From: Carboxylicivirga sp. M1479
GTDB lineage: Bacteria > Bacteroidota > Bacteroidia > Bacteroidales > Marinilabiliaceae
DNA length: 64,000 nt
Assembly (NCBI RefSeq): GCF_007097485.1
Contig: NZ_VKDE01000015.1
Coordinates: forward strand, 62,792 to 126,791
Reading direction: 5' to 3'
The notes under the pieces are model-generated. The model was not told the origin of the DNA, searched no databases, and worked only from the letters and a program-made list of their open reading frames with translations. This document shows positions 1 through 64,000 of the stretch, one piece after another; the first letter of the stretch is position 1, and the number at the start of each line of letters is the position of its first letter. A program made the position numbers and the translations under genes.

Positions 1-100
1 CATCAATTTGCTTTTGTAGATCATCGATATCATCACCAACACAGCTACCAAAGGTAACCATCCCGGCCACTAACATCATTGAAAAAATTTTTCTTTTCAT
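1..100 (-). CDS. Lipoprotein, N-terminal fragment (runs off the window)
   Basis: Only the first 33 codons are present. They start at the ATG complementary to 98-100 and read off the left edge. The peptide begins MKRKIFSMMLVAGMVTFGSC, a lipoprotein signal peptide with a lipobox (TFGSC) and the lipidated Cys at residue 20. An acidic stretch (GDDIDDLQKQID) follows and looks like the start of a helical or coiled-coil segment. Many Bacteroidota surface lipoproteins start this way, including some with a DUF4988-type coiled coil, but the fragment is too short to assign a family. Function unknown. Confidence 0.7.
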   Translation of the reverse strand, partial: MKRKIFSMMLVAGMVTFGSCVGDDIDDLQKQID

Positions 101-1269
101 AATTAATTTTTAAATATTACTGATTAAATTGTTAGAGGCATCGTAAGCTTTTGCAAATAGCCTGCAAGGCATTATGTATGCTAGCTTTTCAGATTGTTTA
201 CGCCTTCTTATGTCACCACTAACCATATTAATATCTTAACAATGAGCACTAACGCATCATTCGTGTAATTTTCTTCTAGTGGGGCTTAGGTTATTTCTTT
301 TGTTGCTAATCCAAACAAACTAACTCGTCAAAACCAATTAGATACCAATTTGTATTGCATCGTTTTTGAACGCAAAATATTCGTCTGCTTTTATGCTTTA
401 ATTTGCTACAGCACAAAAAAAGACATTAAACACCTAATATTTAAGTTGTTTTCCTTGGTTTTAAAGTATGTATTCCATGCTTTTTACGACAGGGTTAACC
501 TTATCTATGGTGCCTTACGAATTTATTTCCAACACTATACAACGCATTAAAATAACATAAATACATATGAAATAAACAAAGAGTCAGTATCCATTACTGA
601 TAATGCGACCTTACTTATTCGACAATAAATTCAGATATAACAAGACCTTTATGCACTGTTGTATTTTTAACGCATAGCACCATACGGTAACTATATTTAA
701 CAGGAAATAATTCAATAGCACCAATTGATATTAATCAGGTATATTTTAAAATATCCTGTAATAAATTGTTTTTTAGCGAATAGACAACACCGAACTAAAG
801 GTAGATGTAGCTGTGTAGTACAAAACTAACCTTTATGTACCAAAAACTCTGTTTCTAAATGATAGTAAATCACAATAAATAATTATTGATTATAAATTAT
901 ATGGTAATATTTTCAGCAATCCCTACCTCTTATCTCTAATATGGTTTGATTTACTGATATAATTACAGCTTAAATGTGTTTTACTTTTAAAGTCACCTTA
1001 ATGGTACGGTAGTATTACCCATTGTAGTTTTTTTTACTTACGCTTAAAGTGCATAGAAATTGCAATTAGTATAATCCTTGGATATCAAAGCTCCAGCTCC
1101 GGGATTTCGTCGTACTAGAGTTAGGTCTTCTACGGCTTAACCACGCTCGCAGCGAGGTTGTACCGCAAACAGGCACTAAGCTGGAACGAGGAAGCTAGCT
1201 AGCAGGGCACTCATATATTGATCTTATTAATTGCCACGGAACTAAGATATATTATTGGATAATATCACA
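101..1269. other. Long intergenic region, no gene recognised
   Basis: About 1.2 kb of AT-rich sequence separates the two minus-strand genes. The only longer open frame (350-550, plus) has a poor amino-acid composition and no recognisable domain, so I do not call it. Around 1095-1200 is a more GC-rich patch with a degraded inverted repeat (listed separately). Its size and the repeat remnants suggest a decayed insertion site rather than a promoter region alone. Confidence 0.5.
1133..1165. repeat. Degraded inverted repeat related to the 4.0-kb palindrome
   Basis: The right arm AGCGAGGTTGTACCG (1151-1165) is identical to the core of the perfect palindrome at 3996-4040. The left arm (1133-1147) is a mutated complement, and the 3-nt loop is CGC instead of CCC. 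Both copies have the string AGCTCCGGG a little upstream. The pair brackets the first sulfatase gene. Confidence 0.6.
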
Positions 1270-1272
1270 AAA

Positions 1273-1314
1273 AAGTGGCGATTTATTAAGCATGTACTTA
1301 ATAAATCGCCACTT
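1273..1314 (-). terminator. Strong stem-loop terminator after the first sulfatase
   Basis: A perfect 18-bp inverted repeat (1273-1290 and 1297-1314) with a 6-nt loop lies 19 bp beyond the sulfatase stop codon. On the minus strand a TTTT run follows the stem. Confidence 0.8.
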
Positions 1315-1333
1315 CTATAAAGGTATTTTATAC

Positions 1334-3712
1334 CTATTCAGGTATACTCACCGTTACTTTATTTACATATCCAGTAAATTTTGAATCTTTTAAATTTTTA
1401 AATACTAAATCAGCAACCTGAGTAGCATCGTCCATTCCTACATCAGCCGTTTCGTCACCTGAGAATACGGCCGGCTCAGTTTTTTCAACCCGACCTTCAG
1501 CAACTTTTTTACCATCCACATAAAGTATGGCATTACCTCCTTTACCAGTTCCACCACCATCGTAATCAAACTGTAACTTTATCTCAGCATTCTTATTGCT
1601 TATCTTTTTATTCGATTTAATGGTGTAACGTTTTAATCCAAAATAGTTATAGGTATAAGCAGGATAGCCATTATCCATATAAACAGCCCAACCACCGAAT
1701 TTACCACCTTGACAAAGAATAATCCCCCGGTCATTGCCTTTAAGGTTTACATCAGCAACAATGGTTTTTGATTTGTTTTTCACATTTATAAAGGTATTTT
1801 CCATGATACCTTCCATTCCATGAGACAAGGTAAGTGATTTACGTTTACCCATTAAATCTGGTCTTCCGGCAAGTTCAGCATTGAACCGTTCATACAAGCG
1901 ATCATCCAATGGATATACATTATTAGCAATAGCTTCTTTTTCAAACAAGGCTTTCATTTCTGCCAGCTTATCTGGATATTCAGCAGCCAGGTTATTGGTA
2001 AGGCTAAAGTCTTCTTTAACATTGTACAGATCCCAAACATCGTTCTGCAAGGTATTGAGTGGCTTATTTTTCCATGCCGGTCTGTGAATCACACGTGCTA
2101 GCCACCCTTCATGATATATTCCTCTATTTCCTGCTATTTCAAAATATTGAGTAGTATGGCGCTCAGCTGCATTTGCATTTTTAATGGCATAAAGCAGACT
2201 TACACCATCCATTGGCTTTTGCTCCACTCCGTTAATTGTTTTAGGAACTGGCAGCTTAGCTGCTTCCAATATTGTTGGAACTACATCATTAACATGACTA
2301 AATTGAGTTCTGATTTCTCCTTTGGCACTGAACCCTTTTGGCCAGTGTATAACTACGCCATTTCGTGTACCTCCAAAATCACCAGCAACCTGCTTGGTCC
2401 ATGAAAATGGTGCGTTGGTTGCAACAGCCCAACCAGCAGCCATATGTGGGAAAGAATTAGGTCCACCCCAATCATTTTCTCGCTTCAACATCCCTTCAAT
2501 TGTTTCTGCACCAAATATTCCATTAAGGCTTATTAACTCATTATACGTTCCTTGCATACCACCCTCAGCACTTGAGCCATTATCTCCCATGACGTATACA
2601 AATAGGGTATTATCCAATTCACCTATCTCGTCAATGGCATTCACTAATCGCCCTACTTCAACATCGGTATGTTCAACAAAACCGGCAAAGGCTTCCATTT
2701 GTATTGCAAATAATTTTTTCTCATTGGCGCTTAAGGACTCCCAGTCTTTAATATCTTCGGGTATTGGAGCTAACTTGGCATCCTGAGGTATAATACCCAT
2801 TTTTTTCTGTCGTGCAATGGTTTCTTCTCTTAGTTTTTGCCAACCATCATCAAATTTACCTTTGTATTTATCTATCCATTCTTTAGGTGCATGATGAGGA
2901 GCATGCACTGCTCCAGGCGCATAATAAATCATAAACGGCTTTTCGGGTGTTAGAGCCTGCTGAAACTTCACCCACTTAACAGCTTCATCCGTCATATCAG
3001 TTGTAAAGTGATAATCGGGATTATCTTTTTTGTGTACCTTGGTAACGCCATCAAAAATTACAGGATCCCATTGATTGGTCTCACCACCAATAAAACCATA
3101 AAACTTATCAAAGCCTGAGTTTGTAGGCCAGCGGAAATAAGGACCGGAAACAGAAACTTCCCAGGTAGCTGTTTCGTGCCATTTACCAAAGGCTGCTGTA
3201 CTATAGCCATTTTGGCGTAATATCTCAGAACCGTATTTTGCATTATCGGGTCGTATGCCCTGATTACCAGGAAAACCAGTGGCTATTTCCATGACCGAAC
3301 CAACATTCACATTGTGGTGATTTCGACCAGCTAGCAATGCTGCTCTTGTAGGTGAACAGAGGGCGGTTGTGTGAAAATGATTAAACCTAACACCATTATC
3401 GGCCAGACGATCAAAGGTTGGTGTATTAATAGCACCTCCATAAGCAGTTGTTGCACCAAATCCAATGTCATCAATTAAAACCACAACCACATTTGGCGCA
3501 CCTTCGGGTGCCTTAATCTCAAAAGGCTCCGGTTTGGTTGCATCTCTTGCATCCATTACTGTAATGGGTGCCATCGCAGGTGGCTGGATAGGCAGATTTG
3601 TACGGTCAAGCCCATTTTTGTGCTTTACTTCAGCTTTTTGTTTCCCATCAGGCGTACTGCAAGAAACAAATACCATCATTAAAACTAATAAATTTAAAAA
3701 CACTCTTTTCAT
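1334..3712 (-). CDS. Secreted arylsulfatase (S1 family lipoprotein)
   Basis: Hydrolyses sulfate esters outside the cytoplasm; the natural substrate cannot be read from sequence. The best start is the ATG at 3712, which gives a lipoprotein signal peptide (MKRVFLNLLVLMMVFVSCS); the in-frame extension upstream is not signal-like. About 792 residues. The metal-binding start of the sulfatase fold is visible (VVVLIDDIGFG), followed by the C-S-P-T-R motif in TTALCSPTRAALLAGR, whose Cys is converted to formylglycine, and GKWHE and MGDNGSS further on. Past about residue 590 an extra C-terminal region of about 200 residues looks beta-rich and ends GYVNKVTVSIPE, as in other long bacterial arylsulfatases. 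No maturation enzyme is encoded in the window. It lies 3' of the barrel-protein cluster but is separated from it by 685 bp with its own repeats and a terminator, so it is probably transcribed on its own. Confidence 0.9.
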   Translation of the reverse strand: MKRVFLNLLVLMMVFVSCSTPDGKQKAEVKHKNGLDRTNLPIQPPAMAPITVMDARDATKPEPFEIKAPEGAPNVVVVLIDDIGFGATTAYGGAINTPTFDRLADNGVRFNHFHTTALCSPTRAALLAGRNHHNVNVGSVMEIATGFPGNQGIRPDNAKYGSEILRQNGYSTAAFGKWHETATWEVSVSGPYFRWPTNSGFDKFYGFIGGETNQWDPVIFDGVTKVHKKDNPDYHFTTDMTDEAVKWVKFQQALTPEKPFMIYYAPGAVHAPHHAPKEWIDKYKGKFDDGWQKLREETIARQKKMGIIPQDAKLAPIPEDIKDWESLSANEKKLFAIQMEAFAGFVEHTDVEVGRLVNAIDEIGELDNTLFVYVMGDNGSSAEGGMQGTYNELISLNGIFGAETIEGMLKRENDWGGPNSFPHMAAGWAVATNAPFSWTKQVAGDFGGTRNGVVIHWPKGFSAKGEIRTQFSHVNDVVPTILEAAKLPVPKTINGVEQKPMDGVSLLYAIKNANAAERHTTQYFEIAGNRGIYHEGWLARVIHRPAWKNKPLNTLQNDVWDLYNVKEDFSLTNNLAAEYPDKLAEMKALFEKEAIANNVYPLDDRLYERFNAELAGRPDLMGKRKSLTLSHGMEGIMENTFINVKNKSKTIVADVNLKGNDRGIILCQGGKFGGWAVYMDNGYPAYTYNYFGLKRYTIKSNKKISNKNAEIKLQFDYDGGGTGKGGNAILYVDGKKVAEGRVEKTEPAVFSGDETADVGMDDATQVADLVFKNLKDSKFTGYVNKVTVSIPE

Positions 3713-3995
3713 AGCGTTAGTTATTTTATGAATATTAATCTCGTAAATAATTAACAATCATCGGTATCTATTGTTTTTCAAATCATAAGGTAATTATACC
3801 GTTTACTTATCAAGATGCACCTTTAGTGCATTTCATTTCTTAAGCCACCTTGAAATTGTTTCGGCATTGTACCGGCGCAGTTGAATTTAAATTGCTTTTA
3901 GAAATGTTAAATATGAGGTACACTTATTTCCTTGCCACTTTGACTACATCATCTGCTCGCCTTTGCATGCTAACAGCTCCGGGCCATCTAGTGGT

Positions 3996-4062
3996 CTGCT
4001 TCGGTACAACCTCGCTCCCAGCGAGGTTGTACCGAAGCAGGTACGAAGCAGGTACGAAGCAG
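3996..4062. repeat. Perfect 21-bp palindrome followed by 11-bp tandem repeats
   Basis: The arms 3996-4016 and 4020-4040 are perfect complements separated only by CCC. Immediately after come two identical 11-bp units GTACGAAGCAG (4041-4051, 4052-4062), and the end of the right arm is a variant of the same unit. A damaged relative lies at 1133-1165. The GC content is far above the surroundings. It resembles an extragenic palindromic repeat rather than a terminator, since no T-run follows on either strand. Confidence 0.75.
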
Positions 4063-4249
4063 ACCCGATGGAGAGACGACAAGGGATCGATGAAATACCG
4101 AATAATTCTCTTTCAGCTATTGAAACTCTTTGAATTGTAGCAATAAAAAATCAGACTCTAGCAGTGTGTCGGACTTATACATTTAAGCATCTGAGAATCG
4201 AATAGTTCGACCTCAGTCTCGAATAGGGTTCAAGAAAAAAAGCTAAAAA

Positions 4250-4270
4250 GAGCCTAAGTCCGACAGGCTC
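4250..4270 (-). terminator. Terminator after the DUF481 gene
   Basis: On the minus strand GAGCCT pairs with AGGCTC across a 9-nt loop and is followed by TTTTT, about 130 bp beyond the stop at 4398. The hairpin overlaps the right arm of the larger inverted repeat TGTCGGACTTA (4167-4177 / 4255-4265). Confidence 0.6.
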
Positions 4271-4397
4271 CTAGGCTTTCGTAAGCCAATTTTCTGTAAA
4301 AGAATTTATACAATTAATTGATTATAATACATTTTTAGTACCTGAGTAGAGACTTTACCGAATAGAAATCTTTAAACTGGTGAAAATTCAAATAGCA

Positions 4398-5417
4398 CTA
4401 AAATTTATATTCAATGCCCAAAAGACCAATTGCCCAGTCAGACAAAGGATCATCCGAATTCAATGGACGATTGTCAAAATCATGATAAAAGGTCCACTTA
4501 AAGAATAAATCATTCAACACCTCCCAACTAAGTGTAGATTCTAAATTGGTTCTAAATCTTCCAAAATTATTAATACTTGGATAAACAGTGCCCTTAAAGT
4601 AGAACGATAATTCTGGAGAGCTGTATTTATATACGGTGAAATTGAGTGAAAGTGCTCCTTCCAGGTTGAATGTGGAATTATCAGATGTTGTTTCTCTGTT
4701 TGTATTCAAACCGCCAGCAACATACATAACTGAATGATTAGTGTAGATTAGTGTATTTCCAAATCCCAGAACACAGTTGGTTCGTAACTGCAAGTTAAGC
4801 TCAGAATTGCTTTCAGCAAAAAGATGACTAATAAAAAACCATTTTCTAGGTAGGAGTCTAATGTAATGGATACCACCATTTTGTTTTTCATTTTGATTTT
4901 CATTTTCCCGTTCAGTAAGAACGGAATAGTTAATCTCAAACTGATTCAAGTTATGCCGATACAGAATATTCCCTGCAAAATTAAACCTTCCCAATTCACT
5001 CGCCTTGGTATAGCTAAAACCCGAACTTATTTTACCATCAAAACGAGTTAAGAAATTAATGTCATCAGGTGCAATGGTTGCAATGTTAATATGCTTCAGA
5101 AGTAATGGAGTCATATCATCCTTAAGTAGTATAGCCACCTTTGGTTTTCTTGTTGGCCTAAGGGTTCCAAATAAAACTCGTCCATCGGAATGTTCAATAC
5201 GAATTCTTTGCTTTATGTAGATACTATCAATTTCACTCCATTCGATCTTGATTTTTCCGGCATCATCGGTAGAAAACTCAAGGAGGTTGTTCTCCATTAT
5301 TTTAACTTCTCCGGTAATTTTATTGCCGTTCTGAAAATATACAGTGTCAATTTTAGCTGCTGTAACTAACTGAGTGATGAAAATAAATATTACTAATAGA
5401 AATTTGTGTTTTTGCAT
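4398..5417 (-). CDS. DUF481-like outer membrane beta-barrel protein
   Basis: The 339 residues begin with a signal peptide (MQKHKFLLVIFIFITQLVTA). Residues about 22-115 form a small beta domain with repeated 'nG..itGev' and 'dgrvlfGtl' motifs. From about residue 120 to the end are alternating short beta strands ending in Phe (LLGIEYKF), typical of outer-membrane barrels and of the DUF481 family. The function of that family is not settled. It is the most downstream of five barrel genes on this strand; the 126-bp gap to the next gene leaves it unclear whether they share a transcript. Alternatively it could be a barrel of another family. Confidence 0.65.
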   Translation of the reverse strand: MQKHKFLLVIFIFITQLVTAAKIDTVYFQNGNKITGEVKIMENNLLEFSTDDAGKIKIEWSEIDSIYIKQRIRIEHSDGRVLFGTLRPTRKPKVAILLKDDMTPLLLKHINIATIAPDDINFLTRFDGKISSGFSYTKASELGRFNFAGNILYRHNLNQFEINYSVLTERENENQNEKQNGGIHYIRLLPRKWFFISHLFAESNSELNLQLRTNCVLGFGNTLIYTNHSVMYVAGGLNTNRETTSDNSTFNLEGALSLNFTVYKYSSPELSFYFKGTVYPSINNFGRFRTNLESTLSWEVLNDLFFKWTFYHDFDNRPLNSDDPLSDWAIGLLGIEYKF

Positions 5418-5543
5418 ATAATCACTTTGTAATAAACTTAGCCTTACTTCTAACTTTAAAAGCCGAATCCAAAATTCAATTCTGCCAAGAATAGCGCCGA
5501 AAACCAGGTTGAATCTAATATATTCGAAACCATTATTTATGAA

Positions 5544-6716
5544 CTAAAAAGCCTCCTGTATACCAAAGTAAATTCCATGATTACCTCCACTTCCAAGTCC
5601 AATATCCATTCTAAGATTTACTTTCTGTTTTTTATTAAAGAGATACCTTAATCCAACTCCGCCACTATATTTCATTGTATTGAAGTTATATTCAATCATC
5701 GAATTAGAAACGTTACCTACTCCTCCAAAAGCCACAAAACCTAATCGCTTCCATATATATTGACGATACTCTAACTGCATCATACCGTAAAAATTGTCGC
5801 GATAGCGCCCACTGAAATAGCCTCTCATTCGTTTGGGGCCTCCTAAGGAAGGAAGGTAGTAGAACGGTGCATCTCCTGTAGTTGATTGAACATAAAAATT
5901 CATCGCAAAAACATGATCAGGGGCAACAGCTACGAATCCTTTCACATCTAGTTCTAACAAAGAAAATAAATAACCGTCCACATCAGGGTAAAAAACTAAT
6001 TTAAAATATTGGTAAGCTCCATTATTTGGGAAAAATATATTATCTCTTGAATCCCAAACCAAGTCGCTTCCAATACCGAATATCTGTCCTCCGGAATTGC
6101 CGTTAATACTATCTGATAAAAGCAGCTCATTACCTTTTTTATCGACTATATCAGTGTGGTTATAATCTAATATTATTCCTGTTCTGTCGGCCGAAAATAG
6201 CCAGGGCGGTATTTGCACCCCTATCATGACGGCAAATGTTTTTTGTGAGTAGTCCGCATTATCATTGTTGGGTGCATCATCGCCGATCCCCCAAAATTTA
6301 TTGATAAAGAAACCATAGCTCATTGGAGCAGATATATAGAGTTTATTCCTCAATAAGTACAACTCGGGACTAAGGCTAATTTTATATTGCTTATTAGTTG
6401 AATAATAACCTCCAAATCCTAATTTAGAAGGTTTAAGTTCGGCACTGGTCCCCAGGTAGGAAATAAAGATGCCTCCAGCTCCAACTGCAAATTGTGATTC
6501 TGGCGTATAGAAGGCATAGGGGTACCCATTAAAAGATTTTCTTTTATCACTTAAGTCATGGTTATCCTTTAAAACTCTTTCAATTATTTTATCAGAGAGA
6601 GTATCTGTGATATTTGGATTTTGTGCCCCGACTTGCAACCAAAACACACTAAATAAGAGTACAAGAAGAACCCGTACTCTTAAAAGAGAATAATTTTCAG
6701 CCAATACATTTTTCAT
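5544..6716 (-). CDS. BamA/TamA-like (Omp85) outer membrane protein
   Basis: The 390 residues carry a signal peptide to about residue 31 and then only a short pre-barrel segment, so this is essentially the C-terminal 16-strand Omp85 barrel without POTRA domains. The diagnostic loop motif is visible as GGPKRMRGYFSGRYRDN at about 290-306, matching the R-G-(Y/F) signature of Omp85 loop 6. The protein ends in Phe. BamA itself is roughly twice as long, so this is an accessory surface-antigen type, whose roles vary. The gene lies 30 bp from the upstream transporter-like gene and is probably co-transcribed with it. Confidence 0.8.
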   Translation of the reverse strand: MKNVLAENYSLLRVRVLLVLLFSVFWLQVGAQNPNITDTLSDKIIERVLKDNHDLSDKRKSFNGYPYAFYTPESQFAVGAGGIFISYLGTSAELKPSKLGFGGYYSTNKQYKISLSPELYLLRNKLYISAPMSYGFFINKFWGIGDDAPNNDNADYSQKTFAVMIGVQIPPWLFSADRTGIILDYNHTDIVDKKGNELLLSDSINGNSGGQIFGIGSDLVWDSRDNIFFPNNGAYQYFKLVFYPDVDGYLFSLLELDVKGFVAVAPDHVFAMNFYVQSTTGDAPFYYLPSLGGPKRMRGYFSGRYRDNFYGMMQLEYRQYIWKRLGFVAFGGVGNVSNSMIEYNFNTMKYSGGVGLRYLFNKKQKVNLRMDIGLGSGGNHGIYFGIQEAF

Positions 6717-6746
6717 ATTCTGGTTTGGTTCAAAAAAGTGTTACTA

Positions 6747-7775
6747 TTAATTGCCTGCCTTTGCCCTTAAAAATTGAGGAGCCCAAATTAATTGCACCTG
6801 TAACGCGTTGTATTTAAAGTGCTGCCGAATTGAATAGTTTGTTGTCCATTTGGCATTTACATAAAACGCTTGCTTAACTGGCCAATACCCTACACCTACG
6901 CCTACAGTGCTGTACCTGTCTTTATAGTCTGTATTCCAATACACATCATTACCAGAATCTTTACTCACCTGCCAGGTATGCCCTCCTTGTATTGTTACAT
7001 CCAATCGCTCCGACAAATATTGACTTAGTCCGTATTCAATCGTATACCTATTTCCTGCTCTCACATCAGCATCTTTAACTTTACTATGAGTTTCAAAAGT
7101 ATTGCCAATAAAAACTGCAGAAGCTTTTTGTGGCATCAAATAAAAATAGTTAAATACCTGAAAGATATGGCTCCAATATCCTAAACCAATATTATCGTCA
7201 GCACCTGTTTCATATCGTCCTGTTGGAATTGAGGCAATGTAACCTGCAGTAAGATCCATTTTGTCATTTACATTTGACCAGGTAAGTAAAACAGGAGCAA
7301 CCATTAGGTCTCCAATGCCTCCAGCTCCACCCGAAACAGATCTGTTGCCATTAGGCAGTCCCTCAAGTGTGGCTCTAAAATCAGCTGTTGCATAATAGGG
7401 AGATAAAACACCAATATACCGGGCATTACCTAAAGCTTCAATTTCGGGAGATACATAGGCTACCACCAAGGCATTTATGTATCCAGAAATATCTGTATCG
7501 ATTGGAATGGATCTACCTTCGGGATCTGGAATCAGATCGATATTATCTACTGAATTTCCATGCTTGTTAATAAATTTGTTTGCATTGAAAAAGAGATTAT
7601 AATTAACTATAGCAACACCAGAAAAGCCTGGATTAGCATAGTCCCGAGGATTAATTATTCCGGGAAGATATGCTCCTGATTGCAGTGGAGACGGCAAGGG
7701 TTCAGTAGGTGCCTGACTCTTTATAATCGGAGATATCAATGTCACTAAACCAATTAATATGAAATATTTCTTCAT
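6747..7775 (-). CDS. Outer membrane porin-like protein, MetA-pathway (phenol) family
   Basis: The open frame can be extended to 7949, but that extension is translated from the 155-bp mobile repeat just upstream. The real start is the ATG at 7775, which opens a signal peptide (MKKYFILIGLVTLISPIIKS). The 342-residue product has the layout of the 'MetA-pathway of phenol degradation' transporter family: GAGGIGDLMVAPVLLTWS near the middle, TAGYIASIPTGRYETG, then repeated beta strands. Members are thought to form outer-membrane channels for hydrophobic compounds; the substrate here is unknown. The downstream Omp85-type gene follows after 30 bp. Confidence 0.75.
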   Translation of the reverse strand: MKKYFILIGLVTLISPIIKSQAPTEPLPSPLQSGAYLPGIINPRDYANPGFSGVAIVNYNLFFNANKFINKHGNSVDNIDLIPDPEGRSIPIDTDISGYINALVVAYVSPEIEALGNARYIGVLSPYYATADFRATLEGLPNGNRSVSGGAGGIGDLMVAPVLLTWSNVNDKMDLTAGYIASIPTGRYETGADDNIGLGYWSHIFQVFNYFYLMPQKASAVFIGNTFETHSKVKDADVRAGNRYTIEYGLSQYLSERLDVTIQGGHTWQVSKDSGNDVYWNTDYKDRYSTVGVGVGYWPVKQAFYVNAKWTTNYSIRQHFKYNALQVQLIWAPQFLRAKAGN

Positions 7776-7802
7776 GTTTTGAATTTTTATACTGTCACTT
7801 AT

Positions 7803-7957
7803 CAGGGAATTCGCTTTTAAGCATTTTAACCACCTCCCCAATTCGTGGTACTCCTCCTTGGCAAGGAGGAGAGGGATGAAAAACCGTCCCCTTCTGAATT
7901 TTAGGAGGGGTGCCGACTGGCGGGGTGGCGTAATTAGTTTTAAAAGCAATTTCCCTG
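7803..7957. mobile_element. MITE-like element, copy 1 (155 bp)
   Basis: The ends are CAGGGAATTCGCTTTTAA and, inverted, CAGGGAAATTGCTTTTAA. The element is bracketed by an exact 10-bp direct repeat TGTCACTTAT (7793-7802 and 7958-7967), as expected of a target-site duplication. Inside are two further hairpins: CTCCTCCTT / AAGGAGGAG around a GGC loop, and a CCCCTTCT / AGGAGGGG pair. It codes for nothing. A second copy lies at 12218-12372 with the same length and about 95% identity. This copy sits 27 bp upstream of the porin-like gene start, so it probably separates that gene from its old promoter. Confidence 0.85.
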
Positions 7958-8056
7958 TGTCACTTATTAATCATTTGGATGTATTCAATGGAAAGTTTTA
8001 GTTTTTTTCTTTAAACAGCGCATCAGCCCAAATTGCCATTAATAAAAGACATTGGG

Positions 8057-9163
8057 TTATAAACCAAACCTGTATTGCAGTCCTGTCATAAAAAACTTCT
8101 GATCATTTCGATAGCCTATCTCGCCTCTGATCATCCAATTCTCAGTCATTTCAAAATTATATCCAATTTGTGTGCTCCAATTTTCAACAATTTCCTTTTT
8201 TATGTCATAGTTTATAGCATCAGCATTATCTACCCTATTTTGGGCGTATGTAAGTCTTGCGTCTCTAGCGTATAATTCAGCTAATTTGTCATCTTTACCT
8301 GGCGTGGCATCAGGTAAGCTTTCCCATAATACTATTTGTTCGTCATTTATGACTGTTAAGCCATCAATAGCTCTGCTCATCGCTTCGTCTAATTCTGGCA
8401 CACCTATAGATCCTGTGTTATTTTCCTTGTTGACAAAATCACGATACATGGCTCCAAAATAAATAGATAGTTTCATGTTGTTTTTAAAAACTATTCTGCG
8501 TCCGATACGAGCCGAACCGACGAAGAAAGTCACTGTTTGTTCAAGAAGATCAGATGTTGACCATGATATATTACCATCAACACTCGCAAAGTAATCGTTA
8601 ATGCCATAAACAGCTGTAGAGCCAAAGCCAAAAGAATTAGTGGAAAATGTTACCTCATCTACATCAATTGGTTTTTCCAGAGTTCTGATCTCCATTAGGT
8701 TCCCATTGGGACCCAAATCAGTCTCCACCACTTGTGGTTGGAAGGATACTTTAGTTGCTGCACTGTTTCGTGTGTACAAGCCATAAAAGTTCAAAAATGG
8801 AAATATCCATGCATCAGCCCGGATATTAATTCCATTAGCTGTTGCAAGGGTTTCCGTAAAGTTTAGGGTTTCGGGGTTTAGAATATCATCCAGATTTTCA
8901 CCATCATAAAAGTTCATGCTAAAATGAGTTAAATCTAGTGTCATTTGGTTGTATACATAGCTAACGTTAAAACCAAATGGCAATTGTAAATCAATATTCC
9001 GATCTGCAACCTTTTGTCCCCAGATAGGCAATACATATGGGTATTTTTTAGCAGCTATACTGTCTTGAACGGCATCCTGTTTTTTACCCAGAGCAATACT
9101 TGTGCTCGAACAATATAGAATCAAAAACAGTAGCACTACTATATTTCTAAAGGCTTTTTTCAT
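8057..9163 (-). CDS. Predicted outer membrane beta-barrel protein, family not recognised
   Basis: The start at 9163 gives a clean signal peptide (MKKAFRNIVVLLFLILYCSS); the upstream in-frame ATG at 9196 lies in a stem-loop and adds no useful sequence. The mature protein is about 350 residues, with alternating strands (GINIRADAWIFPFLNFYGLY, SFGFGSTAVYGINDYFASVD) and ends GYRNDQKFFMTGLQYRFGL, a typical barrel end. A charged, probably periplasmic or loop insert of about 70 residues (about 260-330) precedes the last strands. No enzyme motif is visible. Its neighbours are barrel proteins on the same strand, flanked by sulfatases. Confidence 0.6.
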   Translation of the reverse strand: MKKAFRNIVVLLFLILYCSSTSIALGKKQDAVQDSIAAKKYPYVLPIWGQKVADRNIDLQLPFGFNVSYVYNQMTLDLTHFSMNFYDGENLDDILNPETLNFTETLATANGINIRADAWIFPFLNFYGLYTRNSAATKVSFQPQVVETDLGPNGNLMEIRTLEKPIDVDEVTFSTNSFGFGSTAVYGINDYFASVDGNISWSTSDLLEQTVTFFVGSARIGRRIVFKNNMKLSIYFGAMYRDFVNKENNTGSIGVPELDEAMSRAIDGLTVINDEQIVLWESLPDATPGKDDKLAELYARDARLTYAQNRVDNADAINYDIKKEIVENWSTQIGYNFEMTENWMIRGEIGYRNDQKFFMTGLQYRFGL

Positions 9164-9195
9164 CGTTATTTTTTTAATAAATAAGATACGAAACA

Positions 9196-9239
9196 TGCAT
9201 GAACGTCAATTATACCTGAGTATAATTGAAATTCATGCA
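9196..9239. other. Intergenic stem-loop
   Basis: TGCATGAA (9196-9203) pairs with TTCATGCA (9232-9239), and an inner CAATTATAC / GTATAATTG pair extends the stem. It lies between two minus-strand barrel genes. No T-run follows on the minus strand, so it is more likely an mRNA-stabilising or processing hairpin than a strong terminator. Confidence 0.5.
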
Positions 9240-9293
9240 CTTCGCGTATTTCATCAGTACATGTCGTTTATAAGACCAAGCAATATCGCTTAT

Positions 9294-10130
9294 TTATCGC
9301 CAAATAAATTTAAGACCAAACTCGCAGTTCCAATCGTAAGGGCGGTCGCTTCCAACTCCAGCACCAGGTCTTACATAAACACTAGCGCCAGGTAAGGCTT
9401 TAATCATGTAGCCATATTCCACTTCGACCAATGCAGGGAACTTATCAGTGTCGTGATCAATAATTACTTGTGGATCAATAATTAACCAATTGGCACCTTT
9501 ACCCAAAAGCCAAACAAAGTATAAATCTATCTGGCTTCGGCTAATTTTATTATTATCTCCGCCGTCCATGTCGAATAAATACTGATAACCTGGAGCAAAA
9601 AGACTACCTTTTCCAAGTAAGCCTGGAAAAACGAAAAATAAGGTTGGAGCAAGTACATTGGCATTAAAACCTAGGGTTTCATGGCTGGCCGTATTAAAAG
9701 TTGCTTCAAGTCCTGGAACAATAATCATCTTAGAACTTGCATAAGCCATCCATAATAAACGTAAATCCATGTCGCCAATACCCGATACGTTTGCATTGTC
9801 TAGCGGACCACCAACGCCGGCTATATTTAAATCCCTATACCTAAAGCGCATTCTTGTTCCGAATTTCTTCCCTAAGTTGTTAAGCATGTGGTCGTTTTCA
9901 ACACCTGATGCTTTTGCCAGGTCTTTGCCCAGGGGCCAACGAAACTCAAAGAAATTTGTTAGGTATGAACCTGCTGCATTTGGTAATTCTGCCATTTCAG
10001 AATAAAACCTTGTATCGTAGGTGAAGTTTGCCGGGTTTGTACCCGTATTATCTTTTTTTTCTTGTGAGTGGCATACGTTTGCAGCAAGAACGACTATGAT
10101 TGTCAGAAAATATCTTCTCAATTGTTTCAT
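9294..10130 (-). CDS. Predicted outer membrane beta-barrel protein, family not recognised
   Basis: The 278 residues begin with a signal peptide (MKQLRRYFLTIIVVLAANVC). The mature part alternates polar and aromatic residues; recognisable stretches are SGIGDMDLRLLWMAYAS and PGLEATFNTASHETLG. The spacing resembles small transporter-type barrels such as the MetA-pathway family, but the match is weak. It ends CEFGLKFIWR. The gene lies 71 bp downstream of the second sulfatase and reads the same way, so the two are likely co-transcribed. Confidence 0.55.
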   Translation of the reverse strand: MKQLRRYFLTIIVVLAANVCHSQEKKDNTGTNPANFTYDTRFYSEMAELPNAAGSYLTNFFEFRWPLGKDLAKASGVENDHMLNNLGKKFGTRMRFRYRDLNIAGVGGPLDNANVSGIGDMDLRLLWMAYASSKMIIVPGLEATFNTASHETLGFNANVLAPTLFFVFPGLLGKGSLFAPGYQYLFDMDGGDNNKISRSQIDLYFVWLLGKGANWLIIDPQVIIDHDTDKFPALVEVEYGYMIKALPGASVYVRPGAGVGSDRPYDWNCEFGLKFIWR

Positions 10131-10201
10131 CTTTGTTGTTTTTAATTGATTACATCAGAACATTCTTCTGTACTATGATAAGAGTTATATGGTGTTATTT
10201 G

Positions 10202-11611
10202 TTAATCTGCTTGTCCTGCTTTTATTGGTGGATTCTTCTTCAATGAAATAACATGTTCCTTTAATTGATTTAAGGCAGCTTTAGGCACCCATGTATGAGG
10301 GAATAAAACATTTGTTTTTTCCTGAGGGTCGTCATATAGGTTGTAAAGCCTTGGCATGGTATAGGTTGTCATCTCGCCATTCCACGAGTTTTGTTCTTTA
10401 AAGTGGAGTTTCCAGTTTCTCCATTTTACGGCAAAAATATCATTGCCCATATACACTATAAAGCCCTCTCGACCTGATTTGTTTGTATTCCCTAAAAAGA
10501 ACTCGCTCATATCAACACCGTCAATTACACGGTCATTTGGTACTTTACCACCGGCAAAATTGGCTAGTGTAGGGAATAAATCCATGGCATGCACAATTTC
10601 ATCGCTAGTTTTTCCAGCTTGAATTTTACCCGGCCAGCGAACCACAAAAGGTACTCTAAGCGCTCCTTCAAAACCTGTAAAAAGGCTTCCTCTCCATGGT
10701 CCTGGAGAGCCGTTTATAGCTGTTTCAGCTGTCATGCTAGTGCCCCCAAAATCCATGGCTTCAGGGCCGTTATCAGCAGTAAAAATAAAAATAGTATTGT
10801 CGGCCACACCTAAATCATCAATCTTATCCAGTAATTCACCTGTATAACCATCAATCTGTAGCAATAAATCAGCCCAGCGACCATTCCCTGTTTTGCCATC
10901 ATAATCGGGATGTGGCATCGTTGGAAAATGAGTGGCTGTATATGGTAAATATACAAAGAATGGTTTCTCAGCCTTAACCTGCTTTTTCATGAATTTCATG
11001 GCCTTATCAGTTAAGTCCCGATCGATTAGTGGTCGATACTTTAGATTGTAAGGCTTCACTTTTTTTGGAGTTTCCCCCTTCTTACTTTGCATCACATAGG
11101 TTACTGGCACACCGCTTTCTGCAAATCCTGTCATAGATGAATATGGTGACTCATCTGTGGAATTTGGAATGCCATACCATTCGTCAAATCCCTGATCGGT
11201 TGGAAATCTTCCGGGTGTGCGGCCTAAATGCCATTTTCCAAACATGCCAGTAGCATAGCCTTCATCTGACAACATTTCGGCCATTGTAATCTCCCATCTA
11301 AGAAGACCATAGATGCCATCGCCAACAGGCACTGTGGCGTTACCACTTCGTATTGCATAGCGCCCTGTCATTAGCGTTGAGCGTGAAGGCGTACACTGAA
11401 CCTCAACATTAAAGTTAGTAAGTCTCAGCCCTTCTTTAGCTAGCTGATCCATACGTGGTGTTTCGGTACCTCGGATTATTCCGCCGCCATTAAAACCAGG
11501 TTCTCCATAGCCGAAGTTGTCAAGGAAAACAATTACAATGTTGGGCTTCTCTTGTGCAAAGCTATTTATTGCTATAAGCAAGAAAAGAATCATGATTGAT
11601 ACTAGTTTCAT
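10202..11611 (-). CDS. Secreted arylsulfatase (S1 family)
   Basis: The start at 11611 gives a Sec signal peptide (MKLVSIMILFLLIAINSFAQ); the longer frame to 11662 begins with TTG and adds a non-signal leader. About 469 residues. The fold begins PNIVIVFLDNFGYGEPGF, and the formylglycine motif is C-T-P-S-R in VQCTPSRSTLMTGR. GKWHLGRTPGRFPTDQGFDE and FTADNGPEAMDFGG supply other active-site residues. The first metal-site pair reads D-N rather than the common D-D. It is shorter than the sulfatase at 1334-3712 and lacks its C-terminal domain, so the two probably act on different substrates. It is the first gene of the barrel-protein cluster. Confidence 0.9.
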   Translation of the reverse strand: MKLVSIMILFLLIAINSFAQEKPNIVIVFLDNFGYGEPGFNGGGIIRGTETPRMDQLAKEGLRLTNFNVEVQCTPSRSTLMTGRYAIRSGNATVPVGDGIYGLLRWEITMAEMLSDEGYATGMFGKWHLGRTPGRFPTDQGFDEWYGIPNSTDESPYSSMTGFAESGVPVTYVMQSKKGETPKKVKPYNLKYRPLIDRDLTDKAMKFMKKQVKAEKPFFVYLPYTATHFPTMPHPDYDGKTGNGRWADLLLQIDGYTGELLDKIDDLGVADNTIFIFTADNGPEAMDFGGTSMTAETAINGSPGPWRGSLFTGFEGALRVPFVVRWPGKIQAGKTSDEIVHAMDLFPTLANFAGGKVPNDRVIDGVDMSEFFLGNTNKSGREGFIVYMGNDIFAVKWRNWKLHFKEQNSWNGEMTTYTMPRLYNLYDDPQEKTNVLFPHTWVPKAALNQLKEHVISLKKNPPIKAGQAD

Positions 11612-12217
11612 AATAGTTAATTTTTTGATTAAAAATGTTAGCTTGAAGTTTAAATGGTTCAATATGTATTCTAGTGGGTAAATAAATTAAAGTATTGTTA
11701 TAAATGTCCTAAAGCCGGACGGGCTTTTCATTTTTGGCTTGACCCAAAAACGAAACAAAAAAGTCAAGACTGCCTATAAAAAGCAACTGATTTATTTAGT
11801 GTTTTTAAGTGCGGCCGGGTGATCTTCGAACAAGTTCTCAGCTTCCCGGTCTTACTAATTAACACCTTCTAAATACATTACTTTTTATAGGAGGCCATTG
11901 GTAAGAATTACTCGAACATGTTAGTTCTTTCTAATACCCACTATAAATCATACAGAGCCGTTTAAATGTACTAGTGTGTTAAATTTTAATAACTAAATTT
12001 TAAAAAAAAATTTAGTTAAAGTCAATTCATGCATCCCTTAATTATTATCAATTTGACTATTCAAGAGTTTAAGGACTTAGCTATTATTTTCTAAATAAAA
12101 CTAAACAACATGAATTATTTAATTTAATCTGATGTGGATTTATTCCCTAACTCTTGGGACAGAAATGAAATTATTTCAACGCAAACGTTATTTAATGCTT
12201 CGGAGCTTACTCTGGGA
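11612..12217. other. Repeat-rich intergenic region
   Basis: No credible gene. It contains a CTTGAC / GTCAAG inverted repeat near 11738-11768, a long imperfect palindrome (11772-11895) and a perfect A/T hairpin (AACTAAATTTT 11991-12001 with 12007-12017). A short open stretch, 12128-12217, reads on into the position where the second MITE copy was inserted and may be a gene remnant. Confidence 0.5.
11772..11895. repeat. Long imperfect palindrome (about 124 bp)
   Basis: The left part begins GCCTATAAAAAG and the right part ends CTTTTTATAGGAGGC. Further matches inward include TTTATTTAG against CTAAATACA, and GGCCGGG against CCCGGTC, so the arms can fold into one interrupted hairpin centred near 11833. 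A CTTGAC / GTCAAG repeat lies just outside. No coding potential. It could be an extragenic repeat or the remnant of a small mobile element. Confidence 0.5.
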
Positions 12218-12372
12218 CAGGGAATTCGCTTTTCAGCATTTTAAACACCTCCCCACTTCGTGGTACTCCTCCTTGGCAAGGAAGAGAGGGATGAAAAACC
12301 GTCCCCTCCTGAATTTTAGGAGGGGTGCCGACAGGCGGGGTGGTATAATTAGTTTTAAAAGCAATTTCCCTG
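12218..12372. mobile_element. MITE-like element, copy 2 (155 bp)
   Basis: Same length and orientation as the copy at 7803-7957, with eight mismatches by eye. The ends are again CAGGGAA...TTCCCTG. Flanks are TACTCTGGGA (12208-12217) and TACTCGGGGA (12373-12382), a 10-bp duplication with one mismatch. The CCCCTCCT / AGGAGGGG hairpin is perfect here, whereas the other internal hairpin has one mismatch; in copy 1 the situation is reversed. Confidence 0.85.
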
Positions 12373-12564
12373 TACTCGGGGAGCATTCATTTAGTTTTCG
12401 ACGTAATTTTTTATAACATACTCATAAAGGGGCTTTCAAAGATTGGTCTTGTAATCAATACTACGTAATAGATCTATAAAATCGATGCATTAAAAACGCA
12501 TTTTTAAAGCCAGCTATGAAACTGTCAATGATACCAGAAACACCTAAAATGCCATAATTTTGTT

Positions 12565-13085
12565 CTAAAAGGGGAGAAAGCTGATTACATTGGCCTTGCG
12601 AGTATTTTCGTGCAAACGCCAAAGTTTGTCATAGGCTCCATCATCTCGTGGTTTATCATCTTTTGGCTTGTTAAAATGCCAGTAATCCAAATCATGAATG
12701 TAAGCCCCTTCACCGTGTACCAGGTCACCAAAAGCTCCCTGACGTGCCATGTTCAAGGTCAATAACTCAAAGAAATTATAACAGCAGTTCTCCAGTTTCA
12801 CACAATGCTTCTTATTCTGTTCCGATACTTCAACCATCTCCCAACATTCGTCCATGGTTTTAACTGTTGACACCTCAACAGCTGTATGGCTTCCACCTTT
12901 CATAGAGGCAATGGCCACCGGCACCTGCCCTTCCCAATGGTGTGCAATGTATACTAAATCAACCAAACTACTCTCACATAAATCTTTAAAAGCCAAATCA
13001 CTACCTTAAACCCCTTGGCTTTTGACAAACCAGCCTTAGCCAACGAAGCCTGTGCGCCATCCAAAGCTGTTGAGAGGCTATCGTA
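12565..13085 (-). pseudogene. Broken GH109-type (Gfo/Idh/MocA fold) glycosidase gene
   Basis: Two reading frames on the minus strand together resemble the middle of an NAD-dependent GH109 alpha-N-acetylgalactosaminidase. The upstream piece (about 13085-13010) reads ALDGAQASLAKAGLSKAKGF. The downstream piece continues AFKDLCESSLVDLVYIA, then HTAVEVSTVKTMDECWEMVE, KLENCCYNFFELLTLNMARQ and GEGAYIHDLDYWHF, and stops after LWRLHENTRK. One missing base near 13008 accounts for the frame change. The Rossmann N-terminus and most of the C-terminal half are absent, so the gene is dead. In intact relatives the enzyme removes terminal GalNAc and often sits near sulfatases, which fits the neighbourhood. 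Confidence 0.75.
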
Positions 13086-13096
13086 AATGGCAATTG

Positions 13097-13249
13097 CCAG
13101 ATTCTGAAAGTAAAAAGCTTTGGGATGAAAATCAAAGCTATTTAAAAGATACACGTTATCACAAGGACATGAAGCCGTTTGAATTACTAGATGCGGCAAT
13201 TCAACGAACAGATGGGCAAATTTTACGTTTGTTACCATTGGTGAATTGA
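13097..13249 (+). pseudogene. C-terminal gene fragment, unrecognised
   Basis: From about 13097 the plus strand has a protein-like stretch (LPDSESKKLWDENQSYLKD, then RYHKDMKPFELLDAAIQ and RTDGQILRLLPLVN) ending at a stop at 13247-13249. In the same frame upstream the sequence becomes the antisense of the GH109 remnant, so the start is missing. The two fragments abut at about 13085-13097, which looks like a deletion junction. I do not recognise the family. Confidence 0.4.
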
Positions 13250-13456
13250 GAGCATTTAGAATAAGGAATATACGTTTATTAAGCCGTTTACTCTGTGCTC
13301 GTGCATTTAGTAAATGACGTAATGTGATAAGTATTGCTAAAATACCAGTCTAAAATAAATGCTATAATACACAGCAATACTCATCTCACTATTAAACAAT
13401 TACCTTCTAGAGTCGTTGATGTATATAAGTATCAAACCTAATTAAATATTATAGCA
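13250..13456. other. Upstream region of the M48 protease gene
   Basis: AT-rich, no gene. It presumably holds the promoter for the plus-strand protease gene, but I see no clear TAnnTTTG element. Confidence 0.4.
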
Positions 13457-14878
13457 ATGAAAATAAATATCATATATGCTTTAGCATTCTGTTGCACAAT
13501 ATTTAACACAAATGCCCAAAGTATAGAAATTGATAAGCGCCTGGGCAAAGAAAGCGCCAAGGCTGTTGAGTTAGAAATGGGAATCTACAACAACGAGAAG
13601 CTCTCAGAATATGTTTCATCTCTCGGGCAGCGCTTAGTATCCCATCTTGACAAACCGTTGTTCGACTATGAATTTCATGTTGTGGATGATCCTATTCCAA
13701 ATGCATTTGCCACACCTGGAGGATACATATATGTTACCAGAGGTATTTTATCAATAATTGCTAGCGAAGATGAATTAGCTTGTGTTATGGCGCATGAAAT
13801 AATACATGCTCAAAACCGACACTCGGTAAAACAAATGGGGAAAAGTATTTTACCAAAACTACTGGAATTGCCAGGCCGAGTTGTTGGTCAAGTTGTAAAT
13901 GATGATATAGGCCGAATATTGAATGCCCCTATCACTACAAGTAATAGTTTGCTATTGGCTTCGTATAGCCGATCACACGAAACAGAATCAGATGTAGAAG
14001 GTGTTATTCTCGCTTCAAAGGCTGGATACGACCCTGATGCCATGAAATCTATTTTGGTAAGACTTTCAAAGTCGATGGAAATATTAACCAATCAAAAAGA
14101 AGTAAAAGGTTATTTTAATAGTCATCCATACACCCCAGATAGACTAGAAAAGATCACTAAAACCACTGCTAAATTAGATTGGGAAACTAAAACAAAAGTT
14201 TCAAAAGACTTTCCTCAACCATTGGATAGTCTATTATTTGGAGCTAACCCAGATAAAGGATTTTTTCAAGAGAATACCTTCATTCACCCAGCGATGAACT
14301 TTTCTTTCCAATTTCCAAATGATTGGCATACTGAAAACAAGCCTACTTCAGTTAATGGGATGAACAAGGACAAAAGTGCTGCCTTATTCCTAGGTTTGGA
14401 TGATGTATCTAAAACACCAAAAGAACTTGCTCATGAATTTATATCTGGCGTAAAAAAAGAACATAGGGCTAAACCTGCCTTTTCTGATCATTATAAGATA
14501 AATAATAACGATGGTTATTTAGTTTCGTATTTGGATGATTCAGAAAACAAACAGATGTACATCCATACACTTTGGCTTAAAATGGATGGCAAAATGTTCA
14601 AAATTATTGGCATTGCACCCAAATCCAAAGAAGATGAACTCAAAAAGTCTGTTCTTAGCTTTCACCCACTAACTGATAAGGAAAAAAGCATTGTTAAGAA
14701 TCGATATATTCGTGTTGTAGAAAGTAAAGGAGGAGAAACATTTGATCAGATTTGTAAACATCATAACTGTATTCTTTCGCCTGATCTTACAGCATTTATT
14801 AATGGCATGGATTCAACTTCAAGCTTAAAGGATGGCACACTTATTAAAATCATAATTGAGGAAGACTATTTTAACTAA
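13457..14878 (+). CDS. M48 family metalloprotease (BepA/Oma1-like), secreted
   Basis: The 473 residues have a signal peptide (MKINIIYALAFCCTIFNTNA). The M48 catalytic domain spans about 30-245: the zinc motif HEIIH lies in CVMAHEIIHAQNRH, and the third ligand region is SRSHETESDVEG. The flanking sequence NAFATPGGYIYVTRGILS is diagnostic for periplasmic M48 proteases involved in outer-membrane quality control. The C-terminal half (about 270-473) lacks the TPR domain of BepA; it has a beta-rich segment and a last 50 residues (VESKGGETFDQICKHHNC) that resemble a LysM-like fold. Stand-alone gene with no close partner on its strand. Confidence 0.85.
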   Translation: MKINIIYALAFCCTIFNTNAQSIEIDKRLGKESAKAVELEMGIYNNEKLSEYVSSLGQRLVSHLDKPLFDYEFHVVDDPIPNAFATPGGYIYVTRGILSIIASEDELACVMAHEIIHAQNRHSVKQMGKSILPKLLELPGRVVGQVVNDDIGRILNAPITTSNSLLLASYSRSHETESDVEGVILASKAGYDPDAMKSILVRLSKSMEILTNQKEVKGYFNSHPYTPDRLEKITKTTAKLDWETKTKVSKDFPQPLDSLLFGANPDKGFFQENTFIHPAMNFSFQFPNDWHTENKPTSVNGMNKDKSAALFLGLDDVSKTPKELAHEFISGVKKEHRAKPAFSDHYKINNNDGYLVSYLDDSENKQMYIHTLWLKMDGKMFKIIGIAPKSKEDELKKSVLSFHPLTDKEKSIVKNRYIRVVESKGGETFDQICKHHNCILSPDLTAFINGMDSTSSLKDGTLIKIIIEEDYFN

Positions 14879-15063
14879 GTCCGCACATATAAAACTTTAT
14901 CAGATAAGTTACAATGATCATTAATAGACAATTGAAATCGATCAAAAGAAATAGCTTCAATATTGGCGGATGCCCTGTTAAATAAACAGATTATTCATCC
15001 AGTATGCTATATTAAATACTCTTTATTGTCATCCCCACACCTACAACAAATAAGTTTATAAAT

Positions 15064-15097
15064 ACAAAGTCCCCATGGTTTACAATGAGGACTTTGT
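15064..15097. terminator. Stem-loop between convergent genes
   Basis: ACAAAGTCCCCAT (15064-15076) pairs with ATGAGGACTTTGT (15085-15097) with one mismatch and an 8-nt loop. It lies between the M48 gene (ending 14878, plus) and the small secreted-protein gene (ending 15143, minus), and could serve both. Confidence 0.6.
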
Positions 15098-15142
15098 GAT
15101 ATAATTTATGCTATATTCTACCTGAAAAACAGTGTAACAGCA

Positions 15143-15580
15143 CTATCTCTTTTTACGCTTTATAGATTCAATTCCAAACATGACAGCAACACATCCGCTT
15201 ATCAGCTCACTGTTGCCATGTTCCAATATATTCATTTCCACAATTAATAATTGTGTTGTTTCAACTTTAAAATCCCAGGTCAAACGATAGTTATGCTCTT
15301 CATTATCAAAAAGAACATTACCCTGCTTATCTCTAAGTTTAAAATGAATATCTGGCAGTTGTTCAACTTTTGATATGGCAATGCGGTAGTTTTCACCACT
15401 AAAAAAGGTTTTAAATAACTCGGCCTTTTCACCTTCTTCCAGTATTGCAGCATTATAGTTTCCATCATGCAAGTAATCACCCAGGGGCTCTTTTCCAATA
15501 CTCTTTGCAAAATCGATACACTGAGCTTCAACACCAATGTACGATGTCAAACAAAAAAGTATAATCAGAAGAATGCGCAT
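15143..15580 (-). CDS. Small secreted protein, paralogue of the protein at 32667-33104
   Basis: The 145 residues begin with a signal peptide (MRILLIILFCLTSYIGVEAQ), followed by a mature protein of about 125 residues. It shares length and motifs with the other 145-residue protein in this window: FFSGENYRIAIS here against FFSGSMYRIVAC there, then NVLFDNEEHNYRLTWDFKVE against NLLFSNEDYEATGSWDFKVE. The family is unnamed to me; the pattern suggests a small beta-sandwich. The gene lies 17 bp downstream of the lipoprotein gene at 15598, so the two are likely one operon. Confidence 0.7.
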   Translation of the reverse strand: MRILLIILFCLTSYIGVEAQCIDFAKSIGKEPLGDYLHDGNYNAAILEEGEKAELFKTFFSGENYRIAISKVEQLPDIHFKLRDKQGNVLFDNEEHNYRLTWDFKVETTQLLIVEMNILEHGNSELISGCVAVMFGIESIKRKKR

Positions 15581-15597
15581 ATGTACTTTATGAGAAA

Positions 15598-16524
15598 TTA
15601 TGAGACAAATTCATTCCTAATCTCTTCTACCTTTTTCATTAACTTTTCGAATACTACAGGAGAAATTACCGCTTCTGATTCTGCTTTAATAGTAGTAACA
15701 CGCGTTTCAGCATTAGTTTCCGCCTCAACCTTTGACGTATTGTTGATTTCTACTTGCTCAAATATTTCATTAAGTTCACTAATGCGAGTTAGAAGATAGT
15801 TAACATCTTCGTTGCTCTTATATTCTTCAAGTAAATTAATAACGGTATAAAGACTCAACTTCTGATAAACGATTCGATCTATCAGTCTCTTATTGTTATC
15901 TACAGAACCATTGGTTAAACGAGTTGCCAAATATAAACCTTCAACCCATCCACCAACAAGAACCATTACTGCAATAGCTGGTCTGTCATTCTCAGTTAAA
16001 TAGGCATTGGATGACATGAATGTTTCTGATATAATATCAAGCATCACATCTCTATCATCCACATTCTCCTCTAGCTTGCGCATCGTCTCTTCATCAATGG
16101 CATCGATAATTCCTAAACCGTCTGCTAACCTTTTTGCGTTAGCCATATACTTAATCGAACTTTGCGTTTGATCAAACAAGCTTGTATAACTCAAATCGGC
16201 AGAATAAACACCCAAATTCAAGGCCTTCTGACGATTGGTTGAATACTTTTCAATATTTGAAAGTGGATTCAATAACTCTTCGTTATAGGTCGCTCCTGCT
16301 CGTTTAATAAGCATAGCCGTCTCTAGCGGAGATGGCAATGAGTAAAAGATTAACTTTGATTTCTTAAAGCCATCTACTAATTTATCATCTACAACTACTG
16401 TTTCAACAATTTCTTGTTCGTCGGACTTTTGCTTTTTCTGACTTGAATTACAAGACGAAAGTATGAAAGCAGCAATAGCAACAGTTAATAAACAAAAGGT
16501 GGTTTTGGTCAATACACTTCTCAT
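15598..16524 (-). CDS. Conserved hypothetical lipoprotein
   Basis: The 308 residues begin with a lipoprotein signal (MRSVLTKTTFCLLTVAIAAF, then ILSSCNSS; Cys at 25). After a charged linker the protein is almost entirely helical, e.g. LPSPLETAMLIKRAGATYNE and YSADLSYTSLFDQTQSSIKY, with a heptad-like, acidic C-terminal region. No catalytic motif is visible. It pairs with the small secreted protein immediately downstream, so both may act in the same envelope process. Function unknown. Confidence 0.7.
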   Translation of the reverse strand: MRSVLTKTTFCLLTVAIAAFILSSCNSSQKKQKSDEQEIVETVVVDDKLVDGFKKSKLIFYSLPSPLETAMLIKRAGATYNEELLNPLSNIEKYSTNRQKALNLGVYSADLSYTSLFDQTQSSIKYMANAKRLADGLGIIDAIDEETMRKLEENVDDRDVMLDIISETFMSSNAYLTENDRPAIAVMVLVGGWVEGLYLATRLTNGSVDNNKRLIDRIVYQKLSLYTVINLLEEYKSNEDVNYLLTRISELNEIFEQVEINNTSKVEAETNAETRVTTIKAESEAVISPVVFEKLMKKVEEIRNEFVS

Positions 16525-16715
16525 AATGAAATATTATTTATACTTCTAATAAGTTATCTCAATAGTTTTAAACACGAAAATTAATATAAAAATATTAAAT
16601 AATCCGAATACACAGTGTTTTTAAGGCTATTATTATTTACTGTTCTGGTTTTCATAGTAAAAACACCTTGCACAATTCTTACACGTACATCTAATAACTA
16701 AGTACTTATAACGAA

Positions 16716-16747
16716 AAGAGTCCTGCTTTGATAAAAACAGGACTCTT
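16716..16747 (-). terminator. Terminator after the DHOD-like gene
   Basis: AAGAGTCCTG pairs perfectly with CAGGACTCTT across a 12-nt loop, and TTTT follows on the minus strand, 19 bp past the stop at 16766. Confidence 0.8.
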
Positions 16748-16765
16748 AGCTCTAAAATATTATTA

Positions 16766-17752
16766 TTACTCGTATGAAGAGAAATATTTCATAAACTGAG
16801 CCCTCTCATATACTGCAGGACTATCAATATTACCATAACTCATCTTTCCCCTGAATTCTTCAATGCTGCCAAATCCTTTTGCATCCATCCACTGCTCCAC
16901 ATCGCTTAGCATTTTTGTAATTACAGATGGTCCATTTTTATATACTGCCGAACAAGTTTGTACCGACGTTGCTCCCGCTAATAATTGTTTTACCACGGCA
17001 GCACCATCGTGAACGCCTGTTGAGGCCGAAATATCAATGTTTTTAATCTTATCGGAAGTGATAGCAACCCATCGTAAGGTTCTTCTCATATCTGCTGCTG
17101 TACTGAGTACTTCAGCCGAAGTTAATGTCATCTTTTCAATGTCGATATCCGGCTCGTAAAAGCGGTTAAATAACACAACTCCTTTAGCTCCTGAAACAGA
17201 TAAACGATTAACAACGTTCACCAAGTTGGAGAAATAAGAACCTAACTTGATGGAAACTGGTATACTCACCACCTTACTTACCGATTCCACAACATCAACA
17301 TACAATTGCTCATACACCTGTGGATCGCTATTCTTATCGGTGTTAAGAACAAATACGTTTAATTCAATAGCATCGGCTCCTGCCTCTTGAATCTGCTGCG
17401 CAAAATCAACCCATTCATTTGATGAGAAACAATTAATACTTGCAATAACTGGTATGTCGTATTTCGCCTTTGTTTCTTTAATTACTTTCAAGTAATCACC
17501 AACTGAGTTATCGCGTGTATAGCCTTTTACATAATCAGCTGCTTCTGGGTAATCAAACCCTTCACCTTTATAAATAGCACTGTTGATTTCGTGATTTATC
17601 TGCTCCTCAAATAAGGATTTAAGTACAACTGCACCAACACCAGCATCAACCAGCTTACCAATTTTTTCAGCACTATTCGTTAAGCCTGAGCTACTTACAA
17701 TTATTGGATTTTTAAGGGTTATTCCCAGGTACTTAGTTTCTAAATTTGCCAT
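16766..17752 (-). CDS. Dihydroorotate dehydrogenase-like FMN protein
   Basis: The 328 residues form a TIM barrel of the DHOD/dihydropyrimidine dehydrogenase superfamily. N-terminal MANLETKYLGITLKNPIIVS and a glycine-rich phosphate-binding region late in the sequence (SASTGVHDGAAVVKQLLAGA) fit FMN binding. However, the N-x-S-C-P-N loop that carries the catalytic Cys of class 1A DHODs is replaced by ELNVFVLNTDKNSD, so true dihydroorotate oxidation is doubtful. Bacteroidota carry this protein in addition to PyrD. No pyrimidine gene is nearby; the upstream neighbour is the YggS-type gene, 98 bp away on the same strand. A CAAATATA sequence (reverse of TATATTTG, 17785-17792) is a plausible -7 element for it. 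Confidence 0.75.
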   Translation of the reverse strand: MANLETKYLGITLKNPIIVSSSGLTNSAEKIGKLVDAGVGAVVLKSLFEEQINHEINSAIYKGEGFDYPEAADYVKGYTRDNSVGDYLKVIKETKAKYDIPVIASINCFSSNEWVDFAQQIQEAGADAIELNVFVLNTDKNSDPQVYEQLYVDVVESVSKVVSIPVSIKLGSYFSNLVNVVNRLSVSGAKGVVLFNRFYEPDIDIEKMTLTSAEVLSTAADMRRTLRWVAITSDKIKNIDISASTGVHDGAAVVKQLLAGATSVQTCSAVYKNGPSVITKMLSDVEQWMDAKGFGSIEEFRGKMSYGNIDSPAVYERAQFMKYFSSYE

Positions 17753-17850
17753 CGGGTCAATTATTATTTTTCACGTACTTTGAACAAATATAAACAAAAC
17801 TCATCCACACGAAAACGCCAACAAAAAATTATTGCTTATATAGAATGGTT

Positions 17851-18522
17851 TTAATGATAATTTCGAACGCCAAAGATGGAACTACCAACACGTACCATGG
17901 TGCTCCCCTCTTCAATTGCTAATTGATAATCACCTGACATTCCCATACTTATCTCAGAAAAACAAGAATCATTTACAAACACTTGTGTTTTTAATTTATC
18001 AAATACATTTTTTAAACTTTTAAATTCCTGCCGTATCTGATCAGTATCGTTTGTGAATGTAGCCATTCCCATTACTCCTTTGAGCTCCACATACTTCAAT
18101 TCACTTAAAAGCAAAGGAGTTAATAAGTTTAGCAACTCCTCTTCTGAAAAACCAAATTTTGTTTGCTCTTGAGCAATATGGACCTGCAACAAGCAAGCAA
18201 TTTTCCTATTGTTCTTCTTGCCTTCTTTATTTATAGTTTTTAAAAGTTTTTCAGTATCAACACCATGAATTAGACTCACAAACGGAGCAATATATTTCAC
18301 TTTGTTACTTTGTAAATGGCCTATCATATGCCACTCAATATCTTTGGGCAAAGACTCATACTTACCAACTAACTCCTGCACCTTATTTTCGCCTAACACC
18401 CGCTGACCTGCTTCATAGGCTTGCATCAAATCTTCATTGGGTTTAGTTTTAGAAACAGCGACTAATTTTGCTCTTCCATCAATCTGCTTAAGTACAGCCT
18501 GCAAATTATTTTGTATCGACAT
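17851..18522 (-). CDS. YggS/PLPBP family pyridoxal phosphate homeostasis protein
   Basis: A cytosolic PLP-binding protein with an alanine-racemase-like TIM barrel but no known enzymatic activity; it helps balance vitamin B6 and amino-acid pools. Family signatures are the PLP-lysine region LVAVSKTKPNEDLMQAYEAG, GENKVQELVGKYE, WHMIGHLQSNKVKYI, and the C-terminal SMGMSGDYQLAIEEGSTMVR with the phosphate-binding GSSIFG. I prefer the ATG at 18522 (MSIQNNL) to the one at 18543, giving 223 residues, close to family length. It lies among serine and one-carbon genes, but separated from DUF1015 by a terminator. Confidence 0.9.
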   Translation of the reverse strand: MSIQNNLQAVLKQIDGRAKLVAVSKTKPNEDLMQAYEAGQRVLGENKVQELVGKYESLPKDIEWHMIGHLQSNKVKYIAPFVSLIHGVDTEKLLKTINKEGKKNNRKIACLLQVHIAQEQTKFGFSEEELLNLLTPLLLSELKYVELKGVMGMATFTNDTDQIRQEFKSLKNVFDKLKTQVFVNDSCFSEISMGMSGDYQLAIEEGSTMVRVGSSIFGVRNYH

Positions 18523-18573
18523 AAATTGAATATTAAAGTTCAAATTTACTCAACAGAAACTAGTGTACAAAAA

Positions 18574-18598
18574 AAAGCCCCCTTTGAAAGGAGGCTTT
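18574..18598 (-). terminator. Terminator after the DUF1015 gene
   Basis: AAAGCCTCC-type stem (AAAGCC...GGCTTT) followed on the minus strand by a run of eight T, 36 bp beyond the DUF1015 stop. Confidence 0.85.
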
Positions 18599-18634
18599 AG
18601 TGGATATTTAGCTAGTCTGTTAACCAGGTAAAGA

Positions 18635-19891
18635 CTATTTAGATTCTAATTTATGAATAACTAGACCAGAACGCAACTTAGGCTCAAACCATGTTGTTTT
18701 AGGAGGCATAATATTACCAGTATCGGCAATATCAATTAATTGCTGCATTGACACTGGATACAAGGCGAAAGCAACCTTCATACCACCACCATCAACTCGT
18801 TTTTTCAATTCACCCAATCCTCGGATACCACCAATAAAATCGATACGAGTTGAACGACGTAAGTCTTCAATTCCTAACATTTTATCCAAAACATGATCAG
18901 ATAAAATAGTTACGTCAAGAACCCCGATAGGGTCATTATCATTATACGTTCCCTCTTTAGCATTTAACTTGTACCACTTACCCTCAAGGTACATGCTAAA
19001 TTCGTGTAGTTTTGCTGGACGGTACTCAGCCTCACCCATGCACTCAACAACGAAAACTTCTTCTAGTTTGGTTAATAATTCTTCTGGGGTTAAACCATTC
19101 AAATCTTTAACTGCACGATTGTAATCAATAATATTCAACTGATTATCTGGGAAATGAACAGCCATAAAGAAGTTATACTCCTCATCACCAGTGTGGTTAG
19201 AGTTTTGACCTCTTTTTTCGTCACCGATACGAGCAGCAGCTGCAGTACGGTGGTGTCCATCAGCTACGTAGGTAGCAGGCACTTTCGTTTCAAACAACTC
19301 TTCTAACTTGGCATTAATAGCTGCATCGTTAATGGCCCAAAGATGATGACCAAAGCCATCTTCAGCTGTAAAATCGTAATCAGCAGTTTGATTTTTAACG
19401 ATATTTTCTACAATAGCATCGATTTCAGGCACAGCTTTGTACGAGAAGAATACTGGCTCTATGTTGGCATCTAAATAACGCGTCAAGATCATACGATCTT
19501 CCTCTTTATCCGGACGTGTTAACTCATGCTTTTTAATAATACCGTTGGCATAATCTTCACAAGCAGCAGCACCAACAATACCATACTGAGTTCTTCCATC
19601 CATTGTTTGAGCATAGATGTAATACTTAGCTTCGGTATCCTGTACTAACCATCCTTTTTCCTGGAAAGATTTTAGATTAGATACTGATTTCTCATACACT
19701 TCTTCAGAGTGAATGTCAGTTCCTGCTGGACAATCTATTTCTGCACGTGTAATATGCAATAATGAACAGTCTTTTCCTTCTGCCATTTGAGCAGCCTCTT
19801 CGCTGTTCATAACATCATAAGGTAAACATGCTAAGTCCTGTGAAATATTCTGTGGAGGTCTTAGGCCTTTGAACGGTTTTATAATTGCCAT
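18635..19891 (-). CDS. DUF1015 family protein
   Basis: The 418 residues match the conserved DUF1015 family: N-terminal IIKPFKGLRPP and LPYDVMNSEEA, the central TYVADGHHRTAAAARIGDE, and GGIRGLGELKKRVDGGGMKV near the end. The family has no agreed biochemical role; its D-G-H-H-R motif suggests an active site. Like other Bacteroidota genomes it lies directly downstream of serA and serC, which hints at a link to serine or phosphoserine metabolism. A CAAATGTA sequence (19967-19974) is a possible -7 element, so it may have its own promoter. Confidence 0.85.
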   Translation of the reverse strand: MAIIKPFKGLRPPQNISQDLACLPYDVMNSEEAAQMAEGKDCSLLHITRAEIDCPAGTDIHSEEVYEKSVSNLKSFQEKGWLVQDTEAKYYIYAQTMDGRTQYGIVGAAACEDYANGIIKKHELTRPDKEEDRMILTRYLDANIEPVFFSYKAVPEIDAIVENIVKNQTADYDFTAEDGFGHHLWAINDAAINAKLEELFETKVPATYVADGHHRTAAAARIGDEKRGQNSNHTGDEEYNFFMAVHFPDNQLNIIDYNRAVKDLNGLTPEELLTKLEEVFVVECMGEAEYRPAKLHEFSMYLEGKWYKLNAKEGTYNDNDPIGVLDVTILSDHVLDKMLGIEDLRRSTRIDFIGGIRGLGELKKRVDGGGMKVAFALYPVSMQQLIDIADTGNIMPPKTTWFEPKLRSGLVIHKLESK

Positions 19892-20055
19892 CGTTAAATA
19901 TTTAGTTAGTTTTTACAATTATTTTTATTTATCCAGACCGTTTATTTAGGTCTGTTTGCTCAAACACAAATGTAAGTAATCGTATGTTAGCGATTAGGTG
20001 ACTTTCGTCAACATTAAAGGTGATTTTTACTGTTTTATAACATCTGAATACAACA

Positions 20056-20081
20056 AACGCTGCCCAAACAAGAGCAGCGTT
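20056..20081 (-). terminator. Stem-loop after serA
   Basis: AACGCTGC pairs with GCAGCGTT across 10 nt, 22 bp past the serA stop. The following T-run on the minus strand is interrupted (TTTGTTG), so termination may be partial. Confidence 0.6.
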
Positions 20082-20103
20082 CAAAATATGTTGTTCAAAT
20101 TGA

Positions 20104-21027
20104 CTACTTGTTCACCTTATAAGTCTCATCTCCATTTTCGAAGAAACCAATAATTTGATTAGCACCTGCTACACCAGCATTTATATTAGCTTCGGCAGTT
20201 TGAGCACCCATTTTCTTTGGAGTAAAGAAATAACGACCTTCGAATTTAGCTTCAATATCTGCTTTACAATCTGGAGCAATGTCCGAAATATATGTGAAGT
20301 CAGGCCGATCAGCCATTAACTTCATCAATTCTTCTTCATGAATCACTTCTTTACGAGCTGTATTAACAAGCGCACCACCCTTTGGCATCTTATTTAACAA
20401 ATCGTAATTAATTGATTGCTTTGTATGTGCATTAGCAGGGATGTGTAGAGACACATAATCACATGTTGAATATAATTCTTCAACAGTATTTAATGGCTTA
20501 ATACCAGCAGCTTCAATCTTTTCTTTAGCAACAAATGGATCAAAAGCGAATACTTCCATACCAAAACCTTTGGCAATTTCAGCAACATACTGGCCAACAT
20601 TACCATAAGCATGAATACCAATCTTCTTGCCTCTTAATTCTGTTCCAGCAGTACCGTTATAACCATTACGAGCCATAAATACCATCATACCCAACACTAA
20701 TTCACCTACAGCATTTGAGTTTTGACCAGGTGTATTCATTGCTACAACGCCATTTTCAGTACAAGCTTCCAAATCAAGGTTATCGTAACCTGCTCCTGCA
20801 CGCACTACAACCTTTAGCTCTGGTGCTGCTTCAATTACCTCGCGTGTTACCTTATCGGAACGAACAATCATGGCATGTACATCCTTTACAGCATCTAACA
20901 ACTGTGCTTTATCGGTGTACTTTTCAAGAAGAGCTAATTCGTAACCAGCTTCTTTTACAATAGGTGCAATTTGATCAATGGCAGCCTTAGCAAAAGGCTT
21001 TTCTGTAGCAACTAATATTTTTTTCAT
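20104..21027 (-). CDS. serA: D-3-phosphoglycerate dehydrogenase, short lysine type
   Basis: First step of serine synthesis: oxidises 3-phosphoglycerate with NAD. The 307 residues have no C-terminal ACT domain. The substrate domain is split around the NAD domain (GKKIGIHAYGNVGQYVA). The catalytic Arg is in VNTARKEVI. The His of classical enzymes (TPH-x-G) is replaced: the loop reads YFFTPKKMGAQT, and the usual Glu-containing DVF..EP segment reads DIAPDCKAD. This agrees with the type III enzymes known from Entamoeba, where a lysine does the acid-base work, so I call it active. It lies just downstream of serC on the same strand, separated only by a hairpin. Confidence 0.92.
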   Translation of the reverse strand: MKKILVATEKPFAKAAIDQIAPIVKEAGYELALLEKYTDKAQLLDAVKDVHAMIVRSDKVTREVIEAAPELKVVVRAGAGYDNLDLEACTENGVVAMNTPGQNSNAVGELVLGMMVFMARNGYNGTAGTELRGKKIGIHAYGNVGQYVAEIAKGFGMEVFAFDPFVAKEKIEAAGIKPLNTVEELYSTCDYVSLHIPANAHTKQSINYDLLNKMPKGGALVNTARKEVIHEEELMKLMADRPDFTYISDIAPDCKADIEAKFEGRYFFTPKKMGAQTAEANINAGVAGANQIIGFFENGDETYKVNK

Positions 21028-21056
21028 CGTGCTAAAAAATTAAATGTGGTAAAAAA

Positions 21057-21083
21057 AAGTAAGCTCCAAAAAGGAGCCTACTT
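21057..21083 (-). terminator. Terminator or attenuator between serC and serA
   Basis: AAGTAAGCTCC (21057-21067) pairs with GGAGCCTACTT (21073-21083) with one mismatch and a 5-nt loop; on the minus strand a run of eight T follows. The serA start is only 29 bp beyond, leaving almost no room for a separate promoter. It may act as a partial terminator that sets the serC:serA ratio. Confidence 0.75.
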
Positions 21084-21104
21084 AATATATTAGGTTATCG
21101 TTTA

Positions 21105-22175
21105 TTAATGCTTTGCTTCAAATTCTTTCATTGCATCAACTAATGCCTGAATGCTAGCTTTAGGCATTGCATTGTATGTTGAAGCACGGAATCCACCAAC
21201 TGAACGGTGTCCTTTAATTCCGCTCATACCTCGTGCAGTTGCAAAATCAAAGAATTCTTTTTCTAGTTCTTTGTATTCGTCATTCATAATGAAACAGATA
21301 TTCATTAATGAACGATCCTCAAGATCAGCAACAGGTGCCTTAAATAAACGGCTACTGTCAATTGCATCATAAAGAACAGCTGCTTTCTCAATGTTGATTT
21401 TCTCCATTGCTGCAACACCACCCATCTCTTTCAACCAACGAAGTGTTTGAAGAGCTGAGAATACAGGGAATACAGGAGGTGTATTAAACATTGAGCCGCC
21501 ATCAATATGTGTACGGTAATCCAACATTGTAGGAATATGACGATCCATTTTACCTAAAGCATCTTGCTTAACAATAGCAAATGTAACGCCTGCTGGGGCT
21601 AAGTTCTTTTGAGCACCACCATAAATTAAGGTGTATTTTGAAATATCAACAGGACGAGAGAAGATATCAGATGACATGTCTGCTACTAAAGGAACATTTA
21701 CATCTAAATCTTTCTTAATCTCAGTACCGTAAATAGTATTATTGGTAGTAATATGGAAATAATCAGCATCAGAAGGAATATCGTATCCTTTTGGAATATG
21801 GTTATAAATAGAATCTTTTGAAGACGCTACTTCCACTACTTCACCAAAAGCTTTTGCCTCTTTTAATGCCTTGTTAGCCCAAGTACCTGTATTAAGGTAA
21901 GCTGCTTTCTTTTGCATTAGGTTAAAAGGTACCATGCAAAATTGAGTACTGGCACCACCACCTACGAAAACCACTTCGTAACCTGCAGGAATGTCCAACA
22001 ATTCTTTAAACAAAGCAGTTGCTTCGTCCATTACGGCAACAAACTCTTTGCTACGGTGCGAAACTTCTAACAATGATAGACCTGTTCCGGCAAAATTAAT
22101 TACGGCTTCAGCCGAATTTTTAATCGTTGATTCAGGCAAAATAGAAGGCCCTGCTGAGAAATTGTGAATCTTCAT
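21105..22175 (-). CDS. serC: Phosphoserine aminotransferase
   Basis: Converts 3-phosphohydroxypyruvate and glutamate to phosphoserine with PLP; second step of serine synthesis. At 356 residues it has the normal family length. It starts [20 protein letters not shown], the classic SerC opening. [14 protein letters not shown] forms the PLP-phosphate cup, [16 protein letters not shown] holds the cofactor Asp, and [12 protein letters not shown] holds the Schiff-base Lys. RDHIP-type and [18 protein letters not shown] motifs near the end bind the substrate phosphate. The order serC-serA-DUF1015 on one strand supports one pathway unit. Confidence 0.96.
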
Positions 22176-22399
22176 TTTATAAAAAATTTAAATACTGCTT
22201 ATTATTTCTTGTCTCTGTTACTAATGAATTGAGCGTATAAAATTATGAAATATATGACGTAAAGCACACTAAATCAGAAAAAATATAACTTTCAAATTAA
22301 AAGCATTTTAAAGTATTTTACCTCTAACCCAACGTTATCAATTAGTGTATTTCAGTTGCTAATATATCTAATTATCAACATGCTAGTTTACGTCGTTAC
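22176..22399. other. serC upstream region
   Basis: AT-rich leader with no gene. No clear promoter consensus was found by eye; transcription of serC must start here or read through from gcvT. Confidence 0.35.
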
Positions 22400-22443
22400 A
22401 TCACAAACAAAAACATGATATTTATCATCTTTTTGTTTGTGAT
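22400..22443 (-). terminator. Stem-loop after gcvT
   Basis: ATCACAAACAAAAA (22400-22413) pairs perfectly with the complement at 22430-22443, 25 bp past the gcvT stop. The loop itself contains the palindrome TGATATTTATCA (22416-22427), which also occurs upstream of the citrate lyase operon. Confidence 0.6.
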
Positions 22444-22467
22444 TGCATATTTATTTCAAATATAGAC

Positions 22468-23550
22468 TTAAACAAATGGTAGTTTAACCACCTTAGCTTT
22501 TAATTTGCGGTTACGAACTTTAATAAAAATTTCGGTATCGAACTTGGTATAGCCTTTATTAATGTATGCCATGCCGATTCCTTTTTGAAGCATTGGCGAC
22601 ATTGTACCTGAAGTCACTCGTCCAATCACTTCGTCATTTTCAGTTACAACTTCATAATCTTTGCGAGGAATACCTCTGTCTTCAAGAACGAATCCTCTCA
22701 AACGGCGAGAAACTCCCTCTTCCTTTTGCTTTAACAAGTATTCTTTATCGATGAAGTTATTTTGGTCGTTAAATTTAGTAATCCAACCTAAACCAGCTTC
22801 AATTGACGTTGTTGTCTCGTCAATGTCGTTACCATATAAGCAAAAACCTTTTTCAAGACGTAAGGTATCACGAGCAGCCAACCCAATAGGTAAAATGCCC
22901 TCTTCTTCACCTGCTTTGAATATAGCTTCCCAAGCTTTATCAGCATCATCATTATAAATATACAATTCAAAACCACCAGAACCAGTATAACCAGTATTTG
23001 AAATAATCACATTTTCAACACCAGCAATTGCTCCAACTTGAAAAGTATAATAAGGGATAGATAATAAATCAATATCAGTCAACTTTTGAAGAACAGCAGT
23101 AGCCTTAGGTCCCTGAATGGCCAATTGAGAAATAGCATCACTTGCATTTTCAATTTCAGCACCCATTGTATTTTGCTCACTCACCCAAGCCCAATCTTTA
23201 TCAATGTTAGATGCATTGACTACTAATAAATACTTTTCTTCTTCGTATTTATAAACCAATAAATCATCTACAATACCACCTTTACCGTTTGGAAAGCACG
23301 AATACTGTGCCTGACCAACTGATAATGCTGCCACATCGTTAGTAGTTACTTTTTGAACCAAATCGAAAGCTTTTGGTCCTTTTACCCAAAACTCTCCCAT
23401 GTGAGAAACATCAAAAACACCTACGCCATTACGTACGGTCATGTGTTCGTTGTTAATACCCGAATATTCAACTGGCATTTCGAAGCCTGCAAATGGAACA
23501 ATTTTCGCTTCTAACGATTCGTGAAACTTGTAAAAGGCTGTTCTTTTCAT
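22468..23550 (-). CDS. gcvT: Aminomethyltransferase (glycine cleavage T protein)
   Basis: Transfers the methylene group from lipoyl-bound aminomethyl on GcvH to tetrahydrofolate, releasing ammonia. The 360 residues are of family length. Diagnostic stretches: [37 protein letters not shown], the folate-site Asp in [55 protein letters not shown], and the C-terminal barrel ([20 protein letters not shown]). gcvH and gcvP are not in this window. A promoter is visible just upstream. Confidence 0.96.
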
Positions 23551-23621
23551 TGTTATACTATTATTAAATCTTGATTATTCAAATAAAATCCTTGCGTTAA
23601 ATTATCAGTTTGCAAGTTGAG

Positions 23622-23650
23622 CAAATGTAGAAATAAAATCAACTGCCAAA
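23622..23650 (-). promoter_or_regulatory. Predicted gcvT promoter
   Basis: Reading the minus strand, TTTG (complement of 23647-23650) is followed after 17 bp by TACATTTG (complement of 23622-23629), which fits the Bacteroidota -33/-7 pattern. The start codon is about 70 bp downstream. An imperfect TGAT-N4-ATCG palindrome (23654-23665) lies immediately upstream. Confidence 0.5.
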
Positions 23651-23739
23651 AAATGATAATTATCGGCTTTAAACACTAATAAATATCACCTATTTATATT
23701 TATGGACAATGGTGTCTAAATTATTTCAGTCAAAAAAGT

Positions 23740-23747
23740 TACTTTTG
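23740..23747 (+). promoter_or_regulatory. Predicted -7 element of the Hpt-STAS operon
   Basis: TACTTTTG, a perfect TAnnTTTG, 50 bp upstream of the Hpt start codon. No convincing TTTG lies at the -33 position. Confidence 0.45.
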
Positions 23748-23797
23748 CTAAATATTTTGTACTTTGAACTTTTGAATTAATTTGAAAGAAATAATTT

Positions 23798-24262
23798 ATG
23801 CCAAACCCATACACCCACATTAATCTGGGCTACCTAGAAAGCATTACCGACGGTAGCCAGGAACTTATAAAAGAACTTATTACCATTTTTATTGAGCAGA
23901 TTCCAGAATTTAAAGAAGGCTTTGAAGAAGGCATCAATAAAAAAGATTGGGTTAAAATAGCAGCAGTTGCTCACAAAGCTAAATCATCCGTTATGTCAAT
24001 GGGGATGGAAGAACTTGGTAATACTGATTTAAAAAACCTGGAACTAATCGCTAAAATGTTACGGATCGATGAAATTAGTGATTCATCTGATAACAGCGAA
24101 GAAATTCAACAACTTAAAAAGAATGTTGATGGCTATCCTGAAGATCGCAAGGCATGGCTTGATGCAAATAAAAATATAAATGCAGTTGAAACATTGATTA
24201 ATGGCTTTAACTGTACTTGCGAAGCAGCTTTAGTAGAACTGCAAAATGTTTTAAATAACTAA
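23798..24262 (+). CDS. Hpt domain phosphotransfer protein
   Basis: The 154 residues are essentially one histidine phosphotransfer domain. The phosphorylated His lies in KIAAVAHKAKSSVMSMGMEE (His at about residue 59), after the helix FIEQIPEFKEGFEEGINKKD. There is no kinase or receiver domain attached. About 40 residues in the middle (EISDSSDNSEEIQQ) form an acidic insert. The gene is followed after 13 bp by a STAS gene, so the two are an operon. It would relay phosphate from an unlinked hybrid kinase. Confidence 0.8.
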   Translation: MPNPYTHINLGYLESITDGSQELIKELITIFIEQIPEFKEGFEEGINKKDWVKIAAVAHKAKSSVMSMGMEELGNTDLKNLELIAKMLRIDEISDSSDNSEEIQQLKKNVDGYPEDRKAWLDANKNINAVETLINGFNCTCEAALVELQNVLNN

Positions 24263-24275
24263 TAAAAACCACTAT

Positions 24276-24584
24276 ATGCTACAAGTTAAAGAACATGATG
24301 GGGTAATGTTCGGCTTATTAGCTGATACCGACAGATTAAACGCCACTGTGGCTTCTGAAGTAAAGGCTGACTTAACGGATACACTATCTTCAAAAGGCAC
24401 CAAATTAGTTTTGGACCTTACAAACATCAACTTTATTGACAGCACTGGAATTGGAGTCCTAATTAGTGCTTTAAAAACCGCCAGACAAAACGATGGCGCA
24501 TTTCAACTATCAGGTTTAAAAGCGGAAGTTTTAAGCTTATTAAAGCTGATGAAACTCGACAAAGTGTTTGATATTATTAGCTAA
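24276..24584 (+). CDS. STAS domain protein (anti-sigma factor antagonist-like)
   Basis: The 102 residues cover a complete STAS domain. The conserved phosphorylatable Ser lies in NFIDSTGIGVLISALK (about residue 55), preceded by the core strand KLVLDLTN. Such proteins switch partners on and off by Ser phosphorylation. There is no RsbW-type kinase next to it. Paired with the Hpt gene; a strong terminator follows. Confidence 0.85.
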   Translation: MLQVKEHDGVMFGLLADTDRLNATVASEVKADLTDTLSSKGTKLVLDLTNINFIDSTGIGVLISALKTARQNDGAFQLSGLKAEVLSLLKLMKLDKVFDIIS

Positions 24585-24595
24585 AAAGATATTTA

Positions 24596-24620
24596 AAACC
24601 GCCTTACAGGCGGTTTTTTT
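24596..24620 (+). terminator. Terminator after the STAS gene
   Basis: AAACCGCC pairs with GGCGGTTT over a 5-nt loop, followed by a run of T. It abuts the citC stop codon at 24621, so it may also end the citrate lyase transcript from the other side. Confidence 0.9.
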
Positions 24621-25700
24621 TTAATGTCTTGCATCCACCTCCTGTAAGGTTGTTTGCATTTTATGCACATCTAGTTGCTGCAGATAATTAATTGTTGATT
24701 CAGGCAGTAACTGAAGCAAACGCTGAAATTCTCCATTTTTAATCGCTTCTCTTACCTTGCTGGCGCTGATAAAATCGCCCTTTCCAATAGTCTGTATAGT
24801 TTCTTTACGATTCAACTCGTAAAACTGCACCCCTTTGACTGGTAGTATTAATCGCATCGCATCGTTGTACATCGACGTTGTTGTACAATAATTTTCGGTT
24901 CCTACATACCTCTTTTTAATGCCTAACTGTGGTGCAATGTGTTGACTAAATATTTCAATATCTAACTCTGCTTGCTTTTGCGTTACACCGCTAGGCGATT
25001 CATTCTTTAGGAAATAGTCTGGAAATGTAGCGCACGAAACAATATAGTTGCCCCCCTTAAGAATTCTAACATTGGGTAAGTGAGAGGTGCCCAATTGAAC
25101 CATTTCAAAGCGATCTTTAAAAGAAAACAATGAGCGTTCTGATTCAACTACAAAAACATACACTAAATCATTGTCAGCAGCTGCACTTTCTATTAAATAC
25201 TGATGCCCTAATGTAAATGGATTACAGTTCACTACAATTGATGCAACTTCCTTTTCTCCATTTTTACTTTTTATTGATTGCAAGTACTTTTTATAATCAT
25301 CAATACTCTGGTACCCAAACTCCAGTAGTGAAATCAATGGCTCCGCAGTAGCAATATGCCGATAACCAATACCACAAAAGCGTGTAATGTTTTCTGGGCG
25401 TGTAAAAACAAAAGCTTGTTGGTTGTCGAACATCACACGTTCAGTTAAATGCGTAACAATGTGCGCAAAGGCTCCAGACTCTCTATACTGAGGTGCCACA
25501 GCGACATATTTCAACACATTTCCTTTACAGGAACCTACACCAACAATATCATCATTTAAAGTATATAAAATAACACTATAATCAACTGTCGATTCTTCAA
25601 AATAAAAGCCCAAAGGCGATAGAAATCGACGTATCAACTCTACATCATATCTACTTGTAAGGTCAGGTTCTTCAATCCTAAAATCTGAATTTTCAATCAT
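24621..25700 (-). CDS. citC: Citrate lyase ligase (acetate:citrate lyase-SH ligase)
   Basis: Activates citrate lyase by acetylating the thiol of its prosthetic group with ATP and acetate. The 359 residues: residues 1-130 form a GNAT-like domain (VGVGSCKGNVLKYVAVAPQY), and the nucleotidyltransferase domain follows (SIVVNCNPFTLGHQYLIESA, with an HxGH-like LGHQ). GTENYCTTTSMYND and ISASKVREAI further on are typical. The start ATG overlaps the stop of the upstream citXG gene (ATGA, 25697-25700), so translation is coupled. It is the last gene of the operon. Confidence 0.94.
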   Translation of the reverse strand: MIENSDFRIEEPDLTSRYDVELIRRFLSPLGFYFEESTVDYSVILYTLNDDIVGVGSCKGNVLKYVAVAPQYRESGAFAHIVTHLTERVMFDNQQAFVFTRPENITRFCGIGYRHIATAEPLISLLEFGYQSIDDYKKYLQSIKSKNGEKEVASIVVNCNPFTLGHQYLIESAAADNDLVYVFVVESERSLFSFKDRFEMVQLGTSHLPNVRILKGGNYIVSCATFPDYFLKNESPSGVTQKQAELDIEIFSQHIAPQLGIKKRYVGTENYCTTTSMYNDAMRLILPVKGVQFYELNRKETIQTIGKGDFISASKVREAIKNGEFQRLLQLLPESTINYLQQLDVHKMQTTLQEVDARH

Positions 25701-27109
25701 GCCCTAATCTTTCCAAATTTATTCTTACAATGAAACAACATTATAGTCAAGGCCAACAGATCTGCAGATCCACCTGACGAAATCTTTTGACTATTACACC
25801 ATTCAACCAAGTCATCATATGCTACTTCCTCACCTTTCTTCCATGCTTCCAAAGCATGAGACGACTTGCGCTTTAACTCTTCAAGTACACTTTTGCCATG
25901 ACGATATAAAACATTCGTATCGTTATTAACCGACATAATTTTAAGTAACACGGGTATCAAACTCTGCTTCATTTCACTATCTGACATGAAAAAAAAATCA
26001 TGTTTCACTAAAGCAGACAATACAGGCAAAGCATGATTAAAGATGGTTGGGAATCCTTGTTCAGCCTCACCCCTAGCACCAGCACCTTGCAAACCATAAT
26101 TAACAAAACAATTCTGTCCGTGTGACAAGTTCAATGAGCCATTAAGCGCACATAATTCTTTCTGCACAATTCCATTACAAATCTTTTGAATCGTGGCAAT
26201 GAAGGCATTGGCTTTAAAGTAGCCCACCTTTTTTATAACTCTAACACATGAAAAACAACTTAAACACATTAAAAATACAGCCCCTTTATGGGTGTTAACC
26301 CCATTAGTTGCTCTAAGCATTTCCTGCTCCATTTTTAAGCCAATTTGTCTAATATAGGGCAGCGCTTTACGATCATCTTTATCCGTGTAGTTGATCGCCA
26401 GCGTAGCTAGCTCCTGGAAATAAGGAGCTAAGGCAGCGCAGGAATTTATAAAGGTCATAAAGTCCATATCACTATGGGCTCCAGGTGCATTCCTACACAC
26501 TAAACCAGGCTTTGGACTCAAGGCCACTTCGTGCATCAAGCCATTGACAGCATATTGTACAACTGACTTTACGATGCTATCATTTCTTTGTTGTTCTTCA
26601 AAAACCCCAATAGCATTCATCATGCACTCACGCACTTCAGTAATTGTGTGGTGCTGTAATTTCCTGCATTCTTCAGCTGCCTTATCACATAAAAAACACT
26701 TTTTTGCTTTTCCTGAAGATATTGGAAGACCCATAGAACTCATTACGTCCAAATCAACAATTCTCCCTAAAGGAAATTCTTGCTCAAATAATTCTGTTAA
26801 TTGCTTCAGGTCTTCAGCTTTCAAAAGTGTTTGATCCAAAAGATATAGAAAACAATCACCAGAAAAATCGTTAAACATCTCCTTTTTAGCCCATTGTAAA
26901 TTAGGATAATGACTGGTAAAAAACCGCTCGAACTCATCATCAACTGCCGAGATAAAACGATGCAATTGTTGATTACTTTTGGGAAGACCAGGAATATTTA
27001 ACTGCAAAGAAACTAGATGATAGCGACCAGAAAGCATGCTCAACTTTCGTTGTTGACGCTCCTCACGTGCTTCTAATAAGTTAGCAAATATTTCAGCCTC
27101 TCCCATCAT
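25697..27109 (-). CDS. citXG: CitX-CitG fusion: prosthetic-group synthesis and transfer for citrate lyase
   Basis: A two-domain protein of 470 residues. Residues about 1-170 are CitX, which attaches the phosphoribosyl-dephospho-CoA group to CitD (FPLGRIVDLDVMSSMGLPIS, then KKCFLCDKAAEECRKLQHH). Residues about 180-470 are CitG, which makes the precursor from dephospho-CoA and ATP (LMHEVALSPKPGLVCRNAPG, then AHSDMDFMTF). The usual K-P-G-L-V-D of CitG reads K-P-G-L-V-C here. Similar fusions are known elsewhere. The start is within 4 bp of the citF stop and its stop overlaps citC, so it sits in one tight operon. Confidence 0.92.
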   Translation of the reverse strand: MMGEAEIFANLLEAREERQQRKLSMLSGRYHLVSLQLNIPGLPKSNQQLHRFISAVDDEFERFFTSHYPNLQWAKKEMFNDFSGDCFLYLLDQTLLKAEDLKQLTELFEQEFPLGRIVDLDVMSSMGLPISSGKAKKCFLCDKAAEECRKLQHHTITEVRECMMNAIGVFEEQQRNDSIVKSVVQYAVNGLMHEVALSPKPGLVCRNAPGAHSDMDFMTFINSCAALAPYFQELATLAINYTDKDDRKALPYIRQIGLKMEQEMLRATNGVNTHKGAVFLMCLSCFSCVRVIKKVGYFKANAFIATIQKICNGIVQKELCALNGSLNLSHGQNCFVNYGLQGAGARGEAEQGFPTIFNHALPVLSALVKHDFFFMSDSEMKQSLIPVLLKIMSVNNDTNVLYRHGKSVLEELKRKSSHALEAWKKGEEVAYDDLVEWCNSQKISSGGSADLLALTIMLFHCKNKFGKIRA

Positions 27110-27113
27110 CCCT

Positions 27114-28667
27114 CTACTCTTTAACCTGATGGATTACATCTATAACCGTACCATCACGATATTCAACAACTCCCACAATACGATCCAATATTTCAATTGG
27201 CTTGGCTTTACCGGTAATTAACTCCACCTCTTTTGCCAGATCAACAATATCTTTGGTAACAATACCAGCTTTTTCCAAATTCTGCTTTAATTCTTTACGC
27301 TGAGGATTAACACAAATACCGCGTTCCGTAACCAAAACATCAATGCTTTCACCTGGCGTTACAATAGTATGTACCTTTTCTTTAACAATAGGAATACGAC
27401 CTCGAAACGATGGACAAACAACAACAGTTAAATTAGCTCCCGAAGCTGTGTCGCTATGACCTCCTGAAGCCCCACGCACATACCCCTCAGATCCAGTAAT
27501 AACATTCACGTTAAAGTTGGTGTCTATTTCAAGCGCACCAAGAACCACAATATCGAGTTTATTTGTCATGCAGCCACAGTTAAATGGATTGGCATACAAA
27601 CCAGCAGGAATTTCGATATGATAAGGATTATCCATCAGTGACGTACTGACTGCCGCGTCAAAAGATTGCACATCAAAAATTGAACGGAACAAACCCTCGT
27701 TAAGCATATCTACACCATATGAAGTTACCCCACCAAGAATAAAACTCCCTTTTATGGTGCGTTGTTTCATAATTTTACGAATGTATTTGGCAACTGCCAA
27801 TGAAGCACCACCAGCACCTACCTGAAAACTAAAACCATCCTCTAGCTCCCCAGAATGTTCGATTACCTGAGCTGCTAATCGTGCAATTTGCAAATCCATT
27901 GGCGCTTTTGTGATACGGGTAGTACCTCCAGCAATTTTTGACGGATCACCAATGGAATCCACTTTAACCACATAATCGATGTAATTCTGAGTTACCGACT
28001 GTGGCACACACGGATAATCAACAATGTTATCGGTAACAACAATCACTTGCTTGGCATACCACGAGTCAATGGCAGCGTATCCCATTGAACCAAATGCAGA
28101 TGGGCCATGCGCACCTGTTGCATTACCCTCAATATCTGAAGAAGAAGCAGCCAATATGGCTAAGTCAATTTTAATTTTACCAGTATGTACACTACGTACT
28201 CTACCTCCATGTGAATGTATCACAAATGGCTTGGGCATAACGCCTTGTGCCAATGCCTTACCCAGCTCTCCTCTTATGCCGCTGGCATAAATCTGAGTTA
28301 TTGTACCATCTTTAAAGTATGGTAAGATTGGGTCGTGAGCAGTGGTTAAACTACTAGCTGCTAAAGTTATATCTTTAATACCCAGTTCTGCTAATATCTT
28401 TATGGCTTCAAAAACTAAGTTATCACCACCACGCAAATGATGATGAAACGAAACCGTCATTCCATCTTTGGGATTTGAACGAATGATTGCATCCCTTAAG
28501 CTATCACAAACTTTATTAGAATGTGGCATTTTTGCTTTTACAGGTGGCGGAACTGTTTCTTCTTCCATCCATCCCTTTTTAAGCTTGGTAAAAGCCCCCT
28601 CAAATGGCTCTAACTTACCAATTCCAATTAATTCAGAGGGCATATCTATTTGAAGTTTATTTTTCAC
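27114..28667 (-). CDS. citF: Citrate lyase alpha subunit (citrate:acetyl-ACP transferase)
   Basis: Swaps acetyl on the acyl carrier for citryl, the first half-reaction of citrate cleavage. The 517 residues match family length. Visible are VSFHHHLRGGDNLVFEAIKI, HSHGGRVRSVHTGKIKIDLA, NATGAHGPSAFGSMGYAAID, GYVRGASGGHSDTASGANL and the C-terminal TERGICVNPQRKEL, all typical of CitF. Gene spacing to citE (11 bp) and to citXG (4 bp) is very small. Confidence 0.96.
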   Translation of the reverse strand: MKNKLQIDMPSELIGIGKLEPFEGAFTKLKKGWMEEETVPPPVKAKMPHSNKVCDSLRDAIIRSNPKDGMTVSFHHHLRGGDNLVFEAIKILAELGIKDITLAASSLTTAHDPILPYFKDGTITQIYASGIRGELGKALAQGVMPKPFVIHSHGGRVRSVHTGKIKIDLAILAASSSDIEGNATGAHGPSAFGSMGYAAIDSWYAKQVIVVTDNIVDYPCVPQSVTQNYIDYVVKVDSIGDPSKIAGGTTRITKAPMDLQIARLAAQVIEHSGELEDGFSFQVGAGGASLAVAKYIRKIMKQRTIKGSFILGGVTSYGVDMLNEGLFRSIFDVQSFDAAVSTSLMDNPYHIEIPAGLYANPFNCGCMTNKLDIVVLGALEIDTNFNVNVITGSEGYVRGASGGHSDTASGANLTVVVCPSFRGRIPIVKEKVHTIVTPGESIDVLVTERGICVNPQRKELKQNLEKAGIVTKDIVDLAKEVELITGKAKPIEILDRIVGVVEYRDGTVIDVIHQVKE

Positions 28668-28678
28668 AACAATTTACT

Positions 28679-29575
28679 TTAAAGAGATTCTACATCAACA
28701 TCTGCCATTTCTAAAACGCGCAATGCACGTTGTACCACGGGTGCATCAACCATTTTACCATCTACAGCAAAAACACCAATACCCTCAGCCTTATTGCGCT
28801 CAAATGCTTTAACAATTTTAGCAGCTTTTCTAATTTCCAAATCAGTGGGGGTAAACACCTCATTTACCACTTCTATTTGCCTTGGGTTGATTATAGCTTT
28901 GCCAGTAAAACCTAACTTCTTAATGTATTCGGCTTCCTCACGTAAACCATCTTCATTTTCTACATCAACATATACTGTATCAAACACATCAATTTTGCAT
29001 GCTTTTGCTGCCATTACAATTTGTTTACGGGCATAATCAATGCCCACACCATCATTAGCTTTTACCAATTGCATATCAGCAGCTAAATCCTGTCCTCCAA
29101 TAGAAATGGCATCAATACGTGATGAGTACTTTGCAATATCGTACACGTTCTGAACACCTAAAGCGGTTTCAATCATAACATGTACATTCATCACATCGTG
29201 CGGTAAGCCGCACTCATCTTCTATCTGTTCAATAACATTAATAATTCGTTCAATTTCATCCAATGTTTCGACCTTTGGTAATCGAATGGCATTTGGCTGT
29301 AAGGGTACTATTTGTTTGAGGTCCTCTAAACCAAAAGGTGTATCAATATGATTAACACGAACAGTAACTTCACACCCCTCGTAAGAAATGTACTTAAGCA
29401 TGTGAGATACCAAAGTACGCGCTGCATCTTTCTGATTTAATGCTACGGCATCTTCTAAATCGAGCAATAAACCATCTGCTCCATACACACTACCTTGCTG
29501 CAACATAGCTGGATTATTGCCAGGTATGTACAACATGGTTCGCCTTTTAAAGGTTTTCTGTTTTGTGTCCATCAT
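28679..29575 (-). CDS. citE: Citrate lyase beta subunit (citryl-ACP lyase)
   Basis: Cleaves citryl-ACP to oxaloacetate and acetyl-ACP; a TIM barrel of the HpcH/HpaI-CitE family. The 298 residues start MMDTKQKTFKRRTMLYIPGN; the second Met (29572) is equally possible. Key residues: substrate-binding Arg in TVRVNHIDTPFG, the metal ligands Glu in VMIETALGVQNVY and Asp in ISIGGQDLAADMQL, and GKAIINPRQIEVVNEVF. Its start overlaps nothing, but lies 3 bp from the citD stop. Confidence 0.96.
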   Translation of the reverse strand: MMDTKQKTFKRRTMLYIPGNNPAMLQQGSVYGADGLLLDLEDAVALNQKDAARTLVSHMLKYISYEGCEVTVRVNHIDTPFGLEDLKQIVPLQPNAIRLPKVETLDEIERIINVIEQIEDECGLPHDVMNVHVMIETALGVQNVYDIAKYSSRIDAISIGGQDLAADMQLVKANDGVGIDYARKQIVMAAKACKIDVFDTVYVDVENEDGLREEAEYIKKLGFTGKAIINPRQIEVVNEVFTPTDLEIRKAAKIVKAFERNKAEGIGVFAVDGKMVDAPVVQRALRVLEMADVDVESL

Positions 29576-29578
29576 TGA

Positions 29579-29869
29579 TTATTTTAGGGTTCCAGTTTGC
29601 AATTGTGCAGCACGCTTTAAAGCGGTTTCTAAACGCGCAGAAATAGTAGGAGGTAATGCTCCCTTATCATTGATAATTAAACGAACATCGTTAATTTCAT
29701 AAAAGTCTAATCCGTCGTTAATCTGTTTCAGTAGATCATCTCCAAATTGCTGCATCACAATTGATTTCAATTCAATAATTCGACCTGCTCCCTCAACAAC
29801 AGGCTCAACCATTATTAACACATCACTTGATTCGAAACTACCTGCTTGAGCTTTTGTTATAAGTTTCAT
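29579..29869 (-). CDS. citD: Citrate lyase gamma subunit (acyl carrier protein)
   Basis: Carries the 2'-(5''-triphosphoribosyl)-3'-dephospho-CoA group. At 96 residues it has normal length. The attachment Ser is in AGSFESSDVLIMVEPV (about residue 14). The rest follows the CitD pattern (QQFGDDLLKQINDGLDFYEI, DKGALPPTISARLETALKRA). It is the first gene of the operon; the promoter must lie between 29870 and about 30180. Confidence 0.95.
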   Translation of the reverse strand: MKLITKAQAGSFESSDVLIMVEPVVEGAGRIIELKSIVMQQFGDDLLKQINDGLDFYEINDVRLIINDKGALPPTISARLETALKRAAQLQTGTLK

Positions 29870-30182
29870 AGTTTGTAATTAAAGAAAAATTTCATCAAAT
29901 ATTGTACTTAATCCTCTAATTACCTAGCTACAAATATGGTTCTATAACATATTTTATAGAGCAACACTTCACAACAAACACAACACACTCATATCATGCA
30001 CAATACATCAATCCATGATATTTATCAGGCCACAGTAACTACTATTAAAAAACTGCTATACACACAGTTAGTGTCGTCTTGTTTTTTACATTTAATTTAT
30101 TGCTTTGTTCGCAAATAATATTTTCTTTATTAAGATGCTTTGCACCTAAACGTTAAAGACTTATAAGGCAATGCATAAAAAA
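29870..30182. promoter_or_regulatory. Citrate lyase operon upstream region
   Basis: About 310 bp with no gene. It contains the palindrome TGATATTTATCA (30016-30027), which fits the FNR/CRP-type pattern TGAT-N4-ATCA, roughly 150 bp before citD. I found no clear TAnnTTTG element on the minus strand, so the actual promoter is unlocated. Confidence 0.4.
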
Positions 30183-30210
30183 AGCCTGACAAATTGTATT
30201 ATGCCAGGCT
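30183..30210 (-). terminator. Terminator after the S9 peptidase gene
   Basis: AGCCTG pairs with CAGGCT across 16 nt and is followed on the minus strand by a run of seven T, 24 bp past the stop. Confidence 0.75.
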
Positions 30211-30234
30211 CCCAAATATTATTGTTTGAAGAAT

Positions 30235-32373
30235 TTATAAGAAGTCATCAAAATACAGCGTGACTTTCTCCATTAAATGAACTCTGTCTTTACCAAGTAC
30301 ATTATGCTCGTGACGAGGGTAAGGGAAATAATCGATCTGAACTCTATTTTTCACACACTCACGCACAAACGACAGACTATGCTGCCATACAACCACAGGA
30401 TCAATTGCCCCATGTATCACCAATAGTCTACCATCTATATTCTTAACTTGTTTTTTAAGATTGGCCTGTTCGTATCCCTCCGAATTTTCTTGTGGAGTAT
30501 CCATATAGCGCTCTCCGTACATTATTTCATAATACTTCCAGTCAATTACTGGTCCGCCTGCTGCACCTACTTTAAAAACATCAGGATGCTGAGCCATCAT
30601 TGAAATAGTCATAAAACCACCATAACTCCAACCATGTACACCAATGCGATCTGCATCCACAAAGGGTAAAGATTGCAGGTATTTTACGCCTTGCATTTGA
30701 TCTTCTACTTCCAACTGACCCAATTGACGATGGATAGCTTGTGCAAATTCTTTTCCTCGATAAGCAGTACCCCTATTATCCAAAGTAAAGGCAATATATC
30801 CTTTCTGAGCCATGTATAGCTGCCAACCTCGCGCGCCGCCTAACCACTTATTTTGAACCAATTGAGAGTGCGGACCTCCGTAAACGTAAACTATTACAGG
30901 ATACTTTTTTGAAGGATCAAAACCAACAGGCAAAATCATACGTGCATCCAAATCAAAATTACCATCTTTGGTCTTTAACTTAAGCAATTCAACTTTCCCT
31001 GTTTCAATTTCTCCATATGGATTATCAACCACCTGCAGAGTTTTCAATAAGCGTCCTTTCGTATCTTTTAAATTAGTTTTTGAAGGAACATTAAGGGACG
31101 AGAAAGTAGTCAAAGCAAAACGTCCATCCTTACTAATCTTAACTCTATGAACCCCCTCTTCTTGCGTAATTCTATTCATCTTACCTGATGCTAAACTCAC
31201 ACGGTACACATGTCTTTCCAGAGCTTCTTCTTTAGTAGATTCAATGAAAATATATTTTGAAGCTTTATCAAACCCAAGCACTTTTGTTACTTCCCAAGAG
31301 CCCGTTGTCAGTTGCTTTTTCAACTTACCATTCAAGTCATATATATATAAATGATTGAATCCATCTTTTTGACTTTGCCATATAAAATCCCCCTTTTTAT
31401 TCGGTATAAACAAAGCAGGGTGTTGCGGCTCTGTCCAACGATCATCTTTCTCTTCCAACAATGTTTCAACATAATCGCCTGATTGAGCATTGTATTTTTT
31501 GAGCTGCATATGGTTTTGCTCACGATTCAACTCTGCAACTAGTAAAAACTGATTATCTGGAGTCCAACAAATATTTGTAAAATAACGATCGGTAGGTTCG
31601 CCCGTTTTTAAATAAATGGTTTTTTGCGAGGATAAATTATAAACACCAACTGTTACCTGATGACTATTCATACCAGCCATTGGATACTTAATATTCTCAA
31701 GCTTTGCCACGCGCTCATCCACATTAACCAATGGATAATCACTTACCATGGAGTTATCTTCGCGATAAAAAGCTAAATACTGACCATTGGAAGACCAGAA
31801 AGTTCCTTTATTAATTCCAAATTCATTACGATGAACCGTTTGTCCGAAAATAATATCATCCCCCTCATTCCCTGCAATCATTTGACTATCATCATTACCT
31901 TTTTTAAGGTATAACGAAGTTCCTTTTGTGAAAGCCATTAAAGCTTCATCCTCTAACAAGTCAATGTTACTCGCTTCCTTTTCTTTATTTATAACCATTA
32001 AAACCTTTTCAGCATCTTGATCTATTTTCACAAAAGAATCCTTGGTACTAAAAGAAAAAACATTTTCTGAAACCCATGTTAATCGGGGCATTCTATTTAA
32101 TGGTGCAACACTTTCCTTTTTTAATATCGCGTTTAACCAAACTAAATCGAATGAGAATTTTTTATCAGCCGAATTAATACCCTGTACAAAAACTGAATCG
32201 GATTGCTGATACACTAAGGTATTTGAATCCCCTTTAAAATTAACGTTGATGGCACGTGGGTAATAATTATAGAAACCCTTTCCACCATGAATAACATCTT
32301 CAATAGTCAACTGTGCGTAGGAGCTAACACTAACTACCACAGACATTAGGAACAAGACAAATACACTCTTCAT
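30235..32373 (-). CDS. Dipeptidyl-peptidase IV-like S9 family peptidase, exported
   Basis: Removes N-terminal dipeptides, probably in the periplasm. The 712 residues start with a signal peptide (MKSVFVLFLMSVVVSVSSYA). Residues about 40-450 form the beta-propeller; the alpha/beta-hydrolase domain follows. The catalytic Ser is in GVHGWSYGGFMTISMMAQHP (G-W-S-Y-G-G), the Asp in LLVIHGAIDPVVVWQHS, and the His in YPRHEHNVLG. The Glu pair of DPP-IV that binds the free amino terminus seems present in WSSNGQYLAFYREDNSMV only loosely, so exact specificity is open. It appears to be monocistronic. Confidence 0.9.
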   Translation of the reverse strand: MKSVFVLFLMSVVVSVSSYAQLTIEDVIHGGKGFYNYYPRAINVNFKGDSNTLVYQQSDSVFVQGINSADKKFSFDLVWLNAILKKESVAPLNRMPRLTWVSENVFSFSTKDSFVKIDQDAEKVLMVINKEKEASNIDLLEDEALMAFTKGTSLYLKKGNDDSQMIAGNEGDDIIFGQTVHRNEFGINKGTFWSSNGQYLAFYREDNSMVSDYPLVNVDERVAKLENIKYPMAGMNSHQVTVGVYNLSSQKTIYLKTGEPTDRYFTNICWTPDNQFLLVAELNREQNHMQLKKYNAQSGDYVETLLEEKDDRWTEPQHPALFIPNKKGDFIWQSQKDGFNHLYIYDLNGKLKKQLTTGSWEVTKVLGFDKASKYIFIESTKEEALERHVYRVSLASGKMNRITQEEGVHRVKISKDGRFALTTFSSLNVPSKTNLKDTKGRLLKTLQVVDNPYGEIETGKVELLKLKTKDGNFDLDARMILPVGFDPSKKYPVIVYVYGGPHSQLVQNKWLGGARGWQLYMAQKGYIAFTLDNRGTAYRGKEFAQAIHRQLGQLEVEDQMQGVKYLQSLPFVDADRIGVHGWSYGGFMTISMMAQHPDVFKVGAAGGPVIDWKYYEIMYGERYMDTPQENSEGYEQANLKKQVKNIDGRLLVIHGAIDPVVVWQHSLSFVRECVKNRVQIDYFPYPRHEHNVLGKDRVHLMEKVTLYFDDFL

Positions 32374-32666
32374 AATTTTAGTTTATTTTAAATTTTATCA
32401 ATCAACATTAGAAAAATCAAGCGTGCAAAGAATACATCACGCATTGAAAATGCACAATTGGGAAATAAAAACTAATTATACAATGAAAAAAGTAAGGAAT
32501 CGCGAAGAATCCTTAACCCATTCAGTATTAATCATTATTTACATCCGTTGCCATAATTTTAATATGGAATCAATATTTTTTAATCAATGAACAGCATTAA
32601 TTGACAACTTTTAAATATCTTTCAGAAAATTTTGAACCTGTTAAACCTCTATAAATTTCTATTAAA

Positions 32667-33104
32667 ATGAAGAAACACACAGTTACACTTTTATTGTTTG
32701 CTATTCTGTTTGTTTTATCCCCATTCAAATTAAATTCTCAAGAAGACGTTTTATTCAGCAACTGCATAAGTCAGTTGCGTTCGCCATACATTGCTAGTGG
32801 CCAACCGTTCAAAGCGTTTTTAACAGGATCTGAAGTTGCAGAGTTTCATACTACATTCTTTTCAGGAAGCATGTACCGTATTGTTGCTTGCAGTCATCAA
32901 GACAATAACATCTTGTTTTCAATCTATGACAAAGAACGTAACCTCCTTTTTTCAAACGAAGATTATGAAGCTACAGGCTCATGGGATTTTAAAGTAGAAG
33001 GATCGGTTGAATGTATAGTTGAGGCCAAGTTAAACCCAAATATATCATCATCGGGCATTGCAATGCTTATGATTGGATTTAAAAGCCTTGATGTTATAAA
33101 ATAA
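32667..33104 (+). CDS. Small secreted protein, paralogue of the protein at 15143-15580
   Basis: The 145 residues begin with a signal peptide (MKKHTVTLLLFAILFVLSPF). The mature part shares motifs and their spacing with the other 145-residue protein: TTFFSGSMYRIVAC and NLLFSNEDYEATGSWDFKVE. It probably forms a small beta-sandwich; no catalytic residues are evident. It is followed by the ABC transporter gene after 65 bp on the same strand, whereas the paralogue is next to a lipoprotein gene. Confidence 0.7.
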   Translation: MKKHTVTLLLFAILFVLSPFKLNSQEDVLFSNCISQLRSPYIASGQPFKAFLTGSEVAEFHTTFFSGSMYRIVACSHQDNNILFSIYDKERNLLFSNEDYEATGSWDFKVEGSVECIVEAKLNPNISSSGIAMLMIGFKSLDVIK

Positions 33105-33169
33105 CACCATTAGCTTATTTTCTACGATGATTAATGGCCTTTAAATAGGCCACATGAAAGGCACTTAGT

Positions 33170-36100
33170 ATGAGCGAAGAAATATTAAAAGCACTTATAC
33201 AGTTATTTGCGCTCATAGCCTTTCCCCGAACCGAAATAAATTCTCGCCGTTTCATTGTTAAGTCGTTCCTTAAACAGCAACTAAACAGCCAATTAGTAGA
33301 GGAATACTTAAAGCTTTTTGATCAACTACACGAAAAGCACGAACAGCGTTTATCGGATAAAGATAAATTTAGAAAGAGACATGCTGCCAGTTCTGTAAAA
33401 ATTCTAAAAATTGCTACAGAAATTAACGATGCCCTTACCTATTATCAAAAACTAATAGTACTTACACAGCTAATTGAGTTTTTGAACATTGACATTGGCA
33501 TGAGTGAGTTTGAGCGCGAGTTTATCGAAACAGTTGCTCAAACATTTAACCTACCTGAAGAAGAATATCAGTTAATATTAAACTTTATAACCAGCTCTTT
33601 CTCAGATTTACCAATGTCTGACAATGTTCTGATTGTAGATAGTAATCCTATTTACGACAATCCATTAGTCAAACACTTATATTGGGAGAATTTAAAAGGC
33701 GAGTTAAGGGTTATTCACTTAAAATCGGTTAATCTTTTTGCTTTCCGATTTATGGGCTACATGGACTTAACCATGAATGGTCAATTGATCAATCAGGGGC
33801 GGATTCAAGTATTAAACCCAGGCAGTTCATTGCGAAACAAACTGATAGACACTATTTTCTACAGTGATATTTTTGGACAGTTTACAAGTGACAGCAATGA
33901 CAAAGCCATCGACTTCAGGTGCGATAACCTGGAATATCATTTTAGCAAAAAAGCCATTGGCCTGCACAGCACTTCTTTTGCCTCTAAATCAGGCAAAATG
34001 GTTGGCATCATGGGTTCAAGCGGTGCTGGAAAAAGTACTCTGGTTAATGTACTAAGTGGAATTAACACACCAACAAAAGGTAATGTCTATATTAATGACA
34101 TTGACATTCATGAAAATATAGACCAGGCTAAAGGCCTTATTGGTTATGTTGCTCAGGATGATTTATTGATGGAAGACTTAACCGTCTATCAAAACCTCTA
34201 TTACAACGCCAAATTATGTTTCGATAATCTTCCTGAGTACCAAATAAAACGCAAAGTACTTAAACTCCTTAGTTCATTGGGGTTATATGACATACGCTTT
34301 ATGAAAGTGGGTAGTCCGCTGAATAAAAAGATTAGTGGAGGTCAACGAAAGCGTTTAAATATTGCTCTTGAGCTTATTCGCGAACCATATATTTTATTTT
34401 TGGATGAACCCACATCGGGTTTATCGTCGCGAGATTCGGATAATATTATTGATCTATTAAAAGAATTATCGATTCGCGGCAAGTTGGTTTTTGTTGTTAT
34501 TCATCAACCGTCGTCTGATATATTTAAAATGTTTAACCAGCTACTTATCCTGGATACTGGCGGTTATCTCATTTACAATGGCGATCCTGTAGAAAGTGTC
34601 AATTACTTTAAAGCGTGCATCAATCACGCCAATAGAGACGAAAGCGAATGCCCTAGTTGCGGTAATGTGAATGTTGAACAGATTTTAAACATCATCAATT
34701 CGCAAATACTAGATGAATACGGCAATTTTACACAAACCAGGCGAATAGAACCCAAGGAATGGTACAACTTATTCCATGAGGGCTGGGATTCCCATGAGCC
34801 ACCCGTAAGCAGCAACAAAAAAGCATTACCTGAAATAAGCTTTCAAATTCCGAAGCGTCTACAACAGCTATTTGTCTTTTTAAAAAGGGATATATCATCA
34901 AAACTAGCCAACAGGCAATACCTTTTAATTAACCTATTAGAAACGCCTATATTGGCTTTATTACTGGCTTCAATCATTCGTTACTACGATGTTGACCAAG
35001 CCACTGATTCAGCATACAGTTTTGCCCACAATCCTAACATTACGGTTTACATCATCATATCGGTAATTATTGCCCTTTTTGTAGGTTTAACGGTTAGTGC
35101 CGAAGAAATTATTAACGATAGAAAAATACAAAGGCGCGAGTCCTTTCTTAATCTCAGCAGGTTGAGTTACTTATTTTCTAAACTTATTATTCTTTCAGGT
35201 TTATCGGCTATTCAAGCGGCACTATTCGTACTAGTGGGCAACTTCATCATATCATTACAAGGGATGTTTCTTCAGTATTGGTTTATACTCTTTAGCAGTT
35301 CGGTATTTGCCAATATATTAGGTCTAAACATATCAGACACTTTCAAAAAAACGGTCAACATTTATATTATCATCCCATTTTTAATTATTCCACAATTAAT
35401 ATTGAGTGGTGTTTTTATCAGTTTCGATCGCTTAAACCCATTTATTTCGAGTCCTGATAAAATTCCAATTTACGGCGAAGTTATTACAGCCAGGTGGGCC
35501 TTTGAAGCATTAGCTGTAGAACAGTTTATGGGAAATGAGTTTGATGAACAATTTTATAGTTACGAAAAGCTTAAAAGTCAATCGAAGTACCGAAAAGAAT
35601 TTTGGTTGCCAGCTTTAAGTAATCATTTGCAAAAAATTAGCAATGCAAATCACAACGCCTCTTCCAAGGCTCAGGTGGATTACTCTATCAAGTTGATTAA
35701 TCGTGAACTTAAAAAGCACCATTTGCTCTACCCTAACAGAGTCAAGGAACCATATTATCTAGGGAAAAAAGCCAACAGCTCAAATATCGATTCTGTTAGA
35801 AATTACTTAAATCATATAAAGGTCTTTTATATTGGCTTGTATAATCGAGCCGATGAAAAGCTAGATTTAAAAATCAAAGAGCTAACACAATCGAATGAGG
35901 CGGAAGTCAAATATTACGAAAATAAAAGTAGATACCACAACAACGCACTTCAGCGTTTTGTCACTAATTCTAACAACTTTTTTTCGAATAAAATAATAGA
36001 ATACAAAGGTGAGCTCATACAAAAAGTAGACCCCATTTATCAGGATCCAACACACCCTGTAATTAAAGCTCACTTTTTAGCTCCTCATAAACTAATAGGT

Positions 36101-36253
36101 AACTTTGCCTTACCTACGTTTTATGCCAATGCAATAGTAATATGGTTAATCAATTTATTACTATTCATCATGTTGTATTTTAGAGCTCTTCCAAATTTAT
36201 TAACGATCAGAACTCGCCTATTTTGGTTCATTAAAGACCATAAAAAAGGCTGA
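33170..36253 (+). CDS. ABC-2 type transporter with ATPase and permease in one chain (ABCG-like)
   Basis: An inner-membrane half-transporter of 1027 residues. Residues about 1-155 are helical and resemble a TerB-like domain. The ATPase follows: Walker A GSSGAGKSTLVNVLSG (about 284), the signature KKISGGQRKRLNIALELI, Walker B YILFLDEPTSGL, and the H-loop VFVVIHQPSSD. After about residue 590 come six or so membrane segments (LLINLLETPILALLLASI, VYIIISVIIALFVGLTV, IYIIIPFLIIPQLILSGVF). A long charged loop of about 200 residues lies before the last membrane helix. The substrate is unknown. The stop codon lies inside a terminator stem. Confidence 0.85.
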   Translation: MSEEILKALIQLFALIAFPRTEINSRRFIVKSFLKQQLNSQLVEEYLKLFDQLHEKHEQRLSDKDKFRKRHAASSVKILKIATEINDALTYYQKLIVLTQLIEFLNIDIGMSEFEREFIETVAQTFNLPEEEYQLILNFITSSFSDLPMSDNVLIVDSNPIYDNPLVKHLYWENLKGELRVIHLKSVNLFAFRFMGYMDLTMNGQLINQGRIQVLNPGSSLRNKLIDTIFYSDIFGQFTSDSNDKAIDFRCDNLEYHFSKKAIGLHSTSFASKSGKMVGIMGSSGAGKSTLVNVLSGINTPTKGNVYINDIDIHENIDQAKGLIGYVAQDDLLMEDLTVYQNLYYNAKLCFDNLPEYQIKRKVLKLLSSLGLYDIRFMKVGSPLNKKISGGQRKRLNIALELIREPYILFLDEPTSGLSSRDSDNIIDLLKELSIRGKLVFVVIHQPSSDIFKMFNQLLILDTGGYLIYNGDPVESVNYFKACINHANRDESECPSCGNVNVEQILNIINSQILDEYGNFTQTRRIEPKEWYNLFHEGWDSHEPPVSSNKKALPEISFQIPKRLQQLFVFLKRDISSKLANRQYLLINLLETPILALLLASIIRYYDVDQATDSAYSFAHNPNITVYIIISVIIALFVGLTVSAEEIINDRKIQRRESFLNLSRLSYLFSKLIILSGLSAIQAALFVLVGNFIISLQGMFLQYWFILFSSSVFANILGLNISDTFKKTVNIYIIIPFLIIPQLILSGVFISFDRLNPFISSPDKIPIYGEVITARWAFEALAVEQFMGNEFDEQFYSYEKLKSQSKYRKEFWLPALSNHLQKISNANHNASSKAQVDYSIKLINRELKKHHLLYPNRVKEPYYLGKKANSSNIDSVRNYLNHIKVFYIGLYNRADEKLDLKIKELTQSNEAEVKYYENKSRYHNNALQRFVTNSNNFFSNKIIEYKGELIQKVDPIYQDPTHPVIKAHFLAPHKLIGNFALPTFYANAIVIWLINLLLFIMLYFRALPNLLTIRTRLFWFIKDHKKG

Positions 36254-36276
36254 AAAAGAATTCACTTTTTCAGCCT
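36247..36276. terminator. Bidirectional terminator
   Basis: AGGCTGAAAAAG (36247-36258) and CTTTTTCAGCCT (36265-36276) are perfect complements with a 6-nt loop. The stem includes the ABC gene stop codon and lies 24 bp before the siaC stop on the other strand. Confidence 0.85.
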
Positions 36277-36299
36277 CTATATTTTATTGTATCAAATAA

Positions 36300-36680
36300 T
36301 TACTCTTCCATTTCAATCATTTTAAACGGAATACTAATGATTGATTGATAATCCTCTCCTGCTTCGAACATATCCTCATCATCTTCTTCGTAATACCAGT
36401 TAATTTCAACTGGATTACCTTTTTTATGGATTAGTTCCAAGCGCTTAAAAATATCAAGAATACACTTCGATGAGCTTGTATTAAAATATTCTAATTGAAT
36501 GTTGACATTGGTTTCATCAGAAGGTTCGCCCCCGAACTTTTCTAGCCAATCAATTATTGGCTTATAAAAATCAACAGAATTTTCGGGTATAGAGCGTCCT
36601 TTAATTTCAACCACCCCATTATCCCCATCAAGTCTTACAAATGGTGTTTTTGGGCTTCCTTCGCGAATTATTGTTTCCAT
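36300..36680 (-). CDS. siaC: SiaC family (DUF1987) regulatory phosphoprotein
   Basis: Partner and substrate of the SiaB kinase in a partner-switching module. I use the ATG at 36680 (METIIREGSPKTPFVRLDGD), which fits the family start; the upstream frame to 36713 would overlap siaB by 17 bp. The 126 residues show GVVEIKGRSIPENSVDFYKP and the segment YFNTSSSKCILDIFKRLE with the Ser/Thr stretch that is phosphorylated in this family. In Pseudomonas the module also includes a phosphatase (SiaA) and a diguanylate cyclase (SiaD); neither is here. Confidence 0.85.
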   Translation of the reverse strand: METIIREGSPKTPFVRLDGDNGVVEIKGRSIPENSVDFYKPIIDWLEKFGGEPSDETNVNIQLEYFNTSSSKCILDIFKRLELIHKKGNPVEINWYYEEDDEDMFEAGEDYQSIISIPFKMIEMEE

Positions 36681-36696
36681 ACTGGTAGCTATACGG

Positions 36697-37245
36697 TTAA
36701 CTAATGTATACATCTAGCGAGAAAAAGATGTACTCATCATCAAATTGATAAAAATAATACTCTAATTTATTGCCTGTTTTCCTAACGATATCAAGCATTC
36801 CAAGGCCTCCCCCGCCTTTATCAGAAAACTCATCGTTATTAAGTATATCTCTGTATAACATACGAACTTCTTCGTCTGACAGAGAATTTACCTGGTCAAT
36901 TCGGTCTTTAATGTAATTTAATTTTTCTTTTTTAACAAAATTACCCGTTGAAATGCGGTAAAAGGTACCATCTTTACTTAAAATGATGATTCCAAAATTA
37001 CTACTTTGCTCAACGGGAGCTGTTTTTGGCGGAAAATCAACATGGTGATAAAGGTTCTGTAAGCTCTCAACAAACACATTGTAAACTTTCTTTCGAACAC
37101 GATTTTTTTCATTCTTCATGTTCAAACTGTTTTCAATGGATTCCAAAGCCTCAGAAATTAAGTCTGGAGTAATACTTCCGTTATACTCGAGAATAATATC
37201 CCCTTGTTTCTTTTCTAAATACCAGTTTTTTAATTCAAATGCCAT
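36697..37245 (-). CDS. siaB: SiaB family protein kinase (DUF6272)
   Basis: The 182 residues carry a divergent GHKL-type kinase fold. The N-box is VFVESLQNLYHHVDFPP (Glu-x3-Asn) and the glycine-rich lid is DKGGGGLGMLDIVRKTG. In known systems SiaB phosphorylates SiaC. It lies 16 bp upstream of siaC. A CAAATATA sequence (37266-37273) upstream may be its -7 element. Confidence 0.85.
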   Translation of the reverse strand: MAFELKNWYLEKKQGDIILEYNGSITPDLISEALESIENSLNMKNEKNRVRKKVYNVFVESLQNLYHHVDFPPKTAPVEQSSNFGIIILSKDGTFYRISTGNFVKKEKLNYIKDRIDQVNSLSDEEVRMLYRDILNNDEFSDKGGGGLGMLDIVRKTGNKLEYYFYQFDDEYIFFSLDVYIS

Positions 37246-37398
37246 TTCAATGGTCTAATAGGCTACAAATATAAAAAAATTATGTTACCGCCACGCAGCA
37301 CAAGTTTACATTAAAAACGACACAATCCATTTAATGGATACAACTATTTGGTTAATGCTTCATAAATCCTGATAAATCGATTGTTTTAACTGATAATA

Positions 37399-38322
37399 TT
37401 AAATACCCCCACCCTCTGCATACAAGACATCACGTGGTTTAAACTGTACTACTTTAGAGTAAGGTACAACCGAATTAGTAACCCAAACATTACCTCCAAT
37501 AATAGAATTTGCCCCAACTGTAATCCTACCTAAAATGGTTGCCTGGGCATAAATTACTACGTTATCTTCAATTATTGGGTGACGTGGAATACCTTTTATT
37601 GGGTTTCCATCACTATCCAAAGGAAAGCTTTTGGCCCCCAAGGTAACCCCTTGAAATAACTTTACATTATTGCCAATAATCGACGTAGCACCTATTACTA
37701 CACCCGTACCATGATCAATACTAAAGTACTCTCCAATGGTTGCTCGCGGGTGAATATCTATACCTGTTTCAGAATGAGCCATTTCACTAATCATCCTTGG
37801 AATTAAAGGCACGCCAATTTCCAAAAGCGCATTAGCCACGCGATAGTTTGTTATAGCTCGTATGGCTGGATAACAAAAAATGACTTCTCCTTTACTTTTT
37901 GCTGCTGGATCTCCTAAAAAAGCAGCTTCCACATCTGTAGCTAATACCCTTCGTATCTCAGGCAATCTACTTATAAACGAACTGGCATAATCATGTGCCT
38001 GACTTTTTTGCTCATTTAAGTCAAAGCCTTCAGGATTATCACACATAAAACAAAGGCCAGCAAATATTTGATCGACCAATAGCGTATATAGTTTTTCGGT
38101 ATTTACACCTATATAGTAACTAACACTTTCGGGCCGTATAGAGCTATCGCCATAATAACCAGGAAAAATTACCTCGCGCGATAAATTCACCACATCCTCC
38201 AAAGCACTTATTGAAGGCATTTTATGATCTTTAAAATGAGGATGACAAACGCTTTTGTAGCTTTGCTCCTGCGATAACTCATCAATAGTTTTTCTCAATA
38301 TAGAAAAGTGGTCAGTGGTCAT
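37399..38322 (-). CDS. cysE: Serine O-acetyltransferase
   Basis: Acetylates serine with acetyl-CoA as the first step to cysteine. The 307 residues: an N-terminal helical domain to about 185, then the left-handed beta helix of hexapeptide repeats. HPRATIGEYFSIDHGTGVVI contains the active-site D-H-G-T, followed by GATSIIGNNVKLFQGVTLGA. It is longer at the N-terminus than the E. coli enzyme, as in the Bacteroidota EpsC-like group. A stop-to-start gap of 5 bp ties it to the nicotinamide riboside kinase gene. cysK is not nearby. Confidence 0.9.
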   Translation of the reverse strand: MTTDHFSILRKTIDELSQEQSYKSVCHPHFKDHKMPSISALEDVVNLSREVIFPGYYGDSSIRPESVSYYIGVNTEKLYTLLVDQIFAGLCFMCDNPEGFDLNEQKSQAHDYASSFISRLPEIRRVLATDVEAAFLGDPAAKSKGEVIFCYPAIRAITNYRVANALLEIGVPLIPRMISEMAHSETGIDIHPRATIGEYFSIDHGTGVVIGATSIIGNNVKLFQGVTLGAKSFPLDSDGNPIKGIPRHPIIEDNVVIYAQATILGRITVGANSIIGGNVWVTNSVVPYSKVVQFKPRDVLYAEGGGI

Positions 38323-38327
38323 GTTGA

Positions 38328-38849
38328 TTATTTTACAATTTGGTTAATATGGTCTTTTGCTTGATTAATACGCTCAATTCCTTGCCCTCGTACAATCTCG
38401 TATGCAAAGTTATAGTTTTCAAGTTCATTTTTATAACACTCAAACAAATACAGTCGCTTGTCTTCATTTTCTCTTACACCATCTTGCACCCAATCAAGGT
38501 CGGGATAACACAAAAGGTGCAAATCTATTTTACAGCTTTGAATATAGGCATGTAGCCAATCTGGCATTCTTCCAAAAACCTCCTGAAACCAAACCTTTGT
38601 TATAATGAGAAATGTATCACAAATGACTAAAGAATGTTTAGAATTCAAAGCTTGTTCGAATTGGTCTCGTTGACGGATGGCAATTGCTTCAACATCTTCA
38701 TAAGTATAAGGGCTGCTTAAGGCTTCGATATAAGCCCTGGCATACTCTGGAATAAGCATGGCATCAAGCTCTTCACTTATCTCTTTAGAAACCGTTGATT
38801 TCGCCGCACATTCGGGTCCAGTAAAAACAATTACTTTTGATCTTTCCAC
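38328..38849 (-). CDS. NadR-like nicotinamide riboside kinase
   Basis: Phosphorylates nicotinamide riboside to NMN. The 173 residues correspond to the C-terminal kinase domain of NadR alone: the Walker A region is VFTGPECAAKSTVSKEISEE (with an Ala-Ala in place of the usual Ser-Gly), then EYARAYIE and LVICDTFLIITKVW. The following residues WVQDGVRENEDKR are the typical lid. No NadR-type adenylyltransferase domain is attached. It lies 5 bp from the pnuC stop, so transport and phosphorylation are coupled. Confidence 0.85.
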   Translation of the reverse strand: MERSKVIVFTGPECAAKSTVSKEISEELDAMLIPEYARAYIEALSSPYTYEDVEAIAIRQRDQFEQALNSKHSLVICDTFLIITKVWFQEVFGRMPDWLHAYIQSCKIDLHLLCYPDLDWVQDGVRENEDKRLYLFECYKNELENYNFAYEIVRGQGIERINQAKDHINQIVK

Positions 38850-38854
38850 TTGCT

Positions 38855-39451
38855 TTACTGTTTAGATTTTTTCCATTCGAAGTACCCCAAAACCGCGCCT
38901 ATTGTATAAACCACAAATAGGAAACTATAAAAATAAAGGCCTTTAAATAAATACATGCCCATTGACAGACTATTAATCACAATCCAAAATAACCAATGTT
39001 CAATGTATTTTCGGGCAAGCATCCAAGTAGCAATTATTGAAGCTGCGGTAGTGAAGGCATCCAGATATGGTAAATCGGAACTTGCAATATCAACTATGGC
39101 AGGAATATACAGTAATGCAGATAATATACCGACATATAAACCAGTTCCAACCAATACCAACTTCAGCATCAGGCCTCGGGAAATGTTTCTTATGGCTACA
39201 GTATCGCTTTCATCACTTTGTTGGCCACTAAGCCAATACCACCATCCATAAATACTTATAACAACATAATACACCTGTAAACCCATGTCGGCATATAAGG
39301 CCGATTGGTAAAATACAATTAAAGAAACAGCAGAAGCCACAATACCCCATGGCCAAAGCCAGGCTTTTTCTCTAATGGAATAATACAAATAAATAAGTGA
39401 GGCAACAGTTCCTGTTACCTCAAATCCATAATCCTTAATTAAGTCAGTCAT
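38855..39451 (-). CDS. pnuC: PnuC-type nicotinamide riboside transporter
   Basis: Imports nicotinamide riboside by facilitated diffusion, with trapping by the adjacent kinase. The 198 residues hold about seven membrane helices. The PnuC signature is visible in KAWLWPWGIVASAVSLIVF and YVVISIYGWWYWLSG (Trp-rich). Upstream, 33 bp away on the same strand, is the S41 protease. The four genes from 41068 to 37399 may be one transcript. Confidence 0.88.
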   Translation of the reverse strand: MTDLIKDYGFEVTGTVASLIYLYYSIREKAWLWPWGIVASAVSLIVFYQSALYADMGLQVYYVVISIYGWWYWLSGQQSDESDTVAIRNISRGLMLKLVLVGTGLYVGILSALLYIPAIVDIASSDLPYLDAFTTAASIIATWMLARKYIEHWLFWIVINSLSMGMYLFKGLYFYSFLFVVYTIGAVLGYFEWKKSKQ

Positions 39452-39484
39452 TCTTTACAGGCAGGTTGGTTTCAGTAGTAAATA

Positions 39485-41068
39485 CTATTTTAGAAAATGT
39501 GAGTAATCGCCATTGGATTCAACAATTTGAATGGCTTTATTATATACCTCCGACATTGGATTAATCGATTGAAAATAGGCTGAAGAGGTAAACAAATCGC
39601 GGGCTATTAAAGCTTTAACCTGAGCTTCAAGCAAAGGCTTTGAGGTATTAAATTCTTCATCATTATATTCGATATCGGCGTCTTCGCCTTCTGATATTAA
39701 AAGGTCAAATATGTCTTGATCTACACTAAACTCCTTTTCAAAATCCTGGTATTTGGTATACCTCGATTTTAACTCATTCCGATGATCATCGATATAATTA
39801 AGGATCATTCGATTAACGGAACCACTTGCAACCAAATCACGGTAATAATCGGAATACATACTTGTATCCACAGCTACAAATACATCAGGCATAATGCCTC
39901 CTCCTCCATATACTGTGCGACCCGAAACTTTTGTTTTATACTCCAGGTTTTCGTCAAAATGAATGCTATCTTCATTAGACAACTCTCCGTGCAGATACCT
40001 TTCTCCAAGTTCGTTGTGATAGGCTGCCACACCATCTTTATATTCTTTTTGTATACATCTTCCAGCAGGCGTGTAATACTCTGCAATGGTTAATCGAATC
40101 ATTGAACCATCAGGAAAGTCAAATGGTCGTTGAACTAATCCTTTTCCAAAACTTCGGCGCCCAATAACTAGTCCCCTGTCCCAATCTTGTACTGCGCCTG
40201 AAACTATTTCACTGGCTGATGCAGAGCCTTCATCAATCATAACGATTAAATTCCCTTTTTCAAACAGTCCTTTTTTTCTGGCATGATGGCTTCTTCTCTC
40301 ACTATTTAAACCCTCTGTATAAACCAAAAGCTTGTCTTTATCCAATAATTCATCGGCAATATCAATTGCAGCTTTTAGGTATCCACCGCCATTACCTCGT
40401 AAATCAAGTATCAGATTTTCGTAATCGTCTTTTTCTAATTTTTCTAGTGCTTCAACAAACTCATCGTGAGTACTAAGTGCAAATCGGGATATTTTCACAT
40501 AGGCTGTTTTAGGCGTTGCCATATAGGCAGCTTCAACACTGTACAAAGGAATTTTATCGCGAACAACCACAAATTTTAATTCGTCATTGCTTCCACGGCG
40601 AAGGATATTTAAATTCACTTTTGTTCCCTTCTCCCCTCGCAGGTACTTAAAAACGTCGCTATTTTTAATCCCTGTGCCAGCAACATTCTCGCCATCGATA
40701 CCAACTATGCGATCTCCAGCCCGAATACCAACCTTTTCAGAGGGTCCACCAATAACTGGGTTAACAACCATTAAAGTATCATCCAATATATTAAACTGTA
40801 TACCCACTCCCTCGAAGCTTCCGTCCAAAGGCTCATTCATTTCCTTAACCTCATCAGCCGAAATATATACTGAATGTGGATCGAGACTCTTGAGCATTCC
40901 AACAATAGCCTCTTCAACAAGTCCCTCGTTATCAACCGAGTCTACATACAAGGAATTAACCAGTTGATAAGTCAACTGTAATTTCTGAATATTTTTATCG
41001 TAAACCTGTGCCTGAATAGCTAAAGCTCCAAGCAACACCATTATTGCCAATGTCCAAAACTTCCTCAT
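39485..41068 (-). CDS. S41 family C-terminal processing peptidase
   Basis: A periplasmic tail-processing protease. The start is uncertain among Met codons at 41077, 41074 and 41068; the last gives a good signal peptide (MRKFWTLAIMVLLGALAIQA). A PDZ domain lies at about 85-155 (GGPSEKVGIRAGDRIVGIDG). The catalytic Ser is in VMIDEGSASASEIVSGAVQ and the Lys in IGRRSFGKGLVQRPFDFPDG. About 120 extra residues follow the catalytic domain, as in Bacteroidota members. Roles in the family include processing of envelope proteins. Confidence 0.92.
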   Translation of the reverse strand: MRKFWTLAIMVLLGALAIQAQVYDKNIQKLQLTYQLVNSLYVDSVDNEGLVEEAIVGMLKSLDPHSVYISADEVKEMNEPLDGSFEGVGIQFNILDDTLMVVNPVIGGPSEKVGIRAGDRIVGIDGENVAGTGIKNSDVFKYLRGEKGTKVNLNILRRGSNDELKFVVVRDKIPLYSVEAAYMATPKTAYVKISRFALSTHDEFVEALEKLEKDDYENLILDLRGNGGGYLKAAIDIADELLDKDKLLVYTEGLNSERRSHHARKKGLFEKGNLIVMIDEGSASASEIVSGAVQDWDRGLVIGRRSFGKGLVQRPFDFPDGSMIRLTIAEYYTPAGRCIQKEYKDGVAAYHNELGERYLHGELSNEDSIHFDENLEYKTKVSGRTVYGGGGIMPDVFVAVDTSMYSDYYRDLVASGSVNRMILNYIDDHRNELKSRYTKYQDFEKEFSVDQDIFDLLISEGEDADIEYNDEEFNTSKPLLEAQVKALIARDLFTSSAYFQSINPMSEVYNKAIQIVESNGDYSHFLK

Positions 41069-41130
41069 ACCCATCATCTCTAATTAGTTATATTATCTTT
41101 TGTTAAGCCTGAATTATTAATATAAACAAA

Positions 41131-41158
41131 GGCCGGAAAGAAAAAGTTCCTGCCGGCC
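41131..41158 (-). terminator. Terminator after guaA
   Basis: GGCCGG and CCGGCC pair around a 16-nt loop, 26 bp past the guaA stop, with TTT beyond on the minus strand. Confidence 0.65.
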
Positions 41159-41184
41159 AAATATTTTATACTAATAGTATATTC

Positions 41185-42714
41185 TTATTCCCACTCAATT
41201 GTTGCTGGCGGCTTAGAACTAATATCATAAACTACTCGGTTCACACCTTTCACTTTATTAATGATATCGTTAGACACCTGCGCCAAAAAGTCATATGGCA
41301 AATGTACCCAATCAGCAGTCATTCCATCTGTTGAAGTTACAGCACGTAAAGCAACTACCTTTTCGTAAGTACGCTCATCGCCCATTACACCAACCGATTG
41401 AACTGGCAATAGCATTGCACCAGCTTGCCAAACCTGATCGTATAAATTACTATCTTTTAACCCTTGGATAAAAATATGATCTACCTCCTGAAGAAGCGTC
41501 ACTTTTTCTGCTGTTATATCTCCAAGAATTCGAATTGCTAATCCTGGTCCTGGGAAAGGATGACGTCCTAATAAGTTTTCATCAATACCCATTGCACGTC
41601 CAACACGACGTACTTCATCCTTAAATAACAAGTTTAAAGGCTCAACTATTTTAAGATTCATTTCTTCTGGCAAACCACCCACATTATGGTGTGACTTAAT
41701 AGTTGCCGATGGACCATTTACAGAAACAGACTCTATTACATCAGGATAAATAGTTCCTTGTGCTAACCACTTAACGTCTTTTATTTTATGAGACTCTGCA
41801 TCGAACACCTCAATAAATACACGGCCAATGATTTTACGCTTTGTTTCAGGATCAGAAACTCCATGTAATTCACTTAAAAACTCGTTTTTGGCATCAACAC
41901 CAATAACATTTAAGCCCATGTGTTTGTATGAATCCAAAACGGCTTCGAACTCATTTTTACGTAACAAACCATTGTCGACAAAAATACATGTTAGGTTTTT
42001 ACCAATCGCTTTGTGTAGCAATACACCAGCAACCGTGCTATCAACACCACCAGAAAGACCTAAAACTACTTTATCATCGCCCAACCTAGCTTTTAATTCA
42101 GCCACAGTTGTTTCAACAAATGAATCAGGAGTCCAGTCTTGTGTACATCCACAAACACCAACAACAAAGTTTTTTAATATTTGTGACCCTTCGGTACTGT
42201 GATATACTTCAGGGTGGAACTGCATACCATAGGTCTGTTCGTTCTCAACTTTATAAGCTGCTACTTTTACATCCTTGGTACTTGCTACTATTTTGTAGCC
42301 CTCTGGCAAATTAACAATGGTATCGCCATGAGACATCCACACCTGTGAGTGATGACTAACATTTGTTAGTAATTCACTATCAGAATCTACATACTCAAGA
42401 TTGGCACGGCCATACTCGCGTGTTTTAGATGGCTGCACTTCGCCACCATAAAATTGTGACAGGTACTGAGCACCATAACACACTCCTAACAAAGGCATCT
42501 TACCCTTAATTGCAGTCAAATCAGGCTTTGGAGCTTCCGCATCGCGAACACTAAAAGGACTTCCACTTAATATAACACCTTTAACTGATTCATCCATTTC
42601 AGGACAATTGTTAAAAGGGTGTATTTCACAATACACGTTAATCTCACGTACACGTCTAGCAATCAACTGAGTGTATTGAGAACCAAAATCCAGAATGATA
42701 ATTTTTTCCTGCAT
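41185..42714 (-). CDS. guaA: GMP synthase (glutamine-hydrolysing)
   Basis: Makes GMP from XMP, ATP and glutamine. The 509 residues hold a class I amidotransferase domain (residues 1-190: catalytic Cys in [18 protein letters not shown], His in [11 protein letters not shown]), then the ATP pyrophosphatase domain with the PP-loop [20 protein letters not shown], and the dimerisation domain ending [17 protein letters not shown]. All key residues are present. It is transcribed alone, with a terminator after it and a possible -7 element at 42816-42823. Confidence 0.97.
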
Positions 42715-42815
42715 TAATTTATGCCTTTATTTTTAATTGATGTTGATGCAATTGAGCTATCGTTTGAATACCCAAACAGCACATTCAATTAAAAGTTATA
42801 CTTGAAAATTTTGCG

Positions 42816-42823
42816 CAAATATA
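42816..42823 (-). promoter_or_regulatory. Possible guaA -7 element
   Basis: CAAATATA on the plus strand is TATATTTG on the coding strand, matching TAnnTTTG, about 100 bp upstream of guaA. No TTTG partner is evident. Confidence 0.35.
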
Positions 42824-42868
42824 CGATTTAATATTTGATAATGGTGCGATTAGAAAACATGAAAATGC

Positions 42869-44044
42869 TCAAAACTTAAGCCTTTGCAAACGAACCTTTT
42901 TGTATTCTTTCTCATCGGGTTTACGAAAAACGAAAGTTATCTCATCCTGATGTTGGGTTTGATCTTTTAGCGTTAAAAACACCTCACAAGCAGAAGCATC
43001 CTTAAAATCAACACCCTCAATATCTTCCAACACATCCCCTCTTTCAATACCTAGGCGCTCAGCCTTGGTTCCTTTCCATACACCATTAACGATAAATTGA
43101 TCATCTTTCATAATTAAATCAAGTCCAAAACTATTCAAGCTTAAGGGCTTGTTACACTCCACATTAAAGAAAAATCGTTTTTGAGGATAATCCAATACAA
43201 AATTAGTGTGCTTCAAAAGCTTCATCCCTATTTTAGATTGTCCCGAAGCTGTTTCTACGGCAAGCTTAGAAAAATTAGCATTACCGACCATAACATTGAC
43301 ATTACCAAAAATTTGGGTTTCGTGCTCACTCGCTCCCCAAGCACCATGAGAATTTGCGCCAGATGAAATATAATCAGGCGCATCAATTTTATTCTTTTTT
43401 TGCAGCCATGCCGCAGTTTGATTATGCAAAGAAAAAGAATCGCCACTACCTGTATCAATCAATACCCATTTAATATTTTTATCGTTGACTTTTACTTTGG
43501 CAAATGGCGAACTCTGCTGTTTATTAACATGCATCTTAACACCATCATCCACCTTACATCCAATACTTTGAAACGAATCTGCAATAATAATTATCTGCTG
43601 ATCCCAATCAATTTTGAAAGCGCCAAATCGCAACAAATTACTACCTATTAGACCTTTATAGCCTAAACACTTAAAAGGCCCCGCAAACTCATTAACATAT
43701 AAGGCAGGTATATTAGCATACTTTAAACTCCCTATTTCGATTATTGGAAGTCTTACAACCTCTGCCTTTTGCTTTTTACCACTTGCATCTCCAACATTCA
43801 TAACTTGGATAACATCCAATTCTTGTTCTGTGCTATCTTTAAACAAAATACACATAGCACCTGTATCCAACAAATAGCGTCCTTTGACACCATTCATCGT
43901 GGCCTCTACAACAATTTTATCATGTTCATATTCAAATGGTAATTCGGTATAAAACTTTTCAGCATTTATGGAGCCGGCGTTAAACTGAGCCTTACAAGGG
44001 AAAGAAACTATCAATAAGAAAACAATAAAATAGTTTTTGTACAT
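42869..44044 (-). CDS. Exported retropepsin-like aspartyl protease with PDZ domain
   Basis: The 391 residues have a signal peptide (MYKNYFIVFLLIVSFPCKAQ). Two aspartyl-protease half-domains are present, each with a D-T-G motif: GRYLLDTGAMCILF (about residue 60) and KWVLIDTGSGDSFSLHNQ (about 205), giving both catalytic Asp residues in one chain. A PDZ-like domain forms the last 90 residues (GVWKGTKAERLGIERGDVLE). The substrate is unknown; similar proteins are frequent in Bacteroidota. It diverges from the UpxY-like gene across 123 bp. Confidence 0.8.
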   Translation of the reverse strand: MYKNYFIVFLLIVSFPCKAQFNAGSINAEKFYTELPFEYEHDKIVVEATMNGVKGRYLLDTGAMCILFKDSTEQELDVIQVMNVGDASGKKQKAEVVRLPIIEIGSLKYANIPALYVNEFAGPFKCLGYKGLIGSNLLRFGAFKIDWDQQIIIIADSFQSIGCKVDDGVKMHVNKQQSSPFAKVKVNDKNIKWVLIDTGSGDSFSLHNQTAAWLQKKNKIDAPDYISSGANSHGAWGASEHETQIFGNVNVMVGNANFSKLAVETASGQSKIGMKLLKHTNFVLDYPQKRFFFNVECNKPLSLNSFGLDLIMKDDQFIVNGVWKGTKAERLGIERGDVLEDIEGVDFKDASACEVFLTLKDQTQHQDEITFVFRKPDEKEYKKVRLQRLKF

Positions 44045-44167
44045 AACATAGTCTATTAGGCAATTACAAATCGGAAATAGCTTTAGTGTAACAATTCTGT
44101 AACACCAAAGCCAAATATCATCATTTACTAGATCTTTTTTTATAATTTCGCTTAAAAATTATACATC

Positions 44168-44677
44168 TTGAATACTACGCAGAGTGCAAATTGGTATGCA
44201 CTATACACCAAATCGAGAGCCGAGAAGAAAGTATTATTAAACCTCGAGGCCATGGGCATTGAGGCCTACCTCCCTCTAAAGCGAGAGCTAAAAAAGTGGA
44301 GTGATCGAAAAAAATGGGTTGAAACACCTATAATAAGTTCATACATATTTATAAAAATACCTGAATCTGATTATCAACGTCCTTTTGGTGTTAATGGCGT
44401 GGTTGCTTATGTATCCCACAAAGGTAAGGCTAGTGTAATTCCCGAGTCAGACATTTTAACGATGAAAAAAGCCATTGAGAATAAAATGGACTTCAGCGTT
44501 GAAAACGATGCAATAGAAAAAGGTCAGGTTATTAAAGTTACATCTGGCCCGCTTGAAGGAGTGAGTGGCGAAGTGTTGGATGTGCAGGGATCCAAAAAGA
44601 TTATCCTCCGCATCAATCAAATAGGTTATACCTTAATCATTAATTTAGATGATGCTACTTTTCAAAAAGATGAATAA
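44168..44677 (+). CDS. UpxY-like NusG-family transcription antiterminator
   Basis: A NusG paralogue that lets RNA polymerase read through long capsule or exopolysaccharide operons. The frame starts at a TTG codon (44168-44170), the only start that keeps the full NGN domain (NWYALYTKSRAEKKVLLNLE, then YLPLKRELKKWSDRKKWVE). The C-terminal KOW domain is visible (KGQVIKVTSGPLEGVSGEVL). At 169 residues it has UpxY size. The expected polysaccharide operon is missing: only a single epimerase gene and one unknown gene follow. Confidence 0.85.
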   Translation: MNTTQSANWYALYTKSRAEKKVLLNLEAMGIEAYLPLKRELKKWSDRKKWVETPIISSYIFIKIPESDYQRPFGVNGVVAYVSHKGKASVIPESDILTMKKAIENKMDFSVENDAIEKGQVIKVTSGPLEGVSGEVLDVQGSKKIILRINQIGYTLIINLDDATFQKDE

Positions 44678-44684
44678 TTAAAAT

Positions 44685-45683
44685 ATGAACTCGACCTCAA
44701 ACCCTAAAGTATTGATAACTGGCGCTGCTGGTTTTATTGGTTTTCATCTTAGTCATTTGCTCAGTCAAAGCAAAATGAATGTAGTGGGTATCGACTCACT
44801 TAATAGCTATTACTCAACAAAACTTAAGTCTGATCGTATTGCACAGTTAAGCAACTTTGAGAATTTCCGTTTTATACAAATGGATATTTGCGACAAAGAG
44901 GCATTGGACAAACTTTTTGAGCAAGAGCGATTTGATTACGTAGTTAATTTAGCTGCTCAAGCTGGCGTTAGGTATAGCATAGAGCAACCGTATAAGTATA
45001 TCGACAGCAATCTAATAGGTTTTATCAATATATTAGAAGCTTGTCGGCAGTTTCCCGTAAAGCATTTGGTGTATGCATCTTCCAGTTCTGTTTATGGCAA
45101 CTCCAATAACATTCCGTTCAGCACTAAGGAGGCTTGTAATGAACCTGTATCGTTATATGCAGCAACTAAAAAGGCGAATGAAATGATGGCGCATAGCTAT
45201 GCTGAATTATACCAAACACCTGTAACTGGCCTGCGTTTCTTCACGGTTTATGGTCCTTATGGTCGTCCAGACATGGCCTACTTTTCTTTTACCAAAAAGA
45301 TAATTAACGGAGATAGTATTCAAGTATATAACGAGGGGAATCTTGAACGAGATTTTACATATATAGATGATATTGTTGAAGCAATTCAAAAACTACTGCA
45401 CCTCCCTTTCGATACGGAGATGGAAAAAACTAAACCTTATCGTTTATTCAACATTGGCAACAACAAACCCGTAAAACTGATGACCTTTATCAATACATTG
45501 GAAAAACACATAGGCACAAATGCCATTAAAACGTTTTTACCAATGCAGAAGGGGGATGTTTATAAAACTTTTGCTGATATTACACCTTTAGAAAAACGTA
45601 TTAACTTCAAACCTAAAACAAGTATTGATGAAGGCTTGAATCAATTCGTATCCTGGTACAAATCTTACTATCATCACAATTAA
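44685..45683 (+). CDS. NAD-dependent sugar epimerase (UDP-glucuronate 4-epimerase-like)
   Basis: The 332 residues form an extended SDR. The NAD motif is VLITGAAGFIGFHLSHLL, the substrate signature VNLAAQAGVRYSIEQPYKY, and the catalytic residues YASSSSVYGNS and SLYAATKKANEMMAHSYA (Tyr-x3-Lys). RFFTVYGPYGRPDMAYFSFT is typical for the UDP-glucuronate 4-epimerase group. It starts 8 bp after the UpxY-like gene, so they are one operon. The product would be UDP-galacturonate for polysaccharide synthesis. Confidence 0.85.
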   Translation: MNSTSNPKVLITGAAGFIGFHLSHLLSQSKMNVVGIDSLNSYYSTKLKSDRIAQLSNFENFRFIQMDICDKEALDKLFEQERFDYVVNLAAQAGVRYSIEQPYKYIDSNLIGFINILEACRQFPVKHLVYASSSSVYGNSNNIPFSTKEACNEPVSLYAATKKANEMMAHSYAELYQTPVTGLRFFTVYGPYGRPDMAYFSFTKKIINGDSIQVYNEGNLERDFTYIDDIVEAIQKLLHLPFDTEMEKTKPYRLFNIGNNKPVKLMTFINTLEKHIGTNAIKTFLPMQKGDVYKTFADITPLEKRINFKPKTSIDEGLNQFVSWYKSYYHHN

Positions 45684-45693
45684 TTGCTATCAC

Positions 45694-46491
45694 ATGTACG
45701 ACGAAGAGTTACCAATTGAAGAATACATCTACAAAGAGGCTTTAAAAGAACGACACGAAGATTCTGAGCGCTTTAAAGCTTTAATAGAATTGAATGACAG
45801 CAACGATGAAGATGCAGCCACTGAACTACTCTATGTGAGCAAGCGCTTATTTTATAATTACCATGGAATTGATAAAATAATGGAGGTTCGTAATTCAATG
45901 CTTCATTTTTGGGATGTTGAAACTGACGATGACATCATTCCTAACACAATGAATAGCGGATTAACTGAACATGATGAGTTAATTGATGAAGTACTAAATG
46001 CGCTAAGTGACATTGATGATTTACGAAAACTAAACCTCAAGAAATTAGCCAATCGTCATCCTGAACTACCTTTTTTAACATTAATGAAAGTAGTCGTTAT
46101 GGATATTATGGAAGAACCATCTAAAAAGATACAAGCTCAATTGGATGATGCTCTTTCCATTTATCCAGATGATGTATTGTTGAAACTGCAAAACGAAACA
46201 TTTCTAAACAGAAATGGAAAAAACGGATCTATTTTAAACAATAACTTTTTGGCCAGTCAAACTTCGTCAAGCTTTTTTAAGCGTAAAACAATCCATTCTT
46301 TTGAATTGATGAGTTTGCACACTACTATTTACGAGTATCTGGTTAACAGCAATAACTTGCTTCTATTAGATGCGCTTATGTTCGCTTCTCAAACGCTATA
46401 CCCCGAATGGGAAGATGCTTGGTCCGATAAGGAGCTTTATAGCGAAATTTTAAAAGTTGAATTCTGTAAACTAGTTAGTAATACTCAATAA
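45694..46491 (+). CDS. Hypothetical protein, acidic and helical
   Basis: The 265 residues have no signal peptide and no motif I recognise. It is strongly acidic near the start (MYDEELPIEEYIYKEALKER) and mostly helical; the segment LPFLTLMKVVVMDIMEEPSK with ALSIYPDDVLLKLQNE resembles TPR-type helices. It begins 10 bp after the epimerase stop, so it belongs to that operon. Confidence 0.6.
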   Translation: MYDEELPIEEYIYKEALKERHEDSERFKALIELNDSNDEDAATELLYVSKRLFYNYHGIDKIMEVRNSMLHFWDVETDDDIIPNTMNSGLTEHDELIDEVLNALSDIDDLRKLNLKKLANRHPELPFLTLMKVVVMDIMEEPSKKIQAQLDDALSIYPDDVLLKLQNETFLNRNGKNGSILNNNFLASQTSSSFFKRKTIHSFELMSLHTTIYEYLVNSNNLLLLDALMFASQTLYPEWEDAWSDKELYSEILKVEFCKLVSNTQ

Positions 46492-46498
46492 TCAGCTC

Positions 46499-47164
46499 TT
46501 AAAAAAACTTTACCAGTTGTTTAACCAGTAGTGCCACATTTTCGGCACCTCCTGTAAAATAGGCTGCCCCAATATCAACAACTTTTTTACCAGACTCCTC
46601 AGCTAAGCCCTCTAAGAACTTCCTTAGTAATTGCTTAAAACCAATACCATGGTCCTTATTTGAGCCTATAATTTGATTACACTCACGAACAATCCTTTCA
46701 ATGGCTTTATCAGGATAATAAAACGCTAACAAATCAATAAAGGAATCAAGATGAATTCTGGTTACTTCTGAATTAAACGAGCTATCGGCATAATGCCCAA
46801 GCTTTTTAAGTTGAGCACCTATACTGGTTCTTATAAATTTATTTTCAATAACAAACTCAATCTTATTCAGGTCACTGCGCAATTTTGAATTGGCAACTAT
46901 TTTGAAGAACGCTTCTTTAACATCGCTTTCCGTCAATTGGCCATATTTTAAATCACTTTCATAGGCCAAGCGACGAACTTTTGTCTCAGGTATCTGTAAG
47001 TCTAAACTTATCTCAAAGTTTGACAATCCTTTTAAATTTCCATGTTTGCGCAACAAGTTAAAAAGAAGGACTTCAAAATCATTTTTCGTCATTGAACCAA
47101 AGCCACGAGTTTTATAATTACTTATAAACTCACTTGCAAAATTTTCATTATCAAAAACTTCCAT
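46499..47164 (-). CDS. Hypothetical protein with helix-turn-helix-like N-terminal region
   Basis: The 221 residues are not recognised. Residues about 25-75 (MTKNDFEVLLFNLLRKHG, then LSNFEISLDLQIPETKVRRL) have the spacing of a winged or HTH segment that chooses between 'layered' recognition helices. The last 35 residues (EESGKKVVDIGAAYFTGGAE) are glycine-rich and hydrophobic, possibly membrane-associating. A CAAATATA sequence (47234-47241) upstream would suit a -7 element. A DNA-binding or toxin/defence role is conceivable, but nothing in the sequence proves it. Confidence 0.5.
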   Translation of the reverse strand: MEVFDNENFASEFISNYKTRGFGSMTKNDFEVLLFNLLRKHGNLKGLSNFEISLDLQIPETKVRRLAYESDLKYGQLTESDVKEAFFKIVANSKLRSDLNKIEFVIENKFIRTSIGAQLKKLGHYADSSFNSEVTRIHLDSFIDLLAFYYPDKAIERIVRECNQIIGSNKDHGIGFKQLLRKFLEGLAEESGKKVVDIGAAYFTGGAENVALLVKQLVKFF

Positions 47165-47431
47165 TTAAGTATAGGTTTAAGGGTTTTGATTAAAAAATTA
47201 GAAAGAGATTTAACTGTCTTATCTAATTTCCAACAAATATATTATTCTATTCTTAAAAGTAGTTACCAATGTTAATTGGCACTGAAATAAATGTGCTGCT
47301 ATACTTAGCAAAGTAATCTCATTCACTCAGATCCCAAAGTAACTGCGATCAACCGAATAAAATTATTCCTTATTTGTAACAACAAATGCTACAATAACAA
47401 TCGACTATTCCTTTAATTAGGGCTATTATTA

Positions 47432-47439
47432 TATCTTTG
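47432..47439 (+). promoter_or_regulatory. Predicted menF -7 element
   Basis: TATCTTTG, a perfect TAnnTTTG. It overlaps the TTG at 47437, which therefore cannot be the start codon of menF; the next in-frame start is GTG at 47461. A TTTA lies 16 bp upstream instead of TTTG. Confidence 0.45.
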
Positions 47440-47460
47440 AATTCTCTTATAAGACGAATA

Positions 47461-48537
47461 GTGAAAAAGGAATTTGAACAGATTATCAGTCAGGATAACT
47501 TTGATGCAGTAGTTTTATACCGCTTACCAAATGAAACAGGTAAACAGGTTATTTTAGGAAATAGTGAAAAAGTATACAATGGCATTAATGAACACCACCT
47601 AATGAGTGATGGATTTGTTTTTGAGCCATTTGACAATACTAAAATGCACGGTGTATTTGTTAATAATAACTTTTCGGCTGGCTTCCAATCATTCTCAACA
47701 AAGCAGATTGAACTTCTAACGAAGATTCTTCATCCTACCACAGAGAATGACATAATAGAAAGTGATTACAAAACTTATTTAAGTGGTTTTAATAAAATTA
47801 AGCAAGCAATTAATGATAAGGATATTAATAAAGCCATTTTATCCCGCATAAAACTTGGACCTCATTTAACTCAAACACAAAGTATTAAACTATTTGAGGC
47901 CTTGTCCGATCAATATCCACATGCCTTTGTTTATTTCATTAACACACCGCATTGTGGAACATGGATTGGCGCTGGCCCTGAATTACTATTACAACATCAA
48001 AACAAACACCTTTCGACCGTATCATTGGCTGGCACTTTGCCTAACAACATGAGTGCCCAGTGGAGTAATAAGGAAAAACACGAACAAATATTAGTTACCA
48101 ACTACATAGAGCATACTCTTTTAGCCCATCAAGCTGAGAATATTGAGTTTACTGACGCCCAAACAACAGATGCCGGTCCAATAAAACACTTGTGCACAAC
48201 GTTTAATTTTAAATTGGAAAAGATCAATGGCAACCACGTAGGACTTTTATACGATCTCCATCCTACTCCTGCAGTTTGTGGAATGCCAAAAAACGAAGCG
48301 CACGAGATAATATTAGATGCTGAACCACACGATAGAAATTATTACTCTGGCTTTTTAGGGCCTGTTAAAAATGGTAGCTATCAATTCTATGTTAATATTC
48401 GTTGTTTAAATGCCACAAGCAAGCATACTGCATTGTTTGTTGGAGGTGGAATAACTCTTGGTAGTGAAGCCGAAAACGAATGGAATGAAACCGAATTGAA
48501 AGCCAAAACTCTATTGTCGGTTTTAAAAAATATATAA
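47461..48537 (+). CDS. menF: Isochorismate synthase (menaquinone pathway)
   Basis: Converts chorismate to isochorismate, the entry to menaquinone synthesis. The frame opens at TTG 47437, but a promoter-like TATCTTTG covers it, so I choose GTG at 47461 (358 residues). The chorismate-binding domain is complete: TWIGAGPELLLQHQ, STVSLAGTLPNN, KHEQILVTNYIEHTLLA, HPTPAVCGMPKNEAHEIILD and FLGPVKNGSYQFYVNIRC. The N-terminal domain is short, as in Bacteroidota. It is followed by menD after 13 bp. Confidence 0.9.
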   Translation: MKKEFEQIISQDNFDAVVLYRLPNETGKQVILGNSEKVYNGINEHHLMSDGFVFEPFDNTKMHGVFVNNNFSAGFQSFSTKQIELLTKILHPTTENDIIESDYKTYLSGFNKIKQAINDKDINKAILSRIKLGPHLTQTQSIKLFEALSDQYPHAFVYFINTPHCGTWIGAGPELLLQHQNKHLSTVSLAGTLPNNMSAQWSNKEKHEQILVTNYIEHTLLAHQAENIEFTDAQTTDAGPIKHLCTTFNFKLEKINGNHVGLLYDLHPTPAVCGMPKNEAHEIILDAEPHDRNYYSGFLGPVKNGSYQFYVNIRCLNATSKHTALFVGGGITLGSEAENEWNETELKAKTLLSVLKNI

Positions 48538-48550
48538 CCTTTGTAACCTT

Positions 48551-50242
48551 ATGAATAAAGCAGTTTCCGATAAAAAAGTTGTTAAAACTTTAGTAGATAT
48601 ATGTCTGTCCGAAGGATTGAAAGAGGTAGTTATTTCGCCAGGATCAAGAAATGCACCTTTGACACTTACCTTTGCAGCACACGAAGCATTCGATTGCTAT
48701 AGCATTGTTGATGAACGAAGTGCTGGGTTCTTCGCTCTTGGAATGGCTCAACAAACGAAACGTCCTGTAGCATTAATATGCACCAGCGGATCTGCCTTAC
48801 TAAATTATGCTCCGGCAATATCAGAGGCCTATTACCAGAACATTCCGCTTGTTGTAATTAGTGCCGATCGTCCTATCGAATGGATTGACCAAGCTGATGG
48901 ACAAACAATCAGACAAAATGGAGCCTTAGACAACATTGTTAAATTCAGTTGTCAACTTCCAACATCTAAAAATGCTAGTAATTGGTATGTTAACAGGTTG
49001 GTAAGTGAAGCTTTTTATCATTGTCAATATCGGGTCGCTGGCCCCGTGCATATTAATGTTCCTTTGGCAGAACCCTTATATGGTAAAACAGTTCATCCTG
49101 AAGACAAACAAAGAAGAATACAACAAGTAAGCTCCTGTAGTTCAATATCCAAAGCATCATTAGATTTACTTTGCAAAGAATGGGCTTCACATGACAAAAT
49201 ATTGATAGTAGCAGGACAACAAGCACCAAACAAACGTCTGCAGGAAACTCTGAGGATTCTATCTGACATGGAGCAAGTTGTAGTACTAACAGAAACTAGT
49301 TCGAATATCGCTGGTAATTCGGTTATTAACGGAATTGATAAAATTGTTTCAACCATAACGGAAGAGGAAGTACACTTTTTTAAACCATCATTACTAATCA
49401 CGTTTGATGGAGCTGTTGTATCAAAAATGATTAAGAAGTTCCTGAGAGACTATAAAGCCAAAGCACATTGGCACATCAGTCCAATTAATCGTCATTTAGA
49501 TACGTACAAACAGCTAAGCACCTCAATTGAAGCTGAGCCTGTTGAATTATTTGAACAGATGCTGCCACTTATTGGCACTACTAAAAGTCGCTACAAAACT
49601 ACCTGGCTTCAACGCTATGAAAGGTCCAATAAACATCATGAAGAATATTTAGCAAAAGATGGTTGGAACGATTTGAAGGTATTCAGTCACATTGCTCAAC
49701 ACCTTCCGACTACATGGCAAGGTCAATGGGGTAATAGTTCGACAATACGTTATGCCCAACTTTTTAAGGAGTTTTATAACCAAAACAGCTTCTGCAACAG
49801 AGGAACCAGTGGCATTGATGGCTGTGTTAGTACTGCCGTTGGTGCTAGCCATATTAGTAAACAACCCACTTTATTAGTACTGGGCGACCTTTCTTTTATG
49901 TACGACAATAATGGATTATGGAATCAACACCTATCATCCAACTTGCGAATAATCGTAGTTAATAATGGTGGAGGTGGAATTTTCAGGTTCATTCCTGGCC
50001 CATCAGATGCCGAAGAGCTCGAGACATTTTTTGAAGCCTCGCACCAGTTAAACATGCAGCCAATGGCCGAAATGCATGGACTGAAATACCTTGTGGCAAA
50101 TGATGAAGAATCATTGAACGAAAACCTCGCCACACTGTTTAAGGAAAGTGAAAGACCAATTATATTAGAAGTTAAAACACCCGCGAAAGAAAATGCCGGT
50201 GTTCTTAAATCTTATTTTAAACGATTAAAAGAAGAACTATGA
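48551..50242 (+). CDS. menD: 2-succinyl-5-enolpyruvyl-6-hydroxy-3-cyclohexene-1-carboxylate synthase
   Basis: ThDP enzyme that adds 2-oxoglutarate to isochorismate. The 563 residues match the family. Markers: [20 protein letters not shown] and [20 protein letters not shown] at the N-terminus, VICTSG-like [20 protein letters not shown], and the ThDP/Mg motif [15 protein letters not shown] followed by [15 protein letters not shown]. It overlaps menB by 4 bp (ATGA), so translation is coupled. Confidence 0.95.
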
Positions 50243-51060
50243 GCCAACGCAACTGGAGTTCTGTAAAAGAATACGAAGATATTAAATTTGAATTCTTCGA
50301 AGGAATTGGAAAAATTACGATTAACCGTCCTCGTGTTTACAATGCCTTTCGTCCGAAAACAATTATTGAGTTATTGGATGCTTTTGATATTTGTAAAGAA
50401 CGACAAGACATTGGAGTGATTGTACTAACAGGTGCAGGAGATAAAGCTTTCTGCTCTGGCGGCGATCAAAATGTTAAAGGCCATGGAGGTTATATTGATG
50501 AAGGTGGTGTACCACGCCTAAATGTACTCGATTTACATAAACGTATACGCTCAATGCCCAAACCTGTGGTAGCTATGGTAAATGGTTACGCCATTGGTGG
50601 TGGTCATGTTCTACACGTTGTTTGCGATTTAACCATATCATCGGATAATGCAATATACGGACAAAGTGGACCGAAAGTAGGTAGTTTCGATGGTGGATTC
50701 GGTTCATCATACCTAGCACGCCACGTAGGCCAGAAAAAAGCCCGCGAAATATGGTTCTTATGCAAACAATACTCGGCTAAAGAAGCAGAGGATATGGGAT
50801 TAGTCAACACTGTTGTCCCTCTTGAGGAATTAGAAGATACAACAGTTGAATGGTGCAAAACAATGCTACAAAGGAGCCCTATGGCTCTACGTATGATTAA
50901 ACGAGGTTTAAACGCCGAATTAGATGGCCAAACTGGCATAATGGAAATGGCTGGCGATGCTACATTGATGTTCTACCTAATGGAGGAAGCACAAGAAGGC
51001 AGAAATGCATTTTTAGAGAAGCGTGACCCAGATTTCCAACAGTTCCCTAAGTTTCCATAA
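50239..51060 (+). CDS. menB: 1,4-dihydroxy-2-naphthoyl-CoA synthase
   Basis: Crotonase-fold ring closure of o-succinylbenzoyl-CoA. The 273 residues show [60 protein letters not shown], and the C-terminal [12 protein letters not shown], all diagnostic for MenB. The genes menA, menC, menE, menH and menG are not in this window, so the pathway is completed elsewhere. Confidence 0.96.
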
Positions 51061-51088
51061 ACTTAGAAGACAAACTATAATTTTATAA

Positions 51089-51125
51089 AAAAAGCGTTGC
51101 TCATATTAAATGAACAACGCTTTTT
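51089..51125. terminator. Bidirectional terminator after menB
   Basis: An AAAAAGCGTTG-type arm pairs with CAACGCTTTTT with one bulge near the loop. It lies between menB (plus) and the LysE-type gene (minus). Confidence 0.85.
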
Positions 51126-51146
51126 CATTTTTAGCTTATCGTTAAA

Positions 51147-51785
51147 CTAAAAAATATATTCTTTACTTATCCATATAGTAAAAGCTATTATCACTAACAC
51201 GATAATGGAGCTTCCTGCAATTTTATTAATCCAAAATAATCGTCGTAGGTTAATTTTTGAACGAAACAAATTAACTAAAGAACTTAGAATTAACCACCAG
51301 GTTGAAGCTCCTACAAATACACCACCAATTAATAGCAAATTATCTATTGCAGTGTTTTCTGCTCCCACAACACGAAAGCCTGCAAAAAAGGCTAAAAACA
51401 AGAACACTGCTAAAGGATTAGCTATTGTTAGTGCAAAAGTGGAAAAGAAATCTTGGATTAAACTGGCACTTTTCTTTTTCTGTCGCCTCAGCTGTACAGC
51501 AGGGTTAGTCAAATATATTTTAAAACCTAAGGAAATAAGTATAATAGCTCCAAAGATTTGAATCCATAACAATTGAGATTCTATAAAACCAACAATAAAA
51601 GACAAGCTAAAACCAGCAATAATGGCATAAATGGTATCAGAAACTGCTGCCCCTAATCCTGATACAAAACCTGACAAATGACCTTTATTAAGCGTACGCT
51701 GTATAACCAGCACACCTATTGGCCCTAGAGGAATGGAAGCCGAAATCCCAATTATTACACCATCAATTATATTTCCCAAATCCAT
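51147..51785 (-). CDS. LysE/RhtB family amino-acid exporter
   Basis: An inner-membrane exporter of about six helices, 212 residues. The family opening is IDGVIIGISASIPLGPIGVL, followed by FVSGLGAAVSDTIYAIIAGF and the positive loop RRQKKKSASLIQDFFSTFAL, then TIANPLAVFLFLAFFAGF. The exported substrate is not deducible. A possible -7 element (complement of CAAAATTA, 51885-51892) lies about 100 bp upstream. Confidence 0.82.
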   Translation of the reverse strand: MDLGNIIDGVIIGISASIPLGPIGVLVIQRTLNKGHLSGFVSGLGAAVSDTIYAIIAGFSLSFIVGFIESQLLWIQIFGAIILISLGFKIYLTNPAVQLRRQKKKSASLIQDFFSTFALTIANPLAVFLFLAFFAGFRVVGAENTAIDNLLLIGGVFVGASTWWLILSSLVNLFRSKINLRRLFWINKIAGSSIIVLVIIAFTIWISKEYIF

Positions 51786-52121
51786 TCATTCTGTTTTAAC
51801 ACACCACCAATTATTAATTTTAAAAGATAAGGCTCATTTATTAATAGTTCGTGGCTACTTCTAACTTTTAACGCAAAAGTTTCGCAAAATTATAAAAACC
51901 TTTTCACATTAAAAGTGGATAGGACATATTAATTACGGCAAAAACAGACATCATGGATGAGTGGGGTCAAATCTCATCGAATTAGCTTGAGTAAAGCAGT
52001 ACAAAATCACAGTTGTGTTTAACTACTAAATTCACACATATTTTACAAATATCATTGATAATCAAACATTAATGCAAATCTAATGTTGAAATGGTATATA
52101 GAAAACATTAACTTGAAGCGA
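51786..52121. other. Intergenic region between LysE-type and PiT genes
   Basis: No gene. The proximal part holds a possible minus-strand -7 element for the exporter; the distal part leads into the Pho-box-like repeats at 52122. Confidence 0.45.
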
Positions 52122-52189
52122 TTTAACACAAACTTAACATTCGCTTAATTTTAAATCAACGCTATACTTAGAACGACTAAGTATGTTTG
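52122..52189 (+). promoter_or_regulatory. PiT promoter with Pho-box-like triple repeat
   Basis: Three 7-bp units with 4-bp spacers: TTTAACA (52122-52128), CTTAACA (52133-52139), CTTAATT (52144-52150), an 11-bp period. A perfect TAnnTTTG element, TATGTTTG, follows at 52182-52189, and the start codon is 34 bp beyond. The unit resembles the TTAACA box bound by PhoP of Bacillus and the 7+4 layout of E. coli Pho boxes. The porin promoter at 59024-59080 has the same arrangement. Confidence 0.6.
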
Positions 52190-52223
52190 CCTCGCGAAAA
52201 AGAACTATAAATAACATTTTCAG

Positions 52224-54473
52224 ATGGAAAACATTTATTTAATTCTGGTCATTGTTTTATTTGCATTGGCCATCTCTGATTTGATAGTAGGTGTTAGTAA
52301 TGACGCTGTTAACTTCCTCAACTCAGCAATTGGAGCCAAAGCTGCTCCATACAAGTACATCATGATTGTTGCTGCGCTTGGTATTTTGTTTGGAGCAACT
52401 TTCTCAAGTGGTATGATGGAGGTAGCTAGAAAAGGTATTTTTAATCCACAGTACTTCATCTTCTCCGAAATCATGATCATCTTTTTAGCCGTGATGATTA
52501 CCGATGTAATACTGCTCGATGTGTTTAATACATTTGGCATGCCAACATCAACAACGGTGTCGATTGTATTTGAAGTATTGGGAGCAGCTGTTGCTGTAGC
52601 CATTATTAAAGTATCAAACAACCCAGAAATGGGCATTAGCGAGTACATCAATACAGCTAAAGCTTTGGCCATTATCTCAGGTATATTGCTGTCGGTTGTG
52701 ATATCGTTTAGTGTTGGTGCTTTGGTTCAATACATTACCAGATTAATATTCTCATTTGATTACGATAAACGCCTGAATTACTTTGGTGCAATTTGGGGTG
52801 GTATAGCAATTACAGCCATTACATACTTTATTTTGGTTAAAGGTGCAAAAGGGGCTTCATTTATGGATGCGTCGACCAAAGACTGGATAAAAAACAATGG
52901 CTTAACAATTATAGCTATCAGCTTAGTTGGCTGGACGATACTATTGCAAATACTTAAATTGGTATTTAAGGTTGATATTTTGAAGATTATTGTTTTGGCT
53001 GGTACATTTTCATTAGCCATGGCCTTTGCAGGAAATGACTTGGTTAACTTCATTGGTGTACCCTTAGCTGGATTTGAGTCATTTAAAATATTTGCTCAAT
53101 CGGGAAGTATCAATACAAGCATGGAGGCTCTTGCTGGAAAAGTAAGCACGCCAACCTATATGCTGATTATTGCTGGTGCCATAATGGTTATTACCCTTTG
53201 GACCTCTAAAAAGGCAAAAGCGGTTGTAAAAACATCCTTAGACCTTAGTCGTCAGCACGAAGGCGACGAACGATTTGGTTCATCTTACTTTGCTCGTTCT
53301 CTTGTACGCGTTTCAATCAACGCTTCCAAAACAGTTTCATCGGCATTGCCAACTTCAGTTACAAATGCTATCAATCGTCAGTTTGACTCGAGTAATTACG
53401 ATGAAAGACGAAAAGAATTGGGAGCTGAAGCGCCAGTATTTGATATGTTGCGTGCCTCGGTAAACCTGGTTGTAGCGAGTATTCTAATTTCGATTGCCAC
53501 CAACATGAAATTACCTTTATCGACCACTTATGTTACGTTTATGGTTGCAATGGGTAGTTCATTGGCGGATAGAGCATGGGGTCGAGAAAGTGCCGTTTAC
53601 CGTATCACTGGTGTACTATCAGTTATTGGCGGTTGGTTTTTCACTGCCTTATCAGCCTTTACAGTTGCCTTTATCATGGCAATGCTTATTAGTACGATAG
53701 GACTTTGGTTTGTAGCTGTATTAGTTGCACTAGCTGTTTATGTCGTTTTCAGAACTCACATCATCCATAAGAAAAACACTAAGACTGAAGATGAAATAGA
53801 TGAGTTTGAAATTGAAGAAGTTAATGGTGAAATTTTGGTAGAGAAAGTACTTGAAAAATGTAAGTATAGTGTTACTGACATTTTAAAGAAAGTATCACAA
53901 TTATATGCTCAGGCCATTAATGACTTTGAAGCTGAAGATCGAAGAAGCTTAAAAGAGATAAATAAAGAAGTTAAGCTGATTAACAAGAAAGCTAAAAAGC
54001 TTAAGGGCAATGTTTACCCTACAGTTAAAAAACTTCAGGAGCAATCAATTGATTCAAGCTTATACTACATTCAAGTTGTTGACTACTTACGTGAAGTAGC
54101 TCATTGTCTATCGTATGTTACTGAGCCAACTTTTGAACACATTGATAATAATCACAAGGTGTTTACAGCTGAGCAATTTGAAGAATTGGTTCAAACGCGT
54201 AATGATGTTCAGGACTTTATGGCCAAAGCAATTCGAATTATCACGCAAGGCGATTATGCAGCCTTAGATGAGTTAATTGAGCAACAGCAAAGCATTTTTA
54301 GTGTTATGCGAGATAACCGCAAAAAGCAGCTTAAACGTATTAAAAACGAAAAAGCTGGCACTAAGGTTAGTCTTCTTTACTTAAATGTGTTGCACGAAAC
54401 TCAAAACTTGATGCTTCACTTGGTTAACCTAGTAAAAGCACAACGTGATTTTATTGATTTTCAATCAAAATAA
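52224..54473 (+). CDS. pit: PiT-family phosphate transporter with PhoU-like C-terminal domain
   Basis: Low-affinity cation-coupled phosphate uptake. The 749 residues hold two PiT repeats, each with a signature: GVSNDAVNFLNSAIGAKAAP near residue 24 and AFAGNDLVNFIGVPLAGFES near 268. About ten or more membrane helices extend to residue 515. From about 530 a soluble helical domain follows (DILKKVSQLYAQAINDFEAE, VDYLREVAHCLSYV) that resembles PhoU/DUF47 proteins and probably senses or regulates. Upstream boxes and the nearby PhoR/PhoB genes suggest phosphate control. Confidence 0.92.
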   Translation: MENIYLILVIVLFALAISDLIVGVSNDAVNFLNSAIGAKAAPYKYIMIVAALGILFGATFSSGMMEVARKGIFNPQYFIFSEIMIIFLAVMITDVILLDVFNTFGMPTSTTVSIVFEVLGAAVAVAIIKVSNNPEMGISEYINTAKALAIISGILLSVVISFSVGALVQYITRLIFSFDYDKRLNYFGAIWGGIAITAITYFILVKGAKGASFMDASTKDWIKNNGLTIIAISLVGWTILLQILKLVFKVDILKIIVLAGTFSLAMAFAGNDLVNFIGVPLAGFESFKIFAQSGSINTSMEALAGKVSTPTYMLIIAGAIMVITLWTSKKAKAVVKTSLDLSRQHEGDERFGSSYFARSLVRVSINASKTVSSALPTSVTNAINRQFDSSNYDERRKELGAEAPVFDMLRASVNLVVASILISIATNMKLPLSTTYVTFMVAMGSSLADRAWGRESAVYRITGVLSVIGGWFFTALSAFTVAFIMAMLISTIGLWFVAVLVALAVYVVFRTHIIHKKNTKTEDEIDEFEIEEVNGEILVEKVLEKCKYSVTDILKKVSQLYAQAINDFEAEDRRSLKEINKEVKLINKKAKKLKGNVYPTVKKLQEQSIDSSLYYIQVVDYLREVAHCLSYVTEPTFEHIDNNHKVFTAEQFEELVQTRNDVQDFMAKAIRIITQGDYAALDELIEQQQSIFSVMRDNRKKQLKRIKNEKAGTKVSLLYLNVLHETQNLMLHLVNLVKAQRDFIDFQSK

Positions 54474-54492
54474 GAGCATTTTATAAATAAGT

Positions 54493-54524
54493 AAAGCCGC
54501 AGGAGTTATTATTCTTGCGGCTTT
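54493..54524 (+). terminator. Terminator after the PiT gene
   Basis: AAAGCCGCA pairs with TGCGGCTTT, followed by TTT; 19 bp past the stop. Confidence 0.85.
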
Positions 54525-54606
54525 TTTATGTACTCCTGTTGGTGAATTATAAGTGAATATTTCGTTGTTATTGCTATAACATACAAGGCTGTTAAGCTAA
54601 CACATT

Positions 54607-55033
54607 AAGCTGTTTGTATTGCATTCAAAGTTGCCAGTCAATCAAACGATGCTAACCATTCATATAGGACTGTCAGGCTTACGTACCGAGATGTCGCTCT
54701 TACATTCCATACTGCCGTTCAAGCATACAATACTTTCGGGCTTACATACGACGCTGGCAGTGTTACAAACGTTCCTGTCGATGTTGCATTCAATGCTGTG
54801 AGTTCTACATAACGATCTGTTGATGCTGCACTCCATCCTGACATTCAATCATTCGATGCTAACCACCTTTCATATTGTACTGTCAGGCTTACATACAGAG
54901 ATGTCGGTCTTACATTCCACACTGTCGTTCAAGCATACAATACTTTCGAGCTTACATACGCGTCTGTCGGTGTTACATTCGATGCTTTTAGGCACACATA
55001 CTATGCTGATTATACAAATGAAGCTATCGGACT
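54607..55033. repeat. 21-bp tandem array with a 210-bp higher-order repeat
   Basis: From 54670 to 55005 sixteen consecutive units of exactly 21 bp can be drawn without an indel; weaker units extend on both sides. Typical units are CTGTCAGGCTTACATACAG-type: nearly all begin CTG/CTT/ATG and carry TTACAT or GCATAC near base 10. The block starting 54670 recurs at 54880, exactly ten units later; the first five units of the two blocks are about 86% identical. Because 21 is a multiple of three, every frame reads as heptads: on the plus strand Leu recurs at positions 1 and 4 with His at 5 (LSGLHTE, MSVLHST). One TGA (54799-54801) interrupts that frame and it lacks an ATG, so I regard it as non-coding. 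It lies between the convergent PiT and PhoR genes. Confidence 0.75.
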
Positions 55034-55078
55034 TTTAGACTCCCATTAAGCACTACAAATACACAAAATGACTACCAC

Positions 55079-56854
55079 TTATTTGGGTAAATTGAAATAA
55101 AATTCTGCACCACCGTCAACTCCATTTTTCACAGATACTTCTCCTCTATGCATATTAACCGCATGTTTAACTATGGCTAAGCCTAGGCCGGTCCCCCCCA
55201 TTTTTCGTGAACGACCTGCATCAACTCTATAAAACCGTTCAAACACGCGTGACATGTGTTCTTTAGGAATTCCAAGACCATTATCTCTTACAGAAAAATA
55301 ATAATACGCATCATCCTCATGGTACATTTCCACGGTTACCTTTACATTTTCGCCTGCATAGGCCAGAGCATTATCTAGTAAATTTTGAAAAACAGAACTA
55401 AGCAATGATTTATTGCCCTTTACTTGAACTGTATCATCTACTTTAAGAGTAATTGTTGCGTGTTGTTGTTTAATTATTTTCTCACGATCCTCTATAAACT
55501 CCTGAACTAAGGGAGCAATCGCCAAGGTACTCCGTTCGTAATAATCGCCTGCTTCTTCAATTCTGTTGAGTAGAACAATGTCTTCAATTAATGCGCTAAG
55601 CCGATTACATTGTTTGGTTGCTTTTTTTATAAAGTAATCTTTTTTCTCCTCCTCAATATCTTTGTTATTAAGTATGGTTTCAAGATAACCACTAACAGAA
55701 GTAACAGGTGTTTTTAATTCATGAGCAATATTCGAAGTCATTTGCTGCTTTAGTAGTTTTCGCTTCTCTAACTTTGTCGTATCGTTTATGTATATCTCAA
55801 AGCTCTTATCTTGGAATAAAATACACTTAATTTCAAAATAATAACTACTCTTTTTAATGGTAAACTCAATTTGAGGAAGGTCCGAATTTTGGTGGGGAAA
55901 ATTGTTTTGAGCTAAATATTTATGAAGAAACTCATGTAAAGTCTTAAATTCTTTTATTTCGAATACCTGTTGTGGGTTTAGTGATGATTTTTCGCCTATC
56001 AAATTAAGGTACTGCACAAAATGTGTATTGGTCAATAAGGTGTCTTTTTCACTTGAAAAGAACCCAATACCTTCGTTTAACACATACAAATGCCTAATCA
56101 ACTTTTCCTTTTCTAAGCTCAAGGCATCTTTTGTTTCCATCATTTTTTTGTACATCGAAACAATTTGCTTTCCGATTACCCCTAGTTCATTCTTCGGGAA
56201 TTGATAATCCTCAACAAGGGGTTTATTTTGACGTAATTGCACAGCAAAATCCTTAAGTTTAGTAATACTCTCACTCATTTTTCCAGTGACGTAAGAAAGA
56301 ATTAACCAGGTTATCACAAACCAAAAAGCAATGAAAACGAAAAATAGCTTCTCAGCTTTCAAAAACTTCTTCACTTCAATGTCATATACTACGGCTGCCC
56401 TTATATAATAGTCGTTGTAATAATGGGCGTAATAATAAAATGCCTGCCCTGTAGTAAGCGATTCCCTAATAAAAGAACCTGCACGATTATCCGCTAATTT
56501 GGCCTTGTTTATTTCTGGACGATTCAGATGGTTTTCCATTTGGGTGTAATCGTCAACAAAATTATCGAATAACACAACACCTTCGACATCTATAAGAGTA
56601 AGCCTTGTATCACCAGTGGGCATAATTTGCAGCAAAGAATCCAACAAATGGATCTTGTTTTTAGCAATTAAATCATTACTACTTATAAAGTTATTGCTTA
56701 GTTCAGTTATGGAATTTAAGGAGTTCTCAAGCTGTGCTATTTTGAATTGTCGTTCTCTATTATATTGGAAGGCTATAAAAGCGATCGTTACAATAAAAAA
56801 AATAGAGAAGTAATAAAAAAACAGCTTTCGTTTAAAGTTTATATTAAAGGCCAT
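55079..56854 (-). CDS. phoR: PhoR-like sensor histidine kinase
   Basis: Sensor of a two-component pair. The ATG at 56854 is preferred to the TTG-initiated frame at 56863. The 591 residues: membrane helix at about 10-30, periplasmic sensor to about 172, second helix (FFVFIAFWFVITWLILSYVT), HAMP-like linker, PAS-like domain at about 260-370, then HisKA with the phosphorylated His in MTSNIAHELKTPVTSVSGYL and HATPase_c (NLLDNALAYAGEN, DNGLGIPKEH, GTGLGLAIVKHAV). The response-regulator gene is 12 bp upstream. Its place next to the phosphate genes supports the PhoR assignment, but the sensed signal is inferred. Confidence 0.88.
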   Translation of the reverse strand: MAFNINFKRKLFFYYFSIFFIVTIAFIAFQYNRERQFKIAQLENSLNSITELSNNFISSNDLIAKNKIHLLDSLLQIMPTGDTRLTLIDVEGVVLFDNFVDDYTQMENHLNRPEINKAKLADNRAGSFIRESLTTGQAFYYYAHYYNDYYIRAAVVYDIEVKKFLKAEKLFFVFIAFWFVITWLILSYVTGKMSESITKLKDFAVQLRQNKPLVEDYQFPKNELGVIGKQIVSMYKKMMETKDALSLEKEKLIRHLYVLNEGIGFFSSEKDTLLTNTHFVQYLNLIGEKSSLNPQQVFEIKEFKTLHEFLHKYLAQNNFPHQNSDLPQIEFTIKKSSYYFEIKCILFQDKSFEIYINDTTKLEKRKLLKQQMTSNIAHELKTPVTSVSGYLETILNNKDIEEEKKDYFIKKATKQCNRLSALIEDIVLLNRIEEAGDYYERSTLAIAPLVQEFIEDREKIIKQQHATITLKVDDTVQVKGNKSLLSSVFQNLLDNALAYAGENVKVTVEMYHEDDAYYYFSVRDNGLGIPKEHMSRVFERFYRVDAGRSRKMGGTGLGLAIVKHAVNMHRGEVSVKNGVDGGAEFYFNLPK

Positions 56855-56866
56855 AAAACCCAATTT

Positions 56867-57559
56867 TTATTGTAATGTTTCAAAATAATAACCAATGCCA
56901 GCACGGTTTTTCAGGCACTCTCCATATTGCTTTAACTTTTTTCTTAGTCGCGTAATATTCACATCTACAGTGCGGTTCGTAACAACAACACTATCTCCCC
57001 AAATAATCTCTAAAATCTCATCTCTAGAGTAAATTTTATTTTTGTTTTCAAAAAGTAAACGCAAAATTTGAAACTCTTTTAGAGTCAATTCTACCATTTG
57101 TCCATCAATTACCAAGCGCTTAGTTTCAAGATTTAAAATCATCTGTTTAAACTGCAATTCGTTTTGATCATTATTTGATACAGCAATAGAACGCTTAAGG
57201 GCAACTTTTACACGGGCAATTAGTTCTTTAAGCGAATAAGGTTTTGTAATGTAATCGTCGGCACCCAGGTCAAACCCAGTTAACAGGTCATCTTCAGCAC
57301 TCTTAGCAGTCAGAAATATAACAGGTACATCAACCTTACGATCATTTCTAATAATGTCAATCAGTTTGAAACCGGACATTCCTCCCATCATTACATCTAA
57401 CAGCAATAAATTAAATCTCCTTAAATCTTTTTGTAATGCCTCTTCTGCAGAGTAAGCGACTTCTGTTTGATAACCTTCGCTCTCAAGATTAAATTGTAAT
57501 ATTTCACAAAGGTCTTCTTCGTCATCAACAATTAAAATCCTTTTAATATCCTCGCCCAT
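56867..57559 (-). CDS. phoB: PhoB/OmpR-type response regulator
   Basis: The 230 residues contain a receiver domain (acidic pocket IVDDEEDLCEI, phosphorylated Asp in LLLLDVMMGGMSGFKLIDII, Lys in VIFLTAKSAEDDLL, DLGADDYITKPYSLKELIAR) and an OmpR-type winged helix (ELTLKEFQILRLLFENKNKI, VVTNRTVDVNITRLRKKLK). It is the likely binder of the TAACA boxes near the PiT and porin genes; that is inference from proximity. It is co-transcribed with phoR. Confidence 0.88.
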   Translation of the reverse strand: MGEDIKRILIVDDEEDLCEILQFNLESEGYQTEVAYSAEEALQKDLRRFNLLLLDVMMGGMSGFKLIDIIRNDRKVDVPVIFLTAKSAEDDLLTGFDLGADDYITKPYSLKELIARVKVALKRSIAVSNNDQNELQFKQMILNLETKRLVIDGQMVELTLKEFQILRLLFENKNKIYSRDEILEIIWGDSVVVTNRTVDVNITRLRKKLKQYGECLKNRAGIGYYFETLQ

Positions 57560-57743
57560 GTAAATTGTAGTTTTTACTAAAATAAGGCAAATTCCATAGG
57601 TAATTAAGCAAATAGTCTATTTAGTGCGATATATCGCTTCAATTGGGCATGAACAGATCTTATCAAGATGCTTCAACCTAGGAGCAATCAAAATATAATG
57701 ACAATTGACATGAAATAGACTGTCTACCTAATTAAACACAAAA

Positions 57744-57773
57744 AAACCTAAGCTCCGTTTGAAACTTAGGTTT
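57744..57773 (-). terminator. Terminator after the porin gene
   Basis: AAACCTAAG pairs with CTTAGGTTT across 12 nt, with TTTT following on the minus strand. Confidence 0.8.
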
Positions 57774-57795
57774 TAAATATTTCTGTTACAATGGC

Positions 57796-58941
57796 TTAGA
57801 ATTGGAATTCCATCTGAAACCTCGTAATGATTTGATCTTGCTTTGATACTTTATCGCGGAAAGTTACATCGCCCTGGAACTTAAACTTATGCCCAATGAT
57901 GTATTTACTTACACAAATCGTATAGTCGGTAATCTCAGTGTGGAAAGCTGCTTCATTAGGTTTGGTAAAAGCATATCGTCCAGATAACTCCCAGTTACTT
58001 TTAAAAAGATAACCCGTTTGAACATTAGCACCATACCCTGTATAATAGGCCGTTTCAATATCACCATTTTCGTCGTATACAAATTCATTGTCATCAGTGA
58101 CCGATCTATTGGCCGCTTCAACCATTAATGAGTATCCTCGATATTTTAGCAAGAGGTCACCGCCTATGTTTAAAAGGTCGGCCTCTCCACCAATTACATC
58201 ACCAATTTGACCTCTTTCTTTATAGGCGTCTTTATTAAAGTTTGCGTAAGCAGCAACTGCAATCTTGGGCTTCTCTTCACGTGTTAAATCGGCCGATTTA
58301 TAGGCTCCTTTCGAACTAAATTCACCTAAGGGCATCATTTCAAACTTACCTGTAAAACTCATTCCTGGCGCCATTGAATTATCCTTAATTCCGTTACCCG
58401 ACGTAACAGCCCAACGGTCGTAAATTACAGCTTTGCCAATATTAAATTTATGGTGAAATTGAATACCTGCATCCCTGTCTAAGGTATAGTTCTTATTAAA
58501 TATTGATCGATCGACCAATTGTAGGTTTCCCGATGACACAACACGCTCGCGGTTACCAGGCAATTTACCTTGACCAAACCACAATTCAATATTGTTTTTC
58601 TTGTATTTAAATATGGCATCTCTTACATATCCACCTGCCAAATCATATTCGATTTTATAAACCAGGCTTTTATTAATAAAATAACCATCGAACTTTAAGC
58701 GTGCACGTTTAACCCATGCCTTATTCTCAAATTCAGCAGGACCTAATGAATTACTTAAAGTATTTTCAAAGTCCCACCTAGTCTGTATTCTGGTCCTGAA
58801 CTTTAGGTAAAAAAGATCGTCTTCAGTTTTAAATTGAATACCTTTTCCAACCTGTGCAGATAAATCCTTAATCGTCTGTGCTTTAATACTCACAGTGCAT
58901 ACCAGCACCATTAACGCACTCAATAGTAAAAAACGTTTCAT
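57796..58941 (-). CDS. Phosphate-selective porin (OprO/OprP family)
   Basis: Outer-membrane channel for phosphate. The start at 58941 gives a signal peptide (MKRFLLLSALMVLVCTVSIK); the frame to 58989 adds a non-signal leader. The 381 residues match the OprO/P pattern: FYLKFRTRIQTRWDFENTL, VKRARLKFDGYFINKSLVYK, and WFGQGKLPGNRERVVSSGNL, ending TRFQMEFQF with a terminal Phe. A Pho-box-like promoter lies upstream. Confidence 0.85.
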   Translation of the reverse strand: MKRFLLLSALMVLVCTVSIKAQTIKDLSAQVGKGIQFKTEDDLFYLKFRTRIQTRWDFENTLSNSLGPAEFENKAWVKRARLKFDGYFINKSLVYKIEYDLAGGYVRDAIFKYKKNNIELWFGQGKLPGNRERVVSSGNLQLVDRSIFNKNYTLDRDAGIQFHHKFNIGKAVIYDRWAVTSGNGIKDNSMAPGMSFTGKFEMMPLGEFSSKGAYKSADLTREEKPKIAVAAYANFNKDAYKERGQIGDVIGGEADLLNIGGDLLLKYRGYSLMVEAANRSVTDDNEFVYDENGDIETAYYTGYGANVQTGYLFKSNWELSGRYAFTKPNEAAFHTEITDYTICVSKYIIGHKFKFQGDVTFRDKVSKQDQIITRFQMEFQF

Positions 58942-59023
58942 GTTATTCCTGTGTAGAATTCTTAAATTTCCAGAAAAATCATTCCCCAATATTTCCTGGT
59001 GATTTGTTATTATTTTCCGGGTG

Positions 59024-59080
59024 CAAACCTAAAGTTGTTTTATTACGTGAGTGTTAAGAAACTGTTACATTTCTGTTACA
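59024..59080 (-). promoter_or_regulatory. Porin promoter with Pho-box-like triple repeat
   Basis: Read along the coding strand, the units are TGTAACA (59080-59074), TGTAACA (59069-59063) and CTTAACA (59058-59052), separated by 4 bp; after 20 bp comes TAGGTTTG (59031-59024), a perfect TAnnTTTG. In the PiT promoter the last unit-to-element gap is 31 bp, i.e. one 11-bp step more, so the units keep the same phase. Confidence 0.65.
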
Positions 59081-59244
59081 ATAAGTTTAAAATACTTATC
59101 AACTCACGATAAGGTTAGCTTAATAAGTTAATAGCAGTATTTTTTGGCATGAATTTGATCCTAAACATTAACAAAGCCATGTGTGTTTGTTTCACAACCT
59201 ATATGCAAGTCTGGGTATGAAACATGGGTTATATTTTCATTAAA

Positions 59245-60171
59245 CTAAGTGTTTGATTTTTTATCAGTCAAATCTTTCCTAAACGATAAAAACAACAAAT
59301 ATAAAAGTACAAATATGGCCAGTCCAGCAGTTGGAATAGCCGCCTTTTGTCCGAACAAAGTAATTGCTGTTACTACGGCAAAACCAGAACTCTTAATGGT
59401 TAGTAGCAAATTTTCCGACATCATCTTTACCTTATCCCGCTTAAAAACCTTAGCAACTTTTTCAAACACTAAGCCTAATACAAAATGACTAACAAACAAA
59501 ACAACTGCAATTTGCAGTAATATTAGAGGCTCACTAAAAAACACTTGACGATTTAAACCTACTGCGATAAAAATCAATAAAGCAAAACCCCAATCCACAA
59601 TTTTTCCTCTTACTACATTGACCATGGGAGATACTTTTGAGAAAAGTAAAACACGCGATATCGCCAATGGTAGAACAATTGTTTTAAGCATAAGCACAAA
59701 CAGATCTAATGAATTAACGCCATCGTTACCTGTTAACCAACCAACTGCAAAAGGAGTAACAAATACAGTGCATAAGAATGCCCCAAGCACTCCTTTTATG
59801 GCATATTCTACATCCCCTTTTAAAATATATGAAAATGGTATAATGGCAACACCTGGTGGCGTTGTTGCAATAACAACAAAACCATAAAACAGATCCTTAT
59901 CATCGATAAATACGTAAGCCAGACCTATCATTACAAACGCATACACAAGGTAATTCAAAAACATACCCACCAACATAGGTTTTACTAACGATTTTACTGG
60001 ATAAAAGCTTGATGAACGAATATTGGTCATCGAAAAAGTCATGACCATGGCTAACACATAAATTGTATAATCCTTTATATTAGCAGCATAGTCGCCAAAA
60101 ACCAAACCCAAAACAACGGCCAAAATCAAAACAAAATTACGATTTCGAACCAATGCAATTAAATATCCCAT
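59245..60171 (-). CDS. SBF/BASS-fold permease (bile acid:sodium symporter-like)
   Basis: The 308 residues form about nine to ten membrane helices of the bile-acid:Na+ symporter-like fold. Recognisable stretches are YVLAMVMTFSMTNIRSSSFY, VVIATTPPGVAIIPFSYIL and LLLTIKSSGFAVVTAITLFG; the two half-repeats contain the small-residue crossing segments of that fold. The substrate is unknown. It reads the same way as the porin, 303 bp upstream of it, and probably has its own promoter (CAAACTTA, 60210-60217). Confidence 0.7.
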   Translation of the reverse strand: MGYLIALVRNRNFVLILAVVLGLVFGDYAANIKDYTIYVLAMVMTFSMTNIRSSSFYPVKSLVKPMLVGMFLNYLVYAFVMIGLAYVFIDDKDLFYGFVVIATTPPGVAIIPFSYILKGDVEYAIKGVLGAFLCTVFVTPFAVGWLTGNDGVNSLDLFVLMLKTIVLPLAISRVLLFSKVSPMVNVVRGKIVDWGFALLIFIAVGLNRQVFFSEPLILLQIAVVLFVSHFVLGLVFEKVAKVFKRDKVKMMSENLLLTIKSSGFAVVTAITLFGQKAAIPTAGLAIFVLLYLLFLSFRKDLTDKKSNT

Positions 60172-60209
60172 TCTAACTATTTGTATATACCATTAAATCA
60201 GTGATGCAG

Positions 60210-60217
60210 CAAACTTA
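60210..60217 (-). promoter_or_regulatory. Possible -7 element of the SBF-like gene
   Basis: CAAACTTA is TAAGTTTG on the coding strand, matching TAnnTTTG, about 40 bp before the start. Confidence 0.4.
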
Positions 60218-60289
60218 CAATTTTTATTTAGAATCGGTCTACATTAAAAACATGATATATCCCACTTGGTAAAGCATAGAGCATTTCAT

Positions 60290-60297
60290 TACTTTTG
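60290..60297 (+). promoter_or_regulatory. Possible -7 element of the methyltransferase gene
   Basis: TACTTTTG, a perfect TAnnTTTG, with TTGG about 22 bp upstream; start codon 51 bp downstream. Confidence 0.45.
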
Positions 60298-60348
60298 CAC
60301 CCAATCAATTAGGTTATAATTGAATCGCATATAATTCAATACCATACA

Positions 60349-61053
60349 ATGAAAGGTCAACTATATTTAATACCCAATACATTAGGTGAGAGTCCTATTG
60401 AGCGAAATCTACCGAAAGACACCATTGATATAACGAAATCGATCAAACACTTTGTGGTTGAGAATATTCGTTCAGCACGACGGTTTTTAAAAAAGGTTGA
60501 TAAAACAATTGATATTGATGATCTCACGTTTTATGTATTGGATAAACACACGAATCCAAATGATATTCCAGGGTATCTAAATCCATTATTAAATGGTATT
60601 AACATGGGTTTGTTATCAGAAGCAGGTTGCCCGGGAGTAGCTGATCCTGGAGCTGATGTTGTTAAGCTAGCTCATCAGAAAAAGATACAGATTGTGCCAC
60701 TTATTGGCCCCTCTTCTATCCTATTATCTGTTATGGCATCGGGACTGAATGGTCAAAGCTTTGCCTTTAATGGCTATTTACCTCTGAAAAAAGGCGAAGT
60801 TGGAAAACACATTAAGCACCTTGAAGAACGTTCAATACGGGAAAACCAAACACAATTATTTATTGAGGCTCCCTATAGAAACATTAAATTATTACAAGAA
60901 CTACTTTTGGCCTGTCGACCTCAAACTCAATTGTGCATAGCATGTGATATAACGCTTGAAACAGAGTTTATTCAAACTAAAACTGTAGCACAATGGAAAA
61001 AGCAAATGCCAGATATTAACAAGCGACCTGCCATTTTTCTTATACTGGGATAA
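60349..61053 (+). CDS. SAM-dependent methyltransferase of the RsmI/tetrapyrrole methylase family
   Basis: Related to RsmI, which methylates the 2'-O of C1402 in 16S rRNA. The 234 residues have the family's phosphate/SAM loops: QLYLIPNTLGESP at the start (RsmI usually has a P-x-G-N-x-x-D motif here), GLLSEAGCPGVADPGADVVK, IVPLIGPSSILLSVMASGLN and AFNGYLPLKKGE. It is shorter than RsmI and has substitutions in the first loop, so it may be a paralogue with a different substrate. Stand-alone gene. Confidence 0.75.
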   Translation: MKGQLYLIPNTLGESPIERNLPKDTIDITKSIKHFVVENIRSARRFLKKVDKTIDIDDLTFYVLDKHTNPNDIPGYLNPLLNGINMGLLSEAGCPGVADPGADVVKLAHQKKIQIVPLIGPSSILLSVMASGLNGQSFAFNGYLPLKKGEVGKHIKHLEERSIRENQTQLFIEAPYRNIKLLQELLLACRPQTQLCIACDITLETEFIQTKTVAQWKKQMPDINKRPAIFLILG

Positions 61054-61135
61054 GGCGAAAAACTTGATTATTCAAGGATTTGGATATCTTTAAGAGATTA
61101 AATACAAAACGTATAATAATAAAGTTAGAAACTGA

Positions 61136-61795
61136 ATGAAAAATTTATTTAAAAAAATGCTTAGTGTGAGCTTCGTTGCCGCACTACTTATATCAGCTCA
61201 ATCTTGCACTAATTCCAACTCTCCGGCCACTCTTACAACACAAACTGATAGCTTAAGTTACAGCTATGGGGTAATGATGGCACGTGAATTAGCTAATGAA
61301 AATGGTTTAAATGCAGAGCTTGTTGCTGCTGGTATAAGAGAAGCAATGACTGAAACAGCACAGATTTCACTTGAAGAAGCAAGCGCAAGTATTTCCTTAG
61401 GAAAAGCACGAGTGGGAATTGAGTTTTTAGCTGAAAATGCAAAAAAAGAAGGTGTGCAGATAACAGCAAGTGGTTTGCAATATAAAGTTATTGAAGAAGG
61501 AACTGGGAACTCGCCTGTTGCGACTGATGAAGTAACCGTTCATTACAAAGGTACTTTAATCAATGGAGAGGTATTTGATAGCTCTCAGGGCGGTCAACCT
61601 ATTTCTTTTCCATTAAACAGAGTTATTCCGGGTTGGACTGAAGGTCTGCAATTAATGAAAGAAGGTGGAAAAACAATATTTTATATCCCTTATGAGTTGG
61701 CTTATGGCGAACGTGGAGCTGGACAAGTTATTCCACCATATGCTGCACTTATTTTTGAAGTAGAATTATTGAAGATAGGACAAGTAGAAAACTAA
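61136..61795 (+). CDS. FKBP-type peptidyl-prolyl isomerase, lipoprotein
   Basis: Assists folding of envelope proteins. The 219 residues begin with a lipoprotein signal (MKNLFKKMLSVSFVAALLIS, then AQSCTNS; Cys at 24). An N-terminal dimerisation region (about 35-115) is followed by the FKBP domain (VTVHYKGTLINGEVFDSSQG, FPLNRVIPGWTEGLQLMKEG, IPYELAYGERGAGQVIPPYA). Such proteins are common in Bacteroidota. It lies 82 bp after the methyltransferase gene. Confidence 0.92.
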   Translation: MKNLFKKMLSVSFVAALLISAQSCTNSNSPATLTTQTDSLSYSYGVMMARELANENGLNAELVAAGIREAMTETAQISLEEASASISLGKARVGIEFLAENAKKEGVQITASGLQYKVIEEGTGNSPVATDEVTVHYKGTLINGEVFDSSQGGQPISFPLNRVIPGWTEGLQLMKEGGKTIFYIPYELAYGERGAGQVIPPYAALIFEVELLKIGQVEN

Positions 61796-61815
61796 CATAT
61801 CAGTAGATTATATGG

Positions 61816-61850
61816 AAATGGGATTCTCCAATTTGGTGAGTCCCATTTTT
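61816..61850 (+). terminator. Terminator after the FKBP gene
   Basis: AATGGGA-TCTC pairs with GAG-TCCCATT, with TTTTT following. Confidence 0.75.
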
Positions 61851-62110
61851 GCTTTTAAAGGATGCTACCTACAAGTGTTAATATTTTGTCGTACAAATTA
61901 TCTACAAAATCCTGTGAGCATTTTTATTGAGAACTATGATCTATTTCTGGCAATAGTTAAAGCCTGTTCTGCACATCTTCATATTAGCTTGGATTTGATA
62001 TGTACTTAATAAGAATAAAAAACAGAAAATAATGCCCACCTTATAATTCTAGTAATTAAAAAGATAGAATACGCACTTTAAATCGGTCGTAATATTTAGG
62101 TGAAATTTAT
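61851..62110. other. Intergenic, nothing recognised
   Basis: The plus-strand open frame here (61812-62009) starts inside the terminator and looks accidental. No RNA or repeat seen. Confidence 0.4.
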
Positions 62111-62140
62111 TTTGCAGTTTAAAAATAAACCCTACTTTTG
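62111..62140 (+). promoter_or_regulatory. tRNA-Ser promoter
   Basis: TTTG (62111-62114) followed after 18 bp by TACTTTTG (62133-62140), a near-ideal Bacteroidota housekeeping promoter, about 60 bp before the tRNA. Confidence 0.65.
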
Positions 62141-62202
62141 CATCCGTTAACAATAAGTGTTGACATTAATAAAGCCAATGACCATAGGCTTTACAGAGTA
62201 TT

Positions 62203-62287
62203 GGAGAGATGGCAGAGTGGTCGAATGCGGTGGTCTTGAAAACCATTGTACCGCGAGGTACCGGGGGTTCGAATCCCTCTCTCTCCG
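62203..62287 (+). tRNA. tRNA-Ser (anticodon TGA)
   Basis: A class II tRNA of 85 nt. The acceptor stem pairs GGAGAGA (62203-62209) with TCTCTCC (62280-62286), discriminator G at 62287, and no encoded CCA. The anticodon loop CTTGAAA gives TGA, read in a GTGGT/ACCAT stem; the T loop is TTCGAAT. The variable arm is extended as expected for Ser. A short TAAAGCC/GGCTTTA hairpin lies in the leader (62170-62193). Confidence 0.95.
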
Positions 62288-62322
62288 CTGAATAAAATGT
62301 CAATAGAAGACAGAAAAAAGAC

Positions 62323-62354
62323 AAGTCCTACACTTTCAATAAGTTGTAGGACTT
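62323..62354 (+). terminator. Terminator after the tRNA gene
   Basis: AAGTCCTACA pairs perfectly with TGTAGGACTT over a 12-nt loop, followed by TTTTT. Confidence 0.9.
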
Positions 62355-62419
62355 TTTTTATGTCTTCATGTTTTGTCTGACTTACTTAAAATGCCTGTAA
62401 AAGACACGAAATCGTGACT

Positions 62420-62499
62420 AAATCGTGACCAAAAATTTTCAGGCAAAAAAAGGTCACGATTTGTCCAAAATTGGCAGTGCTTTGTCCAAGCTTGGCAGT
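62420..62499. repeat. Inverted and direct repeats upstream of the integrase gene
   Basis: AAATCGTGACC (62420-62430) is inverted at 62452-62462, and part of it also recurs directly at about 62410-62419. Then two direct repeats of TTGTCCAA-NN-TTGGCAGT (62461-62478 and 62482-62499) follow with a 21-bp period; each contains the palindrome CCAA-NN-TTGG. The position just before a tyrosine recombinase suggests arm-type recombinase sites or an operator. Confidence 0.6.
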
Positions 62500-62559
62500 C
62501 CTATAATCATTTCATTTTGAGATTGATAATGTAATTTTACAAATTGAAAAATGATGATT

Positions 62560-63792
62560 ATGAGAAGTACATTTAATGTTCTTTTTTTCCTAAAAAAGAA
62601 TGCAGAAAAGAAGGATGGAACAGCACCTATCGTGGCCAGAATTACCATTAATGGAAAAAGTAGCCAGTTCAACACCAAACAGTTCGTAAACAAAAATGAC
62701 TGGAACGTAGAGTTAAACCGGGTTAAAGGCAGAAGTGCAGAAGCCAAAAAAATGAATAGCGTATTGGATGAAATTAAATCATGTCTCCGGAACGCTTATA
62801 ATGACCTTACCCGAAAAGAAATAATTGTAACTGCCGAAAAAGTCAAGAATACATTCTTAGGTATTGGTCAGGAAAAATTCTTGTTGATTGAGTTATTTGA
62901 GGAATGCAACAGCATTTTGAAAAAACAGGTTGGTATCACCAAATCAAAAGCAACCTACCAAAAAGCCGAAGTTTGCAAACGGCATGTATCCGAATACATA
63001 AAAGAGGAATATAAGCTATCCGATATTGATTTAAGAGAAATCAACCACTCCTTTATTGTTGGCTTTGAAACCTACCTTAATACTCATTGCAAATGCAATT
63101 ACAATACAACAGCTAAATTCATTCAGAAATTTAAGAGCATCATTATTACAGCTCAGAAAAACGGTCAACTCCATAATGACCCCTTTGCCAACTACAAAAT
63201 ATCTTTAAAGAAGGTTGACCGGGGCTATCTGACCAAAGACGAGCTAAATAAAATAATGGACAAAGAAATTAAAAATGAACGACTGGAGCGCATACGTGAT
63301 ATTTTTGTTTTCTCCTGCTACACCGGGTTAGCATATATCGACATTAAAAATCTAAAGAAAGAACACATTATCCAAGGTTTTGATGGCAATCCTTGGATAA
63401 TGACCAAAAGGCAAAAAACCGATGTGCAAACCGTAGTTCCTTTGTTGGATGTTGCTCAAGAGATACTGGAAAAATATAAAGGGCTGCCCAAGGATGTATT
63501 GTTGCCAGTACCAACGAACCAAAAAACCAATGCGTATCTCAAGGAAATTGGTGACCTGTGTGGCATAAATAAAAACCTGACGTTTCACCTTGCCCGGCAC
63601 ACTTTCGCCACTACCATAACCCTCTCCAATGGCGTACCTATTGAGACGGTGAGCAAAATGCTTGGCCATACGAATATTAAAACCACACAAATCTATGCCA
63701 GAATTACGAATGAGAAAGTTAGTTCGGATATGCGAGTGTTGTCAGAAAAACTAAAGGAATGTGGATTGGATGCAAAAACGTTATCGGCTTAG
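62560..63792 (+). CDS. Tyrosine recombinase (IntDOT-like site-specific integrase)
   Basis: The ATG at 62560 (MRSTFNVLFFLKKN) is preferred to the Met codons 3 and 2 codons upstream. About 410 residues in the order arm-binding domain (ARITINGKSSQFNTKQFV), SAM-like core-binding domain, catalytic domain. Visible catalytic residues are FHLARHTFATT (His-x2-Arg), GHTNIKTTQIYARI (His/Trp position and the nucleophile Tyr). The first catalytic Arg seems replaced: the usual T-G-L-R reads CYTGLAYIDI, as in CTnDOT-type integrases. It follows a tRNA-Ser, a typical integration target, so it may mark the left end of an integrated element. Confidence 0.88.
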   Translation: MRSTFNVLFFLKKNAEKKDGTAPIVARITINGKSSQFNTKQFVNKNDWNVELNRVKGRSAEAKKMNSVLDEIKSCLRNAYNDLTRKEIIVTAEKVKNTFLGIGQEKFLLIELFEECNSILKKQVGITKSKATYQKAEVCKRHVSEYIKEEYKLSDIDLREINHSFIVGFETYLNTHCKCNYNTTAKFIQKFKSIIITAQKNGQLHNDPFANYKISLKKVDRGYLTKDELNKIMDKEIKNERLERIRDIFVFSCYTGLAYIDIKNLKKEHIIQGFDGNPWIMTKRQKTDVQTVVPLLDVAQEILEKYKGLPKDVLLPVPTNQKTNAYLKEIGDLCGINKNLTFHLARHTFATTITLSNGVPIETVSKMLGHTNIKTTQIYARITNEKVSSDMRVLSEKLKECGLDAKTLSA

Positions 63793-63805
63793 GCATCACA
63801 GACTC

Positions 63806-63844
63806 AAAAAACTCCTGGTTGATAATGTTTCAGCCGGGAGTTTT
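63806..63844 (+). terminator. Terminator after the integrase gene
   Basis: AAAACTCC pairs with GGAGTTTT, followed by AATTTT on the plus strand; also usable on the other strand. Confidence 0.65.
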
Positions 63845-63865
63845 AATTTTAAGCTATATATTGAA

Positions 63866-64000
63866 TCAAATATTAACGACAACCTCACCTTTCTCATTAA
63901 TAACGATTTGATTATTATCAATAGTTTCGACCAAAGAAAAGCCATTATAAAATGGTTCTATTGCAAGATACCTTTCGGTATAAAGTTGATTTCCATTTTT
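63866..64000 (-). CDS. C-terminal end of an unknown protein (runs off the window)
   Basis: The last 44 codons read in from the right edge and end with TGA at 63866-63868. The peptide contains YTERYLAIEPFYNGFSLVET and VINEKGEVVVNI. The 'IEPFYNG...' pattern with an 'I.EkGe' turn resembles WG-repeat-type proteins of Bacteroidota, but the fragment is too short to be sure. If the integrase marks an element end, this gene is its first cargo gene. Confidence 0.5.
   Translation of the reverse strand, partial: KNGNQLYTERYLAIEPFYNGFSLVETIDNNQIVINEKGEVVVNI

Follow-up and report, generated by a model that had tools for sequence, protein, structure and literature searches.

The question raised by this locus is which regulator acts on two arrays of 7-bp repeats, one upstream of a gene for a PiT phosphate transporter and the other upstream of a porin-like gene, in a 64,000 nt stretch of Carboxylicivirga sp. 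M1479 (the window; Table 1). The initial annotation described both as triple repeats phased on promoters, with PhoR and PhoB genes between the two targets, and proposed that they define one Pho box for the lineage. From the sequence comparisons that follow we consider it likely that both arrays are activator sites of the Pho response, and that they serve two PhoB-like paralogues whose boxes differ slightly in spelling.

Table 1. Features of the PiT1 to porin region, in positions of the window
Feature	Position	Strand	Remarks
PiT1 T-type Pho-box array, 11-bp period	52122..52161	+	TTTAACA 52122-52128, CTTAACA 52133-52139, CTTAATT 52144-52150; fourth position ATCAACG 52155-52161, degenerate
PiT1 promoter -7 element TATGTTTG	52182..52189	+	conserved across family promoters
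PiT1 phosphate transporter gene	52224..54473	+	PF01384, 749 aa
PhoR1, Bacteroides-type sensor kinase gene	55079..56863	-	NF053855, 642 bits, cut-off 500
PhoB1, Bacteroides-type response regulator gene	56867..57559	-	NF053854, 310.6 bits, cut-off 270
Terminator-like hairpin in gap between porin gene and phoB1	57743..57774	-	some relatives have pst-phoU genes there
Porin-like protein gene	57796..58941	-	named porin in the initial annotation
Porin promoter -7 element TAGGTTTG	59024..59031	-	
G-type Pho-box array of porin gene, 11-bp period	59041..59080	-	TGTAACA 59080-59074, TGTAACA 59069-59063, CTTAACA 59058-59052; fourth unit CGTAATA 59047-59041

The unit sequences and the 7 + 4 periodicity first described are borne out by the coordinates, as are the distances from the third unit to the -7 element of 31 nt for PiT1 and 20 nt for the porin gene. 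However, the arrays are more than triple: in both the three units are followed by a fourth 11-bp position, with 20 nt between its end and the -7 element in PiT1 and 9 nt in the porin gene. The architecture is one of direct 7-bp units every 11 bp, in four positions, ending 9 or 20 nt before a TAnnTTTG -7 element. There are thus at least two direct 7-bp repeats at 11-bp period and a fixed distance to a promoter element, and in relatives too genes for phosphate uptake or Pho regulation have such arrays upstream. By sequence they are Pho boxes, as was proposed, phased on the Bacteroidota -7 element and found at PiT, porin-like, pst, phoU and phoB genes.

Comparison of 46 PiT promoters of the family shows an array kept in register while the sequence flanking it is poorly conserved, with means of 1.30, 1.46, 0.96 and 0.61 bits per column for units 1 to 4 and 0.14 upstream. 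The fourth position has AA at its positions 4-5 in 40 of the 46 and lies 20 nt from the -7 element in 43; the remaining three have a three-unit array that ends at this same distance (two of them judged by eye). The 11-bp offset noted between the two arrays extends to relatives, in that 84 of the 87 PiT, porin and pst promoters scored have units ending 9 nt, modulo 11, before the -7 element (9.3% in the shuffled control), these being drawn from 94 promoters in five sets, of which 7 could not be scored (no pair above threshold or no TTTG) and of which the other-Bacteroidia pst set comprised only loci already shown to bear an array. Those loci are the 7, out of 10 in Bacteroides, Parabacteroides and Odoribacter, where pstC or pstS has an array of this kind upstream.

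With regard to the regulators, the genome has a second PhoBR-like pair outside the window (PhoB2 at G000:C43, with a kinase). PhoB2 scores 211 on NF053854, below the cut-off of 270 of that Bacteroides-type PhoB model. The phoR and phoB genes of the window do lie between the two targets, but given the second pair the PiT box may have another reader. Of 71 genomes, 49 have PhoB2 (at 1e-80) and 26 the sensor part of PhoR1. Among the 46 genomes with a compared PiT box PhoR1 was undetected in 33, all of its candidates having been scored, and PhoB2 was present in 45; a PhoB was taken as absent after scoring no more than 40 candidates in each genome. The recognition helix of PhoB1 is RTVDVNITRLR. Helix position 201 is Arg in all 16 PhoB1 proteins of the family and Lys in 29 of 30 PhoB2 proteins. 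Arg201 of E. coli PhoB bonds guanine (PMC3973317); the match of this contact to G at the second unit position is our own proposed mapping, the G being unspecified in the available text of that paper.

The arrays remain Pho boxes by sequence, but seem not to be the single box of the initial annotation: the porin array is of TGTAACA type, shared with porin and pst promoters of genomes with PhoB1, and the PiT array of TTTAACA type, retained by relatives where no window-type PhoR was detected. Across genomes, G at unit position 2 (porin, pst) probably tracks PhoB1, and the T-type (PiT) PhoB2. Two adjacent G-type units, read by eye, are present in 16/16 porin or pst promoters of genomes with PhoB1 and in 1/9 of those without it; an automatic tally, requiring that the best triple begin with G,G, gave 13/16 and 0/9. 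For PiT the best pair is T,T in all 44 scored family promoters; in genomes with no detected PhoB2 it is G,G for 17 of the 19 promoters scored. Since spelling and regulator both track lineage, shared ancestry could mimic their link; with one entry per genus within the family the figures are 3/3 against 0/6 (p 0.012), two genera being on both sides.

There are exceptions. G010 has a porin array TGTAACG/CGTAACG yet no detected PhoB1 or PhoR1, G017 has mixed spelling, and in several genomes with PhoB2 the first unit of the PiT2 array is G-type. G091 has PhoB2 and no clear PiT array, and in G100 and G082, both without PhoB2, the PiT array is absent or weak. The pst promoters of ten genomes without PhoB1 (G002, G003, G009, G021, G022, G024, G031, G037, G046 and G056) gave no convincing array and are left out of the counts, as are G023 (PiT at a contig end), more distant PiT copies, the porin of G007, which lacks an array, and the pstS arrays of G033 (score 25, TGTAATA/TATAACC/TGTAACA) and G069 (AATAACA/TGTAACA/TGTAACA). 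G029, in which PhoR1 matches a shorter frame and PhoB is undetected at 1e-70, was treated as having PhoB1 in the PiT promoter comparison and omitted from the porin/pst spelling tally.

By analogy with E. coli PhoB, a phosphorylated PhoB-type regulator would bind every two neighbouring units as one head-to-tail dimer, on a face of the helix that would permit contact with RNA polymerase, in place of a -33 element. PhoB1, with Arg at the presumed guanine-contacting position, would read TGTAACA arrays such as that of the porin gene, and PhoB2, with Lys there, TTTAACA arrays such as that of PiT1, probably with some overlap.

It is also conceivable, though unlikely, that PhoB1 alone reads both arrays, as the initial annotation implied, and that the spellings are strong and weak versions of one box. 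The position of phoB1 and phoR1 between the PiT and porin genes would fit this, as would the TAACA cores, period and phase common to both arrays and a third porin unit, CTTAACA, that is itself T-type. However, neither the spelling nor the register of the PiT array changes in the 33 of 46 family genomes where PhoR1 was undetected, 8 of the 9 porin/pst arrays in genomes with no detected window-type system have no two adjacent G-type units, and in G008 and G017 PiT adjoins the porin gene, with gaps below 1 kb, and phoBR is not between them.

A broader proposal may be made, though more tentatively and with slightly less than even confidence. Bacteroidota may carry two Pho response regulators with two operator codes on a common promoter lattice (9 + 11n nt to the -7 element), the Arg201 regulator reading G at position 2 and the Lys201 regulator T, so that in one genome PiT could answer to one phosphate signal and porin/Pst uptake to another. 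In the lineage of the window Pst-PhoU would have been lost, and phoB1R1 and the porin retained as a circuit without it. PstC has no match in this genome, where the array is carried by the porin gene instead. A PhoU-like C-terminal domain was sought in PiT by sequence and not found, a sigma-70 scan of the gap between porin gene and phoB gave no promoter, and the region upstream of phoB1 in the window has no array above threshold. The porin-like protein itself, considered as a possible phosphate-selective porin O/P (OprP), has no Pfam match at E up to 5, no NCBIfam match, and none to PDB profiles up to E 1.

The initial annotation had suggested a motif scan of the genome as a check. In this genome a perfect match to the PiT-type pattern occurs once, at the PiT gene, and the TGTAACA-type pair pattern has its sole perfect match at the porin gene (27 matches against 12 for the reversed control). 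Five of the best other triple matches (L002-L006; 1 mismatch in two of them and 2 in three) fall within or close to genes without an evident phosphate role, as judged by reading translations, so the triple scan of this genome alone defines no regulon. Over the genus there were 126 matches against 68 for the reversed pattern; at Pho genes all 33 matches, at 25 promoters (PiT1, PiT2, porin, pstS), are in phase, and at other places 15 of 93. In one member of the genus TTAACA repeats also precede a gene for a small Cys/Lys-rich protein. In 80 PhoB loci 16 arrays exceeded the threshold (1 in reversed sequence), and 14 or 15 of them precede genes read as phoU, phoB, PiT, porin-like or pstS, although such genes are enriched in a sample picked around phoB.

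These scans bear on the idea that another OmpR-family regulator has a TTAACA-like box, with targets that go beyond phosphate genes, which we regard as improbable. The DAP-seq of Riemerella PhoP is very broad, with 583 peaks upstream of 764 genes, and its motif resembles that of E. coli ArcA (PMC9603813, as far as the account available extends); the repeats before the Cys/Lys-rich protein gene also point that way. Against it are the Pho-type genes behind nearly all of the PhoB-locus arrays, with the above reservation on sampling, and a phase lock complete at Pho genes and weak elsewhere. That the arrays are AT-rich repeats arising by chance can be dismissed for practical purposes, for while this is an AT-rich genome (GC of the window 0.36) that has other, imperfect TTAACA triples (with up to 3 mismatches allowed, 80 places, and 36 in the reversed control), the three-unit pattern at this stringency matches 3 times in the window where 0.35 would be expected, a number reached in 0 of 100 shuffles, and the in-register conservation despite poorly conserved flanks and the shared phase strongly contradict it.

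With both arrays read as Pho boxes of two regulators, Bacteroidales gain a usable definition of units, phase and two spellings, which the literature cited here, in the parts available, does not spell out, and by which Pho regulons should be predictable in more of their genomes. Co-evolution of operator and regulator between paralogous PhoB proteins would be directly testable through one helix residue, and the locus points to a PhoBR pair retained after loss of the Pst-PhoU genes.

The Bacillus subtilis PhoP box has TTAACA-like units at 11 bp, but in another phylum and with another promoter type and regulator. The E. coli Pho box has the layout found here, 7-bp direct repeats with 4-bp spacers, bound by PhoB head to tail (PMC4415409, as available); the present arrays differ in the core TAACA rather than TGTCA, in having four or more positions, in the Bacteroidota -7 element and in the two regulator types proposed. 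A study of marine bacteria, with Flavobacteria among them, predicted Pho boxes by computer at plcP clusters; the text available gives no sequence, period, spacing or Bacteroidota assignment for them (PMC4796936). In Flavobacterium johnsoniae phoBR adjoins genes for a TonB-dependent receptor and for lipoproteins that are induced by phosphate depletion; that operon resembles the PhoB2 locus by gene context alone, and no box is described in the available account (PMC8115612). In B. fragilis induction of pstC requires PhoB, which binds a pstC promoter fragment by EMSA, whereas the array here is at the porin gene of a genome without a PstC match. The box sequence is not given in what is available of that report (PMC3547664), and the likeness to Bacteroides comes from PhoB1 passing the NCBIfam cut-off for Bacteroides PhoB and from pst promoters of other Bacteroides and Parabacteroides species, where TGTAACA-like units end 9 nt before the -7 element as in our porin gene. 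The TTTAACA core is not new, as it is already published for Riemerella anatipestifer PhoP, which binds it in DAP-seq and EMSA, and is identical to the first PiT unit; an 11-bp array, -7 spacing and a second regulator are absent from the description as available (PMC9603813). With that core published for Riemerella PhoP and binding of PhoB to the pstC promoter in B. fragilis, the arrays of the window are best seen as Pho boxes of a known kind.

The two arrays of the initial annotation, one ahead of the phosphate transporter gene PiT1 and one ahead of the porin-like gene, lie where they were placed, and on the sequence the third of the direct 7-bp units (11-bp period) is 31 nt from TATGTTTG (52182) in the case of PiT1 and 20 nt from TAGGTTTG (59031, minus strand) in the case of the porin. 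A loose three-unit pattern has 3 matches in the window vs 0.35 expected. The regulator and kinase encoded between the two targets, PhoB1 and PhoR1, both score above the NCBIfam cut-offs of the Bacteroides-type models, and the nearest PhoB relative among the named contigs listed is in a Saccharicrinis MAG (Marinilabiliaceae; 67% identity). The genome of strain M1479 (G000) is 5.4 Mb in size. By eye, an imperfect direct repeat some 200 bp long (about 54640-55000) lies in the non-coding DNA that separates PiT from phoR.

A link to PhoB is probable. In B. fragilis induction of pstC requires PhoB, which binds a 512-bp fragment of the pstC promoter (PMC3547664, available part). Of 10 loci from Bacteroides, Parabacteroides and Odoribacter, 7 have TGTAACA-like arrays ahead of pstC or pstS, the other three (L201, L205 and L208) showing no array, and the pst arrays of other Bacteroidia end 9 nt before the -7 element (TAnnTTTG) in 6/6 scorable cases. 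The 80 named PhoB loci (1.30 Mb), selected around phoB and hence over-representing Pho genes, have 16 arrays above a threshold of 26 vs 1 in reversed sequence. By translation reading the next gene is phoU (4), phoB (3), PiT (3), pstS (1) or unassigned (1), and the remaining arrays precede a porin-like gene (4 matches in 3 loci, L054 being uncertain). By sequence the arrays are Pho boxes of a known kind.

PiT is present in 60 of 71 family genomes, and for 46 of the 47 close orthologues of PiT1 the DNA ahead of the gene was compared (30 returned loci and 16 fetched; G023 is at a contig end). In 43/46 there are exactly 20 nt between the end of the fourth array position and the -7 element. G051 has three units with this 20-nt gap to the -7 element, and by eye so do G045 and G052, where TATTTTAG or TACTTTAG replaces TAnnTTTG. 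The fourth position is degenerate, with AA at its positions 4-5 in 40/46; mean information over the 46 promoters, in bits per column, is 1.30, 1.46, 0.96 and 0.61 at array positions 1 to 4 and 1.47 at the -7 element, compared with 0.14 upstream and, within the 20-nt gap, 0.24. Directly downstream of PiT1 many family genomes (L160, L230, L232 and many of L090-L118) have a second porin-like family, a relative of the G011 porin. One in-frame stop is found inside the search match for PiT in G081 and G094, and for PhoB in G013:C55 and G014:C67. With regard to the window porin, 18 of the 71 genomes have a match, 13 being close orthologues (72-100% identity), and in 11 of the 12 promoters scored there are 9 nt from the end of the array lattice to the -7 element, G047 being off by one; the G007 porin promoter has no array. 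Seven porin promoters, when aligned, agree fully at most positions of the units and differ in the flanks.

It had been proposed that the two window promoters differ by a single 11-bp step, so that both arrays present the same helical face. The single step holds in the family. A rule blind to phase was applied to five promoter sets (94 sequences, of which 87 could be scored), and the distance from unit end to -7 element is 9 mod 11 in 84/87 vs 9.3% with the downstream DNA shuffled, many of the 87 being related and thus not independent events. By set, phase 9 is found in 44/44 for PiT1, 11/12 for the porin, 6/6 for pstS and the second porin, 17/19 for PiT of genomes without detected PhoB2 (a second PhoB-like regulator), and 6/6 for pst of other Bacteroidia. 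A less selected scan of 14 genomes of the genus, for two units with a free gap, gave 126 matches vs 68 with the reversed pattern. Phase 9 accounts for 48 of the 126: 33/33 of the matches whose coordinates put them at PiT1, PiT2, porin or pstS (25 promoters) and 15/93 elsewhere. These counts support the helical-face proposal. The phase rule appears to be new, and as a pattern in the sequences it is well supported.

Other TAACA-like sites were seen. TTAACA repeats precede a gene for a small Cys/Lys-rich exported protein (L314, G010:C10), out of Pho phase, with similar strings matched in other genomes of the genus; G000:C47:11336-11403, where TTAACA repeats also occur, may be the same site. In two genomes that were inspected (L338, L339) a gene for a 100-aa ArsR-like regulator is preceded by a two-unit box, with 9 nt between the box and the downstream TATATTTG; similar strings were matched in three more. 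At G000:C48:73616-73652 a promoter-like string has a pair of TAACA-like units followed at 13 nt by the -7 element, a phase unlike that of the Pho promoters; by matched string it is in 13/14 genus genomes, with a gene for a 223-aa protein downstream in the two loci inspected (L316, L323).

The locus itself seems to have changed. In five relatives (G011, G015, G048, G049 and G050) the order is porin-like gene and then, by reading, pstSCAB-phoU, phoB1 and phoR1, with a G-type array (TGTAACA, G at unit position 2) in front; G051 and G052 are compatible with this order, judged by where the array, PstC (identified in relatives with TIGR02138) and PhoB1 lie. A PstC match is absent from the G000 genome. 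In the window a terminator-like hairpin lies downstream of the porin gene and ahead of phoB1, an arrangement consistent with loss of the pst-phoU genes from the window locus, the PhoBR pair apparently being kept without Pst.

Features of the two G000 loci
Feature	Location	Remark
Genes read as pstSCAB-phoU absent	window 57560-57795	between porin and phoB in some relatives
Second PiT, PhoR-like kinase, PhoB2	G000:C43:84164-88511 (L159)	

The second PiT gene of G000 is divergent from those for a histidine kinase and PhoB2, which has 35% identity to PhoB1 and scores 211 bits vs a 270 cut-off. At 1e-80, 49/71 family genomes have PhoB2, among them 45 of the 46 whose PiT1 promoters were compared (the exception, G027, is 86% complete); the PhoR1 sensor part is in only 26/71, and in 13 of those 46. 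Of the 32 genomes reached via named PhoB loci, 2 have PhoB2 at 1e-75. A two-unit T-type box (as TTTAACA), CTTAACATTGTTTTAACA, lies ahead of the kinase gene in L159, and several genus members have similar pairs.

On our own reading of the printed units, two adjacent G-type units are present in 16/16 porin/pst arrays of family genomes with PhoB1 vs 1/9 of those without; counted automatically, the first two units in the best triple are G,G in 13/16 vs 0/9. Fisher p is 8e-6 if promoters are treated as independent; counting each genus once (3/3 vs 0/6) gives 0.012. The best pair of PiT is T,T in 44/44 scored family promoters, whether PhoB1 is present or absent, and position 2 of unit 2 is T in all 46 PiT1 promoters. 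For PiT promoters of genomes without detected PhoB2 (21 given, 19 scored) it is G,G in 17 (L288 weak), with one G,T and one T,G. In the recognition helix the E. coli 201 position is Arg in 16/16 family PhoB1 ORFs and in 68/68 displayed PhoB (80 named, of which 71 were parsed); in PhoB2 it is Lys in 29/30. Arg201 of E. coli PhoB bonds a guanine, according to the available part of a PmrA paper (PMC3973317), and we infer that this guanine corresponds to unit position 2. Given the Arg/Lys split and the guanine bond, a specificity switch between PhoB1 and PhoB2 is plausible. The two-regulator spelling would be the other new part, a candidate that can be tested.

With regard to earlier work, so far as the sources were available, a TTTAACA core is given in the Figure 2 legend of PMC9603813, and Pho boxes have been predicted for plcP clusters in work whose scope includes Flavobacteria, no sequences being given (PMC4796936). 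In the open-licence literature searched, to the extent accessible, we found no description for Bacteroidota of the array architecture, the -7 phasing or the two box types. The context of PhoB2 in G000, with an adjoining gene for a TonB-dependent receptor, resembles the phoBR cluster of Flavobacterium johnsoniae, which the accessible text of PMC8115612 describes as induced by low phosphate.
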